A stretch of 64,000 nt of DNA from Chondrosia reniformis. Lineage: Eukaryota > Porifera > Demospongiae > Chondrillida > Chondrillidae. This document shows, one piece after another, positions 1 to 64,000 of this stretch. A program made the position numbers and the translations under genes. Within the stretch, counting starts at the first letter, position 1, and each line of letters begins with the position of its first letter. The notes beneath the pieces are model-generated. The model saw only the letters and a list, made by a program, of their open reading frames with translations. It was not told the DNA's origin and did not search any database. The DNA is taken from NCBI GenBank assembly GCA_947172415.1, contig OX359195.1, forward strand, positions 806,001 to 870,000. The letters are read 5' to 3'.

Positions 1-50
1 TACTAGTACCAGTCTTTTTTGTAGAACTGAATGAACAATCAGTACTGACA

Positions 51-3000
51 ATGGTACTCGTCTTCCTACTGTGGCTTGTCTACAATTGTGTAAAAAGACC
101 TTTAAAAACTGTTATACACACTCAAATGCAAAGGAAAGTGATAAAGAAATTATATTTGCAGATTAAGAAAATATTCTCTTGCATGCAAGGCAGAGTTGAT
201 CTATTTAATGAACCATTGATTATTGAAAATAGGACAATTATAAATCATTTAAAAGATGGTAACTTAGCTGCGGTTGAACAACTAATAGAAACAGGAAATA
301 TTGGAATGGAATTTCAAGACCATTCAGACCGTAACAAATTAAAGACTGCATTAATACTATCATCACAGCATGGTCACACTAACTTGGTAAAAACACTATT
401 ACAAGCAGGAGCTGGAGTAGATCAGGTGGTGGAAGGAGATTTGACAACAGCTCTAGAATATGCTTGTTTCTATGGACATGATAGTGTGGTGAAGGTTCTA
501 TTGAAGAATGGAAGTAAACCAAATGGAATTGATAAATATGGAAAGGCCACAGGAATACCACTAGCTGAGGCAGTTAAACAACATCATGGAAACATTGTTA
601 AAATGTTGTTATTACACGGTGCAGATCCTAACATGGTTGATTGTCATTTAGGGGCTATACCTATGAAGTGGATTACCCGACAGATGTGGTGGTACAATAG
701 GAGAGATAGTATGCGTATTTGGAGGCTCTTGCTGAAAGCTGGGGCTGTATTATCTACAAAGGGTCTTATGACAAGACCAGAGATTAATAAACGTTTACAT
801 TTCAGGAAGCGTTTGTCATTCTACACTCGTAAATCTGTTGTGGTAATAGGAAACAGTCAACATGGTAAAACTACTCTTGTAGCTTCATTGAGAAATGAGG
901 GCAGATGCTTAAAGAAATTGGTCAATCGTATAAAAAAGATGAATATTATCACAGAACGTACAGCTGGTATTGAAACTGTTCCATTTGACAGCAAGAAATA
1001 TGGCAGAGTGCTGTTCTTTGATTTTGCTGGTCAAGAAGCATATCATGGACCTCACCAAGCATTCCTAAGAGCTCTCCTTCCTAGACCAGGAGTATCACTG
1101 AGCTTTTTAATGTTGGTCAAGTCAACAGATCCAGAAAGTACAATCCTCAGTCAGTTGAAAAGATGGCTTCAACCATTAATAAGTATTCCTAATGTTCCTG
1201 AGAATGTTAAGGTAAAGGTGATTCTGGTTGGTCAAAGATGTTTAGATCAATTTGAGGAAATAGATCAAAGCTGGTTGGAATTTGGTAAACCATGTGTATT
1301 AGATTGTAGGTACTCAGAATCTCCTGGAATTGATTACCTTCGAGATCAGATCAACAGTGTTACCAGTTATGAGCAGTCTTCAATTGAAACAAGTTATAAC
1401 CTTCACTGGGTAGTCGCATCAATCAAAAAAAAAAGGGATCCCATCTTGGTCCTACTTTTCAAGTGATGAAATTTCATCAGTGGACTTTGGAAAAACGTAA
1501 AGACTTACCTGTTAATCTCCCATCAGCTGATCAGATATGTAGAGATTTAGCTGCTGCTGGTCATGCCTTGTATTTCCCTAACGAGGAAGATCCAGATGAG
1601 AGTTGGCTGGTGTTTGATATACCTACTGTACTGAATGAGATCTATGGCAAACTCTTTTCTCACTTTATCAATAATGAAAACTCTCAAACTAAATATGGTT
1701 TAATAAATCGTCAAGATCTTCATTCTTTGGTCCCTAAATATGATATTAATCTGATCTGTAACTTGTTAATTGATCTTGAATTTTGTCTAAAAGTTGAAAA
1801 ACATCTGTTGAAAGAAGTAGAACTACTTGTTAACACAACCAATGGAGCCCAAAATGAATGGCTTTCCTTTCCATCACTTACCGAAAGTCAGAAACCAGAT
1901 CAAGTTTACAGAGCAGACCAGAGATTCAAAGTATACATTTGCTGGCAAATACACACAATGAATGATCAGACACTATCTCCTATTGTCCATCAGACAATCC
2001 TCCTTCGTCTTGCTGCACACCACGTTTTCAAGCATGAAACATCTTCAATTGTTGGGCATTGCTGCAGTCTCTGGTACAACGGAATCACGTGGTCTACTAT
2101 TGAAGGTATCGAGGTTGCTGTTCAGATTGCAGATCAATCACTGGTCCAGGTAGCTTGCAGAGGCTTATGTGAAGCAGAAAAGATCCTTGACTATCTCTCT
2201 CATATTACACAAGATATCTTGAAAACTTGTAGCTCTTTCAAAACTGAAGTTGCAGCATATATTATTCACCATCCTGATATGCATGCTGTCAGCAATGATC
2301 CTAAGCTAGCTTCAAAGAAGAACATGTATCCAGCTTCAAGTATCTGTACTTCTATAAAGGAAAAAGGTGAATATATTCTAAGTCTACCACATGAAGAAGA
2401 CCATGTTCCCCCTCCTGTTGCTATGAGTGACGTGTTTGGTTGTATACCTCAACTTGAAGTACTCCGGCAGCTAACGGCAGTCACAATTCCTGGACCATCA
2501 TCACAGCCAAAAGGTAACTCTATATGTAAACAAATATTTTTAATAATCAGAAATTTATATAATTAGTAGCACAAGTGTATTGTATAGTATTAGAAGAGAC
2601 CATCTTTATATAGGAGTCTGAAGCTTAATGATTCTGCATCTATATGGTTAGAGATTTATAGCTAAAATGAGTTTGTGTATTTTCCTGGAATTTACTTAAT
2701 TAAAAAATCCACATTTATTGACATACATATTTTAGTACGTATTTATGAATAATTATATATATATATATAATATATATATATATATTTCAGTTTAGTCAGA
2801 TTGTGAATGTATAATCTTTGTTTTATTGATGTAGCTAACGAATCAAAGGTTAAAACCTTTTTGGAAGAGAATCATGATTTTATAAAGTATGAGTGCAATT
2901 TCAAGAGAATAGCATCTGATCTACTCAATGCCAGAGCAGTCAGCCAGGGAGAGTGCGAGAGACTTGATCAGTATCCTTTGGAGAAAGCCAACCAGTACAT

Positions 3001-3736
3001 GTTCCTCATCCTTCAGAAGGACCCCTCAGTTACAAAGCTGTTAAAAGTAGCCAGTGCACTAGAAAGCGATCCAACACATGATTGTAACCAAAAACTTGCC
3101 TCCAGAATAAGACAGTGTGCAGGTATGTATGTACTGAATGTTTACATAGGATGCAATGTACTGAATATAACTGTTATATATAGATATATGAGGCTAAGGA
3201 ACATACTAAGAATAATGTAGTGATAAGGGGTACTTGTTGCAATCATTATGATAGAGAAATTATTTGAGCGATCAGCAATTAAACAAAAAAACACTTCTTC
3301 AAAACAAAGACTAAAACGTTTCAACCCGTGGGTCTTCATCAGTTAGGATTCTAATTTTTGTTTTGACGAAATGTTTTAGTTGCTGCAGCTGCTCAAATAA
3401 TTTCTCTATCATACGAATAATGTATGACTATAATACCCTCTAAACAGCAACAAACTTTACCATATGTCGCTAACACAGGATCAGATATAATACCCAATTG
3501 TATAAGTCTGTATAGATAATGAGATATAAAGTGTGTTATTAGATTATTAATGAGATTCCTCTTGATAGGTTACAGTGTTAACTCTTCTTATACATGTACA
3601 CTTAGGTGAACCAGGAGATTTGAATATTCAAACAAGCAGTGAGAGACAGGAACAGGAAAATCAACCATTAACAGTACAAGCTGAGATTCACCCAACAGGA
3701 CCAAGGCCACTTAGACCAATCATTCAGAATGTTTGA
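51..3736 (+). CDS. Ankyrin-Roc-COR-CARD protein (Roco family), frame broken
   Basis: Exons 51-2513, 2835-3122 and 3606-3736 join with matching phases (1, then 1). Ankyrin repeats fill about residues 60-240. A Roc GTPase follows, with P-loop GNSQHGKT near residue 265 and switch motif DFAGQ; the fourth nucleotide-binding motif is degenerate (VGQR instead of NKxD). A COR-like region follows. Exon 2 encodes a helical domain with a CARD-like pattern, and a 44-residue polar tail ends at 3734-3736. Roco proteins are GTP-regulated dimeric signalling proteins; no kinase or LRR is seen here. The reading frame shifts at a run of ten A (1425-1434), so the COR part is read in another frame. ATG 51 has an A at -3 and starts a hydrophobic stretch, but the frame is open to position 3, so the true start may lie outside the window. 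A role as a death-fold adaptor is inference. Confidence 0.8.
1425..1434 (+). other. Homopolymer frame break in the Roco gene
   Basis: Ten consecutive A residues. Upstream the Roc domain is read in the frame of ATG 51, which stops at 1464-1466. Downstream the COR domain is open in the frame one base earlier, which runs through the run without a stop up to the splice donor at 2514. The pattern fits loss of one base, by sequencing or assembly error or by a real inactivating allele. Confidence 0.8.
3225..3425 (+). repeat. Foldback repeat, family C, copy 1
   Basis: Lies in the last intron of the Roco gene (3123-3605). Outer inverted arms carry GATAGAGAAATTATTTGAGC (left) and its complement (right). 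The loop carries, on the minus strand, CTGATGAA, a short GACCC/GGGTT hairpin and GAAACG, the signature shared by the other family C copies. Confidence 0.7.
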
Positions 3737-3848
3737 AAAGTATAAACTTTACAAAACTTGCATGTTGTTCTTTAGAGATTTCTTAATTATAGCTTGTATC
3801 CTCATACATAATATTTTTCCTTCACGATATATTTCAACAAAGATAGAC

Positions 3849-3854
3849 AATAAA
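3849..3854 (+). terminator. Poly(A) signal AATAAA of the Roco gene
   Basis: Canonical AATAAA 113 bases after the stop codon, the first one downstream on this strand. Confidence 0.55.
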
Positions 3855-4667
3855 TAACTAATTGTCTTATGCAGCTAAATTTCAAAAAAACTTTGTGAAC
3901 ATATGCATGCTTTATAGATGTCCATGAATGCTGACAGAAAGCTTATGGTTAATTCAAATCTAATTTGATGGAGTTGCACACAACACTAAATGTACTTTAT
4001 AATTCCAGTAGACAAACTTATAATTATTGAAGTCTCCTTGGTAGTTCCATTTGATAGAGTTGCATAACTATACATGTCCCTGAACGTAGAGAATGCGATT
4101 AGGGCAAAGTCCATGTCATGAATATCATTAAGAGGCGCCTTTGATGTGATTCTATCCCGGCCCTATACTTTTATAAGATGTGATTCACTCTTTTATTAGT
4201 CAATCGCTACTGGAGACGATTTTTGAGTAAACGTACGGAAGTACTGTATATTACTTTCATCTCGAGTGAATCTCCCTCTCTCTCCCTCTGGGCTGGTCAC
4301 TGGCGAGTCTGAGTTTTCTTTGTAAAGGTAAGAGGATGATACTGAACGTGCATGTAGCTCTACCACTGCTGGTTCATTGTCTGTGAATATTTGCTAGCTC
4401 AGCAGGAGCAAGGCCGCTAGTGTGTGTGTGACTCGCCCTTGAAGCATTCCCGTGCGCTCTTACACGCCTTTACCCAATCAGCTTTACAAGCAGTTTATAC
4501 CTTCAACTCTATATACACAGACAATATAGCCACTTTGAAATACAGTTTCGCATAATTGTCCTCTTTAGAACGCGCGAACTTTCGTCAGAGAAGAGATTTG
4601 GTCAGGGCTACATTTTCAAGAGACGTTTTACTACTCATAAGCTGTCAGTGCTTGGATACGTTGGAGA
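3855..4667. other. Intergenic region and probable LNX promoter/5' UTR
   Basis: No open frame of note. From about 4130 the base composition becomes richer in GC than the AT-rich 3' flank of the Roco gene. AAAG|GTAAGA near 4325 would be a good donor for a 5' UTR intron. Nothing else specific was recognised. Confidence 0.35.
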
Positions 4668-7600
4668 ATGTCAAGACTTAGTTTAACACTCCTTCCAACG
4701 ACCTATCGCGTCTGTAAGACTTGCGGGCAGACCCACGAGGAAGGCAAGAATCATGTGTACGACTATCCGGACGAGGTAGAGGAAGAGCTACAGTGTCACA
4801 TCTGTTTCCAGCCGCTCATCGACCCAGTTGACACGCCCTGCAGACACACCTTCTGCCGAGTGTGCATCCACAACCACTTGAAGCAGTCACCAAAGTGTCC
4901 CCTGGACCGGGGGGTGGTGCAGGCCAAGGACATCAGACAATCTAGTATTCTGGTCCGCAAGCTGCTAGACAAGCTGAGAGTGATTTGTCCCAACAACGGC
5001 TACTGTGAAGACATGATGCAGCGATCTGTTATTGAGCAGCACCTGAGCGTACAGTGTCTCGGGACTTATGTAGACTGTCCCAGAAAAGAATTGGGGTGTG
5101 AGTTTTACGGCCCCCGGTGTAATTTGGAGGAGCATCTGTGGAGCTGTAGTTATGCACCAGACAGAACTAAAGGTATGTTTCTGTGGGCATGTCCTTAGGG
5201 CGTGAGAATATCTGGAGCATCTGTGGGCGTGTTCTTAGGGTGTGAGAATACCTGGAGCATCCGTGGGGTGGGGTGTGATAGTATTTGGTGTGTCCCATGG
5301 AGTATGATTATTAGGTTTGTTCATGAGGTTTAGTTTAGAGTTCATTTGATTGTACGTATAATGTATTATTGAATTGCATAATTACCTCATGTATTCTATC
5401 TGAGTGGTTGTGCTAATGATTCAAAGTATAGTTTGTAATTAATTTGTTCATCCTACTTCCTAGCCACACTCTCTTCATTGGGTACAGTGTATTATCCTGT
5501 AATTGATAGATTTTCCATTATTAAGAGTAAAATCTATTAACGATTACTGGTGGTACAATAGAGGCCATAATATGTGTTCTATAATATTTGGTACTTCTAG
5601 GCCAGTGTTACTGTTATATAAACGTAATGTGACAGTTCTTTAAGAGTAGAGTTATTTGAAGGTTTACTCTTTCTCGTCCTCTCATCCTAAACTTTGCAAC
5701 TTTTAGTTAAAGTGTAGTTTGACCACAATTTGTTTCACAGATGACAAAACCTCTCCACTGGAGGTCGCCATTAAAATTTGTAATATTACACTGAAATGAC
5801 TTGTCTCCTCCTCCTAGATGAATGGTAGATGAGTTTGACGGATAATTGTCATTAGGATAAGTGTCATTCGATATGTCGGTCATTAGTGGTTAGCTAAGTA
5901 TTTGTTTCAGATCCTCAAGTGACACTAATTCTAATTAAGATAAATGTTGTCACGTGTGATTGAATGATTAACGAGATCCACCTTACATCAGTTCACATCT
6001 AAACAATTGCATTCGATGGCTAGCTTCACTGACCTGTGGAGCCCTCAAGATATGCCTTATGAAGTGTAATGAATTTGTCACATTAGATGAATCACTAGTA
6101 TGCAACTTTATAGGAGTGATAGCCTCTGATGGTTATTAATTTAATCTACTGCTGCAATTCACTGATTAGATTTGCATATAACTTATCAATGACCTGTTAA
6201 TGTACGTAGCTTTGTAGCACTCACCTTTCAGTGAGCCTGCTATTAGATCGCATCTTCTAAATCTAGTTTATTGTATTAAAGTTAAAGGTTTTCGTGTACA
6301 AACTGTGTTTAAAATTTCCATTGAAAACATGCTCAGACTGTTATATTGTACATATATTATTGTCCTGTATCCTCGTCCAAAGCTCTATAGGTTTGCCCTA
6401 CGTTATAAGTCCAGTGGATCAATCTGTTATGTTTTTATCTTTTGAAAGGATCATCTTTCGACTTTTAGAGCGTCTGAAAGAGTATTTTGGATTTTAGATG
6501 CTCTAAAAGTCAAAAGATGATCCTTTCAAAAGATAAGTTTGACGCAGTTAGAAGAAATCCTTATTCTATTATGTATTTACCTAGTCTCATAAACATGTAC
6601 GTATGTATGTGTATGTAGGAAATGGTACTTACACAGGGTCATAAGTGTACAGTGAGTACATGTTGGGATTTTGTAGATTGTTTAGTCTACTCTAAGCAAT
6701 ATCTCTACTGCAATCTGGAATAGGGATTTCTCCTACCTGCATCCTAAGACTTATCTTTGAGGCAGTGATTAATATCCCCCCAGTCTAAATGTTTGCCATT
6801 GAAGAAAACAAGTTGTGTCTTTAGATGCTCTAAAGTTCAGAAAGTGTACCATCTAGCTCTCTGATACACTCTTTAGTTATGTTATCATGTGAATTGTTTC
6901 AAGGTCAAAGTACTAAGTAGCATCCAGAAAGACTTCCAGGGTCACTGATAAAGGGTACTATTCCCAGAAACAGCAGTCTGGCCCAGTGGAGCAGAAGAAT
7001 TAATAGAAGACTCTTGTATCCTCATCCAAAGCCATTACTGGGTTTACTTCTCTATAATCCTTTACTGTAGAATAGATTTAGGAAAATTGTGTTTCGATTA
7101 TTTATCTACATAATACATATATAAATATGGCTGTCTGATGTTACAAAATGGTGCCTCTTAATGTTCTGATTATATGTACGTACGTACATACAGGTATGTA
7201 TCACATGCATGTAGTCACTCTGATTGTCACCTGACCATTCTCATTCAGGTCAATATCACTCCCATTCTATTTTGGTAATAAGGTATTCCTGTCATTCAGA
7301 GGCTAGCCATGAGTTGGAGATATAAACACGATCACATTCCACTACAATACGTCTGTGAGTGTTATCACTCCGAGCAATGTCTTTGTGTTCAAATAGCTGG
7401 CCTCATTTAGTGTTAGCAGTACATTGCTGATACACTGAGCAGTAATTGTCTCTGTCATTTTGTGAAATATTTTGTCCATATTCAGAAGTACACTATTTGG
7501 TATATTAAAGATCATACGTATATACATAAATAATCTAATACACCATTTTCTAGTACGTACATTCTACGTATGCCTACTCTGTAAAAAGCCTATAGGGGAA

Positions 7601-10600
7601 CTAAACCTGAAGAGAGCTTTGGATGAAGATACGTACGTACATGCATATACATATATACATACCCACTTTAGCCTTCAGATACGTACGTTTGTTCCTACAA
7701 AATCTTTTTAAAGGGATAAATTTAATTACAGGGCATTGATTTCTATATTACGTGTGTATTATATTTATCAAGAGTAATTGCCATTTCTATATACTGCTAA
7801 TGTGCAAGTGAAATAAGGTCTAAGTGAAACTGTTCTATGTACATCATAGAAGCCTTAGAAAGGATTAAATCAATTTTTTCAGTTTAACTTTAGAGAGTAA
7901 CTTTAAGGGTTGCCTGACGACCATCCCTTCCTCTCTATGGAAGAATGGAAAGCTAATTTGTGATAGTGAAAGGTGTCTTCACAGGCTCACATTGATAAAC
8001 ACCTTTTAATTTAATATTCCACTGTCTGCCTAACAGAACCCTAAAGATGTAGACAGACAGAAAGTGCCTGTAATTAGAGGGATTTACTTGCAAATTTAGA
8101 GCACTTATGATTACATACATACCAAGACTCCCAGGGTCACTGATGAAGGTGGAATACCCAGAAACAGCTGTCTGGCCCAGTGGATCAGAAGAAGAAAGAA
8201 AAAACTCCTATATCTTCATCCAAAGCTCTCTCCAGGTTTAGCTCCCTATAGTTTTTTTTACAGAGTAGGCACAGCATGTAGGAAAATGGTATAATGCAAC
8301 TGTTGTCCTATGTACGTACATACGTATGTGTATGTATACTGATTGATTGATATTGTGTAATCTAACTACCAAGTTAAAGGTACGTGAAGGAGACTGTAAG
8401 GACATCTTCTGTATCTCGCTTATCTTTAGATTGTCCATGTTTTGACTTTTTGAACATCTACGTAGAAATGCAGTTGGTAGATTTGTAGATAAGAATTTCA
8501 ATCCTAAAGGATCGTTTTTTACTTACAATTTTTGCAATAAACTTTAAGCATTATGCAAGTCTTCTGTATCTTCTTGAGTTATACTGTCAACTTTACTGAA
8601 CTCTCTTTTCAAATGTGTAAATAGACAGTGGTATTAGCTATACACTGAGTAGTGCTTTAACAGTCCAGCTGTCAGGGGAGTGTGTCTGTGTGTGATGGTT
8701 TCGAGACTATCACCTACTTTCACATTAGTGTATTAGTATAGGTTGAAATTCATTATACCAAAATTACTTGGAGCCTTATAGAAGCCCTCTTTGACTTGTG
8801 GGACACATATTTAATTATACCTCAAAGATATCTTCCTAAAACTGATGGTTTTCTTATGGAAATGGTGTTTTCAATTACAATGTAGGTAGATGTTTTTCCA
8901 TTATGGTAATTGATTTGTAGGTACAGTATAGTGGTTTCTGGTGGTGATTATATGTGTACCCAATTTTACAGTTCTCAGATCTCTGTAGCTGTGAATCTGA
9001 AGAGATGAGAGAGTTGAGAGTTCTCTTCATGAGTATGTAGGGAATGGTTGTGATTCTCTTTATCATAGTGCTGATCGTTCTGTGGCCGTCTGTTGAACTT
9101 GCAACTCTCTGAGGGAACCACATTCTCATAAAATAGGTGTAACTCAGCCTCGACCTTGTCTCTTGGCTCAACTGAATCTCACAATGTATTTGAGACGTAA
9201 TATACATAGATCATTGTTGTAACAATTGTAGTCAAGCGACAGAGGGTACAAAATCGTCTTGTACAGTTATTTCCTTATATACATTTCATCATTCACCCTC
9301 TTCATGATGTTTGACTGCACTTTAATTACTTGTGGTTTGCTTATAACTTCATGATGTTTGACAGTGATTACTTGTGGTTTGCTTATCACTTCATGATGTT
9401 TGAGATTACTTGTGTACTTCCATTACTCACAGGTATTGTAAGATTGCCTTCATATAGATAATCCATTTAGTAGTAGTTAACCCCACTATTGAACACATAT
9501 AATCATTGAATAGGTTGCTATTCATCAAACTATTCCTACATGTATATACTACATGTTCAGTATGTATATATCAGTGTACTAAGGTATGCTGCCATACATT
9601 ACATTCCTCAAATCTATAAATGGAGGATGAACTGTATTAACAGACGACATTTGTAATGACCCCGTACACAATGTAGGTCTTCTGTTATTGAATGTGCAGT
9701 TTACTTCAAACGGTGCTGGGCTATAATAAGCTAACAGTGAAGGACTTTACTGTGACCCTAATAGTGCATGGATGTGGCCTGATGTGATGACTGTATTAAA
9801 TGTTTGGAATGAGGTAGTTGTTAACTTTGATGAGATGGAATGCAGATCTTGTAACATGATACAAGTTATGGCCCTCCTTCCTTATATGTGCATGTCCATG
9901 GTATTCCTTCTACTCAGAGAATGAGGTAGGTGCATATTTGAATTGAGTGAGAAAATGTAGCCATTAATGCACTCTATTATAGTGACTTCTGGTGTTTAGT
10001 TGCATGGATATACCGGGGAGACAACTTTGTAAATATTTTCTTTATTTTTCTCTTCTCTTGCGTCTATATTTCTTTGTGTAGTGAAGGTATTTCATTTATT
10101 TGTTATTTTGGAGTTTTACATTTAACCCAAAGGTACACTTGTTATCTCAACAGCAGTTGTGTTGTTTGAGGTCCCCTCCACTGATAAGTAGGCAGACATG
10201 TGCGAGACAGGTTGTGTAATTTGTTTGTGTTATGCAGAAAGTTATCAGTACCTGCGTATGTGCAAGGTGGTTTTGTAAGGAGCTTGGTATGTTAACTATC
10301 AAAATTGGCAGCCTTTTTAGGCCAGCTAAGCAGTGTTGCCATGACAACTGAACACACTGTAAACAGGTCCCTTTATTTGTATGGGATGGTCGCCTCCCCA
10401 AAGAAGAACATTGAGGCAGCTGAACTGATCTCTCTCTGATCTCAGTGATGTATTATTGGAGGGTTAGGACAGTTTAAACTCTACTTTGAGGTGCCTATAT
10501 AAGACTTCTAGATTGATAACCTCATTGTTGCATCAGACTGTAGTCAACACTTGAAGGCATCTGTGAAATACCCTTGTGTAGTATACCCAATGGTAAGGAT

Positions 10601-13600
10601 TCTGTTTCAGCAGCTTCCTTACATAATTATAACTTCACTTTGTAGTCTTTTACCTCATCAACAAATTAAATGATTTATGTGAATGTAACTAACTGTCCTA
10701 ACTGGTTAACTAGTAAGAGAGGGGGAGTGTATGGAGAAATTGTTTATCCTGTGTTAGTGTCACTTCAAATGGTAGTATCACTTCAAATTTTCTGCTATAT
10801 TAAGCTGCTGTGTTGTGTGTCAATGGCCTTTTTACCTAGATACACAATAACAACTGTATCTGCTTGTAATATCTGTGGTTCAGCCAGTGCTTGTGTAGTG
10901 ACATTCCTTTGGGTACTTATATAACTGATTAACACTTGTGTTTGTAGAAGCTGACTCTCTTATGTCAACACTTGGCAGCCATCTTTTTGGCAGATCAGCC
11001 ATCTTGACTGGCTATATACCATAATAGCATGTTCAGTATATATGTATATGTGTATGGAGTAATAGGGAGTATTTGTTGCGATCTTTATGGTAATCGATGA
11101 TTTATTGAGCATCAGCAACATATATTTGACAGATTTGGACATTTCGACCCAGAATTCTTCATCAGCAATATATGTATGTGTATGTACAAGGAATCACTAT
11201 AAATGTTACCAAACTGAGGTAGTGTCATGTTGATGATGGAATACTCATTTTTCATTTTAGTGTGAGCTGAAAATGAATACTGTTCATATATAAACTGTTT
11301 AAAGCCACTTTTCTTGGTTGAACCCATATATGGCGCTAGAATGGACATGTACATCGATTATAGAGTTACGTGCGTACATACATTATACTAGCTAGAACTA
11401 TTTGTGTAAGACCTCTTTGATGCACTTTTATCAATGGAGATTTCACTGCACTATAGACTGTTTCAAACTATAAAGGAGAACCCTTTGTATTAAAGGTTCT
11501 CTTTTAAGTGTCATACATTTGAATAGTATATCAAATAATATGTCTATATTTCCTCAAAGACTTTGGTACAATATTTTCTCCCTCAAAGACTTTGGTACAA
11601 TATTTTCTCCCTCAAAGACTTTGGTACAATATTTTCTCCCTCAAACACTTTGGTACAATATTTTCTCCCTCAAAGACCTTAGTCTTGGAACAGTATATTC
11701 TACTAGCTTGGTTTGATAGCCTAGACTCCCTTTAACCATTTGGTATCTGGGGTAAATTTACCAGATGGCTAACTAGCCAAGTTGCTGAGTAGTAACAGAT
11801 AAAGCTATCTTGACTCTTGATTACATATATTATATCTTACCATAAGTTGCTGAGTAGTAACAGATAAAGCTATCTTGACTCTTGACTACCTACATATACT
11901 GTATCTAATCATATGCGTATGGATAGCCAGGTTGACATGATTGGTTGAAGCAGTGGATGTTTATCAAGTGTCTTGTGTGTGATAAGATGGCTATGTGTGT
12001 ATGAGTTCAGTAATGGTTGACATAGCAACTAGATTATGTATATGTTAGGGGTGAAAAGGGCTTGATAGATGACCTTGAGACAGATTTTGAACAGCGTTAA
12101 GAAAACAATTGTTTGATTATAGACTACCATTTTGTGTACAAGGAATGTACAACTGTCTAGAGAAGGAATTTGTACTTTAAAAACTTGCACATTATAATGG
12201 TATATACGTACGTATATATACTTCTCATTTATTATATTGGAGGATCTCTTTAGTACTGTCCCAATCTGTGACTGTATATCTGAGAACCTTACAAGTAGTG
12301 TTGTGGTTTCAATAACAGTGCCAATTTGTATTTTCTTTGTTGCATACATTTTCTCTCTCTCTCCCTCTGGTTCAGCCTGCTCGTTATTCTACTGATTATC
12401 TTGTCTCCTCCTGTAGAAGGCGTTGCTATTCCCATTGTGGAGGAGCAGATCACCTCAATTGAAATACCAAAGGGTATGAGCGACTTGGGAATAAAGCTAC
12501 AAACCAGAGGAGAACCTTCTAGAATGGTGAGTCTGAAGTACAGTCATTGACAACCCTATTATAACTTTGAGAAATATCACTGTGAAATCAGTACAAATTA
12601 ATACAATTGTTTCCTAGAGTTTTGAAGCTATGTACATACGTACATACATACAGTACAAGTGGCATTCCTGTCGCTCACTTTATCACGTTGGTACTTTAAT
12701 TCCATATTGTCCAATGCCCTCATTGAAGGCTTTGATAATTTCTTTTTTTCTTGAAGAGAAATCGCTTTTTTTCTTGAAGTCCACCTTGATTCTTCACTAA
12801 AATTTCACCATACCTAAAATGTATGTAAGAAATATTTCACAATAGCTGAAACTTAAAGTATGGAAGGTATACAATTAAAATTGGTACTGTGATCAAATTT
12901 CACTTTAAATTAATCAAAAATTGATGTTAAACAACTTTGTCATAAGTGGGTTCAACTTTGTGTGTTGCTTATCAAAAAATACTAATGATAAAGTCATTTC
13001 CCTCGCAGGGAGGGGTAACTATTGAGGAGGTGTTTGTTGATGGCACAGCTGCTAGGGACAACAGGTTGCGGCCGGGTGACATCATTCTCAAGGTGGACAA
13101 GATGGAGGTCACTTCAAAGGCACTAGCGAGGGCTGCTCTGGCTCTGGGGGCCGTCACTCCCCTGCTGCACTTGACAGTGTACAGACCAGCAAGGGTCAGC
13201 GGGGAATGTAAGCACCCTATCGGACATGCATCTCAGAACTGTCAGGACACTACTTACATACATATAGTCCTATATAAATAGATAAAATATTGATTACTAT
13301 AGATAATATTGTTGCTATATTACTATAGATAATATATTACTATAGATAATATATTGCTATAGATAATATATTGCTATAGATAGGTAGATCTTACTGTATT
13401 TATTTCATACTGGATTGTTTACTGTTTTGTGTTAAAATCTTTATACATGAGTTCTTCTTGACACTCTAGCACCTTATGACTATCAAGTTGTACTAATTCA
13501 CAGAGAAACAGGACAAAGCTTGGGGCTTCGGATTATGGCAAGAAAGTAAGTATTCAATTCCATACCACTCATCCATCCATCCCTTTGTCCATCCCTTTGT

Positions 13601-16346
13601 CCATCCGTTTGTCCATCCATGCATTTATCCATCTATCAATTCATTTATCTCCTATAATCATGTGATCTCCTCCTATATTCATGTGATCTCCTCCTATAGT
13701 CATGTGATCTCCTCCTATAATCATGTGATCCCCTCCTATAATCATGTGATCTCCTCCTATAATCATGTGATCCCCTCCTATAATCATGTGATCTCCTCCT
13801 ATAATCATGTGATCCCCTCCTATAATCATGTGATCCCCTCCTATAATCATGTGATCTCCTCCTATAATCATGTGATCCCCTCCTATAATCATGTGATCTC
13901 CTCCTATAATCATGTGATCTCCTCCTGTAATCATGTGATCCCCTCCTATAATCATGTGATCTCCTTCTAGACACCACGATGGAGTGTTTGTACTGGGCGT
14001 GCTGCCCAATAGTCCGGCAGAGAAGTCCAATCAGTTACTGAAAGGTGATCGTCTCTTGGAGGTCAATGGTGTCAACACTATGCAGGCGACCGTCGATGAT
14101 GTTGCTCGTCTACTAATTGAGGGATCCACAACAGTTAAGATAGTGATTGGACGGACACAAGGATCGATCACGTCACAGTCAGAGCTTAGTCGTAAGTTGT
14201 GAGACAAGCCAGCTCAAATGTTTAAGTACAAAACTAAGATAATGAACACATGCTGTTGGAACTAATTATCGTAGTTCTATAAATGTATGCGTGGTATTTA
14301 TTAATTATGCTAGTGACTACCGAAGCACATAATTTAATTTCGCACTTGATTTAACCGAGCAAAAAACAAATTCTTACCTCTGTAATATGTATATGATTCC
14401 TATTTTCACTCAAGTACCTTTATAACTTATTAATGAGGGAACATCTATAGAAAATGGATCAATAGATTAAAAAATCAATAGAAAATGTTTCCCATTTAAA
14501 TTTACATAGATTATAAGTTAACTGATATGAAGATATCAAATTATTTTACCGTTATATTTTCTTCCGTTGCATATTCAATTATATAGTTACTTCAGAACCT
14601 CTATATGAAAACACCCGACCTCCAACTCAAATATGTCCAGGGGATGAGAAGTGTATTTACATTACCAAGGTATGTACAATAGCACTTGATTAATTGAAAT
14701 GCTATTTTATTGTTAAAAGCAATAGTCACGGCAAAAACATTAAAAATCTGAATGCCTATTAGCAATTTAAATTGAAAATACATTAAGCCAACTAAAAATG
14801 TGTTACACCAATGTGAACACAATCTGGTATAAACCCTTAAAATCTTAAATAGCAGCTATTTAGCTGAAAATGACCCAAATTCTGAAGAGTTTTTAAGATT
14901 TTAAGGATTTATACCAGGTTGTGTTTGTGTAGCTGTAAATATAATTCGCATGCAAGATACTTTTGGAATGGTTTAGTCGTTATCTTTCAATTTTCAATTT
15001 CAGGAACCTGATGAGAGTTTTGGAATGAGTATAGCTGGTGGAGTTGGATCAGAATGCGGTGATATACCAATATTCATAACTAGTGTTATACCAAGTGGAC
15101 CAATTGGTCGAACTGGGCAAATAAATGTGAGCATTTGTGCGAGTATTAATAAACTTTATGTCATGATTAATTGGAAGTACGTATGTATGAAGATCTTTCA
15201 ATCTCTTTGAGCATCTAAATATCAAAAGATACATTTTAAGCACATCATGTACTGTATGTAATATCCATATAAGGAAGTGACTTGCAAATGTTACATTATT
15301 TTACATAATGAATTTAGTTAGCTATACATAAAAAATCTAATATACAATTTTCCTACATGCTATTTCTACTTTTCTTTTCTTTCATCTTCTTCACTGGGTA
15401 ATTTATCTTCTTCTCCACTGGGTCAATGTATGCATCAAACTATTATACCATTACCATGTGCAACCTTATATGGTTAATAGTTGTTGGTATAATTGAGTTT
15501 TGTTTATTATTTACAGAAGGGAGATATCCTGTTATCAATGAATGACATTATTTTGGAGAACAAGACTCATGCTGAAGCTGTTCAGATTGTAAAGTCAGTA
15601 GCAGCTGCTTCCTGTATAAGAATGAGGATGATCCAGGGGGAGGAGTCCAGTGATAATCTCCTAGCTCCTGAATGGATGCAATGGGTCTCCAAAGTATCTA
15701 ATAATAAATACAGAAGAAGGTAAGATTGCAGTGGAGCATATAAATTTACTTGTGAACAATAATAATTAGACGTTTTGATCCTGGGATCAGTCGCTGAAGA
15801 AGACCCCCCACGGTCAAAACATCTGCAAGAAGTTTAAACCAAAAACTGCATCTTTAGATGCTCAAAACAAATCAAAAGATGAACCATTTCAAGGATAAGG
15901 TTTAGCTGATTGGTAGTGTATATTCTTATATATACGTAGAACTAAACCTAGTGAGAGTTTTGGATGAGGATACAAGTGTTTAGCATATATGTTATATGTT
16001 ATATGTATTTGCAGACATATTTGTAACAAGTTACGTCTGATTCTAATTGTACAGCTCCAACTGCTTCAACTTACAAGTTGTTACTCTACCAAAACCTCCT
16101 GGTACATCACTTGGGTTTAGTGTGGTTGGTGGCAGGTTGTCACCGAAAGGGGACAGTCCCCTTTACATAAAATCATTTGCGCCACAGAGCAGGGCGGAGC
16201 AAGATGGCCGCCTTAGATGTGGAGATCAGCTTGTTGCAGTGAACAACATCTCCCTTTCAGGTTTCACTCAACAGGACTTTGTTGGATTAATGAAAAGAAT
16301 AGCTGGCGATGTGGCACTGACAGTATATAGCTGCAAAGCATATTAA
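4668..16346 (+). CDS. LNX: LNX-type RING + four-PDZ E3 ubiquitin ligase
   Basis: Nine exons: 4668-5172, 12417-12526, 13009-13207, 13470-13545, 13971-14191, 14587-14669, 15004-15126, 15517-15719, 16055-16346; 1812 nt, 603 aa, every junction phase-consistent. Exon 1 starts with a Cys/His motif (CKTCGQTH), then a C3HC4 RING (CHICFQPL, DTPCRHTFCRVC, CPLDR) and a second Cys-rich segment, as in vertebrate LNX1/LNX2. Exons 2-9 encode four PDZ domains with carboxylate-binding loops such as LGFS and LGLR. LNX proteins ubiquitinate Numb and bind membrane-protein C-termini. Between the zinc part and PDZ1 there is almost no linker; vertebrate LNX1 has a longer linker with an NPxY motif, so a missed exon in the 7.2-kb first intron is possible. 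ATG 4668 precedes the family's conserved N-terminus. Paralogue identity (LNX1 or LNX2) cannot be decided. Confidence 0.9.
6424..6540. repeat. Hairpin-forming repeat
   Basis: A left arm with ATCTTTTGAAAGGATCATCT and a right arm with its near-perfect complement flank a short loop. Related half-sites (rich in TTTAGATGCTC) occur at 6820-6850, 15850-15900 and 40845-40900, so this is a dispersed foldback family. Confidence 0.65.
6938..7090 (+). repeat. Dispersed short repeat family B, copy
   Basis: Contains CAGGGTCACTGATAAAGG, CTGTCTGGCCCAGTGG-like, TCCTCATCCAAAGC and TTTACTTCTCTATA blocks in the order found in the other family B copies. No coding capacity. Confidence 0.7.
7535..7640 (-). repeat. 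Dispersed short repeat family B, copy
   Basis: Carries the opposite orientation of the family B 3' half: CTGTAAAAAGCCTATAGGGG, then AGAGAGCTTTGGATGAAGAT. Confidence 0.7.
8128..8300 (+). repeat. Dispersed short repeat family B, near-complete copy
   Basis: Has all blocks in order: CCAGGGTCACTGATGAAGG, CAGAAACAGCTGTCTGGCCC, a purine-rich spacer, TTCATCCAAAGCTCTC, then the TTTACAGAGTAGGC end. Confidence 0.75.
11055..11180 (-). repeat. Family C repeat, half element
   Basis: Minus strand reads CTGATGAAGAATTCTGGGTC then GAAATGTCC, followed by GTTGCTGATGCTCAATAAAT, the outer end found in the 56.2-kb copy. The complementary outer arm is absent. Confidence 0.6.
11554..11698 (+). repeat. 29-bp tandem repeat, five copies
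   Basis: Units beginning TCAAAGACTTTGGTACAATA start at 11554, 11583, 11612, 11641 and 11670. The first three are identical and the last two carry substitutions. It lies inside LNX intron 1. Confidence 0.9.
11780..11890 (+). repeat. Direct duplication of about 42 bp
   Basis: The block AGTTGCTGAGTAGTAACAG followed by ATAAAGCTATCTTGACTCTT occurs twice, about 64 bp apart. Confidence 0.8.
13647..13970 (+). repeat. 21-bp minisatellite ending at an LNX splice acceptor
   Basis: Fifteen copies of a 21-bp unit around AATCATGTGATCTCCTCCTA, alternating TCT and CCC variants, fill the intron before LNX exon 5. The unit length is a multiple of three and has no stop in several frames, which produces long spurious open frames on both strands. 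The last unit has mutated to CTCCTTCTAG and serves as the exon's 3' splice site. Confidence 0.95.
14820..14927. repeat. Inverted repeat in LNX intron 6
   Basis: Left arm CTGGTATAAACCCTTAAAAT and right arm ATTTTAAGGATTTATACCAG are near-perfect complements separated by about 50 bases. The intron also holds a family-B-like tail at 15370-15425. Confidence 0.7.
15765..15835 (+). repeat. Family C fragment with three-way-junction fold
   Basis: AGACGTTTT pairs with AAAACATCT. Between them lie a perfect hairpin GATCC-TG-GGATC, the sequence CTGAAGAA, and a second hairpin GACC...GGTC. It lies in the last LNX intron. See the finding on hammerhead-like cores. Confidence 0.5.
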
Positions 16347-17479
16347 TAAATGACAGTTTACATATATATGTATTATAATATTATATATGTTGTTGTAAAT
16401 TGATTGATACTCTAATTTTTTATATTTTAAAAATGTATGTAAATAGCATTAAACTGTCATTTATTAATTCTACATTTTTAAAGTTTATTAATTTAATTAT
16501 TGATAATTCTGTTAAAGAGATGTAACATAATTATAATTAAAGTCCAAATGATCTGTATATTAGGTAGCTTAATTACAGAGAGACAAATTATTTAACTATA
16601 TGCTACCATGCATACATATGTATTAATATTAATCCCAAGCAGTTTTGCAATGTCCACTAGCTTCATTGCCTATAATTATATATTTATATATAACTCTTTC
16701 CCTGAACTTCTAAGACTATTTTAGCATATCTCCTAAAAAGGAATTTGAAGCGAATAAGCGTTAATTGAATTGAGCTTAAACTACATACACGTATGTACGT
16801 ATATGTCATCGTCATTTAACTCTGGGTATTACCCCTGCCCACTCATGTCCCCTGAGGAGCGCAATGAGCTAATGGGCGGAACCGAAGTTCGCTTGATGGG
16901 AACCATTAGCTCATTGCACTCCTCAGGGGACATGAGTGGGCAGGGGTAATACCCAGAGTTAAATGACAATGACATCAATGCTTTAAGATCGCCATTAGAT
17001 CTTAAAGTTCCCCTATTTTTTTTCCATGTACGTATATATTTCAAGGTACGTTATTTCTCTACATATCACTCATGATCACTGCATGTTTGTACATGTAAAG
17101 GTTTGATACTGTATTTTATTCTCTGTGATTAATTTTCTAATAGTATTTTATTTATTATATATAATTATTTTTAAATTGTAAGAATAAACAATATTATTAA
17201 TATAGCATGAAATACACAAAAACAGATAATCAAACAATGTCTTTAATATAATAGGTTGAAGATTAAAGGTGTTTACGTACAAGCATGACAACATGATTAA
17301 CTGAGTTCAGCCATGTACAGAAAAATGCAATCAATCTCTATTTACTTCTTGTTCGACACATTATCATGATATGTGTGTATACAGCTCATGAATGCAGAAT
17401 ACAAAAAAACTGGATATACATATATATGTACGTATGTAAAAAAAGAATTCAAGGTTGTTTGAACATTACACAATGAGGA
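16347..17479. other. Convergent intergenic region
   Basis: Lies between the LNX stop and the stop of the minus-strand ankyrin gene, so it holds both 3' UTRs. AATAAA overlaps the LNX stop region, and ATTAAA variants occur around 16449 and 16539. It contains the family A MITE (16804-17015). No other gene was seen. Confidence 0.5.
16804..17015. mobile_element. MITE family A, complete hairpin copy
   Basis: Two arms of about 73 bases are near-perfect inverted copies: each holds CCCCTGAGGAG, GACATGAGTGGGCAGGGGTA (or its complement) and the AACTCTGGGTATTACC block. A short unique centre separates them. The right side is followed by a second small hairpin, AAGATC...GATCTTAAAGTTCCCCTA. The same modules recur at 34440, 38775, 42865 and 61785. 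Non-coding, so presumably mobilised in trans. Confidence 0.85.
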
Positions 17480-20400
17480 TCAAGATGGCTGGTACCTTCC
17501 AGTCCATAGATCCTCGGCCAAAGCCCCATAACCAGAATCTCTGATAGCAATCACAACTGTTCTCCATGTTCTCGGAAGGTCTCCAGTACCATAATCCTTG
17601 GCAAGCCATTTATCAAACATTTCCTTGCAACAATACACTAGACGATCACTGTGCACAAATGTCCTCTCAATAGTCTTCAGGACAGCAATGTTAAATCCGA
17701 GGTAAATACCCACCTTCTCCCACTCAGCGGCCACTTCATGTATTACAATGTTGTTAATTATGGATATGCAGGATTGTGAAATGGGCAGATCACTCGGGTC
17801 CAAGTCAACAGGGGAAGTCTCCCCTTGTAGTCTGTGTGGTGGAGCTGGTTCAATATAGCTCCTGTCTTCTATAGGAATCGCAATGCCAACATTATCCCTA
17901 GTAACCATTGTCGGTATGCTCCCTAATGAAACGTTTATATTATTTTGATCTTCACTACAACTTATCATTTCCGATTGAGACCCTGAACTCAAGAGTGCTT
18001 CAAGATTATCACAAACCTTTTCATGATGACTATCCAACAAAGCAGTCTTTACTGTTTCCCAGTTTCTTGGTTTACCTCCAGTATTTCTGTCACTGTTTAG
18101 CCATCTTATAAACAGATTACCGCAGCACCTCTCCACATCTGAGGGATGGTTAGTTTTAATAATTTTAACCAGTTCCACTTCCACCCCTAAGGAGTAAGCA
18201 AAGAACTCCCATCTTGCAGCAACCTGTGGTAGGATTATATTATTAAAAACTGCAATGCTATATGGGGAATCGAACGACTGCTGTTTTGAAGGAAGGTTGA
18301 ATATTTTAGAATGTCCAAAATCTAACTCCCTATTAGCCCTATTTTGAGCTAGAGTGCAGAGCTGACCCGATTGTGAGTCACTGGACCTGATGTTGGCCTC
18401 AGTCCTGTCTAGGTGAGACTTAATTTGAAATGTCACGTCTGTTTTACTGATTGCATCAACCAATACCCTCCAGGTAGGGTTGGGATCACTTTTCAACCAT
18501 TTCTTTAAAATTACAAAACATTTGTCGCTCTTTGACAGACTTTTGTCTTCCCTCACATCGTCAATATAGTCTTCGTCCAGGTCAAGGAAGGTGGCTACTT
18601 TGTACCACCTATCCTCAATTTTTGGGGCCACTATCTGTAGCAACTGTTCCTTGGTCGGATTAGTTTCGAGGTACGGTTCCTTTGCCTCCCTGGCAGAGGT
18701 ATCAATTTGGAATGTGCTCTTCAACATTTCCACAATGTCCTCTGCAATCTTCCTTTGTTGGAAGCTATCCGAAACAGTATTAATCAGAAGAATCTTTTGA
18801 TACATTGTATCATAGCATTGTTTCAATTCCTGAGATAGTGTTTCCCTTCTGGTTATGGTAAATGGATTAGTTTGACCACCAGCTGCATGAATAATTGAAA
18901 CAGCTTCAAACAGTTTAAACTTTATAGCAAGATCAAGTGGTGTACTCCCATCTGGAAGTTGATCATGGACAATGCCAGGGTCAACCAACACCATCTTTCC
19001 AATAAAGGTAAGGTAAATACTTTGGACATGTGCATTTAGTTTCTCAATGTCCAGAACATGAAGACACACGTGAAGTGGTGTCACTGAAGTAAATCTCGAG
19101 GAGTAATCTTGACCTTTAAAATACATTAAGGCAAAGTCGCTTACATTTTTATGCTCTCTTAACTCGTAACTAAAGTTAGGCAACATACTAATCATGTCAA
19201 AGGTACCATAAAAGGCTGCACCATGTAAAAGCCTGGAATTCATCCTAATATAATCTGATTTAGACAGATTACTAAAAATTGAAATAAATCCTTGCAGAAC
19301 TTTAGTAATTATTTCCTTTATCTCATCATGGTCCCGATGAAAAATCATGTGCCAGAGAAAATTGGTAAACGTTTCGGAGTAAAATACTTCCCATGCTTCT
19401 CTGAGAGAATAAACTTCATCAGAAAGCTTAGATTGAAGAAACTTGAAGCACACATCTTTACACAACATATACCACTTGATTATTTGTTCTTCACTCGAAA
19501 ATTTATAAGAGCCTAGACCAGCCAACACATCAACATGCCTTGCAGGATCTTTCATAATTGAGAGTAGTAGTTCACATATGTCCTTGCTTCCCCCAATTGC
19601 TGCATAGAATAGAGGGGAATGTCCCTTTGACGTGAGCTGATTGACTGAAACACCATTTCTTATCAAACATGCAACTACCTTAGTACGACCTAGGCCAGCA
19701 GCCTGATGTAAGGCACCGCCATCAGCTTTCATCATAAGAGCTGTATCAGCACCATTATCAATCAAACATTGGACAACCTCTTCATGACCATACTGAGATG
19801 CTACGATTAAAGGTGTTTTTCCTTCCCCGTTTTTTGCATTCACATCAGCTCCAAGTGCAATTAATTCTTCACATGCATTCAATGCACCTCCTATGGAAGC
19901 ATAGTGTAAAGGAGTGTAGACCTCTTCACTTTTCAAATCTATGGGGCACATAGCTGTGTCAACCAGACAATTTATAATATGTACATAGTCACTTCTAGCA
20001 GCCTGATGTATGGCGCCACCATATTCCTTGGCTACCCAACTTATATCAGCACCATTATTAATTAAATACAGGACTATATCTTTGTGTCCCTGTTGAGATG
20101 CTAACATTAAAGGCGTTGTTTCTCCATCGTCTCTGGCATTCACATCTGCACCGAGACTAATCAATTCTATACAGGAATTTAATGCACCTTTTGAAGAAGC
20201 AGCATGAAGTGATGTGGTACCATATTTGGCTCTTAAATCTACAGGACATCCTTTGTCAACTAAACAACAAATGACACTAACATGTCCATTAAAAGCAGCC
20301 TGATGTATGGCACCGCCAACATCCTTCGCTACCCAAGTTATATCAGCACCATTATTAATTAAATACAGGACTATATCTTTGTGTCCTTTCAGAGATGCTA

Positions 20401-22704
20401 ACATTAAAGGGGTTTGCTCTCCATCGTCTCTGGCATTCACATCTGCACCGAGACTAATCAATTCTATACAGGAATTTAATGCACCATTTACAGAAGTAGC
20501 ATGAAGTGATGTGGTACCATATTTGGCTCTTAAATCTACAGGACATCCTTTGTCAACTAAACAACAAATGACACTAACATGTCCATTAATAGCAGCCTGA
20601 TGTATGGCACCGCCAACATCCTTCGCTACCCAAGTTATATCAGCACCATTATTAATTAAATACAGGACTATATCTTTGTGTCCTTTCAGAGATGCTAACA
20701 TTAAAGGGGTTTGCTCTCCATCGTCTCTGGCATTCACATCTGCACCGAGACTAATCAATTCTATACAGGAATTTAATGCACCATTTACAGAAGTAGCATG
20801 AAGTGATGTGGTACCATATTTGGCTCTTAAATCTACAGGACATCCTTTGTCAACTAAACAACAAATGACACTAACATGTCCATTAATAGCAGCCTGATGT
20901 ATGGCACCGCCAACATCCTTCGCTACCCAAGTTATATCAGCACCATTATTAATTAAATACAGGACTATATCTTTGTGTCCTTTCAGAGATGCTAACATTA
21001 AAGGGGTTTGCTCTCCATCGTCTCTGGCATTCACATCTGCACCGAGACTAATCAATTCTATACAGGAATTTAATGCACCTTTTGAAGAAGCAGCATGAAG
21101 TGATGTGGTACCATATTTGGCTCTTAAATCTACAGGACATCCTTTGTCAACTAAACAACAAATGACACTAACATGTCCATTAAAAGCAGCCTGATGTATG
21201 GCACCGCCAACATCCTTCGCTACCCAAGTTATATCAGCACCATTATTAATTAGATACAGGACTATATCTTTGTGTCCTTGTTGAGATGCTATTATTAAAG
21301 GCGTATTTTCTCCATCGGTTCTGGCATTCACATCTGCACCAAGACTAATCAATTCCATACAGGAATTTAATGCACCTTCATTATTAGAAGCAACGTGCAA
21401 TGGGGTAGCATTGCAACTTGAGGTCTGTAAATCTACAGGACACCCGTTGTCAACCAAACATTTAATTATGTGTCCATGACCAGAAACAGCTGCTTGATGA
21501 ATAGCACCACCAAAATCATCTGCCAACCATGTGACATCAGCACCATTATTAATTAAAAACAGGACTATATCTTTCTGTCCCATCTTAGCAGCCCACATGA
21601 GAGGTGTGAATCCTTTAGGGTCAGTCACATTCACAGCAGCACCATATAAAATCAACACCTTGCAAGTCATCAATGATCCCAATATTGCAGCAATGTGCAA
21701 TGGAGTAATACCATCTTTATCTTTGATATCAACTGGTACACCAATACCAATCATTAAATGCAAAAGTTCAATGTCATCATTTGCTGCTGCTAAACACATG
21801 TTTTCAGCACAAATTATGAAACCTTCAGCAATCTTATGCAATGCAACCACAGCATCAACCATTCCACTCCTCACAGCTGAGTCTGTTGGTGTAGCACCCT
21901 GACCATCTTGAATATCTGAAGGACAACCACTGTCTACTAACAGATGAATCATCTCAATGTTACCCAACTCAGCTGCATGATGTAGAGCTGAACCATTATC
22001 ACCACACACTGTAACGTCAGCCCCCAGGCTTATCAGACACCTAGCTAGGTCCCTGTTACCTTTATTTATGCAAATATGGAGTGGAGTGTTACCAGCACTG
22101 TCTTGTATGTTAAGACTGGCTCCCAGCTTGTGTAGAGTTCTGATGGCTTCTTCATTGCCAAAGATCGCTGCCACATGCAGTGGAGTTACACCTGGAAAAG
22201 ACGATTCCCGAGAAGTAGGAGCATCTACCATAGCTCCTCTATCAACTAGTACTACAATCATGGAGGTATCATTTTTAGAAGTAGCATTGTGTAGAGGTGT
22301 GAGACCTCTTTCATCAAAGGAATTTACATTTATACCTCTGTCAGTTAGAGAAATAACACCTTCTACATTCCCAGTGCAAGCATAAATTGCCATTGACTGG
22401 TTAAGGCTAACAGACTCTGAAGAAACATGATTAGACTCTTTTAAAAGTTTAATGTTCTGATCAGAATCACTGCAAACATTTGAATCTGTTACAAGGGATG
22501 TTTGAGTGACTGTTCTTGCTGTAATTCTACTACCCATATCAGAATTACTGACCTCATTGTCACTTCTAATTTTACATTCTCTACTTTGTTTTTTATGGCT
22601 GCCAGGAAATTGGCTTTCTCTTTCTGAGCCCGAAAGAGATGTGAACGTCCCATCAAGATTCTCTTGAGGCTTTGGATGATTTTCTCTTTGAATATCAGAT
22701 TCCT
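17480..22704 (-). CDS. Giant ankyrin-repeat protein with three C-terminal death domains
   Basis: One large exon. Methionine 22537 opens 1685 codons, but the frame continues upstream to a splice acceptor (CATTACAG|AG) at 22704, so 22537 is probably not the start. About two dozen ankyrin repeats (TPLHxAA...GADVN pattern) fill roughly the first 970 residues. A helical middle with further ankyrin-like pieces follows. Then come three death-domain-like modules at about 1325-1390, 1443-1525 and 1591-1680, each with a W near its start and a conserved W in the last helices (NPTWRVLV, PRNWETV, PRTWRTV). Death domains bind each other in apoptosis and NF-kB signalling, and ankyrin repeats bind proteins. 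A candidate first exon at 23731-23776 has the correct phase and gives 1756 aa. Role as a signalling scaffold is inference. Confidence 0.88.
19998..21290 (-). repeat. 297-bp in-frame tandem array within the ankyrin gene
   Basis: Units of 297 bp (99 aa, three ankyrin repeats) follow each other with starts near 20298, 20595, 20892 and 21189. The central ones are almost identical at the base level; differences are few and clustered (FNGHVSV or INGHVSV, SSKG or SVNG). Units to either side are clearly diverged, so the central copies arose recently or are homogenised by gene conversion. Confidence 0.95.
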
Positions 22705-23730
22705 CTGTAATGAATAAAATTAAATTCGTCTAAGCACTGAAAATACCAATTTATTAACTGACATTTATAAAATATAATAAATTGCAACAATCAATCAATC
22801 TTATTAAAAGTACAATTAGTCAGTTCAATGTAAGTGGTCAATCTAAAATGCATAACAAATAGAAATGAAATTATCGCAAAGAGAGGTTCATTGCACACAC
22901 TTGCTATGGCATAAAGAAGCTACATTTGTTCTAAAGTGTAGACAATCGATTTTGGGACAAAATGTAAGTACAGGGTTTGATGGAGCAATCAAGTAATTTT
23001 ACAGGTAACACAGGATCAAGTTCAATACGGTATGAAACCTATTTGAAAGAGCCAGGTTTCAAAGGGTGCTCAAGTCGTTTATTTTCATGGTTTTAAGTTT
23101 TCACAGCCCTCTTTCCGAGTTTATACGTACATACTTTCATGCCTTCTGAAACCTGAGATTTGATCTTGTGTAATACATTCTTTCAGTAGCTAAATAGCTG
23201 TAGTCTCATTAATCTTTAATGTTTCATCGTTCGACTAATTTCACTTAATAATTCTACTAAGCGTGACTGATTAACGCTTCTACACGTAGGCCTACCTAAA
23301 TCTTCTTGACACTCCGGTGCATCCATTCAGGCTATCCTAGAGCCGAAATGCTGATAAAACTGCCAGTCTGAGAGTTAGGACAAAATTGTCAAAGAGTTAT
23401 TAAACTGCTATGTCACAGCAGGATTACATCAGATTGATCACACTAAACCTTTCAGATTGATTTACGGCTAGATAAGTCAACAGGCCGATCGAACCTGCGA
23501 TATTATAGGGTGTATTCATCACGTGAGTAACATAAACATCTACGTATTACCATCGAGATTATCTAGTTGCGATATACTAGACAACAATACATAGTATATG
23601 CCCCAGGCAGTCGGGTTATATAGATGTCCAGGTATAGCCCTGTGTACCTCATGGGGACCATTCAAGCTCAAGCATATATAGATTAATGAATAACGGATCT
23701 GATATACATTGATAGGCGCCGGAGTCTCAC

Positions 23731-23857
23731 TGTTCACACTTGAGAGGTCTGCAATGATATCAAGAAAAACAACCATTTATCTGATATTTACACCCATCTT
23801 GTCTCATGAGCTGAGACGATTTTGGCGCTTAGTTGAGTTAGTTGCGGATTTGAAACA
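23731..23857. promoter_or_regulatory. Candidate first exon of the ankyrin gene and shared divergent promoter
   Basis: On the minus strand, ATG at 23776 opens 15 codons and ends at AACA|GTGAGA with phase 1, which fits the acceptor at 22704. The start codon of the plus-strand nuclease-like gene is at 23858, so the two ATGs are only about 80 bases apart. If both starts are right, they share one compact promoter. An alternative first exon elsewhere in 22705-23850 is not excluded. Confidence 0.4.
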
Positions 23858-25257
23858 ATGGAGCAGAAGGCTGGCGATTTACACAAGTTCACTCGTAGCT
23901 TCATCAGGGTGGCCTGTAATTATCTAACAACTCAGTTAGAAGAACTTGGAACGATCGTTTCCCCCTCAGAATATCTCCGTGACTTTATAAACACTCTTGG
24001 TAATTCGGCCAAGATTACCACTGAAGTGACCATTGGCGAACAGCCTAGCCATACAGATTTTTGGAGTAGTGATATAGTAGGGAATAGGGAATTGCTGGAA
24101 AACATTAAACATCTCACCAAGGTTTTCTTTGATGAAATTGAGGAACGATCAGGGCAGAGTGAATTCTTTTATGCCCTCGAGATGCAGTGCTGGAGTAGCA
24201 TTGTTACGAAGCTAACGCAAAGGGAATGTAGCACGGCTGAAACAGCTGCGCTAATGCAGTTTTCTATAACAGGCCCGATCATTCATTTTCTATCCGACCT
24301 TGGAGGCTATAAGGTAAGTATTTATTCCAACAAAGGAGATGGAGATACTAAGATTTCTCCCCTTTTATATGCAGATCAAAAGGGAGGAAAAAGGGGCAGG
24401 GTTATATATAGAGGAAGAGACGGAACCAGAAGCAAAGACTCCAAGAGGCTATGCATTGTGGACTTTGAGACGGGAGTCATGGAGTGGTGATGTCGTGGCT
24501 GTAATCGTTGAAGCGAAATTGCACAGGAACTCTCATATTGCTGTTGCCCAGGTAATTTTGTGAAGCTGTTTATGTGCCTATTGCCCATGAATGCAAATGC
24601 TTATATATACTCACCATATGCATGGTCATGCACCATGTGTGTATTCTTAATACATTACAGGCAATTGGTTACTACATTGCGTTTACAGCTCCAGATCCTG
24701 CTAGGGTAATGCCACTTGTTTTTGTACTCACTGAGGAGGTTATACACTTGGTGCTGTTTCCATTTAAGAATGAAGAAAAGAGCTCACTTGTGAATGCATT
24801 GGCAATCCAATTTCCACTGTGGACTGAAGACGAGGGATCTAGCAACGAATTTAAGTTGCCACGGCTTTTGAATTTACAGTTGCTTCACATATTGGCCTCA
24901 TTGGAATTGGCACAAAAGTTGGATGTCTTTTTGAACATCGAATACACATACTCTGATGCAACAACAAAGCTGCACCTGACTAATAGGATTATTTCTGAAT
25001 CCGAACATTTAAAACAAAGGAAGGAGGAATTGTACGTGGAATTGAAAAGGAAGGACGCGGAATTGAAAAGGATTAAGGACGCGGAATTGAAAAGGAAGGA
25101 TGCGGAATTGAAAAGGAAGGACGCGGAATTGAAAAGGGAATTGGAAGAGAAGGATGCGAAATTGATGAGACTGCAAAAGGCATTATTGGAGGAGCAAGAC
25201 GCGGAAATAAAGAGATTGAAGGAGGCACTTCAAGTACAAGAAAGACAAAGACAATAA
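23858..25257 (+). CDS. PD-(D/E)XK nuclease-like protein with coiled-coil tail
   Basis: Three exons, 23858-24313, 24375-24551 and 24661-25257, all phase 0, 409 aa. The N-terminal 150 residues are helical and not recognised. Exon 2 ends in a hydrophobic strand with GD (D191), then VIVEAK (E198, K200), continued across the junction by AQAIGYYIAF. This D-ExK-QxxGY order is the signature of the PD-(D/E)XK fold, which includes many restriction-type and recombination nucleases. Residues from about 330 form a charged coiled coil with seven-residue KDAELKR repeats. The nuclease call is a motif-level inference. It lies divergent to, and about 80 bases from, the possible start of the ankyrin/death-domain gene. 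Introns are very short (61 and 109 bases). Confidence 0.75.
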
Positions 25258-25307
25258 TATTAGCATTATCATCCAACTGCTTACCAACTTAACATGTGTT
25301 TGTGTTT

Positions 25308-25313
25308 AATAAA
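25308..25313 (+). terminator. Poly(A) signal of the nuclease-like gene
   Basis: AATAAA 50 bases after the stop codon. Confidence 0.65.
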
Positions 25314-25619
25314 AATCAATAACATGCAATGGTTGAAGTACTCATATAGGTTGATGGTATAATCATATATATGCATGGTGCATGATGTCTTAACAGCACT
25401 GGCATTAGAGAGACAGAAAGTAGGTTAGTAATGGGAGATGGGTTTTATATGCAGTGCCTTCAATGCTATATAGTCCATGGTTCCAATAATCTGTATGGCC
25501 AGTGTATAGTTAGTGATTATGTACCATACTGCCATGCATAATTAAATGTTGTCACAAGTAGACCCAACTTGCAAAACATGCAGTTGTGTATAATGGACCT
25601 TACTTTTTATGTATAATGG

Positions 25620-25800
25620 AGTAGGGATAGTGCGCCCAAACATGGAAGTGATGTGTATTGTTAAGTCAATTTGAGGCAGTATATATTCCATTTGTGTATT
25701 GGTAGCCTTATTATATGATCATTGTCTTGTTTCATTGCTTTTTCTAGATGTGATAGGTACTGTTGCAGGGACTGCCATCCCTACTTCTCATTTCATTTTT
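25620..25800 (+). repeat. Family D repeat, partial copy
   Basis: Shares GTGCGCCCAAACA, GAAGTGATGTGTAT and TCTTGTTTCA...TTTTC(T/C)AGATGTG blocks, in the same order, with 49285-49430. Confidence 0.6.
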
Positions 25801-26089
25801 TAAATGTTTTGCTTCTCTTCTCTACGGTGATCTCGCCAAGCAGCCAACTTTGGAGAGCATCAACATAATTACTTGGTGATTTTCTACAACACATTCATAT
25901 AGGGAAAAATTCCTTGACTGCAAACCAGAAATGACCCATTTGTATAATAGCTAGTGCTAGATAGAAAATATTCTTTGACGACTTACATACTTGAGAACAG
26001 TGCACAAAGGGGGTGTTTTTAACTTACACACATATATATATGTAACCCAATTGCAAGGATTTACAGAAAATCAAGATAAAGATAAAGAA

Positions 26090-26305
26090 AAAGACAAAGA
26101 CTCCCAGGATCACTGATGAAGGGTGCATGGAATTCCCAGAAACAGCTGTCTGACCCAGTGGGGAAGAAAGGAAAAGAAGAAAGAAAAGACTGTATCTTCA
26201 TCCAAAGCTCTCTTCAGGTTTTGTTCCCCTATAGGCTTTTTTACAGAAAATAGGTGGCACGTATAGCATGTAGGAAAATGGTATATTAGATTTTTCATAT
26301 ATATA
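26090..26305 (+). repeat. Family B repeat, near-complete copy
   Basis: Starts in an A-rich AAAGATAAAG tract, then the CACTGATGAAGGGTG, CAGAAACAGCTGTCTGACCC, TTCATCCAAAGCTCTC and TAGCATGTAGGAAAATGGTA blocks; ends before TTAGATTTTT. Confidence 0.75.
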
Positions 26306-26941
26306 TATGTAGATACCCCAAACAAAACATTTGTTTCCTTATATATAGTTATTATGTTAACTCTTTCATGGTATGATAACACATCCTCATTCCCATTAAT
26401 ATTATGTTACTGTAACAGTAACTACATAATATGCAGTCTGCATGGTATATAGGTGCATGCACCTATTAATAAAAGTACATATATATATTACCTTTTATTA
26501 TGGCAACTCCCCACTATAATATACTATCCAGATGTACTATTGACTGAAATAACTATTAGTAGTGATCAGCCTCATCATGCACAGTTAATATTGTGGGTAA
26601 AACCCTGCTGTTATGTATCAATGAGGCTTATTATTTGTTCCTTTGTATATACATATACCATTTACTGTTGACTATATACACTAGCTGTTAATTCCACTGT
26701 CCAGTTTGATCTAAAATCAGTCACTGCAATCAATAAATTATATAGCTACATTTCAGGAAATATAACCATGCTATATACGTAGGATATATTATAATACATT
26801 ATATATAGAATATACGTATTATAGCTGGCGATAAACCATATTCATAGATTGAGATAATGATATTCATATTCCTGGTAGGGGATATGTAGACAACTATATA
26901 ATTTGCATACCTGTTCAAGTGAAGGTATATGCTGAGGAGAA

Positions 26942-29900
26942 ATGGCGACATCAAAAGTGAGTTATTTATTCAGTGTATCTTTTATTTTCGTCTAACGTTA
27001 TTTATCTGTGTTTTGGTTTGCCCACGACTATCAATATTTACGGATAAACAGATGCGGTGAACCCTACTTTGTGTTAATTCTTTTATTTGTGTAATTCTAT
27101 ACACAGTATGCTTTGAAACGTAAGGTATAGACTGGAGATCGTCTCTAAAGACCATAGCAGCTTAGTCTCTATAAATAGCTTCCCGTAAAAGGGTCGATAG
27201 TCAGATCCGAACGACAGTGATAATTCCCCTCAAATTAAAATGTAATCGGAGCTAGATGTCTTTGGTTATCAATTTCCAATTTCTCTATTGTTAAACTGAA
27301 ATGCCTTCTAGAACCCTTCAGTCATGTATCGACGAGCTAATTCTAATACTTTATAGCTACTCTGATGTGATATCCATTAATGTTATTGCTAAGTGCGTAA
27401 CATGGATCCTTTGGGAAAGTGTATTTATTAAATTTAAGATTTAATGTGTACTTTCAAAACAGTTTTATTTCCTTTACGATAAAATTTACGTGTTTTATCA
27501 AAAGGAATGTACAATGTCATAGCAAGGCATTAAGGGCTATTCCTTGCAAACGCAGTATACGAATCATTATTATCATTGTGTTCCTGAGCTGAACCATATC
27601 TGTGAGCCTGATGTATTAATCGGGGCTTCTCGATCCCTTTTTTTAGCACTTGCTGTTTAAAGTTGTGTTTTCTTAATTATTTGTAATTATTGTTGAATTA
27701 CAACAGTTTTACAAGTCCTTGTTCAGTGTAAATTGTATAAGGAGATGAAGGGAAGTTAGAGTGCTCAGTGACCAGTATTAAGGTTCATTATATAGGTCAC
27801 CACTATAGAGAGTTTGACTGTATAAAGACTATAGTACCATCTCCATAAGAAAGGAGGATTAATGTCTTTTGGTATTTGTTCCTTTGGGAATGTTATGTTT
27901 CGCATGTCCAAGCATGGAAAGTGATCATCGATATATTGAAAATGCAGATCTCATATCCAAATCTCTTGTTTTTCATTGGTAATTGACACTATTGAAGAAT
28001 GGCTTCTAAATATAATGGGAGGTTTTAATGAATAAAGATAACCTTCTGTATAAACAAGTAAAAATTAATGTTTACTTATGAAACCAGGGCCGTATCTAGC
28101 TATGGGGCAGGGGTAGCAACTGCCCCCCCAGAGAAACTGGCTTCAGAGTATAATGAAATACTATTCGTGTTCATAGCAGCTAGCTACTGAGCTATCATGG
28201 ACTTACCTGCCCCAATGAGCTGCTTCAGTCGAGGTTTCGCTCGTCCGACATCCAGCTACCGGGTATATACGTACGCACAAGTACGGTCTCGAACAATCTC
28301 AACAATAATATTAATCTGTTAGACAGTTTTCCTCCTGGTTGCCCCCCCCCTTGCAAAAAAGTTATGTACGGCCCTGGAAACTGTTTATTTTTGATATGCT
28401 AATCATGTGTTGGTTGCAAACTATGTTATCTATATATTGAGAGTGCTAGAATGTGTATTTGTTGCTATCCATTCCTTCATGTAATAACAGTACCATACAT
28501 TATTAGAACATTAATTGTTTAGCCTAATTCAGCTTTGAAAATTTGGAAATTTAGTTGTGTTGAAATCCTTAAATTTTTGTACGTATATACCAGTTTGATA
28601 TATTTTAAAAAAATAATGTGAGCTACATAAACATGCATTACATACACTATACGTACATGTATTATATGTTATTTTAGGGTTGAGTAGTTTATATATGACA
28701 TTGTAAATGTACACACACACACATTATAATGCCCGGCCATTTTATTCATTGTCAGTGATATCTTCCTAATTGGTCCAGTTATCTAGGACCTTATTATCTG
28801 GCAGCATTAGATGAGTAGATTAAATATCAAATATTATCTTATATTTTGGGTGTGTTAAATGTGTTGTTAACTAAAGGTGTGTAATGTTGTTATACCAAAT
28901 CTTTGCAATTAGGAGATTACTTCCTAAACCAACTGAACAGTAAATTAGGTACAAACTAAAGTGGTGATTACTGTCACAATGTCATTTTGTGTTTTATATA
29001 TTGGTAGGTGTGTATACATAAAATTAACTGAAATGTGTCTCTAAGCTAATACCCACAGGTCCAGAGTGAATATTTTACAGAATCCCTATGTTTGCCCTCT
29101 AACAGACAATTAAGAGATCATATCCTTTAGTTGCTTATTATTGTATGTGTTCCTTAACCACCATCTTGAGTATAAATATTGACAGAAAATCATAATGCTT
29201 CACTTATAGAGGAAATCCCTTCATTACTACAGTTTACAAACTATAATTTTAAGAGTATAGTTTACATTATTGAAGGACATAATGGTGTTTAATAGCATAT
29301 TGACCTGGTGTGGCTTACCAATTGAGACTACTGGCTACAAAGGTCTATATTATTTATATGTACCTAAAGGTAGAGTTCTTAGGAATAGGATATATGATTA
29401 TTCGCTTGATTTCCCACCCATCCATCCACAATGTAAGTTGTAATGAGATTTGATTTTGAAATTGGCTGCAATTTCAACTCAATTTAATATTTACTATAAA
29501 TATACAATGCTCATGTTACACTTTTAAACTGATGCATATGAATGTGGTTCTATAGTTACTTTATATTAGTGATTTAAGGCTGTAAATATGTAGATACCTC
29601 ATTTTTTATATAGCAACCATTCATAGCTATTAGTAGTAATAGTATGTATGACTTTGGAGTCAAAATATACCTCTTTTTGGAATTGCAGCATATATTTCAT
29701 TTCCTCAAATTAGATCATTTTACATATAACATAACAAGAATCACACATTATTTAATGCATTCATTGTTCTTTGTATTGTTCACTATGAGGAATAATTAAT
29801 TTAAAGGCCAGCTATTTTGCTATTTTGTAATTTACCTCTATCTCCTGCTTAGTACATTTAGAGAAATTAGACTCAGAAATTATTTAATTTTTAGAAGTGG

Positions 29901-32900
29901 TCACTTTAGAGTTTTTATAAGTCTGTAAATGTCTTATATGGATGATAGCATAGTAAAATTTCACTCTATCTTACACTATGTACGTACTATACACTCGTAC
30001 CATTGTCAAGATAAAGTAGAAATATACACCCAACTAATGTAGAGTATTTTCACTGTGTATATTACTTAAAGAGAATTGAATAAAGGTTCTGTTGAAAGTG
30101 CTTACAATATGTATTTCCGTTTTGACAGAGTTTCCTACTAAGTTTGTAACGGATGAAAAGTTCCACTTTTCCTTGTTTTTGTAATGTATAAGCTGCTTAT
30201 ACAAAACACACTGCTGTCCCTAATTGGAATCAGTAGACATTGGTTCTGTGTGATGCACTTTCACTTCATATTAGAATTGTATTTTTGAAGTGCTGTATTG
30301 AATGTCGCTGCATTCGCCATGTCTTCATTTAGGCTGACATGCTAGAATTCCGCTATTCTCCCTAGACTGTTTAGGATGTAATTATCACAAATGAAGGATG
30401 ACTGTAATGAAATTTTAAAAATTACGTCTGTTTATTTTTTGTATTTTTAATTTATATATATACAGTTAGTTGTTTCTACCAGTTTCTATTTAATGTGTGC
30501 ATAGTGAGTCTACGTATATATACACACCCTATGTATACTTGATGTACGTATGTATGTACATCTACAATATGACATACGTATGTTGTTTTTCATATATTAG
30601 ATCTACGTATGTATGTATGTACGTATGTATGTATGTTCTAGTCTTTGTATCTACAATTCCACTTACGTAGATGTAATACATGCAGCATGTTGACAATGGA
30701 TTGCTTGAGCAATATCAACACTTTTTATGTAGCAGTGTCGAGTCACTGATTTAAATAAGTGTTGCTGATGCACAATAAGTCTATCTTCAATATAAAGAAT
30801 ACAAGAATTTTTTCTTGCCATTTTATGCATACAGTAAGTACAGTAAGTATGAAGTGAACAATTACTGGCAGTTGTCATGCCTTACTGATCAAATGACAAA
30901 GATCTCATCTTAATTGATTTGCCTTTGGGTCATACAGTGGTAGTGGTATTTTGCATTCCATGTTCACGTGTATACACATATCTGGTGAATAAGAGGCATT
31001 CTTCTCAGCATGGTGTGAACAAGCTAGCTTGTTTGTATGTATTTGAAAATGTAACTTGATATCACATGATATCACATGACTGCCCACTTGCCATACGTGC
31101 TTAGAATGGAGCGTAATTCCAATGTGAATGATCTGGCCATATCCAGTGACACAGTCTCACACATACACTATTCCCACAGCTTCATCTGTTAACATGTCTT
31201 CTGTTACCTGTCTACCATTCAAACTTGAGATCAGTTAAATATTTATTGTTAGAATTTGACCACTTTGAGTCATTAGACCTTCTGATATGTAGCAACACCA
31301 TATATGGTATACATGCATGAGCTGTTTTCTGTTATCTGAACCAGTTCATCTGACATTCAGAGCTATTATAGTACCAACTGTCAGTCTGCCATTATATTGT
31401 GAGCTTTATTAATAACTACCTCCGTACATAGCTAGTCTCACTCCCATAGGTCACCACTATAGAGAGGTTGACTGTATAAAGACTATCTAGTCTCACTCCC
31501 ATACGTAGGTCACCACTATAGAGAGGTTGACTGTATAAAGACTACCTAGTCTCACTCCCATAGGTCACCACTATAGAGAGGTTGACTAACTGATAAAAGA
31601 ATGTACAGCCAAATAACGATGGCAATTTAATTACATTAAATGGTTTCAGTGAAATTTTAAAGGTTACAATAGAAGCCATTTTAGTTTTCAGTGATGCCAA
31701 TTTCATCCACAGCCGCACAGGGTAATTCATCAGTGTAACATAGTTCACAGACCACCAATCGTAATTTGACAGATGTTTAAGTATCAGTTGGAGAAGACCC
31801 ATAAGTCCAACGTTTGGTATGAAAGACTTACTAACTGCAACATTTGAAAGATTATTATCTAAAGACTTAAATGTGACCTGCTTTTACATTATACATACGC
31901 GAGTGTAAGATTTGAGCACATTTTTGTGTTATTCATTTACCCTCACTTCACCTCACCCTCACCCTCTCCTCCTTCACCCTCTACCTCACCCTCTCCTTCA
32001 CCCTCTCCCTCTCCCTCACCCTCTCCCTCACCCTCTCCTTCACCCTCTCCCTCTCCTTCACCCTCTCCCTCTCCTTCACCCTCTCCCTCACCCTCTCCTT
32101 CACCCTCTCCCTCTCCCTACCCCTCACCCTCACCCTCACAGGACAAGTATTAGGGTGAAGGTGAGGGTGAAGGTGATGTGTACCAGTGTGTGTGTGTGTT
32201 TTTATGCATTTCTTTACCTACTCAGCTGATTGTTGTTTGTCTGCACTTACGTAAGTCTTTTGTTGAGTTATTTGTTATTGAATAAGGTGCCCTAATTGCT
32301 CTTTTACCAACTTTCAACTTAATGTGTTTATCCGCATGGAAAGGTAAACATGTGTATTATTCTTATCTTGTAAGAGTAACCTTTCTATGGCTGCCTCATT
32401 TTGGTTTCTACTTACATAGGAGATCTATACATTAAGTACGATATACGTATACCTTTTACTCTCCACTGATTATGATCTACATAGTGTCATGTACGTAAGC
32501 TAGTATGTACCACAATATATGCTGATTTGTCTCAGCTGAGGAAGGGACTAGAAGTATAAATTTTAACCATACCTAATACTTATAAATGGTTGGTTGGATA
32601 TGATTTGAGCATCAGCAACACTTATTATTAATCAAAGAATTAGGACGTTTCAACCCGTAGGTCTTCCTCAGCAATAAATGGAAACGTCCTAATTCTTTGA
32701 TTAATAATAAGTGTTGCTGATGTTCAAATCATATCCAACTGACCAATTATGAACGCAACAAGTACCTCTTATTACATCATACTTATAAATATACGTATGT
32801 ATGTGTTTGTCATGGAATAGTTGTTTTAAAGCTGTTTTCCAATGGTAGCTGTCAGGTATTATAGTTGTAATTAATACAAGGAACTTAGGTCACACAAAGG

Positions 32901-35900
32901 ATTACATATCCTCTAAACTTGGAAAATTCCCTCTTTTTCTGAGGTTGTATTGTAGTGCTTCTGTAGTGTACAAATGATAACTTCTGTTCTTAATTGTGAG
33001 GTGCCCAATCGATAGGTTTTACCTAGACACTTAATATGTAGGCTGTATTACACCACCAAGCAATTCATTCAATGGTCTTAATGTCATTCATAGGAGTTGG
33101 GTAACCATTACACGGAAAGATCTCATTGTATAGAAAGGCCTGATAATGTGTGTGTTTGTAACAAAAGGCATATGAAGTACATTTACAATGCCCAAAGTGA
33201 TTCAATCCTAAAGATACGTACGTATGTACGTATGTATGTACAGCGTATGTATATATAAACACATTATTCTAAAATATTATGGTTATCATACATACCTGTG
33301 ATGTGCTAGGGACTAAAACACATTTTTTTAGACTAATTACTAGGACAAACATACAGTTAAGCTTCTTTTCTTCCTTTCTCCACTGTGACATGTTATACAA
33401 GTGGCTACACATACATAGAAACAGTATAAAGTTCTGCTGTACTGCATACTATGTTATACAAGTGGCTACACATAGAAACAGTATAAAGTTCTTCTGTACT
33501 GCATACTATGTTATAAAAGTGGCTACACATATAAACAGTATTAAGTTCTGCTGTACTGCATACTATGTTATACAAGTGGCTACACATAGAAACAGTATAA
33601 AGTTCTTCTGTACTGCATACTATGTTATAAAAGTGGCTACACATAGAAACAGTATTAAGTTCTGCTGTACTACATACTGATGTGATGCTATTGTTTGTGG
33701 TATTGTGTTTCCTGTAGAGTTACACAGTCTCCCAGCAACCCTACCAGAATGGAGTCAACCACTCCAACAATAAAATATTACTAAGACATCCTAAGACAAG
33801 AAGGATTAGCGGGGACCAGTACAGTGCCGATAGTGGTAGTGGATCAATGGTAGAAAATCAAATTGACCAATCACAAATGAGCTGCACTGGTGTGCATGTC
33901 GAAGCAGTATCAAATATACTATCCTATCAGATTAATTTGGGCGAAATTGGAGATGAAGTTTCCGTAGGTAAGTATCTATTTAACTGTGTTGCCAGTTGCT
34001 ATGTATTTACTATGTACGTACATATGGACAGAAATTAGCTTTTCCTTACACTTGTTTCTATAAGGTGAATGTGGATATTAGAAATTGCTGTATTAGCTGT
34101 TGAAGGATAGTTATTCTGCGTAACAGTATTCATCTAACATAATTTTCTAAATATTTTAGCTCAGAACTGTTGACCACTTCTACTCTTTGTGAATAATTTT
34201 AAACACCAATCTCTTACATGCTACATCTACTTTAGAGTAAAAAGGCCTATAGGGAACTAAACCTAGTGAGAGCTTTGGATGAGGATACAAGAGTTTTCTC
34301 TTCTTCTTCTCCACTGGGCCAGATATATATATATATATATAGTAGACAATTTAATATAAAAGAAATGAATTACATATAAGAAATGAATTATGTCAAGGCT
34401 TTCTGGATAATATATTCATTACCACTGAAAACTGAAGGCTTTAAGATTTAGCACTTAAAGTCCATTTATGAGACATGAGTGGGTGGGGTAAAATCCACAG
34501 TCAAATGGAGATGATACTGAAAACTTATATAATTCATTTTTATGAATTGCTTGTGAGATCATTAGAAGTAATGTGGAAATGCTGCATATTGAAGTTACCA
34601 CTTACCTCATCCTGCTACATGTCTGGTATTTTCACTATGGTGTGGGTCATTGCTTGAATTTAACAAGGATAAGTAGTTAGTGTGAATATACCCTTGATTA
34701 GCTGATTAGCTAATGCAAATACAAATAGTACATTACAGTGAACAGTACTTCAGGAAGAACCACTTGCTAATGAGTGCTAATTGGTGCTAATTGCATTCAA
34801 ACAAAATAGCAACAAAGCCACCTCTTTAATCTCCCTCTTACTGTTACCTTAATATAAAGAGTTTCCAATAATTGGTTTTATAACAATGGTATTATTTTTG
34901 TTACACTTTGTCATCCTACACATTTCTCCCGCCCACTCATATCTCCTTTGAAGTACAATAACATGCTACAACTACTTTAGAGTAGAGTACTTATACCTAG
35001 TGAGAGCTTTGGATGAGGATACAAGAGTTTTCTCCTTGTTCTCTTCTTCTCCACTGGGACGAGTACATATAATAAGATAACATTCTATTACATCTTAGCC
35101 TTTTCACAGACACAGTTCAATATACTCTACTTTAATAGACTTGTAATTAGCTATAATTCTAATGCAAAAATTTGTCTCCATATAATGTGTGTTGCTAGGT
35201 GAGAACAGCAATGAAGAGTACAAAGATTCACAGAGTAAGATCTCAAAGCAAAGTGGTAAGATGAGAAAACGAAAGGACAGTGTGAAGGTCCGTCTAAACA
35301 AGAAGAACCAAGATTCTCCTCGTAGCTCAGCTATCAGCAGAGATTCTGGGTTAGATGTCAACACTTCCCCTCAGAGCCCAGAAAAAGTTTCTCCTGTAAC
35401 TCAAGCAGGTAACCATGGCAATATACATTACTGCTATGAATGTATGCTACCTCGAAATGAGAAATTACTTATAATACACATGTGGATGTTTTATAAGAAG
35501 AGAAGTGTTTTTGTACTGAGGGATTATTAATTTTGTTTTTTTTTGAATCTTTTAATTAATTAATGTAATATCTGTAACCTTTGACCTTTGACCCTTAGGA
35601 CATCCACCCTTACAACGCACTGCCAAGCTCTCTGAATTGTGTATAGTCACAATTGTGATTCCAGCTACTATTATGACTGGTAACCGAGGAATGGGGGCAT
35701 CCCTGCAATTTCGGTTTGGGCCTTATACCAAAATTGAATTTCTAAGAATATCAATTTTGAAAGTAAGTAGAGAATTTGAGTTGTAATACAAACAAGGGAA
35801 CGTTTACAAAACTTTTACAGTTTTTTGAAAATCCCTTTTAGCACTTTTGTACATGTTTACGCTGAGAAATGCTGCTGGTATATGTAGAAAGTTCTTAGAC

Positions 35901-38900
35901 ATTTTTAGCATTTTTAAACAAGTATACACACTTATTTAAATGTACAATAGAGACTAACTACATTTGTACTATTTAACTACATTTTAAAGATCTTCTGTCA
36001 ATATGTTCTTGTACAAGTCCCTGTACATGAGGTGTAAGATATTTTGTAAGGTGAATAAATCTTTCTTCCCAAACTGTTCATTCTAATACATTATATATTT
36101 ATTTCTTGTGTATCTTCTGATTTCTCTGAAGCAATTCAGTGAGCGTTTCAAGATTCCTCCATCAGAACTGTCGAAGCTTCATCTGTGTCACTACCTGGAG
36201 GAGGAGGAGGGATGGGAGTGGCTTGAGGAGGAGAGATCACTTAACCATTACAACCTTCCAAGAGAGGTACGTATACGTATGTATCAATATTGTGGCCTGT
36301 TTCCTTATATGGATTGTTTGTCACATGTTGTACATGTGACATACCTATGTCATCTTGGATTGTGGTGTCTGTATTGATACTATCATATGAGACATTTATG
36401 GGTTGTGTAACTGGCGCAGTATATGACCAATTAAAAGGCTTTTGGGCCCTAATCCGGTTACATAATATCATGACCCCTCATTAATGTCATGTTACACATG
36501 CGCTTGATTAATTTGGTTGGTTTTGTTGATAGTGCAAAGTTGATCTGAAGCAGTATGATGCCACGTATCACGATGTTCGAGTGGTGCTTCCTCACCTCAG
36601 TCGGACGCTATATGTGGAATTTGATCAATTCAGTACATGTGGAGATATAACTCGGCAAGTGAGTACCATTACGTAACTGGCAGAAGTCCCACCTCCCCAC
36701 CACCCTTAAGTAGCCTTAGGTAGCAGGGAGGCCATTACCATATATGGTAGGATTGATGTACTAGTCAACAATGCTGGTATTAGTTCCCGCAGTCTGGCCT
36801 TGGATACGGACATAGCAGTGGATAGAAGAGTTATGGAGATTAACTTCTTTGGGCCTGTGGTCATTTGAAGGTTTACCAATTTGGATGGCTGGGAGGTGGT
36901 CGCTTGTTGCCATTGTTAATGTGACCTGTGTATTTAGTATGTCAGCTGTATGCTTGTAGGTGTTAGAGGTTGGAGAGCCAGACCTTCATGCCAGAGATGG
37001 GTACAACCTTTATCATGTCAGAAATAGGCAATCGTGAGTGGAATATATTCTTCTCTTATGTGTTGTTATGTATGTATTACAATGTGAAATGTTCTTATGT
37101 AAATATGTAGCTATATAGATATAAACATACGTATATAACAATCTAAACATTTTTGCAGTATTATACACACGTAGGTCTCGTTTCCTTTAATTTAGTGAAT
37201 CATGGGCCCAGTCTGGCCGAGTGCTTTTATTTTGAATGTGTCTCTTAAATAAATCATTATTATCATTATAAACCACCAATAAACTAACCCCACTGAATTA
37301 GCTGATGAAAACCTACGGGTCGAAACATTCTATAATTTAAATAAGTTGTTGCTGAAGCTCAGAATCGTATCTATAGCTACATACATATATAGATACAGTA
37401 TGTGTAATCTATCCAATGAGATTCTTACATGAGTTGCTATTCTTTTATCTAGTCTTGATGTCAATGAAAGTTTGGTGAATTATAGCATTTTATCTGATGA
37501 CATTCTGGAATGTAGGGTAAGTACAATCAGTGTGTTAAACTAGCAACTAGTAACCCATCCAAACCTTCTATCCATTGAACCATTAATCCAACCCTTCTGT
37601 TTTCTATACTCAGATGGCTTTGGGTAAAATGCAATCGGTTGTGATTGTAGTTAATATACCTTCAATTAAAAGCATAAGAAAAATGAAAGTCAGCTTAGAT
37701 GAAACAGTTGGAGAATTAATAAGGTAGTTCACATATAAAAAATCTAAGATACGTACCATTTTCCTACATGCTATGCTTATTCTGTAAAAAAGCCCATAGT
37801 GGTTTTCTGAAATTCCAGAACTATTCTTGAGGTTTTTCACTTCAATTCCAACCTCGTAGTAAAATGATAGCTCTGTCTACTATCCCTTATGTAATGTAAA
37901 TCAGTTACTGGGATTATGTATGTAACTATTTCAAAGAATACGGTGGTACTCTCTAAACTGGGATAGCCCAAAAATATGGCCACCCTATTCAGTGTATTAA
38001 TTATCAATTATTTGCATTCATTTTTTGATTATGCAATCCAAAGAGGAGTCCACATTAGCTTGTAACTTGTGTAGTACGTATTTATATGGAATTCTTACAA
38101 TATAATTAGCACTCTAAAGAGGAGGATTCCTGACCCGGATAATCCAAAATGGCGGCACATGCAGCTCTTCATGGTGAGCAGGAAGGAGGCAGACCCTGGT
38201 ATTTGGATGGATGATTACAAGTTCCTTGCCAGTTACAAGCTTCAAAATGAAGTCAGTCTGAGATCTGAGATATACAGTACATGAATTTACCAATTTACGT
38301 AGTGTAATGTATGATCTGCATGTTTTAATACTAAATTTAGCATGTTGCCCTAGAAACAGTAATTATTAATTATAATCACACATTTCAGGATAAACTGGAA
38401 TTTAAACCAAAATATCGACCAATGATTTTTGAATTATCTGGTGGAGTTTCATCCAGGGACGTTGCTTATCAAAATCCAGAGTTGCTGATTGGGGAGAACA
38501 CAACTGTTTCAATGGTCATTGATCTTCTTTGTCAAACATGGTAAGAGTCTTTATATAATGTATTCGTATGTACATGTATACGTACAATACGCTTTTAAAT
38601 TGTGTTTACAATGGAAGTTGAACTGCAGCAAGTTTAGGTGAACTTTGTACAAGTTACAGTTACTGTAGAACTTTGTATGAATAATGTCCGAAAGGTATAT
38701 ACATAATCCAATACTGCTAAAGTCCTATTAAGCAGTGAACTCAAACTCTAAAGCTAATCTAAATCTGCTACTAGCAAAGGAGAGACTCTGGTTCCCATTA
38801 AGTGGACCTCAGCTCCACTCATAAACTAATTGCACTCCTCTGGAGACATGAGTGGGTGGGGTAAATCCAGAGTCTACTGATTCACAAGTTCTCATCTCTC

Positions 38901-41900
38901 ATGTAAGTGTGTCCTTTTGTCTGCCCTGTCTCGTTAGCTCACTGGAATATGATCCTCTATTTTATGGGCTCTACCTCCACGATGAGGTGGAGTTACCAAA
39001 GAAGGCCAAGCTTTGGGATTACCTTGATGGCCGCTTCTCCTATGGTTACCAGGATACCATGGTGCTCCATCTCAAGCCTAGACCTGTGCTCATACAGCTG
39101 GAAGGAAATGATGAGAGGTTTGTTGCAAGTTTATAATATAAAGAAAATTGTGTTATTTATACACTTTTCGTTATTAGTAAATCAATTATGAAGTTTGATT
39201 TCAGCCTTCCCTGTCGAATCTTAAGGAATAATCTTGGAAGAAAATTTGGACTGAGAAATTCCTCATTTTATGCTCTAAAGTATCAAGGTACTGTGTGTAG
39301 AAATGTGATTGGTTTCAGTGCCTTTCAACTAAATTATGTATGCACATGTCTGTACAGCTGATTCAGAAAGGATTGGTTGCGCCATCATCATCATCATTAT
39401 CTGTTATGACAGCTTTTGTTGTAAAGTAGCTACGTAATTTTAATATAATTATACATACAAATTGCTGTGTAACTGATGTTTATTCCAAAGACTGCATTAG
39501 TCACATTATGATGCTATGGTGATGCAACTTTTGTTTTTGTGTTTTTCATTTTGCAAGCAAAACCTATTTTGTCTTAAAACATATGCAGAATTGTACAATA
39601 AATATGTTGCATGAGGCAGCTTGTGATGTTTTTCAAACTTAGCTAGAGTTCCATTCCAATACTGATCCAAAAGAAGAACTCTTTTTTCAGTAATATTATG
39701 AATTATACTTTACAGTATGAATTATACTGTGCACTATAGTTTTTAACAAGCAGCCATCCTTATTATCTTTTTTTCATTTATTATATACTGTATGTACAAA
39801 TGTGCGTATATAGGGTTTCTTCTAAACCTGGAGCTGTCGCTACATGATCAAGGGGTGATGGAGGATCACCCAGTCACAATGGTCAGACAGGACCGGCGAG
39901 TCTCAGAACCCTTCTCTCATGAACCTCCCGTGGCAACCAAGGGAGAAGCAACCTCAGATCAGCTGACGGAAAGTGAAATCAAAAAAATTCAAAGAGAATC
40001 CTTTCTGGTGGAAGGTAAGGTGACACATTGTCACCAAATGATTGATATGTGGTGAAAGTTCAGATTAAAATTCTAGACTACTGAATCACCTTTTTTAAAT
40101 TAGTAAGTCTTAGCATAAAGTGGACTATAACTTATAAATGGTTTCGTGGGTCAGTTTATAATATGATATGTGCTACCGCAACACTGCGTTCTAGTATGTA
40201 CGTATTCGGCAAAATTATATAATTGCTAATTATAGTTGTTGGTATCAAATCTATTTTATTATTAGAAAGGTACTTACAGTAAGGTTTTAGAACCCTAGAA
40301 AGAAGAGATAGAACTAACTGTTCATTTACCTACTACAATCAGATATTTAGCTTTCATGCTGGTGCTGACATAGATTGATGTGATAAAATAGAGATTCATT
40401 GCTACGTTGTAACTATGATAGAGGAATTAATGAGCTCTCCGTAGCAGGGCAGAACAATCACCATTATTTAAGGATGTTTCAGTCCGCAGACCTTCTTCAG
40501 CTGATAAAACACTGATGGGTTATGCCTCAGACAGAAAAAACTGATCCCTACTACTGAAAGCTCATTAATTCCTCTATTGTAGATTGATGTGTTGATTGTA
40601 TAAACATGGTGCTCTTTTCTTTGTAGATTTCGACTGCCACATTTGGTTGGAGGGCGAGGATAGTGATAGAAATATTCGTTACGACAAGAAAAAGGGTTCC
40701 AAAGAAGTGCTTGTGACAGCTGCAACCTTTAACAAGCTTGTTGAGAAACTTACCAGCAGTTCAGATCACGGTTGGTGTCTATCCAATATAGCATACTAAC
40801 TTACGTGTATATACGTACATAGAACAAGGATTTCTTCTGACTGCATCAAACTTATCTTTTGGATGGTTCATCATTTGACTTTTTTTGTGTGTCTAACGAA
40901 GCAGTTTGTTAAATCTTCTCATTTTATCCCTGAGGATCTTCCAAAAGTTAACCTACATATTTTCTGTACAATCTCCATACTACATATGCACTGATAAAAG
41001 TAGACAATTAATTAATCTTGTACACAACATTACATACTTTTATATTTACTATATACTGTATATAACTGTATATGATATTGTATTGTAAATATATGTATGT
41101 ACAAACATGCTGTAGATATGCAGTTTGTCAAGACATTTTTGCTAACTTATCAATCCTTCACTACACCGGAAAGTCTTTTGATGAAGTTGATTGAACGCTA
41201 CAATGTGATACGTCCGGTTGGCATGCCAATGAAGAATTTTTCAATGTTTAGGACAACAATTCAGGTAAACAACTGTTTTTCTATAAACACATGTGTATAC
41301 CAGTAGCTACATTACTGTAAAACTTTACTGTGTGTAAATTAAAAATGATAAAAGTATTATTTATATATAACTCTGATATATTGTACATTTTTACTGTAAG
41401 CCTCTACTGTATGTACTTAAATTAAAAATTGACTTTACAGACATACTCTGACAATCTAGTATAAAAATTGTACATTTTCCACTCACAGGTTCGTGTAGTA
41501 AATGCAATTAAGCTGTGGATGGAAACGGGAAGAGAGTTTAAGGACAATGCGGCAATGCAAGAAAATGTTCTCGCATTTATCAATGACACTTTAAAATACG
41601 ACCACCCCCTTCACTGCAGGTCACTAAGAACAGCTCTTCTAGTTGTCAAGGTAACACAGTTGCTTGAGAGATACATACGTATATACGTATATAGGTAATA
41701 GAATATCTTTGATTATAATTAAGTGTAACCTTTCGATAGGTAACTGTAGGCATAATGAACATCGATATTTTATAACAGAAAATCGCTATTTAGGAACCCC
41801 CTGGAGATCCTCTTAGATAAACACTCTGCTAAATAATCTCACAATGATATTATCTGCCAGTTGTTTCATTTAGGTTCTCAGTTCCACTTTATTTGTAAAT

Positions 41901-44257
41901 TTGTCCACAAACACTGTATTTATTTGCAATATAATTGTGTTACAATAGATTATTCATGAGCCTATACGTATATGTTATTATGCATATTTACGTATTTGTA
42001 ATACTTTGTTTGATAATTGCTGTTAATTTTTCTAAAATAAATTAGGGAGTTGCGTCCAAGAAAATGGGGAAAACCTTTTCTGAACAGCCTCCTGCCATTA
42101 AGTACCCGAGGAAGACTGGTTCCGTTTTGTCTCTGTTTGACTTTGACCCGGAGGAGATTGCCAGGCAACTGACAATAATTGACTATTCTCTTTTTATGAA
42201 GATCAAACCATCTGAATGGATGAACCAGGTAAGAATGCAATACCATATTTAGCTGTTTAAGCTATAATCATAACCTTCTACATGACCATTTTTGAATTCA
42301 CTTTAGAAGATACAGCACCTACGTATGTTCTGTACCTCAATTTGTTGTGCTAATTTATAATGAATGAGTTTTTTCAATCCTGCATCTATGCATATAGGCT
42401 CTAATTTGATTTACTTTGGAAATCAAGTGTACTTAGTTTCTAAAATAATAAATGTTCAAATGTTATTGTCCATCATATATGAGTTTAGATTTCAAATTTA
42501 ATTCCAACCATTAATTTCCTTTTATTTATTTTTGGAATCCTTGATTTTTCTAAAACTGTAACAGGCATGGAACAAATCAAAGAAAAAGCATTTAGCACCA
42601 AATCTTCTTCGAATGATCGAGAGGATGAACAATCTCACATTCTGGATGGCTACAGCCATTCTCTCACAAGCAGACATCCAGGATCGGGTCAGGAGAATCA
42701 TTCTCTTTGCACAAATTGCTGTGGTAAGCAACTGATCTTATCACCAGACTATACATACATACTTATAGGGAATTGTTTGTAGGATAAGCTAATTTAGTCT
42801 ATTGAAAATTAAGGGAATAGACTTTAATGCTTTAACTTTTGATCAGTATTCTTTTGTCACTAGATTTCTCATCCACTCATGTCCCCTACAAATCAGCTAA
42901 TGAGTGACACCAAAGTGTATTTAATGGAAATCAAAAAGGGAGACTCTGATTCCATTAAATTAACTTTGGTTCTACCCCTCAGCTCATTGTGCTCCTCAAG
43001 AGACGTGAGTGGGTACATGGAGTAGAATCCAGAGTTAATTAATGATAGTAGTTTAGAGTAGCTCTTCTCTGATCTGAATTAATTGCACTACTTCTGTTTA
43101 TAGCACCTCTACAAGATGCAGAACTTTTCATCTCTGGCAGCCATTTTGGATGGGTTCCTTTGCGGTCCTGTAGACAGACTGAAGAAGACATTTGCTAAAT
43201 GTGATAAATCCACAATCAAAAAGGTGGAGGAGATGCAGAAAGTATTTTCACCCTCTCATGGGTTCAAAGCCCTGAGACAGGAACTAGAACATGCAAGTGG
43301 TCCGTGTCTACCATACTTGTAAGTATTAAGGGTAGATGACATGGATAGTGTCTTGAATGATCTTATTATAGTTAAAGGACTGTAGTAATCTACAGTGAAA
43401 CTTAAGGTCTTAAGTCTATTAGCCGATATGTCATGTGGTATTACAAATATACTAAAAATGTACTTATTACTATCGGTATGCCATACCAAATGTTATTTAT
43501 CAATGCCTATTATATTACCAGAACGTTTATAAAACATTTGAGGTCAGAAAGAGAGTTTTTGTATTCTATAAACTGTTTGTATACCATTTCTCATCTATAG
43601 GGGTATATTCACATCAGACTTAACACATTTAGATGACGGTAATAAAAACTTTACTGACGATGGTTTAATCAACTTTACCAAATGCAGATTAATTTATAAC
43701 AGAATCAGAGATTTCTTGATTTATCAGGTATGAATATTCTAGCAATGCTTCTATGACAATTAGTTAAGCTGCTGAATCCTTGAATTAATTGAATGAATTT
43801 ATTTGTTTTGTCTTAGTCTGAAGTAAACGCTTACTTACGTAGAGGATTAGACTATTTCCTCACCAAATTGAAATATACATAATAGTTCTTTTTATAATGC
43901 AGATATTTTATCTATCTACATCTACACGTTCTTGTATATAGGATAATCCCTACAACTTTGAGCAGATTACTGCTTTATATAACAGTTTAACAAAATTTCA
44001 CTTCCTGGACCTTGACACTTTATATGATGTCTCTCAAAGGGTGGAGCCAAGGTACGTTCTAGATACGTAGTTAAAACTGCATGGTAGATCTAAAGATTTT
44101 AGGTATACATTTTATCATTTTACAAATAAAATGTATTTTTTTATTTTATTTCCAAAGTTATTATGTAGAAAGTAAATGTTAAATCACAACATACGTACTT
44201 GTACTCTTCTCTTTATATTTCTCTATGTTTTTATACTGTAGGGCTGCAGGGAAATAG
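26942..44257 (+). CDS. RasGEF with multiple talin F0/F1-like ubiquitin-fold modules
   Basis: Twenty-three exons, 3171 nt, 1056 aa, phases consistent throughout: 26942-26956, 33718-33967, 35199-35408, 35599-35762, 36132-36266, 36533-36658, 36960-37033, 37453-37516, 37614-37723, 38110-38251, 38389-38540, 38938-39117, 39205-39287, 39814-40014, 40627-40770, 41116-41264, 41489-41650, 42046-42228, 42565-42723, 43104-43318, 43601-43727, 43942-44051, 44242-44257. A Ser/Lys-rich N-terminus comes first. Exons 4-14 hold serial ubiquitin-like folds; exons 9-11 resemble the talin F0 domain (GIWMDDYKFL then YKLQNEDKLEF). Exons 15-17 are RasGEF_N and 18-22 the CDC25 catalytic domain (FDPEEIARQLT, NNLTFWMATAIL, LGIFTSDLTHLDDG). 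It should load GTP on a Ras/Rap GTPase, plausibly at adhesions. The tiny first exon (five codons, 6.8 kb upstream) is the least certain part; the substrate is not predictable from sequence. Confidence 0.85.
28085..28376. mobile_element. Short TIR element with 5-bp target duplication
   Basis: Begins CAGGGCCGTA and ends TACGGCCCTG (inverted), 292 bp long, flanked by GAAAC at 28080-28084 and again at 28377-28381. Close to each end is a run of C (seven, nine). Non-coding, so a non-autonomous DNA transposon; the superfamily is not settled because TIRs of this type are usually seen with 8-bp duplications. Confidence 0.75.
31432..31588 (+). repeat. 55-bp satellite, three units
   Basis: Units contain GGTCACCACTATAGAGAGGT and GACTGTATAAAGACTA then CTAGTCTCACTCCCATA. 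The same unit forms arrays at 52637-52891 and 63357-64000, and a lone diverged unit lies at about 27797-27830. Confidence 0.9.
31940..32150 (+). repeat. CT-rich simple repeat with terminal palindrome
   Basis: Imperfect tandem CCCTCTCC/CCCTCACC units over about 200 bases. The end CACCCTCACCCTCACA is followed after a short gap by AGGGTGAAGGTGAGGGTG, so the 3' edge can fold on itself. The open frames here are artefacts of the repeat. Confidence 0.9.
32588..32750. repeat. Foldback repeat, family C, near-perfect hairpin
   Basis: Arms of about 60 bases (each holding CAGCAACACTTATTATTAAT and AAAGAATTAGGACGTTT, or complements) are nearly identical inverted copies. The loop contains, on the minus strand, CTGAGGAA, the GACCT-AC-GGGTT hairpin and GAAACGTCC. 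Confidence 0.85.
33390..33680 (+). repeat. 57-bp tandem repeat, five copies
   Basis: Units with GTGGCTACACATAGAAACAG and GTACTGCATACTATG. Copies 2-3 and 4-5 alternate between two variants (TATACAAG..TTCTTCTG and TATAAAAG..TTCTGCTG), giving a 114-bp higher-order period. The unit is a multiple of three, hence the spurious open frames on both strands. Confidence 0.9.
34225..34330 (-). repeat. Family B repeat, partial copy
   Basis: Contains AGTAAAAAGGCCTATAGGGA, AGAGCTTTGGATGAGGATAC and CTTCTCCACTGGGCCAG. A second partial copy lies at 34965-35060, also in RasGEF intron 2. The two flank family A debris (34440-34500). Confidence 0.75.
34965..35060 (-). repeat. Family B repeat, partial copy
   Basis: Contains GTGAGAGCTTTGGATGAGGA and TTCTTCTCCACTGGGAC, in the same orientation as the copy at 34225. 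Confidence 0.7.
36745..36925 (+). pseudogene. DHRS7-like short-chain dehydrogenase fragment
   Basis: In RasGEF intron 6 (36659-36959), the plus strand encodes GRIDVLVNNAGISSRSLAL, then DRRVMEINFFGPVV before a stop. NNAG and the following EINFFG segment are hallmarks of the classical SDR fold, in the form seen in DHRS7-type enzymes. A stretch resembling the next strand (GGR then a hydrophobic run) follows only after a stop and a one-base shift. No Rossmann glycine motif upstream and no YxxxK downstream is visible. This is a broken fragment, with no sign of use as an exon of the host gene. Confidence 0.75.
37265..37370 (+). repeat. Family C repeat fragment
   Basis: Has CTAA...TTAG hairpin bases followed directly by CTGATGAA, ACCTACGGGT and GAAACATTC, then AAGTTGTTGCTGAAGCTCAG, the outer end of the family. 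It lies in RasGEF intron 7. Confidence 0.6.
38775..38880. repeat. MITE family A fragment
   Basis: GACTCTGGTTCCCATTAAGT on the left and GACATGAGTGGGTGGGGTAA near the right edge match the family A arm. It lies in RasGEF intron 11. Confidence 0.65.
40400..40590. repeat. Foldback repeat, family C, copy
   Basis: Outer arms ATAGAGGAATTAATGAGCTC and AGCTCATTAATTCCTCTAT (inverted). On the minus strand the interior has CTGAAGAA, GGTC-TGCG-GACT and GAAACATC. It lies in RasGEF intron 14. Confidence 0.7.
42865..43045. mobile_element. MITE family A, diverged full copy
   Basis: Left arm CCACTCATGTCCCCTACAAA, right arm CTCCTCAAGAGACGTGAGTG, inverted and about 150 bases apart, with the GATTCCATTAAATTAACTTT centre shared with the 38.8-kb fragment. 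It lies in RasGEF intron 19. Confidence 0.7.
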
Positions 44258-44910
44258 TACTACACTGTACTTTATTGTTTGCCTTATACAGATATTATTT
44301 TGTAATGTATTTTCTTTTATAAATATATACTTTTCTATTTTATGATTTGCATTTAGCATAAACTCATCATTCATCAGTTTCATGTAATTTGCTTGATAAC
44401 ACTCCTTTTTGATCCAATTTGGCACTTTTATTTTTTGTCAAATTGTTTTATAATATGTATAATACTAAAAGTAACATACTGAATACTTATAGTTATATAA
44501 TGTATGTATAAATGCATTTGTTACAAGTTGAGTTAAATATACTATATATAAAAGGGAGATCTTATACATATGATCACCAATTAAGATCGATAATCATTTT
44601 ATGTAGACATTCATATACAAGAGGAAAATGTTGCTTAATAAGTTCCACTTATTGTGCAATGATTTACAAGAATATACTGAATGCTTATAGAATACAAGAC
44701 GTGTAGACGTGCGTATTATTATATACTTTTTTATTTTCTAAGTTTAACTTGTAAGTGTACATTTAAAATTCCATTAACAAAGTTATAATATTGATGTACA
44801 TATATAATATTATTAAAAAAACAATGTTCAAGTTTTTTTTATTTTGTTCTCCACTTCTGCACTTCTTCTTTCTTTTTGACTTGAATTCTTGAAAATGACA
44901 ATTGAAATGT

Positions 44911-45842
44911 TCAATTGATCCGTCCATTCGTAAAGTCTTCCTGTACTTCTTTTAGTATCATCTTACAGATGACTCCAGGGCACACCGCGGGGAGGTAGAA
45001 GTACTTCGTGCCCCAAAAGGCCTCCGGTTTCTCAACTCTGTTTGACACTTCCACTACTTGCGTCGTAAGAGAAGTTGCTCGGGAGCGATCCGGCGTACCT
45101 GACCGTCCTGTGACCAGTTACTAGTCCTGCACTGCCTCACGCTACGGACAGAACAAGCCCGACCCTGGCGGACCACAAACTCCCACCAATGAGAATCATC
45201 ATGTGCACACAACGCAGCTTGGGAACACTGTACACAGACTTTAGCTCATTGGGATCGGCCAGGCGCTTTAGAGTAGGGACCCATCAGTTCAATGAACTGC
45301 AAGAAAAGAATTGAAAATACATGAAATACAATGAAATACTGCATAGATGCATGGATATGAAAACTGAATACATGCATGCAAATCCAAATGCAAATGCCTT
45401 CCATGCAAACCAACCTGAAGCTGCAGCCTACAACAGGGGTTCCTGACCGACTACGTAGTGGCACTGGACCCACGCTCCTCCAGGTACGGGTCGTATAGCA
45501 AGAATCCGCAAGTGCCAATTTAACACACAAGCAGGATTAATAGTGAGATACATCTCCAGGCACTAACCCATAGGTAGAGAGACCACCCCACTATACGAAC
45601 ACCGATGACCCTTTGTCGCATGGTACCATGGTCGTGCTCCTACCACGGTTTTCGCATCGATCCACACCAAAGTAGACCTCCAGAGTTGATAGCCCGGAGG
45701 CCAAAGACTGAAATTTTCCTTGCCTATTTATAAGAAATTGTCGGCGGGAAATATCATAAACTTGGCGGAAAATCATGGAAGCAAAATTTTGTTTATTGCT
45801 TTCGAGATCATGTTCGAGAACAATAGATAATATGTAGTACAT
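44911..45842 (-). CDS. Unrecognised GC-rich candidate gene
   Basis: GC-richer than its flanks on both sides. A minus-strand frame open from 45117 to a TGA at 44911-44913 encodes a plausible C-terminus containing EKPEAFWGTKYFYLPAVCP and KMILKEVQEDF. A plausible first exon is 45568-45621 (ATG in CCATGCGACA, 18 codons, ending TGG|GTTAGT). Upstream are two E2F-like sites and a TATA-like box in the correct order. Exons in between could not be joined without stops: pieces such as RLADPNELKSVYSVPKL near 45250 are suggestive only. I recognise no family. It may be a real gene with missed splice sites, a decaying gene, or chance open frames in GC-rich DNA. The true ends are uncertain. Confidence 0.3.
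45725..45772 (-). promoter_or_regulatory. Two E2F-like sites followed by a TATA-like box
   Basis: Read on the minus strand: TTTTCCGCC (45764-45772), TTTCCCGCC (45743-45751), then CTTATAAATA (45725-45734). TTTCCCGCC fits the E2F consensus exactly and the other site has one change. Spacing to a start near 45695 would be normal for a TATA promoter. Confidence 0.5.
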
Positions 45843-46941
45843 GTCCCGGCCTATTCAGCAAGTTGTTATTGTGGCTAAGTTTAGACTCGAGAACATGCAT
45901 GGCTATTCAGCGAAGCAAATCATAGCATGTCCAGTAATCCTTTGATTATAATTAATAAACAAGCTATCAATATCTCAATGAACCTCTAATTATTGTTTCA
46001 GCAGTAATTTTAAACATATACAAGCTCTTGTGAGCGCATGAATATACATCAAACGGTATGTTTCATTCATTCACAGCATAAGACATTGAGAATTAAAGAT
46101 ACAAATGTATATAGTTGTTAACAATAATCTCAGCTTCCTTAATTATCAAAAGGTTTTGAGTGTACTTCACGCTAATGTACTTTCGTGCATATATATCTGA
46201 TAGATAGCTAAATACTTGTGCAACACGCAATTTTGCACCTTCCGTATATATATGACTGCTTCATGTAGAAATATATAAGCAACGTTTGTGCATAACTCTT
46301 GTTGACTTTCTTTGTTCAATTTATTGCTCAATTAATTTGTGAGTCCAAAATGGCCGTTGCTATTGAAGTTAACGTTACATTCCTCTTTTTGATGGATTGT
46401 ATTGATGTTCCAATTTTGAGGCGTTGTGCAAGCTCTAAGCTACACTGATTGGTGGGTCATCTTGTTTAATAAACCATACAAACTATATAGCCGCTTTAAA
46501 TAAAATTTATAATGTTAAGCTAGATTTACATAGTAATAATCAGAATCTTTACCTCACGTAAGAATACTTGGCTGTAAAGCTGTAAACTACACTCATTGGT
46601 AGGTCATCTTGTTTAGAGAATCAGATAAAGTATATAGTCGCTTTAAATAAAGTCTATATTTTTTTCCTTTTAAGTTACAATGTTATGATTAGCATATTAT
46701 GTATATAATCACCACAAGAATACAAACTAACATGATTACGCAAGTATTATGACCTATTTGCTGTATATTCATCTATTTACAGAAGCATTGTCATTGAAAT
46801 TAAATGTATGTCAGTTACCTAGCAACATGTCCAATTAAGGAACAGGGACTGAGTGGTAGGAGGTCATTAAAGTTATTGGCTTATTCAATTCATGTGGGAA
46901 AGAAAGTATTATATCAAGGGACATGTAATCAGTAGTGAGTA

Positions 46942-46942
<1 letters not shown>

Positions 46943-46997
<55 letters not shown>
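46943..46997 (+). repeat. ATT trinucleotide microsatellite
   Basis: About 18 uninterrupted ATT units. The poly-Asn open frame across it is an artefact. Confidence 0.95.
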
Positions 46998-46998
<1 letters not shown>

Positions 46999-48343
46999 AG
47001 TGCCCATGCATGTACATACATTAAGGTGTAGATAAATACCAACCAGTTCTGGTTAATTATGTAGGTGCATATGTATATACAAAAGTAATAAGAAAGTAAT
47101 AAAATATCCATAAAATTTAAGTATATAACAACTGTAGTGGACCTGGACTGCATTTGATTAATGGGACTACCAGATTTAGCATGACTATATACTTTTCTAT
47201 AGTCCTAATTACCAATAACCAATCCTAATTACTAATAACTCCTAGCTACCGTAGCTTAGTTGGGGGAGGTGTGTAGTACATGCTTACCAGGTTCTCTATC
47301 TTATAGATCAGTTTGCCTTGCTATTTTGTTATGAAACTTTGAGCAAGATTATTAAAGTTTAATCTGACATTAATTAGTAGGCAAATTGTAAAGCTAATCA
47401 TTTTTTATTTCTATAGCTATTTAGATAATCTATTTGTGTTTACTCTTCTTGAATATCCATCATTACTAAATAGCTAGAGGAATACTTCAAAAGAACTTTG
47501 TCCTGACCAACTGCTTTACATGTACTTGATTTAGGGTCCATTCCAGCTCCTAGTAGCTATGGCTACACTAATTTGGGGGAGTGGTTACAGTGCTGGCCTT
47601 CAGAGGTGTATTTTAACTTGTTTTTACATTGTACATCTTGTTTGCTTCAGTTTAGCCTACCTGTTTTCCAAAGAAAAGTCTCCATAGCAACCAGGTGCAG
47701 TTCCCTGACAACCATTCAATTGGAAATAAAGTAATCAATTGTTCATGTGGCTCTCACTTGTAAAACAACCTTTACACATGTAAGTCAACTGGTATCCTAA
47801 TCTAGTCAGCAGATCCAAATTAAGACCATTCAATTTCCCCAAAGTCATTATTAATGTTCCTTCCTATAGGCTAATATTATATACAAAGCTTTTGAAATGT
47901 CAGAGTTTGGAAATTTCATTGTATTCCTGTTAAGAGAGAGATATTATTGCATGCCTGCATGAATAGTAATATTGTGAGAACCTTGGTGGGCTTGTGTTAT
48001 ATGTAACTCTCTCAAAGCAAATTTGGCAATCATTTATAATGTAACAATTGTTCTATTTAGAATTGTACAGGTCAAGTGTTTTTAGAATGGTTGAAGATAG
48101 TGGATGTACATATTACAATACAATATCCATGATCTATTCTTAATGACACAATATCTCTCTTCAGGTCAAGGAAGACATCTTAATGACACTTCAGGTCAGC
48201 TAGGGAAGACATCTTGCTACCTCTATCAGTGATGTTACTACTACTGGTACTATAGTGAAGTGAGTGCAATCATGTTGTGTGCATTGCTGAAATTAGAGGT
48301 TTCCCCGAATTTTAGAGTCACTTGTTCATAAGGATGGTATCTG

Positions 48344-48710
48344 GAATACTGGATGTCATGTGACTGACTAGTAGCTGATGGACTTTCCTTTGATGTCATG
48401 TGACTGACTAGTAGCTGATAGACTTTCCTTTGATGTCATGTGACTGACCAGTAGCTGATAGACTTTCCTTTGATGTCATATGACTGACCAGTAGCTGATG
48501 GACTTTCCTTTGATGTCATGTGACTGACCAGTAGCTGATGGACTTTCCTTTGATGTCATGTGACTGACCAGTAGCTGATGGACTTTCCTTTGATGTCATG
48601 TGACTGACCAGTAGCTGGTGGACTTTCCTTTGATGTCATGTGACTGACCAGTAGCTGATGGACTTTCCTTTGATGTCATGTGACTGACCAGTAGCTGACT
48701 TTCCTTTGTA
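48344..48710 (+). repeat. 40-bp minisatellite, about nine copies
   Basis: Units GATGTCATGTGACTGACCAG + TAGCTGATGGACTTTCCTTT. Copies vary at one to three sites (TAG/CAG, GATA/GATG, GTGG). The last copy is shortened. Confidence 0.95.
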
Positions 48711-49149
48711 GCTCAGCTTCAATTCCAATGACAAGTTGGAGGTTGATAATTAAAGTACATATTAACTATGTAAGTTTAGTGACATATTTGGAAGAACTTA
48801 CAATCATTAGAGGTAAGTTGAATGAGTACTTTGGTACAAGTACTCACACAAACAGATCACTTTCTTGTCTCACTTCTTTCTCGCTAGAAATATTGGATTT
48901 ATTCATTTTTTAAAGTCTCTAATACAATGTATGTCAGTAAATTATAACACTATTGTTGACTGTTAACATGTTATATATGGAAAGTTACATATCCAATACA
49001 GTTGTACCAGCCTTCTAATGTGTTGTACAAATAGATGTTTCATTTTGTGTGGTTTCCATGACAACCATTGTAACATAATCATTGCAACATTTAATGCAAA
49101 TGATTATACTTTAATTTGATTCATTCAGCCTTGTAATGTAATCTTATAC

Positions 49150-49430
49150 AGCAAGGGTGTGGTCATGTGATAAGGTCAACCAGTATATAGAGAATATGCT
49201 GAAATATAATTATAAGTGATTTTTAACCATATATACACACACCACTCCTTTGGGTGCACTATTCCTACTTCAGCTATCATGCACGGTGCGCCCAAACACA
49301 GAAGTGATGTGTATGGTTAAAAATCACTTAAATTTCAGCATAATGGTTAACCTTATCACTTGATCCCTGTGTCTTGTTTCAATACTTTTCCAGATGTGGT
49401 AGTCACTTTTGCAGCACTGCGATTCCTATG
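49150..49430. repeat. Family D foldback repeat
   Basis: Left arm GTGATTTTTAACCATATATA and right arm TGTATGGTTAAAAATCACTT are inverted, as are outer GTGATAAGGTCAACC and GGTTAACCTTATCAC. The right part (TGCGCCCAAACACAGAAGTG onward) matches 25620-25800. Confidence 0.8.
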
Positions 49431-50422
49431 TCTATAACTTGTGTTCTGATTTTTTAATTTACGTAGGAGTATATTCCTCTTCATATGTCATATGTGTCTG
49501 ATGTTGTTGTTATTGCTAAACTAGCTAAGTTGTGTGTAGTACACGACCACAAGTTTATGTAGTCTATTGTGTAATTTCACTCAATGGCTGTCAACTTACA
49601 GCTAGCTGTAGAATAGTGGATCACTTGCAAAACAAATTAGCTATTTCCATGGTAACAGCCTATTACCAAATTTGGAATGGTACCAAATCAATTTAGTTAT
49701 GATGTACAATTACTATTTTTATAGTGTTTGAAGATGTGATGAATGAAGTATTCACATCAAATATTTGTACCTATAATCCTGACAATCAGTATATAAATTG
49801 TTTCTGGTTTATTTGCCTTTTATACTTGTATATACACTGTCTCATGAGCACTTTGATACAACGTATAACAAGATAATTTTATGCTTTTTTCTGTAGGAGA
49901 AATGAGTAACATGTGCCATAATATTTGGAAGAGATAACATTTAATGTGATAGACTTTAGTTTTTATATATATGTAAGAATATACACAAATTGGTAAAATG
50001 ATGTATATATGTACGTACATACATCTGCTGACATTGATTGCAAGTTAAATATTTTAGTAATAATATATCTGTTGTATATATCGAAGTTAAAATTTACCTT
50101 AATTGGTATCGATAGAGGATATACGTGCGTATACTGATTATGAACGAATTCAGTCTTTATATACATAATACATTATAATTAAAATATATATATACGTACA
50201 TATATAAGGTTAATTGAATTGTATACAATATTATTACTAGTATATATATACTACTTGGTGCATACACTGAAAAATGAGTTGAAAAGAATAAAAGAAAAGT
50301 GATCAAATACTCCAAGCTCGGTGAATGGTGTATCTGAAAAGAGTTTAATTCTTGTAGGCTGTACATGAGAGAAGACAATAATGATAGAGTTAATTCAGCT
50401 AGCAAAGACATCCACTTGGGAG

Positions 50423-53400
50423 TCAGGTGGTAGTTTCTTTGACTTCAGAATAGTAAAGATCAAGTACTTCATCAGGTTTCCAGTACTGCATGTATGGTCA
50501 TAGGAAAGCATATAAATAATATATATGTATGTATGTACGTATATAATAGCTACGTATAAGTAATACATATAACATATTCACTTCCAGTACTATTATATGT
50601 ATAGTACAGTATAGGCCTCTGGTAGCCTTGCAAGTGGTGAAGATTCACAGTAATTAATGACTACCTATGTATGTTATGTTAGTAGATTATATACCTTATT
50701 GCAGACTTGTTCAAGTGTCACATCAGCCAGGAGATTGATATATTCAGGAGGATCAGCATTGGGAGGAAATGATATTGAGATAGCATATTGTTTATCATTC
50801 ATATGGGGGGATTCTAGAAGAGAAAGATTGAAGACAATCACTCACAGCTACCAGTTAGGTGAAGTGACTGATGTTTGATAAACAACAGTGTAGTTTTGAC
50901 AGACAAGACAGTTAAAATTCAGAATAACAAGGTTCTGACAGGACTCATGGAAGATCAAGAACAAGACAAAGGTTCCCAAGATAAAAAGAAATCAAAGATT
51001 CCTAGGGTCACTGAAGGGTGAAATTCCCAAAAAACAGCTGTCTGGCCCAGTGGAGAAGAAGAAAAGTAGAAGGAGAAAGCTCTTGTATCCTCATCTAAGC
51101 CTCTCATAGGTTTAGATTCCTATAGGCCTTTTACTCTAAAATATACAATATAGCATGTAAGAATATGATATATGGATTATAAATGAAATAAGATTTTTAA
51201 AGCATATATGATTTATTTCAAAATGAAATTTGTACAAAGCTGGGTGACCCTGTATACACAGATTGTGAAACCTCACTAAATGACTAACTGAGTGCATCAA
51301 TGTATCAATCAATCATTAGTTTCAACTCCTTTGCAGGGGATGGTCAGTACATTTTATATATACAAACACAGTAGTTAGTCCTATATACAGATTTGATTCT
51401 ACGATTCTACAATCCTGTAAAAATGTTAAAGAACCCTTGATGCATTTTACACGTATACATATGGAAAAGATGATGATGAAAGAGAAGATATTCTTGCATC
51501 CTCATCCAAAGCTCTTATAGGTTTAAGTAAACTGTGTTTTATCCTCTTAATCTTCCTTAGCTTAATAATCTTGCAATATGGTGTTTTAGATAATTTGCTA
51601 TGCATATGTACACACGTACGTATATATACCTTTTAATGTATTTAGTATGGATGGCACTGTAATTTGGGAAATTTTAATGTGAAGAAATTTTTGTGTTAAA
51701 ATATTTTCGTGGTCTAAATCAACCACACTTTTGATTCGCAAAACGAAATGTAGTACATAGATGTAGTTGGTATATACAGTACATATACAGTACGTAGTTG
51801 GTATATACACGTATATACAGTACATATACAGTATGCAGTTGGTACGTATATACACGTATATACAGTACATATACAGTATGTAGTTTGTATATTTGTATCT
51901 TTACCCTTTTTCGTTCTCTTGTCACTAGCATAAGACAAAGAAAGGTATTTAATGAGATGTCCTATTAATGTTGGAGGAGAGGAACTGAGGAGGCGTGGCT
52001 TCATACCAGCAGTTTGGGGCTCATCGGGACGTGGGAAGAGACGCAATTCAATTCTCTATATACAGAAATGGACATTGAAAGTACATTATATTTAAATAAG
52101 TTATATTGTACTATGAGAACGTATGTAAAAATATGAACACTACTCAATTTGTGGTTAGGGCTGCTAAGACAGTTGTAATTATAATCACTTATTGATTGGT
52201 ATGCTATGTATAACATATTTACTTATAGCTGATGAAGGTCCATGGACCGAAATGTTATATATTAATTTGTGAATTTCTGCTAAGGATAAGCTCAAAAAAG
52301 TTCGGTATTAGTAATAATCAACCTAGCAAAATGAACCTCTACGATATATAATATACTTGTTGTGATCTGCTAGTGGGCGTAGCTGTAAAGAGAGAACTAT
52401 GTAAAATATAATAGGAACGATCAGTTGGTGGGTGGGGTTGTTTGTTAAGATACAAAGTTATGATCACTGAACTACGTACGTATACTGTATACTAACTTCA
52501 GCCTGTATGGAATAGAGGGAAGAATGGTGAGAGTGATTCACTACTTCTACAGAACTTTTGGATGAACGTTTGGCCTCTGGGGCGTCTTGGTCTTTTAGAG
52601 CTTGTCCGCTCTCCTGCAAGAACAGAATATGTTAACCTCACTCCCATAGGTCACCACTATAGAGAGGTTGACTGTATAAAGACTATCTAGTCTCACTCCC
52701 ATAGGTCACCACTATAGAGAGGTTGACTGTATAAAGACTATCTAGTCTCACTACCATAGGTCACCACTATAGAGAGGTTGACTGTATAAAGACTATCTAG
52801 TCTCACTCCAATAGGTCACCACTATAGAGAGGTTGACTGTATAAAGACTATCTAGTCTCACTACCATAGGTCACCACTATAGAGAGGTTGATTCTCCATA
52901 ATGTACTCTCAAGTGTAATTAGGGGGACTTACCCTTTTCCTTGACATTGCCAGCATGTGCTGCCTGGCTCTTTCAATCAACTGGTCCTACACACACACAA
53001 TCACACCAAATATACACTTATCATTTCAACATTTTCTTAGAGTTACAATATTTTTACAATTACAGGGACACTACATTATAATACACACATGTAGTGTACG
53101 TACAAGAGATTAGAAGTACGTAGAGATATATGCAGATTTGTACTCTCGGGAGCAATAAGAGGATCCTTTTTATGTTGAAAGATTCATAGCTTCATTACTG
53201 TAGATGTGAATTGAAGCTGAAATGATTCTATCACTTTCAATTCGTTAATAGGTAGCTCAAAATTGAAAGTTAAATGATTTCAAGAAAATTGATTCATTGA
53301 AAGGAGAAATCAGAGATGGTATATAACCACAGTACACACACATCAGTCCATTACAGTACTTTTTGGGTCGGTTGTCCAGACCGGACATTGCAATCGGTAA

Positions 53401-56400
53401 TCGGTAAAAAGGTTATCGCTGTACATGGTGATGTACATGTCATTCTAGTAGGAAAGTTTGTTCAAATAGTAGTAGTGAGTTTCTAATGGATTTCAATGTC
53501 CGGTCTGGACAAATAACCGACCCAAAAAGTACTGTATACGTGTGTGGCTAGTTAAGTGTGTAGGAGCAGCCATCTTTGTGTATTTTGATAATTTGTAATT
53601 AACAGGTATTACCATAATATAAAGAATACACATACGTAGGTCTGAGATATACATAGGTACATCCTCTCAGAAATAGGTACATCCTCTCAGATATAGAATA
53701 CACATAGGTCTGAGAAAGGATTGAGAATATACGTAAATACATAACGAATAAAACAGCTGCTTACATTTCGCTTTTCTTCAGCAACTCTGTTTGGATAGAG
53801 TTTGGCTATCAAGTCATCAATGTTGCGATCTGGGCGAAGGGATCTCTTAGAAACCAGCTTCTGTCTGCATGTAGGGCATTCTTTGTTCCTAGGCAACCAA
53901 AAAATGACATAATGTATTATACTAATATATACAATATATGTATCTGACCAATTGATAATTTTTATCAATATAACACTTGGTTTCAATATAAATTTTCTAT
54001 AGCTTTACTATAGTCCTATGGCATTTTATATGCAGACTTTGTCCTTCGTTTTCTACCAAACGGATACCTAAATAAAAAATCCCTTAATTTAAAATGAGTT
54101 TTATACCCTAGACTTTATGATACTATGCCCATTCTGTTGTTAGGTCCTTTCCTGGAGCCATATGAATTATTTATATTAATTATATTAGATTACCTTAGTA
54201 TATACGTATATTGTAACTTGTACTGTATATATATACAACAAATACAAATACAAATTGCAGTGATATGGTAAGTGGAGTATTTTGATGTGTTTGTGATAGA
54301 ACAAGTCATAATGTTTGGCTGAGGTTAAGTAATATTAATTATGTATTGTACGTGTTTGAGGAAGAATTTGACCTGAAAATCTCCTTTAGTAATGAAATGT
54401 TGAAATCTACTGCATAAAATTATATTTGTTGGTCTTCAACTAAAACAATATTTGTATTTTAATAAACGTACGTATGAATACATAATTACATATATTCTGT
54501 ACATACGGTATGTTTTTAAGTAGTTTCAATGACAAAGACAACAAAGTGGGGGGTTCTGGTGGTCTGGAGCTAAAGCAGAAGATTCAAGATCAAGCTATTA
54601 AGACTAACAAGGGTCGGTAAAATGTCAAAACCTGTTTAGGTATTCCCTTTGCAGATTTTTGAATGCAGCCAATCAGACTGCATCACAATGGTTGTGGTTA
54701 CTATCAAGCACTTCCTTATCTGTTTACACCACTAAGGGCAACAAGTCGTGTGCTTGGAGAGTTTGCTCACCCATTTCTGAGGGCAGTTGTGATACACTCC
54801 TGACAGAACCGGTGAACACAGTCCTTTGTTGTCATGGTGTTCTTCAGAATATCCAGACAAATAGGGCACATGAGTTCAGAGCGCACTGTTCTTCTTCCGA
54901 CTGCAACCATCATTCCATCATTGATCAATTCATGAGGCTTTCGATGCAATTCATACAGCGATAAACCTAAATTGTTCAAAAGTTTCATTTAAGCACATAC
55001 ACACACTCATACACACACTCATACATACACACATACACACACTCATACACACACACATACACACACACATACACACACACATACACACACTCATACACAC
55101 ACTCATACATACACTCATACACACACTCATACACACACTCATACACACACTCATACACACACATACAGACACTCATACACACACACATACACACACACAT
55201 ACACACACTCATACACACACACACACACACACTCATACACACACTCATACACACACTCATACACACACATACAGACACTCATACACACACACATACACAC
55301 ACTCATACACACACTCATACACACACTCATACATACACTCATACACACACACATACACACACTCAAAAACACACTCCATATGCACACTTAACAAACATTT
55401 TCTCCTTTTTCTCTTCTCCACTGAGCCAGAATTCTAACACACACTTACTGTATATATATATATACTCTCAGTACTTGCACTGTACATACGTACTTTCAGG
55501 AGTCTAATTATGCAACTTGCACTTTCAATACTTTATAAAAACTTATCAGTTTCACAATTGCACAATCGGGATTGTTTTAAAGCTAGCCTACGTACGCATA
55601 TGTTTGGCCTATAGGGAACTAAACCTAGTGAGAGCTTTAGATGAGGTTACAAGATTCTACTTCTCCACTGGCTCATATACTGTTTGGCCAGAAATTTGGC
55701 GGTTTTGAGAGCAATCAACCCATATTTCAAACTACAATGAATGTAGGAGATAAATTGTCTTGTTAGTAAAATTACAAAATAAAATCCATCAAATGTCATA
55801 ATTTGAGCAACCCGTCAAATATTCTTCCTGCTGGTATATATACTAAAAGTTCAATCTAACTAACGGTAGTGTTTCAAATCTCAATATATTTACTGTACGT
55901 AACAATTTGATGATGAATACAGGTTGAGCTCTCGTTATGCCACTAGCTCTGTATCTCTTACAACTTTAGTTCAATTTTCTTACCCGAACTGCCAGTGTAC
56001 AAGTATAATATTACAGAGTCACATGACACAGTCACATGACACAGTCAGATATACGTACCAGTTTAACACAAACAAGCTAAAACTAAATTTCTTAATCATT
56101 ATAATAATACAACTTATCAACCTTGAAGCATATACTATTATTTATGTAGTCAGTGATTTATTGAGTATCAGCAACACATGTACAAGGCTGCATGCAGAAC
56201 TTGGGGCCAGAGGGGGCTAAATAAACAATTTTGTAAAATTGGGGGGCAATGGTAGAGGAGGGTTCCTAAAAGTCTATGGGGGCAAAATCAATCCTGGGGG
56301 AGGGGGGTTTGGCGAATGTCCTGCATATTTAACAGGTTTGGACGTTTACACTCTAAGGTTAACATCAGCAATGAATACCTCTGTATCGAAATGTCCAAAC

Positions 56401-57926
56401 CTGCTAAATATATATGCTGCTGATGTTCAATAAATCATTGGCTATATATCATGATGATTTGTTTTATCTAATATTGTTACTTGAGTAAATGGATAGACCT
56501 GAAACGTAGATTTAGAATACACTTGGAACCTGAACAATTTGTCATCAAAAGTGAAGCTATAAATCTCAGCAAACAGTAAAGAGATTATGAGTCATTTTAG
56601 TTTCAATATTTCAATATATATATAGACAAACTGCGCATGCATGAATACATATTCATCCAGAGCCGCTTACAAAATCCTGCATGATTTATGAACTGTGATG
56701 AGGATACACCAATAAATATATTTTACCATCTTCCTAATACATACTTTCTGGAATTAAGGTCCATTCAACATAGATTGATAAATATCACTTTTGCAGTAAG
56801 ACTCAAATTGGTTGCCAGAAAAGTTTTAAACTATTTATTTCATTATTTATAAATCCATAAATATGGCATGGATAGACATTTGATCAGACCAGCCTATATA
56901 TCAGGTATAGGCTGTTATTTATATCTCTCTCATTAAGTACTCTTCAATGAGAAGCTTTGGCTACTGCTGGAAGCGAAATGGAGTGATATAGAAATATATA
57001 CAGTGGGAAGATCTTTGAGGATAGAAGAAAGAAGATTTGTGAAGACTTGACTATCAATATTTACCATTATGACATAATAGACTTGCTCCTTAAATTGTTT
57101 GCCTCGTTATACAGCGCTAAATCAGGCCTTCCTCCCAGTGTGCAATCAAATTGTTTATAAAAAAGAAAAACAATAAAAATATATGCAGCATGTCAACACA
57201 CAATCTACATACATTTGAACAAGATTTACCCAAAAATTACGTAATCTTTCGCTCAAGGTGTCAAGCTCATACAGCACCACTCCAAGATAGTGTGTGTTAC
57301 AGTCTGTAACTGGTTGTCCACATTATATTGCCGGTCTATATAGTCACAATCGTTAACTTCGGTTCTCCCTCCCTACTCTTATATCTTAGTCATTTTAATG
57401 TCGAGTGATTCGAGAGAAATTCCCGTGGCATCACTCACTCCACGTAGATTGGTGGACGACCATTTCAATACTAACTGGGAAATAAATGGTTTTACTGAAT
57501 GGCCGTTGATTAAATAAAGGGGTGATTCGTCCTGTGACTGCCACACACTACGGTTTTCCGAATAAAAAGGGCAAAAATACTTTATTAAGGATATTTCGCT
57601 GGCATACGAATAAAAAAGACAAACCATCGAAGGCATTTGTTCACATTCCAAAGCATACGAAAAGGACTGCTTTTGGGATTTCAGCAGTAAGGGCTTAAAT
57701 TTAACTAACAACTACATAATTTTGCACGTAAGCGATAAATCTAGGCTGACTCGCTATTTGCTCGGTAAAGAATAATCAAGAGTGCAAATAAACGAACTAG
57801 AAATTAGAAAAGATGAACTAAAGACGACTATTCGTCATTAAATGGCCGACAATAAGTGGTAGCCATCGAAAGAGTCGTGATTGTAGTGCTTGAATGAAAT
57901 TTCTTACCCCAGCTTTGTTGCGTCAT
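50423..57926 (-). CDS. RNF2: RING1/RING2 Polycomb E3 ubiquitin ligase
   Basis: Eight exons on the minus strand: 57908-57926, 54771-54966, 53765-53888, 52933-52986, 52497-52613, 51905-52055, 50695-50813, 50423-50485; 843 nt, 280 aa, phases consistent. The 19-nt first exon supplies MTQQSW plus one base, giving [13 protein letters not shown], which matches the conserved start of RING1/RING2. The C3HC4 RING has C40, C43, C56, H58, C61, C64, C76, C79, followed by [11 protein letters not shown]. Exons 6-8 form the RAWUL domain ([11 protein letters not shown] ... [15 protein letters not shown]). The protein is the catalytic subunit of PRC1 and ubiquitinates histone H2A. It is shorter than the vertebrate proteins (about 336 aa for RING2), mainly in the linker between RING and RAWUL. 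A methionine at 54988 is an alternative start but lacks the tryptophan. Confidence 0.93.
50985..51180 (+). repeat. Family B repeat, near-complete copy
   Basis: TTCCTAGGGTCACTGAAGGG, CAGCTGTCTGGCCCAGTGGA, TGTATCCTCATCTAAGCC, CCTATAGGCCTTTTACTC and TAGCATGTAAGAATATGAT in the family order. It lies in a RING2 intron. A short end fragment is at 51490-51530. Confidence 0.75.
52205..52262 (+). other. Hammerhead-ribozyme-like motif (family C)
   Basis: TATAACAT (52209-52216) pairs with ATGTTATA (52252-52259). An A follows the left strand, then 11 bases, then CTGATGA (52229-52235), one extra A, a perfect hairpin GGTCC-AT-GGACC (52237-52248) and GAAA (52249-52252). This matches the layout of a hammerhead (stem III, NUH site, CUGANGA, stem II, GAAA) except for the extra A and a very weak stem I. 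Confidence 0.4.
52637..52891 (+). repeat. 55-bp satellite, five units
   Basis: The same unit as the arrays at 31432 and 63357, here between RING2 exons at 52497-52613 and 52933-52986. Alternate units carry CTACCATAGG or CTCCCATAGG. Confidence 0.92.
53354..53534. mobile_element. Mariner-like MITE with TA target duplication
   Basis: 181 bp with terminal inverted repeats of about 37 bases starting CAGTACTTTTTGGGTCGGTT. The right TIR has a four-base insertion (ATTT) after this. TA flanks both ends (53352-53353 and 53535-53536). The interior is non-coding. TA duplication and size fit a Tc1/mariner-type non-autonomous element, here in a RING2 intron. Confidence 0.85.
54993..55378 (+). repeat. CA-rich minisatellite
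   Basis: About 385 bases of ATACACACACTC (12-mer) and ATACACACAC variants directly upstream of RING2 exon 2 on the minus strand. It creates the Cys/Met/Val-rich spurious open frames. Confidence 0.95.
55600..55690 (-). repeat. Family B repeat, partial copy
   Basis: GGCCTATAGGGAACTAAACC, GTGAGAGCTTTAGATGAGG and TACTTCTCCACTGGCTC. Another end fragment is at 55400-55435. Both are in RING2 intron 1. Confidence 0.7.
56150..56450. repeat. Foldback repeat, family C, with insertion
   Basis: Outer arms GTGATTTATTGAGTATCAGC and GCTGATGTTCAATAAATCAT are inverted copies. Inner arms CAGGTTTGGACGTTTA and GAAATGTCCAAACCTG also pair. A G-rich segment (GGGGG runs, 56205-56310) sits inside the left half. Confidence 0.7.
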
Positions 57927-58879
57927 CTCGCTCGATTACTTTTGGATAAATACACTCGTACGACGTGTATCACACTCCGGAGACCAGAACTGCGACAATC
58001 TGGAACTAACTACCTGCACTCTATCCGACAGCGGGACGGTGAACGTGTAATGGAGAAATTCTTACTTTTCCAATTATCCGAACACTTGATTGCGCCATCA
58101 TGAACGAACGATAACTTACCTGCACACTATAAAAAGGTTAGGCATTGCGCAATGGAATCCACAAACGCGAATGGAAACACTAGATCACCGTCCGTATTTC
58201 GCGCTGTCTTTCGCAGTCACTTACACTTTTACATGCCAAGGCACAGCCCCGTATCCCAACTGGTTAACTGGTTGGTAATCTTTTCCCTGTTGTTAAATGT
58301 ACGCCACGACAAGACTCATCATTGCATCTGAATGCTTTTTTCTGTGCTCTCAGTTCAGCAAAAGATGCTGGAATGCAACGGTGCCCTACAGTAGAGTTCT
58401 GACAAGATGATGTGAAGTTTTTAACTGTTTGTATAATTTGCTATTGTGAGTAAAGTTGCATGGATTGCATGAATTTCGTCCATCTTTCAGGTCATATGCA
58501 TGTTAAGGCGAAAAGGTGGTTTTCGACAATATTTCGATCACGACCATGCAAGGAGTATATCCGATTTTGGTATTGCGCATTTATATGCTTACCAATGATA
58601 TATAATCATTGTACTAATTTAGAAAAAAAAACGGTGATCGATGATTAGCTACCCATGTATCAATATCAGAGTGGATCCATACAATATATCTATATATCCA
58701 TAATATATTAAAATTTATAATATATTATATTTTTAATATATGCATACACATATTTCTTCAAGTGCTAACGCTCTTTATTGTGCAAAGAAAAACAAAACAG
58801 GTGTATATTTGGATTATGCATTATGCATGAAGAACGGAAATATTTTAATACACAAAAATAGTTATTTGTATTTGAATAT
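57927..58879. other. Intergenic region: RING2 promoter and RhoGAP 3' flank
   Basis: 57927-58300 is GC-richer with many CpG and probably the RING2 promoter/5' UTR. An open plus-strand frame from 57894 (69 codons) overlaps RING2 exon 1 and looks like chance. 58300-58879 is AT-rich 3' flank of the RhoGAP gene. No other gene was seen. Confidence 0.4.
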
Positions 58880-61800
58880 TTAATCAGCTCCTTCAAGGTC
58901 TGGATCTGGCACACACGCCGGTCTGTCAATCATCATTGTCATTATCTTCTGCCAGTGGAGCTGTTTGGTTGGGTTAGCTAAGTCCATCAGTGGTGGGCGT
59001 ATCAAGGTAGGCCAGAATACGATGGCAAGATTTGAAGGAGTCATCTTGTTTGTTTCGTGGAGATCTGTGATTCTACAGAGGAAACAGACACTTCTTTGAA
59101 TGGTACATCCTTTGACTCTTTGAACATTTGGACCAAAAGATTACTAATATTAGATTAAAGAGTTGAAGGATATATCATCGTCCAAAATTTAAGTTTGATG
59201 AGGCTAATCCTTTTAAAGACAGTTGTTCTTAAATGCCAGGGTTAAATATTAATTTTTCATGGAGTTCTAGTTAGGTCTACGTCAAACTTTCTTTTATTTT
59301 AAAAGTATAAAATCTTGCAAGTTGAGAGTATAGGTAAGGCTTCCCTGAATTACTTCATTAGGAGAAAACTCCACTTAGAAGCAATAATAGCTTCTTCAAG
59401 ACTTGATTTAAAGTCTTGAAGAAGCTATTAAAGACTTGATTTAAAACACTATTGGAATGTAAATGCTCAAATGTGAAAGAAAGGCAAATAGCTATAATAT
59501 ATTATGATGATTTATTTATAATATTATATACGTATGGTTGTACCTGTACCACTTTAGCACTAACATACTTTTTAAGGTGATGACAGAGAAATGAGAGGAT
59601 TTTGAGATTGGCTTTAGGCATTTGTAACAAACAGCAAGCCAGTTCTTCATATTGCTTATCACCTGTTAGATCTACAAAAACAAGACCAAACTGATTTCTA
59701 AACAAACACTATACACTCATCTATATATACATACTGAGCTTACTTATGTATTATGCAAAAAAATTAAAAAGATAAGATACGACAGAGTTAAAAGTGAGCA
59801 AATAGTAATTACAGTATATTGTATATTGGGAATGGAATGTCAGGGTAGTACGTAGATTGCGATTTATCCAAATTAAAGGTATAAGTAAAACATTGTGGTC
59901 AAAAGAATGCGAGATGAAGCTTAAGGTGTATGGACTAGTATACAGAATTACTGATGTGTCAAATCAATGCACATCAAAAGATTTTGGTATATAGCCAGCA
60001 AAACTCACAATCTCGCATTCTTTAGACACACGTATTAAATATACAGCTACTAATATACAATGGAACAGAAGGTGAAGAATATACTCTTAATGAAGCGAGA
60101 GCTTTAAAGTTGATAAAGTCACCAGACAACATAATTAAAACAACATTTTGATAGCACATTAAAAGGGCCAATTAGCATGAGAGTAAAATTAATTTAAACT
60201 TAAAATTAAATTTTAAGTAATTGGGAATATAAAATGAATGTGGCATGAGGTCAGAATGGTTTGTTGTACTTTTAAAAATACCTACCCAGTGCTTTCAGTA
60301 TCTCTTGAGCAATGTTCTCTGATATCAGGGGATCAGGTAATAACTTGAAAAATGCTTTGAGACCACTTGAAATTGTCGTAACATCAAACTCCAACTTTGA
60401 GAAATCCATATTTGGATCTAGAATAACCAAATCAGGATGATATACCATACCACATGTACCGCACATTGTTAGTTGGCTCAAAAATAAAAATGTGACCAAT
60501 TTTCCATACAGTATTACTATGAATGTGATCAATTTTCTAAATTTAAAGTTATTCATGATTCATGATTCAATTAAAGAAGAGAGGAGATCAGAGCACATGA
60601 AGCATCCACTCATGTTCATATGACCATTCTATAGGGAAATTACTAAGTAAATGATCACTGGAAGACATACGTATTATACCAACCGGATTATTGCTAAAGT
60701 CTTTTACCACTCAATCAACTTGGCTTGTTAATGTAATAACTTCCAGTGAATATCCACTTTTCATCACAGTCATTGTACAGGCTAAGTGCAATTAACTGCC
60801 TCACTTCATTATGACACTACATAATGCAGTACTGAAGTGACCAGTGAAGGCTATAACTTACTATCATCAAACATCTCATGAAGCTGCCCAATTTCGTCAT
60901 GCTTCCCTGAGAGTCTGTATATTCCTTCCGTGGTCAATCCAATCTCCTCAATTAATTCAATACACTTGACCACAAACAAGGGAAGCAGTGACTCTTCCGA
61001 GAGAGTGGTTTCCAGAGCAACACCAAAATGTGTTTTCTTTTGAACAGGTGCTCGTTTCCTCTTTGGAGATTTGACTTTTGCATTCTTCTTTGATCTATTT
61101 CTTGCTTTGAGAGCAGCCTTTCTCTGTCTCTCCTCCTCTCGTTTCCTCAATTCTTCTTCACACTTCTTGCGCTTTTCTTCAATCTTCCTCTGTTTCTCAT
61201 ACGCTTTGGCAGCTCTTCTCATTGACTAGAGGAGTAAGCAAAAATAGAATATTAAGAGGCTCGTGATACAGTGTATTTGTACTCTTGGAGTACATGTGAA
61301 GTTGCCTCTAAATAACTGTTACTGCATAAGTAGTCTGTTTTTTAAAATCCTCCATCCTTATTAACACAATAAGTTGTACAGTGGCTTATCAGTAAGGTTT
61401 CCATATTTTATCCTATATACTAATCCACATACATAACTACAACAATTAGTGTTCTGAAATCCTGCAAACACACACACTTTGTATGTTATCTGATAATAGT
61501 TTGAGATATTTAAAATTGGATAACAATTAAGGAGCTACAAAAGTAACACAGTTTCTAAAGACTAGAAACCTGTGATGGTGGACCACCCTATTCTATGGCT
61601 GCATGTCTGACATCATCTTCTCTGATGGCAGGCTAAAGACAATTGCTACACTGAAGGAGGCTTAGATAATTGCCTGTTAAACTTGGATTCAAATAGAATA
61701 ATTTTAATTGAAAAATAATATACGTATATTCAGCTTACAGTATAGTAAAATACTATAAATATACAATACATAGTATGGAAATTATAGGGGAACTTTAAGA

Positions 61801-63315
61801 TCTAAGTTGATCTTAAAGTATTGATATCATCATCATCATTGAACTCTGGATATTAGGAGAGATGAGTGGGCAGGGATAATATCCAGAGTAAACACCTTCT
61901 TTTGGTTTGAAAAAGAGGATGAGAAAGTGCTTTACAACCTTTCTGAACATCTTACTTTCAAGTTTTCCTTTGCCTCCTTGGGTGATATATCCCTCACTGG
62001 GGAATCTCTCAGAGGTCTTGTCACAGCAGTAGCCACACTAGTCCCCTGCCCCTTTCCACCCTAACACATATGGAGACAATGAAATAGTAGAAAATATTAA
62101 TAAATAAATTACACAGTATATAATAATGATTCTTCTCCTAATTTTTAATAAGTGAAATATGTAGGTATGTAGGTACATATATTCCCTTACCATAGCATCT
62201 CCAACAGTATCATACAAATTGTCTTCCCGTTCCTTAACTCTTGGCTTCATTACATCGGCTATCCTCTGATACTGATCAAGAGTGTTGTATAGTGTGGTAA
62301 GATCCTTAGAGTTACCTTCTGTAAGAACCAATGTATCACAAATCTCTTTAACATATTCCGCTGCACTGAAATCTTCATTGTCATCTTCTTCGTCGCTACC
62401 AAAGTCACTGTAGCTGTAATTTCTGGGAGGAAGCTCAGGGACATCATCATCTTCATCGTCCAACGAGAAGGTCCGCTGTGGTACTTGAGGTGGGGGCATG
62501 TCATTGTCTCTGTCCTCAACAAATGCATCGTCTTCAGAGTCACTGGACTGATGTACTAATGCATCCTTTCGTACAATGGCATACAGGTTGTCATCGGGTG
62601 CAGGGACATTCTGTTTCTTCTTGTTCTTAACTGGTAGTGCATATATGCATTCAGTTGTATCTGTAGAGGGAGGGGGTGGGGGCTCTGTGGGCGGGAGAGT
62701 ATTATGTTTACCTTTCGGACTTTTGGAGGAAGGTTGTGGCGGTTCCTTTTTAGAGCTACTTTTTCGTAACCTTCCCAAGAAACTGGGTGATCCAGCCTGT
62801 TTATGTGGCTGTATAGATGGGCTCGAGGGGCAAGAGTTAGGGAGTTTAGCTGGCTGGGGATCATCAGACAACGAATCTGATCGAGGGGGAGGGTTAGGTT
62901 TGGTAGACCTTGAAGTGGTTTTGGAAGTGTTCTTAGGTTTGGGTCTAGTGGGTGGTGGTTGCTTAGCAACCTCTGCACTCAGGTTACCTGTATCAGAGGT
63001 GTTACCAGGCTTTATCGGTTCAGCATAAATGGGCAGACTATTGTTGTCAGTAAATTGCGTAACTATTGGAGCCTTGAGATTCTCGACACTACCAGAAGCA
63101 CCATTTGAGAGCTTTGCGTCTGTGTGCTTACGGAGTGAGTTTATAGGCTCTGCATAATCACTGTCAATCAGTAGCTTTGAGGAAACTTCTCTTGAGGTAG
63201 GCTTTTGAGGTGCTATTTGCGACCATTTTGGCTTGATTGGAGACACTGGTGGCCGTTTCTTTCCTTGGTCCCCTTCTAAAGGCTGTGAATACATGACATC
63301 ATCATCCTGATAGTT
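58880..63315 (-). CDS. ARHGAP35: p190-type RhoGAP, C-terminal half (5' end outside window)
   Basis: Minus-strand exons 62191-63315, 61956-62060, 60862-61225, 60286-60417, 59569-59662 and 58880-59072 give 670 aa with consistent phases; the first begins at an acceptor (TACGTAG|AAC), so upstream exons lie beyond 64000. The N-terminal part here is low complexity, proline- and acid-rich, with repeated tyrosine motifs DYAEPIN, IYAEPIK, IYALP, LYAIV. The first resembles the DYAEPM phosphotyrosine site of p190RhoGAP. A basic coiled coil follows, then a RhoGAP domain from THFGVAL, with arginine finger R in GIYRLSG and NKMTPSNLAIVFWPTL. p190 proteins inactivate Rho downstream of Src and integrins. The N-terminal GTPase and FF domains that would prove orthology are not in the window, so ARHGAP35/ARHGAP5 is a family-level call. 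Confidence 0.85.
59385..59432. repeat. Short perfect hairpin in RhoGAP intron
   Basis: AATAGCTTCTTCAAGACTT is followed by its complement AAGTCTTGAAGAAGCTATT, with a short loop. A further direct copy of AAGACTTGATTTAAA follows. Confidence 0.8.
61785..61895. repeat. MITE family A fragment
   Basis: TAGGGGAACTTTAAGATCTA with its small hairpin, then GAACTCTGGATATTAGG and GATGAGTGGGCAGGGATAAT, correspond to one end of the complete copy at 16804-17015, inverted. It lies in a RhoGAP intron. Confidence 0.75.
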
Positions 63316-63356
63316 CTACGTACATGCAAGTGAGTACTAAAGTTACATAAGATCTT

Positions 63357-64000
63357 CAGCAGTCACTACTATAGAGAGGTTGACTGTATAAAGACTACCT
63401 AGTCTCACTCCCATAGGTCACCACTATAGAGAGGTTGACTGTATAAAGACTACCTAGTCTCGCTCCCATAGGTCACCACTAGAGAGAAGTTGACTGTATA
63501 AAGATTACCTAGTCTCACTCCCATAGGTCACCACTATAGAGAGGTTGACTGTATAAAGACTACCTAGTCTCACTCCCATAGGTTACCACTATAGAGAGGT
63601 TGACTGTATAAAGACTACCTAGTCTCACTCCCATAGGTCACCACTATAGAGAGGTTGACTGTATAAAGACTACCTAGTCTCGCTCCCATAGGTCACCACT
63701 AGAGAGAAGTTGACTGTATAAAGACTACCTAGTCTCACTCCCATAGGTCACCACTATAGAGAGGTTGACTGTATAAAGACTACCTAGTCTCACTCCCATA
63801 GGTTACCACTATAGAGAGGTTGATTGTATAAAGACTACCTAGTCTCACTCCCATAGGTCACCACTATAGAGAGGTTGACTGTATAAAGACTACCTAGTCT
63901 CACTCCCATAGGTTACCACTATAGAGAGGTTGACTGTATAAAGACTACTTAGTCTCACTCCCATAGGTCACCACTATAGAGAGGTTGACTGTATAAAGAC
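63357..64000 (+). repeat. 55-bp satellite array running off the window
   Basis: About twelve units of 55 bp (for example starts at 63417 and 63472) in the RhoGAP intron upstream of the first exon seen. Variants CGCTCCC + ACTAGAGAGAAG and GGTTACC recur at a period of several units, so a higher-order repeat is present. The array continues past position 64000. Confidence 0.95.

Follow-up and report, generated by a model that had tools for sequence, protein, structure and literature searches.

Introduction

How a Ras exchange factor comes to stand behind a series of talin-like modules in a sponge gene, and what such a protein might do, are the questions raised by a locus of Chondrosia reniformis. 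The window analysed here is a stretch of 64,000 bases (contig 7, 806001-870000) from a genome of 117,379,552 bases in 15 contigs; positions are those of the window unless a contig is given (C7 for contig 7, and so on). A sequence-only reading of the same DNA had described a RasGEF preceded by four or five ubiquitin-like modules, with exons 9-11 matching talin F0, and had proposed that the protein may bind and activate Rap, possibly as a positive-feedback device.

Gene structure and surrounding sequence

The gene comprises 23 exons on the + strand, with GT-AG ends at 22 of 22 introns in a junction test on the DNA, and the spliced frame is open for 1056 residues up to a TAG stop at 44255-44257 (Table 1). 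The earlier exon numbering and the ends at 35599 and 44257 were reproduced, exons 4-23 joining by GT-AG junctions without a stop. The shakiest call is exon 1, a tentative one of 15 nt only that lies 6.8 kb upstream. Exons 2-3 are without a recognised domain in the Pfam scan. Donors are poor at exon 10 (GTCAGT), exon 12 (GTTTGT) and exon 15 (GTTGGT), although that of exon 10 marks an intron position common to talin.

Table 1. Features of the gene, in window positions.
Feature	Position	Strand	Evidence
Exon 1, putative (tentative), start codon, MATSK	26942..26956	+	ATG and donor GTGAGT, in phase with exon 2
Exons 2-3 (33718-33967, 35199-35408), N-terminal region, aa 6-158	33718..35408	+	GT-AG, open frame
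M1, F0-type, exons 4-6, aa 172-269	35637..36565	+	shuffle z, HMM, F0 intron, Trp
Intron 5, phase 0, shared F0 position in M1	36267..36532	+	splice and alignment column
M2, F0-like, divergent, exons 6-9, aa 270-350	36566..37625	+	shuffle z, HMM
M3, talin F0, exons 9-11, aa 351-439	37626..38415	+	FERM_f0, PDB talin match, z
Intron 10, phase 0, shared F0 position in M3	38252..38388	+	same column and phase in sponge talins
M4, F1-type, exons 11-12, aa 440-528	38416..39079	+	shuffle z, position after M3
M5, F1-like, exons 12-14, aa 529-594	39080..39890	+	shuffle z, HMM with F1, motif
Linker M5 to REM, exons 14-15	39891..40712	+	frame runs on through intron 14
REM / RasGEF_N, exons 15-17, aa 665-761	40713..41572	+	PF00618 5.2e-22
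CDC25 / RasGEF catalytic, exons 18-21, aa 824-1002	42154..43688	+	PF00617 3.1e-58, whole profile; 2ije 8.3e-38
Exons 22-23, C-terminus and stop codon TAG	43942..44257	+	splice reading

Upstream on the same chromosome, at a distance of about 115-150 kb, are two partial copies of the GEF half, both with frameshifts in their tblastn pieces. The first (C7:683000-692500) holds exons 16-20 and a piece of intron 14; the second (C7:706000-715999) holds exons 20-22, with exon 21 present twice and one piece 97.8% identical over 935 bases. The N-terminal modules were found in neither of these two stretches. A dispersed element with the core GATGAGGATACAAGAGTTTTCTC occurs in two copies in intron 2, at 34278 and 35012, and relatives of it (79% identical) are present in the first partial copy. 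Tandem arrays are located at 31432-31587 and 31939-32139, and another, with 5.1 copies of a 57-base unit (33390-33683), stops about 35 bases short of exon 2 and could affect splicing or regulation. Intron 6 contains, on the + strand at 36728-36862, a fragment of a short-chain dehydrogenase/reductase (GRIDVLVNNAGISSRSLALDT...; adh_short, 2e-8), apparently a relic insertion. Further upstream, a gene of three exons (23858-25257, +) encodes 409 residues with C-terminal repeated (KRKDAEL) units of coiled-coil look; its Pfam matches are sub-threshold only (DUF6997, 0.029).

Domain architecture

Three Pfam families exceed their gathering cut-offs within the same spliced protein, namely FERM_f0 (aa 359-436, 4.5e-12, in two stretches), RasGEF_N (78.5 bits against a cut-off of 28.3) and RasGEF, which is matched over positions 1-181 of a profile of 181, hence as a complete CDC25 domain; no other family was reported in the 1056 residues at E up to 10. 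In a scan confined to the N-terminal 442 residues, FERM_f0 improves to 2.2e-13 in three stretches. A phmmer search of PDB sequences with these 442 residues returned 18 matches at E up to 10, the best of them talin-2 (E 1.9e-4). Fifteen are named talin, and a sixteenth, MKIAA1027, is presumably talin as well; these 16 fall on M3 and the start of M4, and the other two bear unrelated names. The sequence itself shows the gene model, the homology of M3 to F0 and that of the GEF half. A single reading frame leads from the talin-type modules into the RasGEF, as had been proposed, and one gene very probably holds both a RasGEF and a talin-type F0. The N-terminal half looks like an expanded form of the ubiquitin-fold part of the talin head, and REM-CDC25 occupies the position that F2-F3 have in talin.

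Five modules, M1 to M5, were cut by eye, with K.RP preceding M4 and M5. The sponge's own genome has two talin genes (C9:2335656 and C13:5187176) with well-kept F0 and F1 (FERM_f0, 128 and 119 bits), and these were used as references: each module was aligned pairwise with the F0 and the F1 of both sponge talins and with the F1 of a mammalian talin, against 5000 shuffles each. In a separate HMM test with 2000 shuffles, the shuffles scoring at or above the real sequence were counted.

M3 is with certainty a talin F0. Alone it reaches 34.2 bits with FERM_f0, over the cut-off of 26.9, and its comparison with the two sponge talin F0 gives z 11.7 and 11.5 (0/5000 each), which bears out the earlier assignment of exons 9-11. 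It also scores z 5.3 against mammalian talin F1, which counts against a clean division between F0 and F1. The case that M1 resembles F0 is strong: z is 5.8 against M3 (0/5000), 4.1 (13/5000) and 4.3 (4/5000) against the two sponge talin F0, and the HMM test with F0 gives 0/2000, at 14.0 bits for FERM_f0 alone, under the cut-off. For M2 the likeness to F0 is suggestive and the weakest of the five cases, with z 4.4 against M3 (9/5000), 3.5 (28/5000) and 2.8 (66/5000) against sponge talin F0, and HMM counts of 47/2000 with F0 and 7/2000 once M3 joins the model; alone it has 13.1 bits with FERM_f0 (same cut-off), and RA_2 matches the M2 stretch at E 0.023.

The two modules that follow are of another kind. 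M4, joined to M3 by KYRP as talin F0 is to F1 by K.RP, bears a good resemblance to talin F1 (z 5.8, 4.0 and 3.8 against the three references; 0, 10 and 15 of 5000), with z 2.1 and 0.7 against talin F0; it has no Pfam match, and its HMM counts are 59/2000 with F0, 53/2000 with F1 and 239/2000 when M3 is added to the F0 model. M5 probably resembles talin F1 too (z 5.5, 2.7 and 2.9; 1, 90 and 64 of 5000) and is negative against F0, with HMM counts of 7/2000 for F1 and 430/2000 for F0, and it gave no score once M3 was in the F0 model; it likewise has no Pfam match, and carries the motif GRKFGLRNSSFYAL, to be compared with talin AAKIGLTNSDEYAL. M4 and M5 compared with each other reach z 0.8 only. 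M3 and M4 together give z 12.8 against F0-F1 of the C13 talin (0/500 shuffles), mostly the doing of M3. A duplication of F0-F1 as a pair was considered and rejected: M2 gives z -0.3 against M4 and 0.3, -1.5 and -0.6 against F1, and resembles F0.

As controls, 14 stretches of the same protein were compared with the five references, and 69 of these 70 comparisons lie at z 2.1 or below. The exception is residues 966-1056 against F0 of the C9 talin, with z 3.1 at 300 shuffles (one of 27 comparisons) and 3.3 at 5000 (38/5000), close to the 3.5 of M2; the same residues give z -1.2 to -0.1 against the other four references. In the HMM test the lowest of seven control stretches were 11/2000 (F0), 310/2000 (F1) and 58/2000 (F0 plus M3); by this test M2, M4 and M5 are unconvincing in part. 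The order F0-like, F0-like, F0, F1, F1-like, REM, CDC25, with all five modules as described, is nevertheless likely, our confidence having been lowered slightly by the single control at z 3.3. The earlier count of four or five modules can thus be set at five, unequally backed, in that M1, M2, M4 and M5 taken alone are below the cut-off or unmatched in Pfam.

A shared intron in the F0 modules

A separate line of evidence, independent of residue scores, comes from intron positions. A phase-0 intron precedes the last F0 strand in M3 (LQNE|DKLEF) and in M1 (LPRE|CKVDL), and the same column is interrupted in both sponge talins (LKDG|DVLEY and LKNG|DVLEY, the best-scoring splices chosen at that place). 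In M2 a phase-0 intron lies six residues further on, and M4 and M5 have no intron there. The shared intron points to descent from the F0 segment of a talin gene.

Catalytic domain and substrate

Compared with exchange factors of solved structure, the CDC25 domain matches best 2ije, printed as guanine nucleotide-releasing protein and taken by us to be RasGRF1 (8.3e-38). It is followed by SOS1 (5.5e-28), CDC25 (3.9e-27), RalGPS1 (2.7e-25), RAPGEF4, that is EPAC2 (6.2e-24), RasGRP1 (7.9e-24) and RasGRP4 (1.5e-16), and at the lower end by RasGRP2 (3.8e-14), second from the bottom among the listed families and a factor that prefers Rap, and RGL2 (1.2e-13). For REM and CDC25 together, SOS1 is the best solved match. 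This is a rank order of E-values among solved structures, without a tree and with C3G, PDZ-GEF, RASGEF1 and KNDC1 outside the comparison, and a substrate is not safely read from it; a Ras-type GTPase is the best guess. The proposal that the protein activates Rap finds no support in this order, RAPGEF4 and RasGRP2 standing behind 2ije and SOS1.

GTPase-contact residues

In the complex of talin F0 with Rap1b, K7 meets E37, and K15 and R35 meet D33; the exchange K15A/R35A in talin-1 drastically reduces Rap1b binding (PMC5701058). Dictyostelium TalinB requires K16 for Rap1 binding (PMC4861126), and K16 seems, judged from neighbouring residues, to be the K15 position. Aligned with K7, K15 and R35, M3 has Val, R368 and R388, and M1 has Val, R188 and K220; in M2 no basic residue stands at any of the three positions. 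Talin W61, which sits at the F0-F1 interface (PMC2977851), has its equivalents in W415 of M3 and W243 of M1. Homology to F0 is no proof of Rap binding, because the affinity of talin F0 itself for Rap1b is low (Kd about 162 uM) and the kindlin-2 F0, with two of the three basic residues missing, is reported not to bind it (PMC5701058). The residues of M3 and M1 would allow Rap1 docking; of the earlier suggestion that the F0-like module binds Rap1, a plausible GTPase-binding site stands, with K15 and R35 replaced by R368 and R388, and the K7 contact does not.

Comparison with known proteins

M3-M4 are collinear with the F0 (PF16511) of the talin head and the F1 behind it, keep the K15, R35 and W61 positions and share the F0 intron; the gene differs from talin by the extra F0-type modules in front and the extra F1-like one behind, and in the Pfam scan of its 1056 residues at E up to 10 there is no F2-F3 (FERM_M, FERM_C), no rod and no C-terminal actin-binding domain. 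With RasGRF1, SOS and CDC25 the sponge protein has the REM and CDC25 module in common, whereas the PH, DH or IQ parts that belong to the architecture of RasGRF and SOS are absent from its Pfam scan. The RA-domain exchange factors, such as EPAC2, PDZ-GEF and RalGDS, also have a ubiquitin-fold module for GTPase binding on the same chain as a CDC25 domain and would be alike if M3 binds a GTPase; the sponge module is instead of the talin F0 type, within an array of five, and Pfam RA (PF00788) has no match in the protein at E up to 10 (RA_2 at 0.023 only). Kindlin F0 and the SHANK SPN domain are likewise folds of the F0 type and belong to adhesion or scaffold proteins; SHANK3 is a weak match in the F0 profile search (E 0.044), and to our knowledge neither kindlin nor SHANK has a catalytic domain. 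Unlike the kindlin-2 F0, which is without two Rap1-contacting basic residues (PMC5701058), M3 keeps two as Arg/Arg.

Occurrence of the combination

Searched against its own genome at E up to 1, the N-terminal part gave 11 matches, all 11 to its own exons. A FERM_f0 search of the genome gave four matches, all within the two talins, and missed even M3; it is uninformative on other F0-like genes because exons are scored singly. An F0 profile that included M1-M3 was therefore of more use here, run over 5688 open frames taken from the window, from the loci of the two talins and from 13 stretches of about 5-10 kb each around RasGEF matches, both partial copies included; four of the 30 RasGEF matches of the genome (C2:8445262, C14:1017667, C13:6448438 and C13:6219781) fall outside these stretches. 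F0-like exons were found at none of the 13, and the clear matches were the window gene and the talins only, the best other match having E 0.74 on the strand opposite to the GEF of that stretch. Ordinary RA matches do occur elsewhere in the genome, and one of them (C11:6633182) lies about 7 kb from a RasGEF match (C11:6640249). Among viral and among bacterial and archaeal contigs, 12 and 13 pattern matches were obtained, of which none was confirmed. Open-access full text yielded no report of a talin F0 combined with a RasGEF, and a survey of 25 Dictyostelium RasGEFs, with many odd architectures, does not use the words FERM or talin in its main text (PMC1273635). As far as these tools reach, the talin-type array with a RasGEF is a real combination of known parts that is new to the literature, a RasGEF variant.

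Proposed mechanism and alternatives

From these homologies we infer the ubiquitin folds themselves, GTPase binding, substrate and location. M3, and perhaps M1, would dock on a GTP-loaded Ras-family GTPase at the membrane, most likely Rap1, in the mode of talin F0 and RA domains; the remaining modules would keep M3 positioned and may add lipid or GTPase contacts; and REM-CDC25 would then act on a second GTPase, most likely a Ras, and load it with GTP. The net effect would be an adhesion-linked Rap signal relayed to Ras, much as RA-domain exchange factors act between GTPases. Because talin F0 avoids H-Ras, the docking GTPase and the substrate probably differ, and a relay is therefore expected rather than a feedback loop. 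For this relay, which would begin with docking on Rap-GTP and end with an activated Ras-type GTPase, we put the probability at about 0.5.

The strongest competitor accepts the same protein and takes the array as a scaffold whose partners are lipids, a further adhesion protein or, in autoinhibition, the protein's own catalytic half, with no small GTPase involved. It would suit the loss of K7 in both M3 and M1, the lack of all three basic residues in M2, the contact of the talin F1 loop with the membrane (PMC2977851) and the failure of the homologous kindlin-2 F0 to bind Rap1b (PMC5701058), but at the K15 and R35 positions M3 retains Arg/Arg and M1 Arg/Lys, whereas the kindlin-2 F0 lacks two of the three basic residues; we regard the scaffold as a serious possibility, though on balance an unlikely one. 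Less probable still is the earlier idea that the protein activates Rap and uses F0 to bind this product. The F0 homology and the partly kept Rap1-contact residues agree with it, and product-binding exchange factors exist, SOS being named together with a positive feedback loop (PMC6767298); against it, 2ije exceeds RAPGEF4 by 14 and RasGRP2 by about 24 orders of magnitude in E-value, and with an order of 2ije, SOS1, CDC25, RalGPS1 and then RAPGEF4 such feedback is not the leading reading.

Two further explanations concern the gene itself. The model could have wrongly joined two adjacent genes, with exons 1-14 encoding a small adaptor that resembles a talin head and exons 15-23 a RasGEF of its own: the partial copies elsewhere on the chromosome carry GEF exons only, and intron 14 (612 bases) contains one ATTAAA, at 40064, and a possible alternative first exon, at 40163-40193. 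Phase and frame are, however, continuous from exon 14 to exon 15, which opens with the REM region and has no in-frame ATG, and that alternative first exon, the only one in a search restricted to donors starting GTAA, GTGA, GTAT, GTAC or GTAG, has a poor donor. The copy at C7:683000-692500 includes the piece of intron 14 that corresponds to 40060-40229, so that its edge is not a gene boundary. AATAAA does not occur in intron 14, which says little because it is also missing within 1 kb past the real stop. The split between exons 4-14 and 15-23, raised as a possible objection to the first reading, is disfavoured, and the DNA favours one gene; wrong joining seems to us quite improbable. A decaying or unexpressed gene without function, which the frameshifted partial copies about 115-150 kb away might suggest, is scarcely credible for a copy whose frame stays open over all 23 exons and which matches the REM and CDC25 profiles completely.

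Biological significance

A wider proposal, and a doubtful one, is that the gene represents a talin-headed family of Ras exchange factors. Its members would carry an F0-F1 array that binds Rap1 in place of the RA domain and would turn an adhesion-linked Rap signal directly into Ras activation. Such a family would go back to a talin head that lost F2-F3 and duplicated its modules; it would be present in sponges and missing in the animals used for work on Ras and integrin signalling. In talin, an integrin activator, F0-F1 forms the front end, and here similar folds, multiplied, would precede a Ras activator. Should M3 bind Rap1-GTP, this sponge would possess a one-protein link from the adhesion GTPase Rap to Ras, and the talin head would be a portable and duplicable array for docking GTPases.
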